NCBI GenBank assembly: GCA_001577055.1
Contig: LSCG01000024.1
Span: forward strand, 1-32,254
Direction: 5' to 3'
Source of the DNA: Fidelibacterota bacterium TCS56
Lineage (GTDB): Bacteria; Fidelibacterota; Marinisomatia; Marinisomatales; TCS56
Length of the DNA: 32,254 nt
Shown here: positions 1-32,254 of the stretch, in pieces
Layout: each line of letters opens with the position of its first letter
Numbering within the stretch: position 1 is the first letter of the stretch
The notes under the pieces: generated by a model
Told to the model about the DNA's origin: nothing
The model's database searches: none
The model's input: the letters and a program-made list of their open reading frames with translations, nothing else
Program-made: the position numbers and the translations under genes

Positions 1-50
1 GCAGTGGCCTTTTAAGCCATTGGCCGAGCGTTCGAGTCGCTCCGGAGTCA
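1..50 (+). tRNA. tRNA-Lys (anticodon TTT), 3' partial
   Basis: Anticodon arm GTGGC-CTTTTAA-GCCAT, T arm GAGCG-TTCGAGT-CGCTC, 3' acceptor strand CGGAGTC + A; the 5' half lies outside the window and CCA is not encoded. Confidence 0.85.
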
Positions 51-59
51 CTCCTCGAC

Positions 60-97
60 AAACCCCTTTTCTCCTCGAGAAATTGGGGTTTTTTCTT
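60..97 (+). terminator. Rho-independent terminator after tRNA-Lys
   Basis: AACCCC..TTTCTC-CTC-GAGAAA..GGGGTT stem followed by TTTTCTTTTC. Confidence 0.75.
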
Positions 98-275
98 TTC
101 TTTTCAACTTCGCCAGAAAGTGACAAAAAGCGCAGAAATAGACAGTAGTAGACAAAAAAATTGCACTCTGGTTGCACTTTTTTTCAGTAAGGATTCTCGG
201 TTCCCAGTGTTAGTAAAAACAGCCCAATATTAGGCTGCTTATGGGTTTGGATTGATTACCGAGTTTGGGATAAAA

Positions 276-298
276 AAAGGCCCCGATCAGGGGCCTTT
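276..298 (-). terminator. Rho-independent terminator containing the integrase stop codon in its loop
   Basis: Minus strand AAAGGCCCC-TGATC-GGGGCCTTT followed by T tract (plus strand 272-278 is A7). Confidence 0.85.
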
Positions 299-783
299 AA
301 AGAGGGAATCCAGGCTGCTTAGTGGCCTTCGGTAGTTCTCATCCAACAGATCCACGTAGTATTTTTCTGTTGTTTTTACCGATGCATGGCCTAGCAGTTT
401 GGATACAGTGTATAAATCAGCTGATCCTGACTGAAGCAGGATACTGCCGAACGTCTTACGTAATGAGTGCAGGTTTGCCCCTTCAATTTCGGCCAGCTTG
501 TAATAGTCTGCAATCTTATGGCTGACAAAGTCAGGTTTGAAATCGAATGGATATTCACGGCCTTCCCTATTTATTTCTTTAAGTACTGCATACAGAGTAT
601 CGTTCATTGGAATATACCTGCGATTTGTACCTTTCAGGCCAACAAGAACAATCTTCTTTTCGCGGAAGTTGACATTTTCCCATGAGAAATCCGGTGCTAG
701 CAATTCAATGCGCCTCGCACCAGTATTTAAATAGGCCAATATCAAACGCTGGAATTGTCTGTCCTCTTCTGTTACTTTTAGTC
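287..783 (-). pseudogene. Tyrosine recombinase/phage integrase, catalytic domain only (N-terminus lost)
   Basis: Catalytic motifs TGARRIELL, KGTNRR, HSLRKTFG, LLGHASVKTTEKYY; frame reads upstream as LPGLKVTEEDRQFQRLILAYL and then meets a stop, so the N-terminal core-binding domain is absent. Confidence 0.85.
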
Positions 784-870
784 CCGGAAGTCATCGGCGC
801 CCATCTTGCCGCGCAGGGTATTGGCGATGTTCCAGAGCTGTTGTTCGAGGTGTTGTTTGGTGTCGTTTAT
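778..870 (-). pseudogene. hsdM: 5' remnant of type I restriction-modification methyltransferase HsdM
   Basis: Manual minus-strand translation 870->778: INDTKQHLEQQLWNIANTLRGKMGADDFRD*, matching the conserved HsdM N-terminus (LWNIAxxLRGxMxADDFRDY); first codon ATA, stop right after FRD. Confidence 0.8.
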
Positions 871-871
871 A

Positions 872-3013
872 TTAATTATTGAAGCGCGAGTTTACGTAAC
901 TGGCGATTTCCCTGGTCGGTAATTCTGGTGAGGAATTTCCGCTTCTCAGATAGAATTTGTCAGATTTTACCCCCTTGTTGTCGGTCACAGATGTGTACAA
1001 CGGTTTGAGACCGGGATTTATTTCAACCACACAAATTTCCGTATCTTGAACTTCTGGAAAAGTGACCTGCAGGAAATTGGAAGTGAATTCCCGTCCATAT
1101 GCTGCACTGGCAATATTGAGAAGATGCAATTCAAATTCATCCTTGGTGCCATTATGCAAAGTTTGGTAATCTTGTTCTAGTCCAATTATCTCCATATCAT
1201 CATTCACGCCCATAATCAATGTACCTCCCTGGGCATTACTGAAAGCGGCAATCGTCTTCAAAATTGCCTGTTCTAGTTTTTTGTTAACCGCTCCTGTTTT
1301 CAGATCGTACCTGAGTGTAGTTTTGAATTCCACCAGATTGTTTTCACCGGCCGAAATCATATCAAACAGATCCATTTTTATTTCATCGACTGCTGTTTCA
1401 GTGATATTCTGCAGAAATTCATTCAATTCATCAGCTAGCATCTGCCTCCTCGCTGCCAAGAATTGTTCGAAATTCTCCAGTTTCCAGAGGTTTGCATCAT
1501 CAGGAATACACTGTAATGCCAGCCCATTCGGAAACTTCTCATTAACTTCTCTCAAATAGCCGTCAGCATACTGGGCTGATTTTGTTCGATTGGCAGCAGC
1601 AGTTAAAACTGCCCGATTAGTGATCTCCTGGGCATATTGATATTTAATCCGATTGTTAATACCGTAACCGTTATCGCGTAACACTGAATAGGGAAATATG
1701 TGATCCCATTCCAGTTCGTATTTTTTCCCCATATTCTTCCGAATATTGATTCCAGTCGTTAGACAAACGGCATTCTGACTTTTAAAATAAAACTTCATTA
1801 AACCCCACAGCGGATGCTGAATACCAACTCCTTCAAATTCAGCTGGTGTAATCTCAAGATTGCGTTCCAGGGCAATTAAATTCAGCAATTTGTCGAAAGG
1901 ATTTTCTTCATCACGAATTATAGCCAAATCCTTGTCCAGTTTTTGTGGTAGCTGACTAATGTAACGGTATCTGACCTGAGAATAATAGAACCATTTAACG
2001 GTTTTTTTAATTCTCGACTGGCTTAAAGTATTTACCCCATTGTTGTAAGCAAATACAATGATCGGAACAAAAGCGTAGACGGAGTTGACTTCTTTAGTAT
2101 GATCAATGTAAGCCTGAGATTTCAAGATGTTAAATACATAATCCAATACTTCACCATCCAACTTTTCCCAAACTTCACGAATTCTTTCGTTATTACTGCT
2201 GTCGTGTAATTTCTCCATCTTTGATCCCACATTATGCAGGATACCAAGCAGAACATAAATGATAAAATCCAGATTGAAAACGAAGCCGCTTTTTGCTAGC
2301 TTTTTAAGTTTGGTTTTAAACAATGCTCGGGCTTGAGGCCAATATCCACAAATTTGTGCTAAAGCAAGTTCAGCATCTGTCAGGTTGACTCCTGCTGCAT
2401 TTACTATATAGAATATATCAATGGCTTCTTTTACTGATGCCTGTGTTGGTACGATCTGCTCTTTGAAATCACGTTCAGCAATCTTTTCTATAGCATAAAA
2501 ATTATCATCAATGATGTTTTCCAACCTTCGGCTGATTCGATCACCATTCATTTGCTGTTCAAGTTGACTAACAATATCTTTTCTTCGAATTCTACGATTT
2601 AGGATGTCAGTAATGTGAACCCAAAGCGGATTATTGGTCATTATATTTTTCTTATAATACTCCAACTCGAGAGTCTCGACATTGACATATAAAGGTTTAA
2701 TGTCGTGCGTTATTTCTTCTTCTTTGTAGTAGGGAGGTATTTCACCCTTCATTAATATATATAATGTAGTGATACGTTGTTGGCCGTCCAGAATAAGTTT
2801 CACCGAACCCTGTTTAGGATCATACTTGTGATCGCCCTTTAATTCAGGTGGTGTATTGGTTTCCCAGGTTAACATTGTCCCAGTAGGATAATTCTTTATC
2901 AGAGAAGATATGAGATTTTTAGCGTCAGTTCGACGCCACACATATTCACGTTGGAATGCAGGGACAAATAGTTGCTTCTCATCAATATTTACAAGAATCT
3001 GTTTGATTTCCAT
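872..3013 (-). CDS. DUF262 (GmrSD-type) + HNH/DUF1524-like nuclease + C-terminal AlbA_2/Schlafen-like domain protein
   Basis: N-terminal FVPAFQREYVW and LILDGQQRITTLY; central LEWDHIFPYSVL...ITNRAVLTAAANRTKS (HNH-like); C-terminal NNLVEFKTTLRYD...KTIAAFSNAQGGTLIMGVNDDMEIIGLEQD and FYLRSGNSSPEL (AlbA_2-like). Confidence 0.88.
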   Translation of the reverse strand: MEIKQILVNIDEKQLFVPAFQREYVWRRTDAKNLISSLIKNYPTGTMLTWETNTPPELKGDHKYDPKQGSVKLILDGQQRITTLYILMKGEIPPYYKEEEITHDIKPLYVNVETLELEYYKKNIMTNNPLWVHITDILNRRIRRKDIVSQLEQQMNGDRISRRLENIIDDNFYAIEKIAERDFKEQIVPTQASVKEAIDIFYIVNAAGVNLTDAELALAQICGYWPQARALFKTKLKKLAKSGFVFNLDFIIYVLLGILHNVGSKMEKLHDSSNNERIREVWEKLDGEVLDYVFNILKSQAYIDHTKEVNSVYAFVPIIVFAYNNGVNTLSQSRIKKTVKWFYYSQVRYRYISQLPQKLDKDLAIIRDEENPFDKLLNLIALERNLEITPAEFEGVGIQHPLWGLMKFYFKSQNAVCLTTGINIRKNMGKKYELEWDHIFPYSVLRDNGYGINNRIKYQYAQEITNRAVLTAAANRTKSAQYADGYLREVNEKFPNGLALQCIPDDANLWKLENFEQFLAARRQMLADELNEFLQNITETAVDEIKMDLFDMISAGENNLVEFKTTLRYDLKTGAVNKKLEQAILKTIAAFSNAQGGTLIMGVNDDMEIIGLEQDYQTLHNGTKDEFELHLLNIASAAYGREFTSNFLQVTFPEVQDTEICVVEINPGLKPLYTSVTDNKGVKSDKFYLRSGNSSPELPTREIASYVNSRFNN

Positions 3014-3029
3014 TTCGACCTCTTATTAA

Positions 3030-3385
3030 TTATATTATTCGCAATACACCCACAATAAACTCCGGATATCCCCTGATCCGCTCCAGCAGATTGGTCTTTT
3101 CGTAAACAGCCAGCCCAGCTTCCTTCGCCTGATCCTCGATGTGATTTATCCATTCTCTCGGCGGTTTGAACGTTTTAGTTTTTGTTGATTTACTTGCTCC
3201 CCCGATAATAACCCAATCAAACAGTCCAATATTCGTAAAAGTCAGCCGTTCCAGCATTGGTTCGCAAGAAAGGAATTTAACCTTTGCTTTGACCTTTTTA
3301 AAAGCATCTTCCGCCCGTTTCACATTCGACTGGTTATTCCGGTCTATTCGTACAGTGATTCCGGAGTTACTCGTACAGTTTGATT
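3030..3385 (-). pseudogene. DUF5131 / phage Gp37-Gp68 family protein, C-terminal fragment
   Basis: RIDRNNQSNVKRAEDAFKKVKAKVKFLSCEPMLERLTF...FDWVIIGGASKS; the family's N-terminal half is missing and the frame ends in a stop upstream. Confidence 0.65.
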
Positions 3386-3443
3386 AAGTTGAACATCAAT
3401 CTCCGTACTTCTCAATATATTCATCTACTACAACTTGAAGCGG

Positions 3444-3468
3444 GGGGCTGCCCTTTTGGGACAGCCCC
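3444..3468 (-). terminator. Strong hairpin downstream of groL (possible terminator)
   Basis: GGGGCTG-CCC-TTTT-GGG-A-CAGCCCC; no clear T tract on the groL strand. Confidence 0.45.
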
Positions 3469-3494
3469 TTGATTGAACCTGGTGAATGACGGGA

Positions 3495-5129
3495 TTAATA
3501 CATTCCGTCCATGCCGCCGCCTCCGGGAGGCATCGGCGGTGCCGGTGGTTCCTTCTCGGGAATCTCGGTCACAACCGCTTCGGTGGTCAGCAGCAATCCG
3601 GCGATGGATGCGGCATTTTCCACGGCCACACGGGCAACTTTAGTGGGATCAATGATACCGGCATTAAACATATTGGCGTATTCTTCACTGCGGGCATCGA
3701 ACCCGTAGTCAGATTTGCCTTCCATTACCTTCTGAACCACAATCGAGGGTTCCATACCGGCATTAAAAACAATCTGACGAATTGGTTCTTCCAGCGCCCG
3801 GCGCATGATATTGACACCAACAGCCTGATTTTCGGACACATCCACTTTATCCAGACTGGCGATGGAACGCAGCAGGGCTACGCCGCCACCGGGGATAATA
3901 CCTTCTTCAACCGCGGCGCGGGTTGCATGTAATGCATCTTCCACACGGGCTTTCTTCTCTTTCATCTCCACTTCGGTGGGGGCGCCGGCATACAGCACGG
4001 CTACACCGCCGGACAGCTTGGCCAGCCGTTCCTGCAGTTTCTCCCGGTCATAGTCGGAAGTGGTTTTTTCAATCTGGACTTTAATCTCATTGATGCGGGC
4101 CTTGATAGCTTCCACATCGCCGCTGCCGTCAACGATGGTAGTATTATCTTTGTCAGAGACGACGCGCTTGCAGGTACCCAGGTATTCCAGGGTGGCATTC
4201 TCCAGCTTATAGCCTTGCTCTTCCGAGATAACGGTGCCACCGGTGAGGATGGCGATATCTTCCAGCATGGCTTTACGACGGTCACCAAATCCGGGGGCCT
4301 TGACGGCCAGAACTTTGAAAGTACCGCGCAGACGATTCACCACCAGGGTGGCCAGGGCTTCCCCTTCCACGTCTTCGGCGATGATCAGGATGCTGCGGCC
4401 GGCCTGGACTACTTTTTCCAGAATCGGCAGCAGATCTTTCATATTGCTGATCTTTTTATCATGGATCAGGATATAAGGATCTTCCAGTTCCGCTTCCATT
4501 TTCTCGGAATTGGTCACGAAATAGGGTGACAGATAGCCGCGGTCGAACTGCATGCCTTCTACCAGTTCCAGGTAGGTTTCGGCAGTCTTGCTTTCTTCAA
4601 TGGTAATAACGCCATCTTTGCCGACGTTGTTGAAAGCTTCGGCGATTTTTTCACCGATTTCACTGTCGTTGTTGGCTGAGATAGTGCCCACCTGAGCCAC
4701 TTTTTCCGGCTCGATGCCGATTTCCTTACTCTGGGATTTTAAGCCGCCCACAATCGCTTTGGCGGCGGCGTCAATACCACGTTTAATTGACATGGGATTG
4801 GCGCCGGCGGTGACGTTGCGGATTCCTTCGGTGATAATGGCCTGGGCCAGCACGGTGGCGGTAGTGGTACCATCACCGGCTACATCGGAAGTCTTGGAGG
4901 CAACTTCGCGCACCATCTGGGCGCCGACGTTTTCCAATTTATCGTCCAATTCAATTTCTTTGGCAACCGTCACACCATCTTTGGTAATGGTCGGGGCGCC
5001 AAATTTCTTTTCGATCACCACATTGCGACCTTTCGGTCCCAGGGTAACCCTGACAGCATCGGCCAGTTGGTCCACACCGGCTTTCAGGCCGTTGCGGGCT
5101 TCCAGATCATAGGTAATTTCTTTTGACAT
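3495..5129 (-). CDS. groL: 60 kDa chaperonin GroEL
   Basis: Full-length match by eye: [47 protein letters not shown]-terminal [11 protein letters not shown]. Confidence 0.99.
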
Positions 5130-5143
5130 TGTGTTTTCTCCTC

Positions 5144-5434
5144 CTATAAGACAGCCAGGATGTCACTCTCGCGCATGATTAAATAATCTACGCTATCGAT
5201 AGTGACTTCAGTCCCGGAATATTTACCGTACAAAATCTTGTCGCCAACCTTAAGGGTGGTTTTTACAAGATTGCCGGAATCACTGATTTTGCCTTCGCCA
5301 ACAGCGGCAACGGTGCCCTGCTGCGGTTTCTCCTGAGCGGTATCGGGTAAAATAATACCGCCTTTGGATACTTCATCGGCAGGAGCCGGCTCGACTACTA
5401 CGCGATCGGCCAGAGGTTTCAATTTCAAACTCAT
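5144..5434 (-). CDS. groS: Co-chaperonin GroES
   Basis: [44 protein letters not shown]; immediately upstream of groL. Confidence 0.99.
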
Positions 5435-5528
5435 TGAGTACTCCTGTTTATTGGTTTTGAATTAAAACTATTTCGAAAAATTTTCAGCGCTGAAATTATA
5501 GCCCGCCGGGGCATTACATCAATTAAAA

Positions 5529-5555
5529 TTAGCACTCTCGCAAGTCGAGTGCTAA
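5529..5555. promoter_or_regulatory. CIRCE operator (HrcA binding site)
   Basis: TTAGCACTC-N9(tcgcaagtc)-GAGTGCTAA, a perfect match to the CIRCE consensus, upstream of groS. Confidence 0.97.
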
Positions 5556-5580
5556 ACGAGGGGTAAAGTTAAAAAGTTCC

Positions 5581-6018
5581 TTATTTGCCCGTGCTGCCGA
5601 AACCTCCGCTGCCGCGACCGGTAACCGACAAATGCTCAGTCAATTTAAAATGAATCGGTTCACCGGTCATTGACACCAGTTGGAATAACCGCTGTCCCGG
5701 CCTGACCGTGAAAGGTTTACTGCTGATATTATCAACCGCCGCCATGATTTCCCCCCGGTACCCGCCATCTATCAGGCCGATTGAGTTTGCCATGCGCAAA
5801 GGCGTTTTGGAGATGCTGGAACGGGGCATCAGCCAATAGGGTCGGCCATCAGCGGTTTCGCAGGCGATTTGATGATGTATCAAAACCGTCTCGCCCGCCT
5901 GGATTATCTCTTCATCGATGATAAATAAATCCAGCCCCGCATCGCCGTCGTGGAAATGACGGTGATGTCGATAGCGTTCGGCCACGGCGAACGAAAATGG
6001 TTTAATTAACAGGTCCAA
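5581..6018 (-). CDS. dut: dUTP diphosphatase
   Basis: DAGLDL, PRSSISKTPLRMANSIGLIDGGYRGE, RGSGGFGSTGK motifs; TTG start with AGAAGG upstream. Confidence 0.95.
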   Translation of the reverse strand: MDLLIKPFSFAVAERYRHHRHFHDGDAGLDLFIIDEEIIQAGETVLIHHQIACETADGRPYWLMPRSSISKTPLRMANSIGLIDGGYRGEIMAAVDNISSKPFTVRPGQRLFQLVSMTGEPIHFKLTEHLSVTGRGSGGFGSTGK

Positions 6019-6044
6019 TTTGTACCTTCTGTATTCTTAAGCGT

Positions 6045-7988
6045 TTATTTCAGTAGCAGGATTTTCTGGGTTTCATGACCATTGGGATATTCCAGGCGAA
6101 CAAAATAGGTTCCCGTTGCTACCGGCTGTAGCTGGTGGTTGATCCCGGTCCAATTAATCCCGTGACTGCCCGGTTGATAAATATCCTGATGATGGTAAAT
6201 ATTTTTTCCCTGTAAATCGAAAATATCCACCGCAACCCAGCCCCGGTAATCGATTTCGAACGGAATGGTGATGGAAGCATTAAAGGGGTTCGGGTAAGCC
6301 GGTTGCAAACTAAATCTGAAGACCAGGTCATTTTCAACTTCGATATAGCTGTATTGGGCCGTTTTCAAAACCCAGCTATCCGGATCAATCAGGATGGAGG
6401 TAACAGTCGTGCCGCCGGGAACCGGAATAGCATATTGCTGGCTGGCCTGGCTATTATTTATCACAACCAGCCAGGTTGAATCAGCGGTTGTGATTTCGAG
6501 ATCCAGCGGCATCTGAAAAATGGTACCTGTCGATTGGGTCTGTTCGATATCGAGTATCAGACTATCGTTGTTCTGATACCAGCTAACATGATACCTGGGA
6601 TAGTACGATCCGTAAACCCATTGATCGATGAAGGTATCCAGTTCATAGCCCGTGGCTGCTTCCGCAATAGCGGTAAATTGTTCGGTGGTAATCGAATTGA
6701 AGCGGCTGGCGGAATCAGTAGCGTAAACTTCGAGAAAATGGAAAAACAGGGAGTCCCCCACCACATGGCGCAGCATATGCGGTATCCAACTGGCCTTCCG
6801 ATAGGTCAAATTATAGTAGAAAATATCACTGACCGTTACCGGATCCTCCACGTAAATCGTGCCGCCCCCGTAATAGGCATTGGCCGCCATATCGTCGTGG
6901 TAATCATCCTGACCGTATTGACTTTCCCACCAGAGAGCTTCCGAATAGGTGGCAAATCCCTCGTTCAGCCAGATATGATGAAAGGAAGCACAGGTAACCA
7001 TATCGCCCCACCATTGATGAGCCAGTTCATGGGCTATCAGTGATTCACCATAACCACCCAGACTGGTAATGGTCTGATGCTCCATTCCCCCGCCCCAGCC
7101 GAACTCGGCATGACCGTATTTTTCATTGATAAACGGATATTCGGTAAACAGGCCGGAAAATGCTTCCAGCATAGGCCTGGTCTTCAAATAATTATCCTGA
7201 AGATCGGGGAAATGGGATGGTATTGTATAAAATTCTATCGGCATGGTATCGTTGGCGGTGCTGACATACTCATCGTACCACACGTAATAAGGATAGATTG
7301 CCAGTGATACCAGATAAGTCGGAATCGGGTAACGCTCCTGCCAGAAGAAGATGCGCTCGCTACCCATATCGGTGACGGATTTCAGCGAACCATTGGAAGC
7401 CACCGTCAGGTTATTGGGTACGGTGACAATGATATCCACAGAATCAGCCTTGTCTGCCGGATCATCCTTACAGGGCCACCAACTGCGGGCTCCATAAGGT
7501 TCGGACAGTGTCCAAATCATATTCTGTCCATCAAGGAGATCAAAATTGAACGAGCCGAAACCGGTAGTAGAGGGTGATCCGCTGTAATCAATGGCAATTG
7601 TGTGAACGGTGTTTATCGCAGCGTAATCAGGCACATCAATCGTTATCAAATCATTGGCATGGGAAAAAGTGCGGACGGTATCATCCAGCTTTAATCCGGT
7701 TACATCCATGCTAGTCAGGAAGTCAATTTCCAATACGCTGATAGTGGAATCTATAATCTTGAATTCCGCGTCCACATGACCATAGATCATTTCGGATACG
7801 GGATTGATATCCAATTCTATCCGGTAGAAATTAACATCGAATTTCTGCTGATCGGCCGTGGGGAATACATCCATCGCGGCCAGTTTCATTAACCTGCGGC
7901 TGTGGCCACAGGACATTTTATCTTCCGGGTGCGGCTGACCGAATACCATCGATATCAGCAGAATCAGAAATACGTTTCTTCGCGCCAT
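6045..7988 (-). CDS. Secreted M1-family aminopeptidase with C-terminal T9SS/FlgD-like sorting domain
   Basis: GGGMEHQTI, HELAHQWWGD, LNEGFATYSE (HExxH-E); signal peptide MARRNVFLILLISMVFG; C-terminal AYPNPFNASITIPFEI...TGTYFVRLEYPNG..KILLLK. Confidence 0.92.
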   Translation of the reverse strand: MARRNVFLILLISMVFGQPHPEDKMSCGHSRRLMKLAAMDVFPTADQQKFDVNFYRIELDINPVSEMIYGHVDAEFKIIDSTISVLEIDFLTSMDVTGLKLDDTVRTFSHANDLITIDVPDYAAINTVHTIAIDYSGSPSTTGFGSFNFDLLDGQNMIWTLSEPYGARSWWPCKDDPADKADSVDIIVTVPNNLTVASNGSLKSVTDMGSERIFFWQERYPIPTYLVSLAIYPYYVWYDEYVSTANDTMPIEFYTIPSHFPDLQDNYLKTRPMLEAFSGLFTEYPFINEKYGHAEFGWGGGMEHQTITSLGGYGESLIAHELAHQWWGDMVTCASFHHIWLNEGFATYSEALWWESQYGQDDYHDDMAANAYYGGGTIYVEDPVTVSDIFYYNLTYRKASWIPHMLRHVVGDSLFFHFLEVYATDSASRFNSITTEQFTAIAEAATGYELDTFIDQWVYGSYYPRYHVSWYQNNDSLILDIEQTQSTGTIFQMPLDLEITTADSTWLVVINNSQASQQYAIPVPGGTTVTSILIDPDSWVLKTAQYSYIEVENDLVFRFSLQPAYPNPFNASITIPFEIDYRGWVAVDIFDLQGKNIYHHQDIYQPGSHGINWTGINHQLQPVATGTYFVRLEYPNGHETQKILLLK

Positions 7989-8091
7989 AATGACTTCCAA
8001 GTTTAATAGAAGAATTTACATGCAATGAAATTGGGAAGCGACCGCCGCCTCGACCAATTGCATCATTCATCGATAACTGGTAAAATGGACT

Positions 8092-8826
8092 ATGCAATAC
8101 CGCCTGTATTTGCTACCAGCACATTTAAAACGGCCGTTGTTGATTGGGCTGATTCTACTGATCGCCCCGTGGGCCTGTGGACAAGATAAATCAACTGACT
8201 TTGAGCACGCCCGACGGTTGATGGTCAACAAGCAAATCATGGCCCGGGGCGTTACCGATTCGGCAGTGGTGGCAGCCATGCGTTCCGTGCCGCGCCATTT
8301 ATTCGTCCCCCGTGAAATGCAGGCCTATGCCTACGCCGACGGACCCCAATTGATCGGACACAGCCAGACCATCAGTCAACCGTTTATTGTGGCTTACATG
8401 ACCGCGGCTTTGGAGGTTAAACCCGGCCAGCGTATCCTGGAAATCGGCGCCGGCTCCGGTTATCAGGCGGCGATTTTAGCAACTATCGGCGCTCAGGTAT
8501 ATACAATTGAAATTGTCCCCGAGCTGGGTCGATCAGCCGCCAGTCGATTGGAGCAAATGGGATATGATAATATAACCGTACGCATCGGTGACGGGTATCA
8601 GGGTTGGCCGGAGCAGGCCCCGTATGATCGTATTATCGTAACGGCCGCGCCGGAGGAAATTCCACCCAGGCTGGTGGAACAACTGGCCCCCGGCGGGATT
8701 ATGGTTTTACCAAAAGGTCCGCGCTGGTGGACGCAGGAATTGATTATTTTATCAAAGGATTCGGAAGGTAACGTCACTACCACGGCGGTAATGGCGGTGC
8801 GCTTTGTGCCAATGGTCAGGGATTAA
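8092..8826 (+). CDS. pcm: Protein-L-isoaspartate O-methyltransferase, exported/lipoprotein-like N-terminus
   Basis: QIMARGVTDSAVVAAMRSVPRHLFVP, LEIGAGSGYQAAILA; preceded by LLIGLILLIAPWACGQ. Confidence 0.92.
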   Translation: MQYRLYLLPAHLKRPLLIGLILLIAPWACGQDKSTDFEHARRLMVNKQIMARGVTDSAVVAAMRSVPRHLFVPREMQAYAYADGPQLIGHSQTISQPFIVAYMTAALEVKPGQRILEIGAGSGYQAAILATIGAQVYTIEIVPELGRSAASRLEQMGYDNITVRIGDGYQGWPEQAPYDRIIVTAAPEEIPPRLVEQLAPGGIMVLPKGPRWWTQELIILSKDSEGNVTTTAVMAVRFVPMVRD

Positions 8827-9230
8827 GCCGGCAGTAGAATTGCAGCATCGCCGGAGACGACCACCTGATCACCAACTGAACAGACGGTCTCAAAGGTGGC
8901 AATGGGCTTATCCGGGCGGATAGCGGATATTGTTACGCGAGCTTTGACTTCGGCACCCAGTTTCACCGGAGCGGTAAAACGCAGATTCTGACCCAGGTAA
9001 ATCGATCCTTCACCGGGAAATACCGTACCGAAGATCGTGCTGAACAGGCTGCTCACCAGCATTCCATGTACAATCCGGCCTTTAAACTGCGTACGGCTGG
9101 CATAGGCTTCATCCAGATGGACAGGATTTTTATCGCCACTCAATTCAGCGAAAATATCCACTTCCCGGGCGGTAAAAACATGCGTTATTTCAGCCGAATC
9201 TCCGACCTTATAATTGTTATCTGGCTTCAT
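8823..9230 (-). CDS. MaoC-like dehydratase ((R)-specific enoyl-CoA hydratase type)
   Basis: FAELSGDKNPVHLDEAYASRTQFKGRIVHGMLVSSLFSTIFG hot-dog fold motif. Confidence 0.9.
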   Translation of the reverse strand: MKPDNNYKVGDSAEITHVFTAREVDIFAELSGDKNPVHLDEAYASRTQFKGRIVHGMLVSSLFSTIFGTVFPGEGSIYLGQNLRFTAPVKLGAEVKARVTISAIRPDKPIATFETVCSVGDQVVVSGDAAILLPA

Positions 9231-9274
9231 GAGATGATTGGTTGAATTTGAAAAGGATTATGGAGGAACGTGGA

Positions 9275-9775
9275 TTAATCGCTACCGATATTAGCCAGCG
9301 AATCCAGTTGGGCTTCCAACAACAGCTTTTTCCGGTTTAATTCGGCCAGCGTCCGATCTTTCAGGGCCATGCGTTCGTCCATGGTGCGAATAACACGATC
9401 TTTAACGGTCTTTAAATCATTAATAGTATTAGTCAGAGAATCTACCGCCAATTGATGCTGCACCTGATAGTCTTCTTCCAGTTTAACGATTTCAGCTTTC
9501 AGACGCGCACATTCCCGGTCCAGGTCCTGCTTCTCGGTTTCCAATTCATTTAATTGCTCGGAGTTGGCGGCCAGCAGGGCTTTTGTAGATTCCAAATTCT
9601 GGTTGCAGGCGGCAGTTTCAGCCTGTGCCTCTTTCAATTTCCCGGATGAAACACAGGAAACTAGCGCTGCCAGGATAATTAAAATTGTAATCGATTTTAT
9701 TGCCGAAGCTTTGCTAAACACTGGTTTAGCCCTCACCTTTCTTTGCTGAACCACCTTAAAATATATTACAGGCAT
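9275..9775 (-). CDS. Putative coiled-coil lipoprotein
   Basis: Hydrophobic segment ITILIILAALVSC (lipobox-like) followed by a heptad-rich region. Confidence 0.55.
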   Translation of the reverse strand: MPVIYFKVVQQRKVRAKPVFSKASAIKSITILIILAALVSCVSSGKLKEAQAETAACNQNLESTKALLAANSEQLNELETEKQDLDRECARLKAEIVKLEEDYQVQHQLAVDSLTNTINDLKTVKDRVIRTMDERMALKDRTLAELNRKKLLLEAQLDSLANIGSD

Positions 9776-9795
9776 TGCAAAATTAACAGATGAAT

Positions 9796-9921
9796 TTATA
9801 CCGGAGTCACAAAGGCCTGTTTCTTCAACAGGTATCCAATTGCATCGAAAAGAAATCCCACCGCCAATAAGGCGATGGGAAAATGAATAAACAGCGGATG
9901 GATATTATCGGGCCGGTACAT
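9796..9921 (-). pseudogene. Truncated DUF2231-like membrane protein
   Basis: MYRPDNIHPLFIHFPIALLAVGFLFDAIGYLLKKQAFVTPV*; only the first ~40 aa of a longer family. Confidence 0.5.
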
Positions 9922-9934
9922 TGGTAACCGGTAA

Positions 9935-10270
9935 TTACTCCTTGACAGGCGGTTCTTTTTGTCCCTGGTGACAGGTCCAGCAGGTGACCTGATCAGCGCC
10001 ATCCCAATTCAGGAACTCAGTATTGATATTCCGGGTCATCTTCATCATACCACGGGCGGCCAGCTTATGTTTTTTCTGATCCGAACTTTTATCGCTCATA
10101 TTATGGCAAAAAACGCATTTCACGCCCAAGTCGTCAGATATCCGCTCCATGTACATTTTCAATTCCTTTTTAGACGCGGGTTTCATGACCAGCAAGTTTT
10201 TAGGGCCGGTTTGAGCCCATCCGATACCGATAGCGATGATTAATCCCAATATTGTGATTTTCTTGGTCAT
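9935..10270 (-). CDS. Di-heme c-type cytochrome, PRC-cytochrome c subunit-like
   Basis: Signal peptide; two CxxCH motifs (CVFCH, CWTCH), LGVKCVFCHNMSD...ARGMMKMTRNIN pattern. Confidence 0.8.
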   Translation of the reverse strand: MTKKITILGLIIAIGIGWAQTGPKNLLVMKPASKKELKMYMERISDDLGVKCVFCHNMSDKSSDQKKHKLAARGMMKMTRNINTEFLNWDGADQVTCWTCHQGQKEPPVKE

Positions 10271-10282
10271 TTTTCCCTCCTG

Positions 10283-11370
10283 TTAAAACCAGTTGTGAAT
10301 TTGCATCAGAATTTCGGGCTGCCGCCCGTCTTCCGCAACAGATTGTGTTTCGTTAAATCGGGTCTGTAAGACAATTTCCAGCATATTCAGTGGATAGATA
10401 TTCATACCGAAGGTGAAGCGATTAACCGCTCCCGTCAAATTTTCAATTTCCGGATCATAATACTGGAATTCCCCGCTGAGATCCAATCCGGGAATTATCC
10501 GCCACGATAACCGTTGGTAAAGTGCCAGAGACCGGCTGCCGGTGCTATTGTAATTCAAAGCCAGCGCCGCTTCCCCCAGCCAGGTTAGTTTCCATCGATG
10601 GATCCCCCCGTGAACACTGGTTAATGAAATATCATCTTCAGCCAAATAACTGGTACCCAGATATAACTTGCCGGCAGGCATTTCGAAATAATAATCCAGA
10701 TCAAGGTGAAAATGTTGAAAGCCCTGACTAAAACCAGAATTCCACAAACTGCTTTCCTGATTGATGAAAGAACCTCCCACCCAGGCCGACAAATGCAGCA
10801 TTTCTTGGTAATTATAGCCCAATTGCACCACCACCGGTGCTGCCTTCCGGGGAGAAAATGGCAAACCTTCGGTGGCTGTAGGCAGTTTACGCAGACTTAG
10901 ATTACCGCCTCGAACAAATGCCGAATGGTCCGCCAGTCTCAGACCAAAATCCACCGCTTTTTGCCCCGCCAGCAACCAGCCCCCGGCGCCCAGATTTATT
11001 TTGGTCCAGTAGGCTGTGCCGGGTCAGCCGTTCAAATTAAAGCTGAAATATAACTCAGCCATTGAATTTATAATTATTTGGGAATAAATATCGGCCTGCA
11101 TGGGAAAGATTCTCCCCTGCCGGTTTTCATCCCCGTGATAATTCAAGTATTGCACCCGGAAATCACCACCCATACGTACCTGTTCGTCAATTAATCCATC
11201 CCATTCGGGAAGGGTATGCTTACGTCCGTTTACCAACGGTAATTCATCAGCGCCAAAATAGACCAGTCCGTAATCCGTACGGAGGCCACCGCCGGCTGGA
11301 TCCACGTGACAAAGGTTGCAGGAATACCCACTCTCAACAGCGAAACGCGGCTCAGCCCAGACTGTCGCCC
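10283..11370 (-). pseudogene. CxxCH-containing outer-membrane porin-like protein, interrupted by in-frame TGA and lacking its 5' end
   Basis: WAEPRFAVESGYSCNLCHVDPAGGGLRTDYG...ELYFSFNLNG[TGA]PGTAYWTKINLGAGGWLLAGQKAVDFGLRL...; ORFs 11024-11458 and 10283-10975 are in the same frame (11026-10975=51). Confidence 0.75.
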
Positions 11371-11648
11371 GCCGGCATCCGGCTGCCATGATCGGGGGAT
11401 TTATCCAGACGGATTTTGTCGTACAACGGACTGGCAACGGCATCCCCAGGAACGACAATTAACGACCCATATTGATTTCAGTTGCTGGACATGGAACTGC
11501 TATAACTGGTGAGGGTCACTCCGCTGCTGCCGCCATGACAATTAATACAATTGGAATTAAAAACCGGCTGTACCTGACTGGAATAATCCACCTGGGCTGA
11601 TAATAAACAAAACAATGACAGAAACGATAAGATTAACTTTACTTTCAT
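11352..11648 (-). pseudogene. Mono-heme cytochrome c, interrupted by in-frame TGA and 3'-truncated
   Basis: MKVKLILSFLSLFCLLSAQVDYSSQVQPVFNSNCINCHGG...SSSMSSN[TGA]NQYGSLIVVPGDAVASPLYDKIRLDKSPDHGSRMPAGDSLG*. Confidence 0.75.
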
Positions 11649-11734
11649 AATTGTTCCTATCCCCCCTGGTTTATCCCCGTTTGACAGGGTGTAACTATCT
11701 TGCCATAAACCGGTTCCCAAAAATAATCACGGCT

Positions 11735-13273
11735 TTATCCCAACCACAACTGGCGGTCCAGGCTGCGGTACTGGATAGCTTCACTGATGTGGGTTGAACT
11801 GATTTCAGCCTGTCCTTCCAGGTCGGCGATTGTTCGGCCAACTTTCAGGATGCGATCGTACGCACGGGCGGATAACCCCAGTTTTTCCATGGCGGTATTC
11901 AGTAGGCCGGTACTGTCCGCCGATAATTTGCAATGATTATTCAGGTCCGCCGTCTCCATCTGGGAATTGGCGTAAATCGATTGGGCGCTGAAGCGATTTA
12001 ATTGAATTTCCCGGGCTCCTTGTACGCGGCCGCGAATATCCTCGGAGACCTCGCCGGCGGTCATTTGCGATAATTCGGCTACCGGCACCGCCGGGACCTC
12101 AATATGAATATCGATCCGATCCATCAACGGACCGGAAATGCGATTCATGTACCGTTGTATGACGGTCGGGGTGCAACTGCAATCATTATGAGGATCGGTG
12201 GCATATCCACAGGGGCAGGGATTCATGGCGGCTACCAGCATAAATCGCGCCGGATACGACAGGGACATACTGGCCCGGGCGATGGTTACTTCACCGCTTT
12301 CCAGCGGCTGACGCAGGACTTCCAGCACGTTTTTACGGAATTCCGGCAGTTCATCCAGAAACAGCACTCCATTATGGGCCAGGCTGACCTCCCCCGGCCG
12401 CGGTACGGTCCCTCCGCCGATTAATCCCGCATCAGAGATGGAATGGTGCGGTGAACGATAGGGCCGGGTAGCCACCAGGCCTTTTTCGGTCGGCAGGATG
12501 CCCGCCACCGAGTGAATTTTGGTGGATTCCAGCGCCTCGTCCAGCACCAGATCAGGCAGAATGGTGGACAGCCGTTTGGCCAACATGGTCTTGCCGCTGC
12601 CCGGTGGACCAATCATGATCACATTATGACTACCGGCAGCCGCCACTTCCAAAGCCCGTTTAACCTGTTCCTGGCTTTTTACATCGGCAAAATCAACTGT
12701 ATATAGTCGATTGGCATTAAAGATTTCATCACGATTCAAGCGCACCGGTTCAGGCTTTGCTGTGCCGTTCAAGATTGATAAAACTTCATTCAACGATTCG
12801 GCACCCACTACTTTGATCCCATCCACAATGCCCGCTTCACGCACATTTTCCTTTGGCAGAATTATACCGGGGATATGGGCATCACGAGCACTGATCGCCA
12901 GCGGCAGGGCGCCTTTCACCGGTCGTAAACCGCCGTCCAGCGCCAGTTCGCCCAGCAGGATCAATTTTGTCAGCAGATGGCGCTCCACCATTCCGGCGGC
13001 GGCCAGAATACCCACGGCCATGGGCAGATCGAAAGCACTGCCCTCTTTACGAATATCGGCCGGCGCCAGATTGATCGTTACCCGCTTATTGGGAAAATAA
13101 AAGCCGCTGTTGCGGATCGCCGCCCGCACCCGTTCCTTGCTTTCTTTCACCGCTCCCTCCGGTAAACCCACAGTAATAAATTTAGGCAGTTTGGCCCCGG
13201 TAAGATTGGCTTCAACTTCGACGATATAGGCATCGATGCCCATTACGGCGCTGCTCAGTACTTTAGCGTGCAT
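11735..13273 (-). CDS. comM: YifB/ComM family Mg-chelatase-like AAA+ ATPase
   Basis: KFITVGLPEGAVKESKERVRAAI, MIGPPGSGKTMLAKRLSTILP, HHSISDAGLIGGG, AMNPCPCGY. Confidence 0.96.
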   Translation of the reverse strand: MHAKVLSSAVMGIDAYIVEVEANLTGAKLPKFITVGLPEGAVKESKERVRAAIRNSGFYFPNKRVTINLAPADIRKEGSAFDLPMAVGILAAAGMVERHLLTKLILLGELALDGGLRPVKGALPLAISARDAHIPGIILPKENVREAGIVDGIKVVGAESLNEVLSILNGTAKPEPVRLNRDEIFNANRLYTVDFADVKSQEQVKRALEVAAAGSHNVIMIGPPGSGKTMLAKRLSTILPDLVLDEALESTKIHSVAGILPTEKGLVATRPYRSPHHSISDAGLIGGGTVPRPGEVSLAHNGVLFLDELPEFRKNVLEVLRQPLESGEVTIARASMSLSYPARFMLVAAMNPCPCGYATDPHNDCSCTPTVIQRYMNRISGPLMDRIDIHIEVPAVPVAELSQMTAGEVSEDIRGRVQGAREIQLNRFSAQSIYANSQMETADLNNHCKLSADSTGLLNTAMEKLGLSARAYDRILKVGRTIADLEGQAEISSTHISEAIQYRSLDRQLWLG

Positions 13274-13380
13274 TTACCACCCCCGATTGGATTTTGTCTC
13301 ATCCAAAAACAAGTTGTCCCTCCACATATATACGATACCTCCTGATTAAATTTAAACCGTAGTGGCGCAGTGATTACATA

Positions 13381-13818
13381 TCAATCACCCTGCGGTTCAA
13401 TTTTGTCAAAACGCATGTTCTGATATTTTTCCCACATGGATTCACCGGCGGCTTCCTGATAGCGATAGGCGAACTCCAAAGCTTCAATAAAGGGCCGGGA
13501 TTGAAAGTCGGGGTGACTGTAAAATTGATCCACCCAGCCAACAAATTCGCTTACTTCCGTATTTTCCAGTTGATCAAAAATACCATAGACCATTTCCGCC
13601 CGGTTATCATAATACCAGGTCGTAACCTCGTTAAAGCCCAGATCCTGCTTCATGGCGCTGTGCGATTCATATACCTGGGTTAAATATGAAAACAGGAAGA
13701 TTTCCTTCTCACCTGGCGTTAATGTTTTCCAGTAAACCACAACCGGCGAATAGCTTTCACCGCTATCCTGAGCGGTGACCATTGCCAACAATCCCAAAAT
13801 AATTATCAGCTTACGCAT
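13381..13818 (-). CDS. Hypothetical secreted protein
   Basis: Open frame of 145 aa with signal peptide MRKLIIILGLLAMVTAQ; abuts ispG. Confidence 0.6.
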   Translation of the reverse strand: MRKLIIILGLLAMVTAQDSGESYSPVVVYWKTLTPGEKEIFLFSYLTQVYESHSAMKQDLGFNEVTTWYYDNRAEMVYGIFDQLENTEVSEFVGWVDQFYSHPDFQSRPFIEALEFAYRYQEAAGESMWEKYQNMRFDKIEPQGD

Positions 13819-14891
13819 TAGTTATTTCCTTCCGACGACTCATATTTTTCGATTAATTCAAGTAATCGGTCGATGGCTTCTTCTTCACGAACCCGCCCCA
13901 GACTCTTGCCTTTATAATACAGAATTCCACCGCCTTTTCCAAAAGCAATTCCCAAGTCGGTGTGACTGGCTTCACCGGGACCGTTGACTGCGCAACCCAT
14001 CAGGGCCACTGACATTGGTGTTTTCACGTCTTTTAGTTTTTCCTCCATCTCACCGGCGATTTTAAACAGGTCCACCTCCAGCCTTCCACAGGTCGGGCAG
14101 GCCACGATTGTGACCCCTTTACTGGCCAGTCCCAGGGATTTTAAAATCTCGAACCCGGCCTGAACTTCCTCCACGGGATCATCGGTGAGACTGACACGAA
14201 TGGTATCGCCGATTCCTTCCGCCAGCAGGGTTCCGATACCGACTGCCGACTTAATTGTTCCACTGCGGCTGGGCCCGGCCTCCGTCACCCCCAGATGGAG
14301 CGGGTAATCAAATTCTTGAGCAAATAAACGGTAAGCTTCAATCATCAGCGCCGTATCGGAGGATTTTAATGATACCACAATGTCGGTAAAATCAAATTCT
14401 TCACAAATCCTGATATGTCGCCGGGCACTGTCCACCATGGCCTCCGCCGTGGGGAAACCATACTTTTCCAGCAGTTCTTTCTCCAGGCTGCCGGCATTCA
14501 CGCCAATCCGGATTGGCAGCCCGGCTCCCTTGACCTTCGCCAACACCTGGCTGACACGCTCCCGATCGCCGATATTACCGGGATTTATCCTGATTTTATC
14601 CACCCCCGCATCCACCGCTGACAGAGCCATGCGGTAGTCGAAGTGAATATCGGCTACCAGCGGTACCGTCATATTTCTGCGTATTTCCGGTAAGGCGTCG
14701 GCCGCCGCCTGATTCGGCACGGTCACACGAATAATCTGACAACCGGCTTCCTCCAGACGTCGGATCTGTTCTATGGTAGCCTGGGCATCATGGGTTTTGG
14801 TGGTGGTCATGGATTGCACCGGAACCGGCGCCCCATCACCGATTGGCACTTCCCCCACCATCACCTGCCGTGTTTTTCGCCGTTTAATCAT
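13818..14891 (-). CDS. ispG: 4-hydroxy-3-methylbut-2-en-1-yl diphosphate synthase
   Basis: RRKTRQVMVGEVPIGDGAPVPVQSMTTTKTHD..., C-terminal Fe-S motifs ACPTCGR and MGCAVNGPGE. Confidence 0.98.
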   Translation of the reverse strand: MIKRRKTRQVMVGEVPIGDGAPVPVQSMTTTKTHDAQATIEQIRRLEEAGCQIIRVTVPNQAAADALPEIRRNMTVPLVADIHFDYRMALSAVDAGVDKIRINPGNIGDRERVSQVLAKVKGAGLPIRIGVNAGSLEKELLEKYGFPTAEAMVDSARRHIRICEEFDFTDIVVSLKSSDTALMIEAYRLFAQEFDYPLHLGVTEAGPSRSGTIKSAVGIGTLLAEGIGDTIRVSLTDDPVEEVQAGFEILKSLGLASKGVTIVACPTCGRLEVDLFKIAGEMEEKLKDVKTPMSVALMGCAVNGPGEASHTDLGIAFGKGGGILYYKGKSLGRVREEEAIDRLLELIEKYESSEGNN

Positions 14892-14926
14892 TTTATCCTC
14901 AATTCACCGCTTGACATATCCCGAAA

Positions 14927-16042
14927 TTACTGCCGATATGGTTTTTCCAGATAGGTTTGTGCCCAACCCATGGCGTAGCAGTAATTATCCAATTTTATCG
15001 TTTTCCGGTAGTAATCCCGCGCCTGCTCACGGTTCCCGTTTAAATCATTCAGCATTCCCAGCAGCAGATAGGTTTGTCCTAAAACCGCGTCCAGTTCCGC
15101 ACCGTAGATTTGGACACCTTCCAGCAAAATTCGCTCCGCTTCTTCCAATTCACCGCGGGCAAACGTCAAGGCTCCCCGTTCATAGCTCAGATAACCGCCG
15201 AAAGTAATCTGCTGGGCCTGCCGCAGGTCGGGGAATTGTTGCTCCAAACTGTTGATGGTTTGAGCGGCCTGGTCCAAATGACCGGCACGAAGCCGGCATT
15301 CCGCCAGCAGTTGACGATAATACCAGTTGCGGGGAAACTCCCTTGCCAGATCCTGAACATGGGGAATTACCGCTTCGACATCATCCTCGATATAAATATC
15401 CAGATAGGCCAGGATACCTTTGGCTTCCATCCAGGCAAAATCCCCTTCATCGGCGGCCCGCAGGATAGCCTGCCGGCCTTGTTCTTTGGAAGCATCAATC
15501 CCGAAAATCTTCACGGCCAATTTCACCAGTCCACCGGACAGGGCGGCATAATATTTAACGATTCCCACCGGCAGTTGCGCATCGATCAAATCGGGGTTCT
15601 CCCGGGCCACTTCACTGATAATTGAGAATCCCCGGTAAGCGGCAATCAAGGTTTTGATCCACTCTTTGCGTCCCAGATGGATTCGGGCTTCCAGTCCCAC
15701 CGCCGATCCGTAATAGAGACGATAAATCGGTTGATCCGGATATTTGGCCACCAGTTGTTCATACACGGGGATAATCTCGGCTAAATCACCAGCCAGGATG
15801 CGATAATTTTCTTCCACCGGATCGAAAGCCTGACTGTGTTGATAGCGGGCGGCGGCATATACCAGGTGGACGGTCGGATGATCGGGGTAAAGGTTGCGGG
15901 CCGAATCCAGAATCGTTACTGACTGGCCGGTATCATAATTATACCAGGCCCTGATTCCCCGCCACACCGTTTGATCACCATCGGCGGGATAACCGAAAGT
16001 CATCAGTCCGAGAATCAGGAACCAGCTTTTCAAGCGAACCAT
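14927..16042 (-). CDS. TPR-repeat secreted protein
   Basis: Signal peptide MVRLKSWFLILGLMTFGYPADG and repeated TPR-like helices, e.g. AVLGQTYLLLGMLNDLNGNREQARDYYRKTIKL. Confidence 0.75.
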   Translation of the reverse strand: MVRLKSWFLILGLMTFGYPADGDQTVWRGIRAWYNYDTGQSVTILDSARNLYPDHPTVHLVYAAARYQHSQAFDPVEENYRILAGDLAEIIPVYEQLVAKYPDQPIYRLYYGSAVGLEARIHLGRKEWIKTLIAAYRGFSIISEVARENPDLIDAQLPVGIVKYYAALSGGLVKLAVKIFGIDASKEQGRQAILRAADEGDFAWMEAKGILAYLDIYIEDDVEAVIPHVQDLAREFPRNWYYRQLLAECRLRAGHLDQAAQTINSLEQQFPDLRQAQQITFGGYLSYERGALTFARGELEEAERILLEGVQIYGAELDAVLGQTYLLLGMLNDLNGNREQARDYYRKTIKLDNYCYAMGWAQTYLEKPYRQ

Positions 16043-16146
16043 ATTCGGCCCCTGATCCCCCGCCACACCGTTTGATCACCATCGGCGGGATAACCGAAAG
16101 TCATCAGTCCGAGAATTAGGAACCAACTTTTCAAGCGAAACATATT
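15950..16146. repeat. Imperfect tandem duplication (~96 bp, period 101) of the TPR gene 5' end
   Basis: gccacaccgtttgatcaccatcggcgggataaccgaaagtcatcagtccgagaat at 15961 and again at 16062, with a few substitutions. Confidence 0.95.
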
Positions 16147-16175
16147 ATAGAATAAATTGGAAAATCAGTCCAAAA

Positions 16176-17873
16176 TCAACCGCTCTGGCGACTTAGAATG
16201 AGCCAACCCCGGGCGGTATTATTCTCAGGATTCAGCTCCAGGCTGCGTTGCCAGGCGGCCCGGGCCAAACGTCGTTCTCCCATCTTCCAATAGGTCAATC
16301 CCAACTCGGTATAAGCGAGGGCGTCCTTCGGTCGCAATTCCAGTGCCTCCTGCAAACTGGACAGCGATTCCCGGAAGAGGGCCTGGTCCCGATAGTGAAT
16401 TCCCAGAGTCGTAAGTGCCTCCGGCAGCCAGCGATGGGCATCGGAATTGACCGACAGCGCTTTTTCAAATGACGTCCGCCCCAGGGATGATTGTCCCATC
16501 CGGTTATATTCGGTGGCCAGAACATAATAAACCTGTGGCAGGTAATTAAGCACCTCCTGATGGCGTGGAGCGTAATTCAACAAATCTTCCCAGGTGGCGG
16601 CGGCGCGACCCCACTCGCCGGCTTGGTAATAGGATAAGCCCTGTTTATGACGGTATGTAACCGACAGGGGATTCAGCCGAATCACCTGTTGGCAGGCCAG
16701 GGCCGCGTACAGGTAGTTGCTCTCGGCCAAGTATAAATCGGCTTGGGCCTGGTAAACTTCCACATGATCGGGATTAATCGTCAGGGCTTCACGATAGGCC
16801 TGGTGGGCGGCGGGATTGTCACCCATTTCCTCATAAATTTTGCCCTTGATCATGGCAAAGCTGCCCTGCCCGGGGAATTTTTCCAGCCCTACTTTAGCCA
16901 GTGTTAGTGCCGATTTGAGATTCCCATCGTCCAATTCCTGCCTGATATTCTGTAATTGGATCACGGCCTGATCGGTCTCCGGCGTATCCAGCTTTACACC
17001 GGTCTGCGGTTCGGTAACATATCGCGAACTCAGTTCCGGATAAGCCATCACGGCGTCCAGCGTAGCCTGGTGATCCGGATTGCGCTGCAAAGCCTCGCGG
17101 AACGCAGCCCGTGCGTTATGATTCTGACCAATTGCGGAATAAAACGAGCCCAGATAATAATGCACATCAGCATTTTCACTGTGTTGATAGGCCAGCCGTA
17201 AATAGACATCTTTGGCGTCATCCACCCGTTGCAGCCGTTCGTACGCTTTGGCCAATTGGCGCTGCTTGCGGATATCATCAGGCTGGGTGGCGGCCTGTTG
17301 TTCAAGGTTCCCGATATCCGGTATTGTGCGGGAATCCAGCCGTACGATTGTGCGTTTCTGCAGCGGTTGCAGATACCCGGCGGCTTGCTGCATCTGCCGG
17401 TTGCTGCTGGTTAATTGATCAGTCAGAGAATAGATATCATCGGCCAGTTTGACCACATTTACCCGGGGAACGGTTGGTTTACGGCGGGGTGACTGGTCCG
17501 GTTGCCGGCGGGTTCCGGGGCGCGGCCTGGTGGAGGCCTTTCGGCGTGGTGGCCGGCGTGATTGTTCCTTTGCAGCCGGTTGCCGCCGGCGATCGGAATC
17601 GGCGGATTTGGCCCTGGCACTGGGAGGGCGCTGGCGTGGCGTGGCCGAGGTTGGCCGGCGACGTTTATCAGTTGATTTCTGTCGTGCGCCGGTGGGCCGT
17701 GGCTTGCGTGCTTTGGGCTGGGGGCGCGACTTAGTTTTATCCCTGGGTTGGGTGCTGGGCGGCCGTTTTTTATCGGAAGACTGGGCCAGGAGACCGGTCT
17801 GATTCTGTGGACCGCCACCAATCAGGAATAAAACTATAAGCAAATTAATCAATGTTTTTCTGGACATTCCCAT
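16176..17873 (-). CDS. TPR protein with ~100-aa Arg/Pro/Lys-rich N-terminal region
   Basis: Signal peptide, KKRPPSTQPRDKTKSRPQPKARKPRPTG... then many TPR units (AAHQAYREALTINPDHVEVYQAQADLYL). Confidence 0.85.
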   Translation of the reverse strand: MGMSRKTLINLLIVLFLIGGGPQNQTGLLAQSSDKKRPPSTQPRDKTKSRPQPKARKPRPTGARQKSTDKRRRPTSATPRQRPPSARAKSADSDRRRQPAAKEQSRRPPRRKASTRPRPGTRRQPDQSPRRKPTVPRVNVVKLADDIYSLTDQLTSSNRQMQQAAGYLQPLQKRTIVRLDSRTIPDIGNLEQQAATQPDDIRKQRQLAKAYERLQRVDDAKDVYLRLAYQHSENADVHYYLGSFYSAIGQNHNARAAFREALQRNPDHQATLDAVMAYPELSSRYVTEPQTGVKLDTPETDQAVIQLQNIRQELDDGNLKSALTLAKVGLEKFPGQGSFAMIKGKIYEEMGDNPAAHQAYREALTINPDHVEVYQAQADLYLAESNYLYAALACQQVIRLNPLSVTYRHKQGLSYYQAGEWGRAAATWEDLLNYAPRHQEVLNYLPQVYYVLATEYNRMGQSSLGRTSFEKALSVNSDAHRWLPEALTTLGIHYRDQALFRESLSSLQEALELRPKDALAYTELGLTYWKMGERRLARAAWQRSLELNPENNTARGWLILSRQSG

Positions 17874-17957
17874 ATTACCTCGGAGCAGGAATTTACACAA
17901 TCTGGTAAAAATGAAAAGGATTTTTACGCCTGTTTGGCGGTGTTTTTGTCGATGATG

Positions 17958-18497
17958 CTATTTTATTAGCTGGATTATTTTCTTGAAGCGTTCTCCATCC
18001 ACTTCTTTTTGTAGTTCAAACAAGGCGGTTTCCACCGTAGTGATTTCTGCACCTTTCCCGCGGATTTTTTCCAATCCGATGGTGTAATTATGCTTAAAAC
18101 GCGACGATACTGCATCAGCCACAATCTCCACGTGATAGTTATTTGCCAATAAATCCATTGCAGTCTGATAAACACATACATGGGTCTCAATACCACACAG
18201 CAGAATAGAATCTGCCGGATGCTTTTCCAATTCAGTACGGAATTCCGGGCTGCGCCAGCAACTGAAGACCGATTTCGCAACGGGTTTGCGGTCAACTAAT
18301 TCGGCTGCTATTTGCTTTATCGTCGGACCCAGTTTTTCCGGTGTCTGTTCCATCCAGATTATGGGCAGTTCAAACAACCTGGCTCCACGAATCAGGGTAA
18401 CCAGGCTGGCAAACAAACGCTCTTTTTCAAACATCGCCTGAGCCAGATTGCCCTGCACATCAATTACTACCAAAATAGTTGATCTTTTATCCAGCAT
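17958..18497 (-). CDS. Isochorismatase-family cysteine hydrolase
   Basis: LVVIDVQGNLAQAM, CGIETHVCVYQTAMDL. Confidence 0.92.
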   Translation of the reverse strand: MLDKRSTILVVIDVQGNLAQAMFEKERLFASLVTLIRGARLFELPIIWMEQTPEKLGPTIKQIAAELVDRKPVAKSVFSCWRSPEFRTELEKHPADSILLCGIETHVCVYQTAMDLLANNYHVEIVADAVSSRFKHNYTIGLEKIRGKGAEITTVETALFELQKEVDGERFKKIIQLIK

Positions 18498-18506
18498 ATA
18501 AGTCTA

Positions 18507-19004
18507 TCAGTTAATAAACTTGTATGTCTTCAAGATTTGCCAGTGCTCCGGATCACCGGTGGTTTGGCATACTTCCAGCGATTGCACCTTTAACTTTAAC
18601 GGTACTTGAACAGTCGCTATAATAGCTTCACGCTCCTCCAAGGTCAGATCACCATAAATCAAACTTACATGGGGATCAAATCGGTATTGTTTCAACTCTC
18701 CGAAAATGGCCGTTAATTGCTGGTGCAAGACCATCAATTCTTCCTGCTCGGGCAATCTTACCATTACCGATTGCCAGTGATGAGTGCTGTGGTCCAGCGG
18801 TCCGGGCTGAACCGAAAAAACCGTCGGCCGGTGCAATTTCTGATCAAGCTGAGTCACGACCGATTCCGCCGTAGCCGGCAGCGAACCATAAATCGTGATA
18901 TGCGGAATAAATACCGGTGTGGAATATTCCGCCGCCAGCCGTTGGATCTCCCGCTTGAGAAATTTGCCGGTGATATTAGAGAATGTCAGCCACAGAGATA
19001 TCAT
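18507..19004 (-). CDS. 2H phosphoesterase (cyclic phosphodiesterase / 2'-5' RNA ligase-like)
   Basis: Paired HxS/T motifs IPHITIYGSL and DPHVSLIYGDL. Confidence 0.82.
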   Translation of the reverse strand: MISLWLTFSNITGKFLKREIQRLAAEYSTPVFIPHITIYGSLPATAESVVTQLDQKLHRPTVFSVQPGPLDHSTHHWQSVMVRLPEQEELMVLHQQLTAIFGELKQYRFDPHVSLIYGDLTLEEREAIIATVQVPLKLKVQSLEVCQTTGDPEHWQILKTYKFIN

Positions 19005-19118
19005 TGCCGGAATTTAGGCCAAAAAGCCATTCCTTTCTAACTATATTGCTGATTAAATAGAGTGATTCATAATTATATTATTGCATTCGTTCAATCACTA
19101 AATCTGCTGGGAGGAATA

Positions 19119-19532
19119 ATGGAACCTGTTATCAATATCTGGGCCACACTGGTCGCCGCAGTCATATCGATGGGACTGGGAGCGCTGTGGTATTCACCAA
19201 TTTTATTCGGTGATCTCTGGATGAAAACACAGGGTATTACGGCCGAAGACATGGAAGAGATGTCCAAAGGGATGGTCGGCGCCTACCTGCTAATGTTCAT
19301 CGGTGCGGTTGTCATGTCATTTGTTCTGGGGCATATGGTGGATTATACCGGTTCAAACAGCATAATCACCGGTGTCACTACCGGTTTCTGGCTCTGGCTG
19401 GGATTTGTTGCTCCGGTAACCCTGCAATCCAAAATTTTTGAGGATAAGCCCTGGACCTTGTGGTTGCTGAATAATGCCTGTAATCTAGCGGGTTTATGCC
19501 TGATGGGCGCCGTATTGGCCGTCTGGGTATAA
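19119..19532 (+). CDS. DUF1761-family membrane protein
   Basis: GLGALWYSPILFGDLWMK, multiple TM segments; ATG at 19119 preceded by GGGAGG. Confidence 0.85.
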   Translation: MEPVINIWATLVAAVISMGLGALWYSPILFGDLWMKTQGITAEDMEEMSKGMVGAYLLMFIGAVVMSFVLGHMVDYTGSNSIITGVTTGFWLWLGFVAPVTLQSKIFEDKPWTLWLLNNACNLAGLCLMGAVLAVWV

Positions 19533-19534
19533 AA

Positions 19535-19888
19535 CTACTGACGTTTCCAGCGCTTTATAATTTCAAAGGCCCGTTCGGTAGTATCTAAAATAATCCGCAG
19601 ATCAAATGGCTTAATGAAGTAATCATCAAAACCAGCTTCCCTGCACTCCACCAAGGCGTAAATTGAAGGATGGCCGGTCATGGCATAGATCAGATCCACC
19701 GGCCTCTTTTTCCTGACTTCCCGACACAACTCAATGCCATTAATTCCCGGTAAATGCAGATCGAAATAATGGACCTGAATATTCTCATTATTGATTATAG
19801 GCAATGCTTCTTCGGCGCTCTCGGCGGAGAACACATCGTAGCCTACTTTTTCAAACGCGTCCTGCATTAAGTCGCGGATGGAATCCAA
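19535..19888 (-). CDS. Single-domain response regulator receiver (N-terminus disrupted)
   Basis: YFDLHLPGINGIELCREVRKK...FDDYFIKPFD; frame extends upstream as KILIVDDLDSIRD to a TGA without a normal start. Confidence 0.75.
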   Translation of the reverse strand: MDSIRDLMQDAFEKVGYDVFSAESAEEALPIINNENIQVHYFDLHLPGINGIELCREVRKKRPVDLIYAMTGHPSIYALVECREAGFDDYFIKPFDLRIILDTTERAFEIIKRWKRQ

Positions 19889-20169
19889 GTCATCAACGAT
19901 TAGTATTTTTCAGTATTTCCGTAGTTGAAGGCGGTCAAAAATACAATGAATAACTGTTTAGCGCATTAGGAATTTTTAACAGTTGAAGCCGTGATATGGC
20001 AATCATTTTCCTCAAATTTGTTCATTATTATTATTTTAATTATCGGAATCTTTCCCCGTCAAATTAAAATGAGACTGTGCTACAATTAAATACATGAACA
20101 GGAGTAGCCGATATCATAAGTAGAATCAAATCATTGGAATGACAACTATCGCCTGGTCGAATAAAAAAA

Positions 20170-20532
20170 ATGGAAAGCACATCCACAATCAAATCCCTAC
20201 TGCTGGAAGAAAGCCACTATTTCAATTCGATGATCAATAATATCCCTCTCAGCGAAACAAACCAGGATGGGTTTGAAAAGCTGCTGGGAGAGTTGTTCAA
20301 TTCGCGCACCCAGCTACTTGAAGCCATTGATCATCAGGATTATATGGCTCATACAAAAGTGGAGATGCCTACAGAAGTTCAAGCGGGGCGTAAACCCAGC
20401 CTAGCCCATTTAAGTCACGCACTGGTTATTGTTGATGCAAAAATTGCCGATACTCTGGCTATTCGTCAACTGCAGGGATTCAAAGCCGATGAATGCTTCC
20501 ATTATAAATCAGAGCCGGTTACCTGCAGATAA
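20170..20532 (+). CDS. Hypothetical protein
   Basis: 120-aa isolated open frame; family not recognised. Confidence 0.45.
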   Translation: MESTSTIKSLLLEESHYFNSMINNIPLSETNQDGFEKLLGELFNSRTQLLEAIDHQDYMAHTKVEMPTEVQAGRKPSLAHLSHALVIVDAKIADTLAIRQLQGFKADECFHYKSEPVTCR

Positions 20533-20595
20533 TTACTTCGGTATTCGGTCGATAATGTGCTGACCTGTGGGGTTTCTCCGGTAAAATTTTATCGC

Positions 20596-21591
20596 TCACA
20601 ATGATATTTGCTGTCCCCTGCCCTGCTGGCGGGCATTTTCAATAATCAACTGGGCCGCCGCTAAATCCTGGACGGCATTACCCACGGATTTGAAAAACGT
20701 AATGTCAGCATCGGATTTTCGACCGATGACGGTTCCGCTAAAAAGCTCACCCAATTCCCCGATGATGTGTCCCTCCCCGATAATACCCTGGTCCCGGGCT
20801 TGTATCAGATCACCGGCTTCATCCCAGCAATTCTGTTGCGAGTCGGTAAAAACACGCGCACCGGCGATGGTTTCGGCCGGGATTTCACTCATCCGGGGCG
20901 TATACGATCCCACCCCGTTGATATGGGTACCGGGGCGCACCCATTCAGGCAGGAAAACCGGTTTGGTGGCAGTGGTTGCCGTGCACACCACATCGGCGGT
21001 TGATAGCGCTGCCTGAGCATTTGCCGTGTGTACCGTAATTCCCAATTCACTGCTCAACATTTGCGCGAAATTCTCACTCCGCTTCCGATCTAGATCGACT
21101 ACTGAAATTTCTTCGATGGAACGAACGGCACAGACTGCCTGGGCCTGGGTACGTCCCTGGGTACCGGCGCCGAAGATCACCAGGCGGGTCGCATCCCGCC
21201 GGGCCAGCAGATCGGTGGCCAGCCCGGAGGCCGCCCCGGTACGGATGGCCGTGAGCACCGCCCCATCCATCACGGCCTGAGGAATACCGGTCTCAGCATC
21301 GAAAACCGTCACCAGCGCGTGGATCAGGGGCAGGTCCCGGGCTGGATTATTGTTATTTATCGTAACGGTTTTTAATGCCAGTTTAGAGCTGTCCGGCAAA
21401 TAAACGGGCATAAACAGGGCCATACCGTTATGCTTGTCAATCGGCAAGTGGATCCGCCGGGGAACTTTGGCATTGCCGTCCGACAGTTGGGCGAAAGCCG
21501 GCCCCATAACCCCAATGGCTTCCTCCATCGGTAATAAATCAATAACATCAGCAGCCGCGATAAATAATATCGTACTCGAGGAGTAATTCAT
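20596..21591 (-). CDS. Ornithine cyclodeaminase/mu-crystallin family protein; candidate delta1-pyrroline-2-carboxylate reductase
   Basis: VPRRIHLPIDKHNGMALFMPVY, IRTGAASGLATDLLARRDATRLVIFGAGTQGRTQ; role inferred from the neighbouring gene. Confidence 0.88.
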   Translation of the reverse strand: MNYSSSTILFIAAADVIDLLPMEEAIGVMGPAFAQLSDGNAKVPRRIHLPIDKHNGMALFMPVYLPDSSKLALKTVTINNNNPARDLPLIHALVTVFDAETGIPQAVMDGAVLTAIRTGAASGLATDLLARRDATRLVIFGAGTQGRTQAQAVCAVRSIEEISVVDLDRKRSENFAQMLSSELGITVHTANAQAALSTADVVCTATTATKPVFLPEWVRPGTHINGVGSYTPRMSEIPAETIAGARVFTDSQQNCWDEAGDLIQARDQGIIGEGHIIGELGELFSGTVIGRKSDADITFFKSVGNAVQDLAAAQLIIENARQQGRGQQISL

Positions 21592-21595
21592 ATAA

Positions 21596-22642
21596 TCAGC
21601 GCAACATAAAACCCAATTTCAAGGGGTCATCGGGATCAATCAATATTTCATTGCGACCGGTAATATGGGCCTGCCCCTCCACCGCCGGGATAATAACCTT
21701 TACATCATCCATCTCCATAACTTTAGTCACCGTACCGGTGAAACGCGTTCCTAAAATGCTTTCAACCACATAGGGTTGATCGATAGCCACTTCATCGCGG
21801 GCAAAATGAAGCGCCAACAGACCGGATACGCCGGTGCCGGTGGGACTGCGGTCCACTTCTCCATCGGCGAAGACACAGACGTTGCGACAATCGACGCCAT
21901 CGTTAGTCGAAGGAGCCGTAAAAACAGTACCGTATAAAAATCCCAGGTCCGGCTCATCCGGATGGATGATGGACCGTTCGGCGGCCACGGCCTGCTTAAT
22001 CCGCCGTCCGTAATCCACCAGGCGGGTGAAATCATCAGGATCGCAGGATAAATCGAAATCTTTGGCATTTACATAGGAATAATAAGCGCCGCCAAAGGCC
22101 AAATCATATTGCACCTGTCCCAAACCGGGGACCTGGACCGTTTGATTCAGGGTTTCAACGAATGAGGGCACATTCAGAAATTTCACTGACTTGACCCGGT
22201 TATCGGCTACCCGGGCAACGGCGGTAATCAATCCGGCAGGAGAATCGATCCTTAAAGTAGTAAACGGTTCCAGAGCCGGCATCATCCCCGTTTCCAGAAC
22301 GGCGGTAGCCACCGCAATAATACCATGGCCGCACATGGTGCTGTAACCTTCATTATGCATGAAAATCACGCCGAAATCAGCCTCAGGTGTACAGGGTTCG
22401 GTTAACAGGCAACCGTACATATCCGCATGTCCCCGGGGCTCCCACATGGCAGCCATCCGGAAAAAATCCAGATTATCAGCCACAAATTGACGTTTTGCTA
22501 AAATGGTATTACCGGGGATTGGTGGATATCCTCCCAGGAATAATCGCAGAGGTTCGCCGGCGGTGTGGATTTCCAGGGTTGTGAGCCGACGCCATTCTGC
22601 GCCGGGTTTCCAGTTAACAGGTAGATTCAGTTTGCCAAGCAT
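21596..22642 (-). CDS. trans-3-hydroxy-L-proline dehydratase (proline racemase fold)
   Basis: EIHTAGEPLR, GYSTMCGHGIIAVATA (Cys) and DRSPTGTGVS with Thr in place of the racemase/epimerase second Cys. Confidence 0.88.
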   Translation of the reverse strand: MLGKLNLPVNWKPGAEWRRLTTLEIHTAGEPLRLFLGGYPPIPGNTILAKRQFVADNLDFFRMAAMWEPRGHADMYGCLLTEPCTPEADFGVIFMHNEGYSTMCGHGIIAVATAVLETGMMPALEPFTTLRIDSPAGLITAVARVADNRVKSVKFLNVPSFVETLNQTVQVPGLGQVQYDLAFGGAYYSYVNAKDFDLSCDPDDFTRLVDYGRRIKQAVAAERSIIHPDEPDLGFLYGTVFTAPSTNDGVDCRNVCVFADGEVDRSPTGTGVSGLLALHFARDEVAIDQPYVVESILGTRFTGTVTKVMEMDDVKVIIPAVEGQAHITGRNEILIDPDDPLKLGFMLR

Positions 22643-22703
22643 TTTATTTTCCCCTCGGGTTTTTACTTAATCCTACACTTCAATCTGCGTTTGCCATCTC
22701 CTA

Positions 22704-25061
22704 TTATTCCGAATGTTCTGTGCGTCGTATAATTTCATTTTGCAGTTCTTCACTGAGATCGACAAAATAATCACTGTACCCCGCCACCCGCACGATTAAA
22801 TCTTTAAATTCCTCAGGATTGGACTGTGCTTCACGCAATGTTTTGGCGGTGACCACGTTAAACTGAATATGATGGCCGTCCAGGCTGAAATAGGAGCGGA
22901 CCAACTGGGAGACTTTTACCAATCCCGCCTCGTCAGCCATCAACTGGGGAGTGAATTTCTGATTCAGGAGGGTGCCGCCGGTGCGCAGGTGGTCGATTTT
23001 GGCGGCTGATTTGATCACCGCCGTCGGGCCTTTGCGGTCGTTGCCCTGCACCGGTGAAATGCCTTCCGACAATGGTTTCCCGGCCCGGCGACCGTCTGAA
23101 GTGGCTCCGATTACACTGCCGAAATACACATGCGAGGTTGTTGGCAGCAGATTGATCCGGAAATAACCGCCCTTGGTATTGGGCCGCCCATCCACGGCGG
23201 AATAGAAGCTCTCAAAAACTCTTTTCGTGATACTATCGGCATAATCATCATCATTGCCGTAGTGCGGCGCAGCCCGCAGAGTTTCACGCAGTACATCGTA
23301 TTCAGTAAAATTGGCCTGCAATGCCGCAAGTAAATCTGACATGGCAATCGTCTGCTTATCATAAACCTGATATTTGATCGCCGCCAGCGAATCGGTGAGC
23401 GTACCCAAACCCACACCCTGAATGTAAGCCGAATTATAGCGGGCGCCACCGGCGTTATAATCACGTCCCGTAGCAATGCAATCGTCAATCAGGATGGACA
23501 TAAACGGCGCCGGCAGATAGCGGGCCCACAATTGTTCAATGATCCGGTTACCGCGGATTTTAATATCAATAAAATGATTTAACTGCACTTCCCAGGCCCG
23601 ATATAAATCATCGAAATCACTAAAGATCTGCGGGTCACCGGTTTCGGGGCCAAGCTGCTGTCCGCTGCGTGGATCGTAACCGTTATTCAGGGTAAGTTCC
23701 AGAATCTTGGTCAGATTGAAATACCCGGTGAGAATGTAAGCTTCCTTGCCGAAAGCGCCGGCCTCAACACAGCCGCTGGCTCCCCCGCAACGGGCGTCGG
23801 CAAGTGATTTTCCCTGCCGCACTAATTCGGCCACAATCGCATCGGTATTAAACAACGAGGGCTGGCCGTAACCGGTTTTAATAATTTTCAAAGCCCGTTT
23901 CAATAATCGGTCCGGTGACTTCTTACTGACCTGTACCATGGAACTGGGCTGCAGCAATCGCATTTCCTCAATTACGTCCAGGATCAGGTAGGATAATTCA
24001 TTGGCGGCGTCCTGGCCATTTTCATCGACTCCCCCTACATTAATCAGGCAAAAATCGGTGTAAGTATTGCTTTCCTGCGCGGTTACGCCAACCTTGGGAG
24101 GCGCGGGCTGATTATTGAATTTTATCCAGAAGGCCTGCAATAATTCCCGGGCCTGTTCTTCGGTAAGCTCCCCTGATTCCAATCCCTGCCGGTAAAACGG
24201 CAGCAGGTGCTGATCCAGACGGCCGGGATTAAAGGAATCCCAGGTATTCAGTTCGGTGATTACTCCCAGGTGGACAAACCAGTAATACTGCAGGGCTTCA
24301 TGAAAATTCGCCGGCGCATTGGCCGGGACCGAATCACAAATCCGGGCGATTTTCCGCAATTCCTGTTGACGGTGTTCATCGGTAGTTTCATCAGCCACAC
24401 GCCGGGCTTCATCGGCATGCCGTTCAGCGAATGATATTAAAGCCCCGGCAGCGATGTCCATGGCAGTCAACTGATCACGTTTTGCCAGGAAATCCTGATC
24501 AATCATTTGATCCAGACCATTGATGGAAGCGGCAATCTGGCGGCGGAAATCCGCCATTCCAAAGCGGTAGATTTTATCATCATTCACGGTATGTCCGGGA
24601 GCACGCTGCTCCATGAACTCGGTAAAAATCCCGGCGGCATAGGCCTGGCGCCAATCCTGGTCCACTTCCTTAAACAGGCGGTCGCGCAGGGAGCGGTCCC
24701 GCCAGAACGGCGTAATCTCTTCCTGCTGTAGACGCTTGACCTCATCACCGGCGGCAAACGGTATTTTTTCACGGGTGGATAAAATCTCGAAATCATCAGT
24801 AGAATGGGTACAGATTTCCGGATAAGTAGGTGTGGCTTTCGGTGCAGGTCCACGCTCGCCTACAATTAATTCATCCTCACCGATAAAGACTTTCTTATGG
24901 TCCAGTAAATAGGCAAAGGCCCGGGCGCGGGCCACCGGTACGGCTACTTTTGCGGCCTGTCCTGATTGATAAAATTCAGTTAATATTTGGGCCCGTTCCA
25001 ACGAAATAACGGGCCGGGCGTCCAGACTGGCTTGCCGCAGGCGTTTTATTCGATCATTCAC
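22704..25061 (-). CDS. hypD: trans-4-hydroxy-L-proline dehydratase, glycyl radical enzyme
   Basis: PTYPEICTHSTDDFEIL, FTEFMEQRAPGHTV, KFNNQPAPPKVG, GGASGCVEAGAFGKEAYILTGY (GCVE site), GGARYNSAYIQGVGLGTLTDSL, C-terminal RVAGYSDYFVDL glycyl loop. Confidence 0.93.
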   Translation of the reverse strand: MNDRIKRLRQASLDARPVISLERAQILTEFYQSGQAAKVAVPVARARAFAYLLDHKKVFIGEDELIVGERGPAPKATPTYPEICTHSTDDFEILSTREKIPFAAGDEVKRLQQEEITPFWRDRSLRDRLFKEVDQDWRQAYAAGIFTEFMEQRAPGHTVNDDKIYRFGMADFRRQIAASINGLDQMIDQDFLAKRDQLTAMDIAAGALISFAERHADEARRVADETTDEHRQQELRKIARICDSVPANAPANFHEALQYYWFVHLGVITELNTWDSFNPGRLDQHLLPFYRQGLESGELTEEQARELLQAFWIKFNNQPAPPKVGVTAQESNTYTDFCLINVGGVDENGQDAANELSYLILDVIEEMRLLQPSSMVQVSKKSPDRLLKRALKIIKTGYGQPSLFNTDAIVAELVRQGKSLADARCGGASGCVEAGAFGKEAYILTGYFNLTKILELTLNNGYDPRSGQQLGPETGDPQIFSDFDDLYRAWEVQLNHFIDIKIRGNRIIEQLWARYLPAPFMSILIDDCIATGRDYNAGGARYNSAYIQGVGLGTLTDSLAAIKYQVYDKQTIAMSDLLAALQANFTEYDVLRETLRAAPHYGNDDDYADSITKRVFESFYSAVDGRPNTKGGYFRINLLPTTSHVYFGSVIGATSDGRRAGKPLSEGISPVQGNDRKGPTAVIKSAAKIDHLRTGGTLLNQKFTPQLMADEAGLVKVSQLVRSYFSLDGHHIQFNVVTAKTLREAQSNPEEFKDLIVRVAGYSDYFVDLSEELQNEIIRRTEHSE

Positions 25062-25065
25062 GTAT

Positions 25066-25845
25066 TCAGCCTCCTATGCTCACTGCAATCCCCCGCTCGG
25101 TAAAAATCTGGCTCATTTGTTCCAATTTGGTTGATGCTTGTGTTGCCATCGATTTCAACCTGTTGTTCAGGTTAAACCGCTGGAATTTATCCCGGGCCAG
25201 CAGGTTGAACGGTAGTAAATCTACGGGTATTTGTTTATCCAGCGATTTAATAAAATCGGCAACAGTCACGAGATTCTGCTCGGTATCCGTGATGGTTGGA
25301 ATCAGCGGGACCCGGACACGCACTTTTTTATTGTTCTGCACCAGGTAGCGCAGATTGTCCAAAATCAATTGATTGGATGCGCCAACATTTTCACGATGTA
25401 GTTCATCATCGGCCAGTTTTAAATCATACAGAAACAGATCGACAATTTCAGCTACCCGCTTGAAATCCGAGCGGTCAGCCAGGCCACTGGTGTCTACAAC
25501 CGTGTGCAGGCCCGCTTCATGGCAGGCATTCAACAAGGCCGACAGGAATTCCGGTTGTAGCAGCGGTTCGCCCCCGGAAAATGTTACGCCGCCTCCGGAC
25601 TGATCATAGAAAATGCGATCTTTCTGTAATTCGGTCATGACTTCGTTCACGGAAACTTCACGGCCAATCAGCTCGTCTTTGCCAGGATACTGGCTGTGAC
25701 TGGGGCGCTCGATACCGGACTTGCGGCTCTCGGGATTGTGACACCACCAGCAGTTCAAGGGGCAGCCCTTGAAAAAAACAGTAGTGCGAATGCCGGGGCC
25801 GTCATGAATGGCAAAATGTTTGATATCGAAGATGATTCCGTTAAT
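25066..25845 (-). CDS. Glycyl radical enzyme activating protein (radical SAM)
   Basis: Frame upstream of the listed ORF reads NGIIFDIKHFAIHDGPGIRTTVFFKGCPLNCWWCHNPES (CX3CX2C); QSGGGVTFSGGEPLLQ. Start probably ATT at 25845. Confidence 0.9.
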   Translation of the reverse strand: MNGIIFDIKHFAIHDGPGIRTTVFFKGCPLNCWWCHNPESRKSGIERPSHSQYPGKDELIGREVSVNEVMTELQKDRIFYDQSGGGVTFSGGEPLLQPEFLSALLNACHEAGLHTVVDTSGLADRSDFKRVAEIVDLFLYDLKLADDELHRENVGASNQLILDNLRYLVQNNKKVRVRVPLIPTITDTEQNLVTVADFIKSLDKQIPVDLLPFNLLARDKFQRFNLNNRLKSMATQASTKLEQMSQIFTERGIAVSIGG

Positions 25846-25986
25846 AGGACGATCCAGGTATTTTTTATTTGCTGTTTTTAACGGGCGGAATTTAGCTCGG
25901 GCCGCGGCAGTTAATAAATCACAGTTTTGTGATAAGTCCGGGAGAATGGTAATTTTATCCTTAATTAAATATCCAACGGGAGCAGG

Positions 25987-26781
25987 ATGATGGAAATAAG
26001 GGATAAAATTATGTTTATAACCGGAGCCTCGTCCGGGATCGGCCGGGCTTTGGCGATTGCCGCCAGTAAGCAGGGATCACGGGTCATTCTGGCATCAAGG
26101 CGACCGGATGAACTGGAGAAAGTCCGCCAGGCCTGCGCCAATCCCGATCAACATTTTTGCCTGGAATTGGACCTGACGGCTCCCGACACCCTGGCGGCGA
26201 AAATCAAGTCGATTGAAGACAAATTCGGCCGGATTGACATTTTGGTGAATAACGGCGGCATCACACAAAGATCGCTGGTAAAGGACACCAGCATGGAGGT
26301 AGTACGCCGGATAATGGAAACCAATTATTTCAGCGGTTATGCCCTCACAAAAGCGGTCCTGCCGGGGATGCTGGAGCGACAGAGCGGCCAGATCGTATTT
26401 ATCGCCAGTCTCACCGGAAAATTCGGTACGGCCCTGAGATCGGTATACGCCTCATCAAAACACGCCATTATGGGCCTGGCCGATTCCCTGCGGGCGGAAG
26501 TCCATTCCGAAGGCATTAAGGTGCTGGCGGTTTTACCGGGCTTCGTGCGCACCAATGCTTCCATGAACGCCCTCACCGGGGACGGATCCCAACATGCCAC
26601 CATGGATAAGACTACCGACAAAGGCATGTCGCCGGAAGAATGTGCCGCAGGTATTATCAAGGCCGTGATAGCGGAAAAAGAGGAAGTTCTGATCTCCGGG
26701 AAGGAGAAAATTATGGTCTATTTAAAACGCCTGTCCCCCAGCCTGTTCAGCAAAGTCATTCGTAAGGTGAAGGTTACATAA
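25987..26781 (+). CDS. Short-chain dehydrogenase/reductase
   Basis: FITGASSGIGRALA, LVNNGGI, YASSKHAIMGLADSLRAEV (YxxxK). Confidence 0.95.
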   Translation: MMEIRDKIMFITGASSGIGRALAIAASKQGSRVILASRRPDELEKVRQACANPDQHFCLELDLTAPDTLAAKIKSIEDKFGRIDILVNNGGITQRSLVKDTSMEVVRRIMETNYFSGYALTKAVLPGMLERQSGQIVFIASLTGKFGTALRSVYASSKHAIMGLADSLRAEVHSEGIKVLAVLPGFVRTNASMNALTGDGSQHATMDKTTDKGMSPEECAAGIIKAVIAEKEEVLISGKEKIMVYLKRLSPSLFSKVIRKVKVT

Positions 26782-26815
26782 GGCTAAGGCTGAGGCTGAG
26801 GCTGAGGCTGAGGCT
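26780..26815. repeat. Hexanucleotide tandem repeat (AAGGCT)2(GAGGCT)4
   Basis: Direct reading of 26780-26815, starting inside the SDR stop codon. Confidence 0.97.
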
Positions 26816-26835
26816 TTGGCGGGGGTTTTTGCAAG

Positions 26836-28164
26836 CTAGTCTGACAGTTCTCCCAATTGGCGGTATTTTTCACGGTATTTGCGATATAACTGCTCATGTC
26901 GATTATCTAAATCAACTCGTCGTCCCTGAATCCAGGCTTTGATGACCTGCGTTGAAATTTCCAGGATGTCGCCATCGGTAACGATCAGGGTCGCATCCTT
27001 GCCTACTTCCAGTGATCCGATCCGTTCCTCGGCGCCCAGAATCTCGGCTGCTGACAAGGTAATCGAGCGCAGGGCCATATCCCGTGGCAAACCAAACGGC
27101 AGCGCCTGAGCGGCTTCGAAAGGCAGATTGCGCTGGTGAGGCGCTTCAAAAGCCGATGCACTGCCGCTGATGGCAAACCTGATTCCCGCCTGATGCAGGG
27201 CAACGGGCAGGCTGAATACCTGATCATAATGATCATGGCGGTGCAGCGGCAAAATCTGGAGACTTTCGATAATGACCGGTATTTCGTATTTGCCTAATAA
27301 ATCCATCACGGGATATAAATCATGGCCGCCTACCAGCACCATTTTGAGGCCCTCGCGGCGGGTCCAGTTAATGGCCTGTTCGATCTGGATGGCCGACCTG
27401 GCATGGATGAACAGCGGCTGACGGCCGGCGATTACCGGTTGCAGGCTGGCCAGGCGCAGATCCCGCGGTTGTTGTTTTATGCGCCGCCCGGATTTCTCTG
27501 CTTGCAGGGCACGCTGGTAAGCCCGGGCGTCGCTCAGCAGCTTCGAGATTTCGGCTATCCGCGCTTCGGCCTCCGCCACCGGGTCTTCTTTCTTTTTCGA
27601 ATCAGAATTCTTTTTTTGATATTTTATCGAAGGCCAGAACACGTGCATTCCCACCGATTCTATCAGCGTGGCATCCTCCCAGCTCCAGCCGTCCAGCATC
27701 ATCAATGATGATTGGCCGCCGATCAGTCCCGATTGGGGTGTAACATGGGCCAGCAAAATACCGTTTGAGCGGGTCACCGGGATGGATTCGGAGTCGGTAT
27801 TATAAGCCCGGTTGGCAATAATATTGGGATTCAGGTCGCCGGTTTCGGCATAATCGCTGGTGGCGCGAACCGCCGCGATTTCCACCAGACCAAGGGTGGT
27901 GGAGGCGGCAATCAGGCCGGGATAAACATGGCGACCGCGAATGTCGTGTATTTCGTAATTGGGAAAGGCTTCCAGATTGCGGTCAATAGCAGTGATTTTC
28001 CCATCGATAAACAGGATGTCGAAATCCGCCAGATCGGGACCACTGACGGTATGCAGGTAGCCCCCTCGCAGGAGTATGGGCACGGACTGGGGCGGTCCGG
28101 GAATCTGATCATTGGCAAAAACCAAACCTGTCAATACCAGCCAGAATAAAATTCTATTCACCAT
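26836..28164 (-). CDS. Amidohydrolase-like protein (secreted; degenerate metal site)
   Basis: DILFIDGKITAIDRNLEAFPNYEIHDIRGRHVYPGLIAAST, RIGSLEVGKDATLIVTDGDIL; signal peptide. Confidence 0.85.
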   Translation of the reverse strand: MVNRILFWLVLTGLVFANDQIPGPPQSVPILLRGGYLHTVSGPDLADFDILFIDGKITAIDRNLEAFPNYEIHDIRGRHVYPGLIAASTTLGLVEIAAVRATSDYAETGDLNPNIIANRAYNTDSESIPVTRSNGILLAHVTPQSGLIGGQSSLMMLDGWSWEDATLIESVGMHVFWPSIKYQKKNSDSKKKEDPVAEAEARIAEISKLLSDARAYQRALQAEKSGRRIKQQPRDLRLASLQPVIAGRQPLFIHARSAIQIEQAINWTRREGLKMVLVGGHDLYPVMDLLGKYEIPVIIESLQILPLHRHDHYDQVFSLPVALHQAGIRFAISGSASAFEAPHQRNLPFEAAQALPFGLPRDMALRSITLSAAEILGAEERIGSLEVGKDATLIVTDGDILEISTQVIKAWIQGRRVDLDNRHEQLYRKYREKYRQLGELSD

Positions 28165-31117
28165 GCCCCCCCTTCTGTTGTGCATCTTTCACGCGTGCGG
28201 CAATTATCTGCTGGATGAAACGATTCCGGGTTTGGCGATCACGCTGCCGCAAAATCGCATCCTTTTCCAGACTGAAATAGCGCCGGCCCTCGATCCAGGT
28301 TTGTTCGGCGCGGGCGGCGGTGGACAGGGGACTGGCATCCCAGATTACAAAGTCGGCATCCTTGCCCTCCTCCAGCGAACCTACCCAACGCTCAATACCA
28401 AGCTGACGTGCGGCGTTAATCGTAATCAGTTTCAGGGCCTCTTCTTCAGACATGCCGCCGTACTTCAGCGCTTTGGCCGCTTCCGTGTTCAGGCGCCGGG
28501 CCAGTTCATCACTGTCGGAGTTGACCGATACACTGGCGCCGATTTCGTGCATCAGACTCACGTTATGCGGAATGGCATCATATACCTCGAATTTATAGGC
28601 CCACCAATCGGAGAATGACGAGCCTCCCACTCCGTGTTCGCGCAACCTTTCGGCGATTTTGTAACCCTCCAGGGTGTGCTGAAAGGTGCCCAGGCGAAAA
28701 CCGAATTGTTCGGCTATCCGCATGAAAGCCAGCATTTCATCGGACCGGTAGGCGTGGCAATGCACCAGGCGTTGACCGGCGAGTACCTCGGTCAAAGCTT
28801 CCAGTTCTAAATCACGGCGGGGCGGAATACTGGTTTTGCGCAGGCGGGAATTCCGCCGGTAGCGCCGCCATTCACCGGCATAATCCTCGGCGGCGGTAAA
28901 AGCATCGGTAAGATATTGTTCCACTCCCAATCGCGTCTGGGGATAACGGGTTGTAAATTGATCGCCCCAATTGGATTGTTTGACATTTTCTCCCAGGGCA
29001 AACTTGATTCCGGGTGGTGCGGCGCTGAATATCAGGTTTTGGTCGTTACTGCCCCAGCGCAACTTCAGGACGGCATTCTGGCCGCCGATGGTATTGGCTG
29101 ATCCGTGGAGGACGTTTATTGTTGTAACCCCTCCTGCTAATTCCCGATAGATGGCAATATCATCGGCATCGATTACATCCTCCACCCGCACTTCGGCTGA
29201 ATTGCTGTGGGTGCCTTCGTTCACACCGATACAGGTAGTATGGCTGTGGCAATCCACTATCCCGGGGGTTAAATGTTTGCCATTCCCATCGATAATTAAC
29301 GCTCCCCCCCTGGGATAAGCAATAGCCGGCGCGATTTCCTTAAGCTTGCCATCAACAAAAAGGGCGTCCCAGCCCTCCACAATACCCAATGGGCCACAGG
29401 TCCAGATGGTGGCGTCGTTGACCAACACAACCGGTTCCACCGCTGGAATTTGTGCAAATCCGTAGGCACCCTCGGGATAAGTTACAAAATACGGACTTGC
29501 AGGTTGTTCGGCCGGGACCGATTCTGCTTGGGCGGGCGATGTCATCCTGACGGCGTTCCAGGTCATTATTTGTCCCGCTTCGGTTACGGCCCGTCCTTCC
29601 AGTTGACCGGCATAGCGGGTGGCATAATAGCGCGTCCAGCCCGGTAGCGCCAGTGGTTCGGTATCCATGACCCAGTTAAGCTGATTCTCGCTTACCGATA
29701 TTTCTTTCCCCTTAAGCCGCAGGGTGTCATGGGTGACGGTGATCCGGTATCTGCCATCACGGAAATCAATCTGCAAACCCAGGCTGTCTGATCCAATCAT
29801 CATTTGCCATCGACCGGTAAACTCGCGGCTTTGACTGCTTTCAATTGGGTGTCGCCGGCCTCCGATCCAGACTTCGCATACGCTGGCATTTTTACTGAAA
29901 TAATCACCATCGACTACGGTGAGATTGGCATGGTAGCCAGGGGCAATTCGACCCAGACGCTCACCCTGATTCAGCATTGCTGCCGGTTCGGTGGTCAGGG
30001 CCGCCAGGGCGGCGGTTTTATCCAGACCATTATTCACCAGCTTCACCAGATTACGGTGAAAGTCTTCGGATTTTCCCAATCCATCGGTAGTCACTGCCAC
30101 AGCATTACCTTTAGCCACCATTCGCTTGATATTGCCCGGCGCCAGCGCCCAGTGCTTTAACCGTTCCGTGGGAATCTGGCGTGCCAGCAGGGGATTTGTC
30201 ACATCCGGCGCCTCAGGGAAATTCACCGGCAGAATCCAGCGGGCATCGATTTGGGAGATTTCATCAATCCGCCGATACTCATAACCGCTGCCGCGAATTA
30301 TCAACGGCAGAGAAAATTCATCGGCCAGACGGTTGATACGCAGGACTTCCTGCTCTTCCGCCGCCGGAAAACAAAACGGCAGGCCGGCCTCCCGGCTGGA
30401 ACTTAGGGCGGCCAGGCTCAAATCCTGTTGGGGCTGGGAATTACGGGCGGGATATTTCTGATAAATTTTCCAGGCCTCGTGGTACCAATCGCAATCCAAC
30501 AGAGTCTGGCGAACGAATGCAATGGCACCCATCAGCGAAGCAGGATAGGTTTTGGATTTCCAACCACCTCGTTCCAGGGATATAATCTGGGCCGGCTCTT
30601 CATCGATGACCTGCCCTTTTTCCGTCAGATTCACCAGCCCGGAATAACCACGAAAGATGCCTTTGTCCCCCACCAGGTTGGCAGTGGTAAATCCCAGTTG
30701 GCGCAATTTTTCATATTGTTGATTACTTCCATCGTAGGCGGCTGCGGCCTGACGATGTGCCCAGGTTTTCTCCTGCCAGTGATCGAGGATCGATTGATTA
30801 TCACCGGCATTAATCTCCACTGGCACCCAGGGGTCAATGAACCCGGCGTACACCGTTTTTCCACTTAAATCAATGATACCTGCATCGGCCGGGATACCGA
30901 TATTGTCGCCCACGGCTTCGATAAGGCCGTCGCGGATAATGATGGTGGCCTTGTCAATTTGTACTCCCGGTTCGGAGTGGACCCGGGCGTTGGTCAGAGC
31001 CCAGACCGTTGGTGGGTTGGATCTGATGCCTTCGGCCGGACGTGTCTGCGCCCCTCCCGTCCGAATTACCATCAGCATTACGATTAATAATAATGGTTGC
31101 AACCGCCTGATCACCAT
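28154..31117 (-). CDS. Two-module secreted amidohydrolase (imidazolonepropionase-like)
   Basis: N-module KATIIIRDGLIEAVGDN...GKTVYAGFIDPWVPV; C-module GKHLTPGIVDCHSHTTCIGVNEG (HxH), WVGSLEEGKDADFVIWD; ATG 31117 with GGGAG upstream. Confidence 0.9.
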   Translation of the reverse strand: MVIRRLQPLLLIVMLMVIRTGGAQTRPAEGIRSNPPTVWALTNARVHSEPGVQIDKATIIIRDGLIEAVGDNIGIPADAGIIDLSGKTVYAGFIDPWVPVEINAGDNQSILDHWQEKTWAHRQAAAAYDGSNQQYEKLRQLGFTTANLVGDKGIFRGYSGLVNLTEKGQVIDEEPAQIISLERGGWKSKTYPASLMGAIAFVRQTLLDCDWYHEAWKIYQKYPARNSQPQQDLSLAALSSSREAGLPFCFPAAEEQEVLRINRLADEFSLPLIIRGSGYEYRRIDEISQIDARWILPVNFPEAPDVTNPLLARQIPTERLKHWALAPGNIKRMVAKGNAVAVTTDGLGKSEDFHRNLVKLVNNGLDKTAALAALTTEPAAMLNQGERLGRIAPGYHANLTVVDGDYFSKNASVCEVWIGGRRHPIESSQSREFTGRWQMMIGSDSLGLQIDFRDGRYRITVTHDTLRLKGKEISVSENQLNWVMDTEPLALPGWTRYYATRYAGQLEGRAVTEAGQIMTWNAVRMTSPAQAESVPAEQPASPYFVTYPEGAYGFAQIPAVEPVVLVNDATIWTCGPLGIVEGWDALFVDGKLKEIAPAIAYPRGGALIIDGNGKHLTPGIVDCHSHTTCIGVNEGTHSNSAEVRVEDVIDADDIAIYRELAGGVTTINVLHGSANTIGGQNAVLKLRWGSNDQNLIFSAAPPGIKFALGENVKQSNWGDQFTTRYPQTRLGVEQYLTDAFTAAEDYAGEWRRYRRNSRLRKTSIPPRRDLELEALTEVLAGQRLVHCHAYRSDEMLAFMRIAEQFGFRLGTFQHTLEGYKIAERLREHGVGGSSFSDWWAYKFEVYDAIPHNVSLMHEIGASVSVNSDSDELARRLNTEAAKALKYGGMSEEEALKLITINAARQLGIERWVGSLEEGKDADFVIWDASPLSTAARAEQTWIEGRRYFSLEKDAILRQRDRQTRNRFIQQIIAARVKDAQQKGGHGE

Positions 31118-31250
31118 TTTAACTCCCGTCCGGTCTGATTGGATGAAATTATGAAGGATTAATTTAAACACTGGTAATCGTTAGATGGCAAGCAAATGAC
31201 CGCTGAAAATGCCCTGGACTTCAATAGTCGCGGCAAGTGTAATTTTTAAC

Positions 31251-31757
31251 ATGACCACTACCAGAATTATCGCGCGCCGCGCAGTTTTAATCGCCACCAT
31301 AGTAATCCTGTCGGTGGGATTGGATCAAGTTACCAAGGCCATTGCCGTTGACCTGCTGAAAGGCCTGCCCAAAATATCTTACCTGGGGGATATCTTTCGC
31401 TGGCAGTACGCCGAGAACAGCGGCGGATTTCTCAGCCTGGGATCCGAACTGCCGCCGGTGATCAAATTTATCTTAATGCGAATTCTACCGCTCCTGGGTT
31501 TGAGTGTGATCCTGACATACACGCTGATCACACCCTTGCCAACCCTGACTACGGTTTTACTCAGTCTGCTGTGTGGCGGGGGTTTGAGCAATCTGGTTGA
31601 CCGGCTGGCCAATTCCGGTCAGGTAGTGGATTTCATGAATATGGGCATCGGATCGCTGCGCACCGGCATCTTCAACGTAGCCGATGTTCTGATCATGATC
31701 GGCGGGATTGGAATGGTGGTGGTCTATCTCAAGCCATCCAGTAAATCAACCGTTTAA
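31251..31757 (+). CDS. lspA: Lipoprotein signal peptidase (signal peptidase II)
   Basis: VGLDQVTKAIA, YAENSGGFLSLG, GGLSNLVDRL, GIFNVADVLI catalytic Asp motifs; 4 TM segments. Confidence 0.95.
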   Translation: MTTTRIIARRAVLIATIVILSVGLDQVTKAIAVDLLKGLPKISYLGDIFRWQYAENSGGFLSLGSELPPVIKFILMRILPLLGLSVILTYTLITPLPTLTTVLLSLLCGGGLSNLVDRLANSGQVVDFMNMGIGSLRTGIFNVADVLIMIGGIGMVVVYLKPSSKSTV

Positions 31758-31831
31758 TATACCAGTAAACCGGTGTGATAAAATGAGGTGGTCCCCATAG
31801 TCTGGTTCTGCTATTCCTTTTTGATTGTAGC

Positions 31832-31996
31832 TCATGCAGAATTTATACTAACCAACTGTCCAGTTTTCAGGGTCCACTTCTGCAGTGATAATTGAGGTTG
31901 CGGTTCTTGCAGTTCACTTGGTTCATCACAGCCGATGAAAGTGAATAATGTAACAAACGCCAACATAATTAATACATTATATTGTTTCGGACTCAT
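31832..31996 (-). CDS. Small putative lipoprotein (54 aa), possibly truncated
   Basis: Manual translation MSPKQYNVLIMLAFVTLFTFIGCDEPSELQEPQPQLSLQKWTLKTGQLVSINSA*; lipobox FIGC; AGGTGAGAAAATG context. Not in the supplied ORF list. Confidence 0.6.
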   Translation of the reverse strand: MSPKQYNVLIMLAFVTLFTFIGCDEPSELQEPQPQLSLQKWTLKTGQLVSINSA

Positions 31997-32070
31997 TTTC
32001 TCACCTGTTTGGCACTTAAGTTCTTTCCATACTATTAAGCTTCTTATATCGATTCCACTATACTAGACTT

Positions 32071-32253
32071 CTAGCGCTTTCCGAGTATCAATACCGGATA
32101 GTACGGCCATCCCCCCTGCGCGTACGAGCCGGCTATGGCAATGATATCATTTTCAAACTTTACACTGTTGATATGGATCTGGAAAGGGATAAAGTTGATA
32201 TGGATCTGGAAAGGGATAAAATCAGATGACCAGTCAAGACCGTTGAAATGCTG
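32071..32253 (-). CDS. C-terminus of an unidentified protein (runs off the window edge)
   Basis: Minus-strand frame QHFNGLDWSSDFIPFQIHINFIPFQIHINSVKFENDIIAIAGSYAQGGWPYYPVLILGKR*. Confidence 0.55.
   Translation of the reverse strand, partial: QHFNGLDWSSDFIPFQIHINFIPFQIHINSVKFENDIIAIAGSYAQGGWPYYPVLILGKR
32167..32220. repeat. Exact 27-bp tandem duplication
   Basis: GTTGATATGGATCTGGAAAGGGATAAA at 32167-32193 and 32194-32220. Confidence 0.98.
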
Positions 32254-32254
32254 A

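Follow-up and report, generated by a model that had tools for sequence, protein, structure and literature searches.

A single intact gene of Fidelibacterota bacterium TCS56 encodes a protein of 713 amino acids in which a GmrSD-type DUF262 domain, a helical linker with an HNH nuclease domain and a C-terminal Schlafen-like AlbA_2 domain are fused in one chain. The reading that we favour is that of a GmrSD-family, type IV-like (modification-dependent) restriction enzyme endowed with a third, Schlafen-type effector domain, a putative RNase. The gene is located in a stretch of 32,254 nucleotides, hereafter designated as the window, which represents the start of one contig (LSCG01000024.1), and it is unique in the 1.94-Mb genome of its host. 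Homologues with the same architecture are broadly distributed among bacteria and some archaea, where they are usually linked to type I restriction-modification genes.

Domain architecture and motif conservation

The triple-domain ORF starts with an ATG and is free of stop codons. Its GC content (37-40% over positions 1001-3000) is lower than that of the flanking genes (ca. 50%), and a sigma-70 promoter scan returned about as many sites as were found in shuffled sequence. The following features were assigned to this region:

872..3013, minus strand: triple-domain ORF (DUF262, helical linker/HNH, Schlafen AlbA_2), with an AGAGG Shine-Dalgarno-like sequence immediately 5' of the ATG
2351..3007, minus strand: DUF262/GmrSD_N domain, residues 3-221 (PF03235, E=9.7e-29, far over the gathering cut-off)
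1406..1813, minus strand: HNH (His-Me finger) nuclease domain, residues ~401-536, with D437 H438, N466 and N475 (motif, model and BrxU match)
875..1363, minus strand: Schlafen/AlbA_2 domain, residues 551-713 (PF04326, E=3.2e-16 at residues 557-696, far over the gathering cut-off)

Motif conservation was counted in an alignment of 71 full-length homologues, which share 33-70% identity and come from many phyla and from Archaea. The DUF262 domain displays the three motifs of the GmrSD family, namely QR (residues 21-22), DGQQR (76-80) and FxxxN (F201xxxN205), and all of these residues (Q21, R22, D76-R80, F201 and N205) are invariant in 71/71 sequences. Consistent with this assignment, the PADLOC HEC-05 profile (BrxU) matched nearly from end to end (profile positions 27-595 of 600, residues 2-536, E=3.3e-44). 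The HNH domain is less apparent at the profile level. HNH_4 was matched at residues 417-456 with an E-value (4e-4) slightly short of the Pfam cut-off, and PF07510, which archaeal members match weakly, gave no match to the window protein. Yet H438, N466 and N475 are invariant in the 71 homologues, and the AlphaFold2 model predicts a beta-beta-alpha unit at residues 434-478 (strands 434-438 and 467-471, helix 472-478). Motif, model unit and structural alignment with BrxU thus all point to the H...N...N arrangement of the C-terminal His-Me/HNH (DUF1524) domain typical of the GmrSD family.

A full-length AlphaFold2 model based on the family alignment reached a mean pLDDT of 87.5, with a low-confidence hinge at residues 544-546, ahead of the last domain. 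Foldseek searches of the PDB with this model returned BrxU as the best match (1.5e-13 over 607 columns) and SAMD9 as the next, while a full-length profile retrieved BrxU at 3e-26 and SLFN12/14/11 at ~1e-9 to 1e-8. These predictions support a BrxU-like body and a SAMD9/Schlafen-like tail. When modelled alone (pLDDT 91), the C-terminal domain was best matched by hSAMD9 with DNA (7ksp), followed by DIP2311, the rabbit SAMD9 tRNase domain and SLFN14, 5, 13, 11 and 12, with E-values spanning 2e-6 to 7e-4. Its profile detected SLFN11/12/14 at 3e-12 to 7e-11 and, weakly (E=0.011), a PDB entry of 297 residues named CbCash (9ylu), for which a literature search found no description. Pfam profile, model and fold matches to SAMD9/SLFN thus concur on an AlbA_2 fold. 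This fold occurs once per chain, without the two-lobed (pseudo-dimeric) core of SLFN proteins; with its one lobe, it resembles the SAMD9 domain and is therefore best described as Schlafen-like rather than as a Schlafen protein.

The Schlafen active site, defined by E-x4-E-h-K with a nearby Asp and Arg (PMC12215978), has its counterparts in five residues of the window protein, E557, E562, K564, D605 and R690. By alignment, the first four correspond to the SLFN E/E/K/Asp, and the YxRxG motif suggests that R690 is the equivalent of SLFN14 R133. In SLFN14, E206, E211, K213 and R133 surround two Mg ions and the E-EhK motif is critical (PMC12215978); SLFN13 has an E/E/D triad (PMC5862951), and the SAMD9L active site is required for translation shut-off (PMC11221667). 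Together with N593, the five residues are invariant in 71/71 homologues. The E-x4-E-h-K motif is shared by some functionally uncharacterised, stand-alone AlbA_2 proteins of bacteria (L012, L114 and L115) and missing from others (L022 and L113), so that it supports, but does not prove, catalysis.

Most of what a sequence-only reading of this region had put forward was upheld by these analyses: a single 713-aa ORF, whose coordinates proved exact and whose frame is intact, a GmrSD-type DUF262 domain with its DGQQR motif, an HNH core, a complete AlbA_2 domain with every active-site residue kept and, from profiles, invariant motifs, structure models and PADLOC, a link to GmrSD-type type IV restriction. 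Structure prediction, which had been proposed as a check, returned BrxU-like and Schlafen-like folds. The suggestion that the added module provides a second targeting or effector activity is plausible, and we lean toward an effector because no residue of the Schlafen catalytic signature is missing from the domain and because, among solved structures, Schlafen and SAMD9 tRNase domains are its best matches. The main alternative to the dual-effector reading, which we regard as rather unlikely, is that the Schlafen/AlbA_2 domain is not a nuclease and binds nucleic acid, forming an extra recognition surface that would direct the GmrSD-type HNH nuclease. AlbA_2 domains do bind double-stranded nucleic acid, the best structural match is hSAMD9 in complex with DNA, and work on pAgo proteins treats PF04326 as a DNA-binding domain (PMC6299218). 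The linker and the Schlafen part are moreover the least conserved regions of the protein (mean pairwise identity of 0.36 and 0.51, respectively, versus 0.59-0.64 in the remaining regions). However, the two glutamates that bind metal are invariant in all 71 sequences, as are the Lys, Asp and Arg residues of the site, and such invariance is not obviously required for mere binding.

An intact gene in a broken island

The triple-domain gene is surrounded by gene fragments:

1..50, plus strand: tRNA gene truncated to its 3' part, with TTT as apparent anticodon (Rfam RF00005, 36 bits; 5' end cut by the contig start)
287 to ~786, minus strand: tyrosine integrase reduced to its C-terminal part (PF00589 from profile position 28, E=7.6e-17)
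781..870, minus strand: remnant of the hsdM N-terminus (30 codons), INDTKQHLEQQLWNIANTLRGKMGADDFRD then a stop (S. meliloti pSymA HsdM, phmmer E=9.5e-10)
3030..3323, minus strand: DUF5131 protein of which a C-terminal piece of 97 aa is left, located immediately 5' of the triple-domain gene (PF07505 positions 146-211 of 243, E=5e-14)

As first suggested from the ORF list, the triple-domain ORF is the only one of the island to be intact. The hsdM remnant, which had escaped the sequence-only reading, lies directly downstream on the same strand and is joined to the integrase fragment by an apparent deletion whose junction is approximate. Its position next to an intact gene indicates that the latter most likely once preceded a type I restriction-modification gene and then outlived it. 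The tRNA gene is the probable integration (attachment) site of the island. No direct repeats marking the island ends stood out and the other end was not found; likewise, no empty site was seen in the groEL-downstream region of related genomes, because gene order differs there and no tRNA gene was found.

Core genes, with groEL and groES, begin past position 3495. Elsewhere in the window, CxxCH haem-binding motifs were noticed in several minus-strand ORFs at 9935-11720, of which some seem to be truncated or split. A minus-strand cluster at 20596-25758 looks by eye like ornithine-cyclodeaminase-like and proline racemase/hydroxyproline epimerase-like genes together with those for a glycyl radical enzyme and the corresponding activase, a gene content that suggests hydroxyproline breakdown.

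A widespread family linked to type I restriction systems

Database searches revealed that the fusion is far from an isolated oddity. A scan of 84,980 species genomes identified 252 relatives among pattern hits; the protein thus belongs to a family that is widespread and apparently unnamed. The best 80 of these 252 relatives were kept for analysis; they are mostly full length, share 51-70% identity by best segment and belong to the Thermodesulfobacteriota, Bacteroidota, Chlorobiota, Planctomycetota, Cyanobacteriota, Verrucomicrobiota, Pseudomonadota, candidate phyla and some archaea. Both PF03235 and PF04326 were found in 53/53 aligned genome members. A tblastn search of plasmids added full-length homologues from Sinorhizobium meliloti (57%), Haloquadratum walsbyi (33%) and the halophilic archaeon DL31 (33%), all with GmrSD_N and AlbA_2. 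Two close relatives (L085, 9998-11617, and L081, 2026-3636) have the DUF262 and HNH motifs without the Schlafen domain, and this domain may therefore be dispensable.

In a tree of the DUF262-HNH part, the window protein falls among members from Bacteroidota, Chlorobiota and Thermodesulfobacteriota, with moderate support nearby, and away from L030, a member from the Fidelibacterota, a placement that would be expected if the gene is mobile. Bacterial and haloarchaeal fusions cluster together to the exclusion of DUF262-HNH proteins devoid of AlbA_2 (support 94, not starred), which is compatible with a single fusion event. Among 60 related genomes, the one find was a degraded AlbA_2 remnant of the family in an organism distantly related to TCS56 (L088, G050:C2:902-1510). 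Viral contigs scanned with the single protein gave no relatives; scanned with the family alignment, they yielded distant DUF262 proteins (23-41% identity, mostly partial in length), and a phage collection yielded low-identity matches alone. The triple-domain gene is therefore not a typical phage gene. Related Schlafen modules (~31-37% identity) are carried by other platforms, including shorter proteins in different contexts and, on a viral-labelled contig (L126, 3192-8721), an AlbA_2 domain fused to sigma70-r4/HARE-HTH that adjoins a type I hsdR gene on the opposite strand. The domain is therefore a movable module, as effectors often are.

Clustering of neighbouring genes identified hsdR (42 loci), hsdM (41) and hsdS (40) as by far the commonest partners, mostly on the same strand. 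Counted over the 46 loci that are flanked on either side by 5 kb or more, an hsd gene occurs within 5 kb in 33 and all three hsd genes occur within 10 kb in 29. The hsdM model TIGR00497 was matched in 2 of 41 genomes related to that of the window, a value which, with a narrow model and other organisms, gives an order of magnitude only. The gene (D) was found in several orders, including R-D-M-S (10 loci), D-M-S-R (6), M-S-D-R (5) and M-S-R-D (5), and in 20 loci an hsd neighbour on the same strand is located within 30 bp. The HsdM partners form at least 10 groups sharing less than 40% identity, one of them a singleton (L046) that is possibly not a true HsdM. These varied orders and diverged partners indicate that the gene joined type I operons repeatedly. 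Type I genes are absent from the other 13 of the 46 well-flanked loci, and the triple-domain protein must therefore be able to work alone. The sequence-only reading, while sound on the GmrSD/type IV relationship, had missed both the wide spread of the family and this usual linkage. Enrichment of type I genes near GmrSD homologues was already published (PMC4619093).

Such a linkage evokes a guard of the PrrC type, in which the type I complex would keep the protein inactive until inhibition of the complex by a phage releases the Schlafen RNase. PrrC is kept silent by the type I enzyme to which it is linked, and a phage anti-restriction factor activates it (PMC2610378); here, the gene is inserted between hsdS and hsdR in the five M-S-D-R loci and is tightly packed against hsd genes in many others, and the related Schlafen module of L126 adjoins hsdR. 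We nonetheless consider this mechanism improbable, given the loci devoid of any type I gene, the pairing with at least 10 diverged HsdM types and the situation in the window, where the type I system is a remnant while the triple-domain gene is intact. Most improbable of all is an ordinary GmrSD/BrxU enzyme that carries its C-terminal domain as a neutral passenger, with the copy in the window perhaps left over from a dying island: L085 and L081 dispense with the domain and every neighbour in the window island is broken, but none of the 53 scanned homologues lacks the domain, its site is intact in the 71 aligned and the window ORF has retained every motif.

Relation to known systems and proposed function

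Based on its domains, the protein can be compared with several known systems. With BrxU/GmrSD type IV enzymes (PADLOC HEC-05), it shares the DUF262 domain with QR, DGQQR and FxxxN, the helical linker and the His-Me HNH domain, but it has an additional C-terminal Schlafen domain; the added domains named in a GmrSD survey are DUF4268, DUF4357 and PF01035, not AlbA_2 (PMC4619093). With Schlafen RNases and the SAMD9/SAMD9L tRNase, which rank first among solved structures by sequence and near the top by fold, it has in common the AlbA_2 fold, E-x4-E-h-K, Asp and Arg. In contrast to the double lobe of proven SLFN nucleases, it is single-lobed, as is SAMD9, and attached to a restriction enzyme. The Vibrio cholerae systems TgvAB and GrwAB, as well as RloF, are GmrSD-like, TgvAB and RloF being found inside type I operons (PMC11411939, PMC12137116, PMC4619093). 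However, TgvAB and GrwAB need two DUF262 proteins where a single one is present here: the window is devoid of a second DUF262 ORF, and the genome (88% complete) gives one match to the triple-domain protein. PrrC likewise places an RNase within a type I operon, as do homologues of the triple-domain gene with their putative RNase, but operon position is all that is shared. PrrC itself is an ABC-ATPase anticodon nuclease (PMC2610378) and is not known to contain a DUF262, HNH or AlbA_2 domain.

The closest system in logic is a DUF262-HNH(DUF2081)-HEPN fusion of the VNG7073 type listed in 2013 (PMC3710099), which combines the same ParB-like sensor, HNH DNase and RNase; its RNase is a HEPN domain, whereas a Schlafen-like domain occupies this place in the triple-domain protein. 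Schlafen RNases were also reported as backup effectors near BREX in PMC12839542, whose references include a preprint of 2025 that deals with bacterial Schlafens and their part in defence against phages. No paper naming a DUF262-HNH-Schlafen fusion was found in the literature searched, which excludes the 2025 preprint 10.1101/2025.07.24.666596 on bacterial Schlafens. The linkage of GmrSD to type I systems and the DUF262-HNH-HEPN fusion were both known previously.

By analogy with these systems, we infer NTP use, specificity for modified DNA, cleavage of DNA and of RNA, and a role in phage defence. BrxU is known for NTP-dependent cutting of modified DNA (PMC8565348), and NTP binding and hydrolysis by DUF262 with cleavage of modified DNA by HNH is documented for BrxU, TgvAB and GrwAB (PMC8565348, PMC11411939, PMC12137116); metal-dependent tRNA cleavage and translation arrest by AlbA_2 are documented for SLFN and SAMD9 (PMC5862951, PMC12215978, PMC11221667). 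In the dual-effector reading, the DUF262 domain would bind and hydrolyse NTP and sense foreign, probably base-modified, DNA, which would turn on the HNH domain and lead to DNA cutting. As a second effector, the Schlafen/AlbA_2 domain would act on RNA, most likely tRNA, in parallel or as a backup, so that translation would stop if DNA cleavage fails. Type I systems attack unmodified DNA; with the triple-domain gene travelling alongside their operons, modified and unmodified phages alike would be covered by the pair. More tentatively, these proteins may form a mobile, widespread family that unites modified-DNA sensing, DNA cleavage and Schlafen-type tRNA cleavage, repeatedly recruited by diverged type I operons as a second line of defence. 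If so, prokaryotes would possess their own equivalent of the antiviral tRNases of the SAMD9/Schlafen type, and its trigger would be defined.

Should the Schlafen domain be an RNase, restriction of modified phage DNA and an arrest of translation held in reserve would be united in a single protein. Bacterial Schlafen-like domains would then gain a concrete trigger to test, as well as a link to the antiviral tRNases of animals, SLFN11/13/14 and SAMD9. That the gene has paired with diverged type I systems time and again suggests that restriction operons have here a general means of dealing with phages whose DNA is modified.
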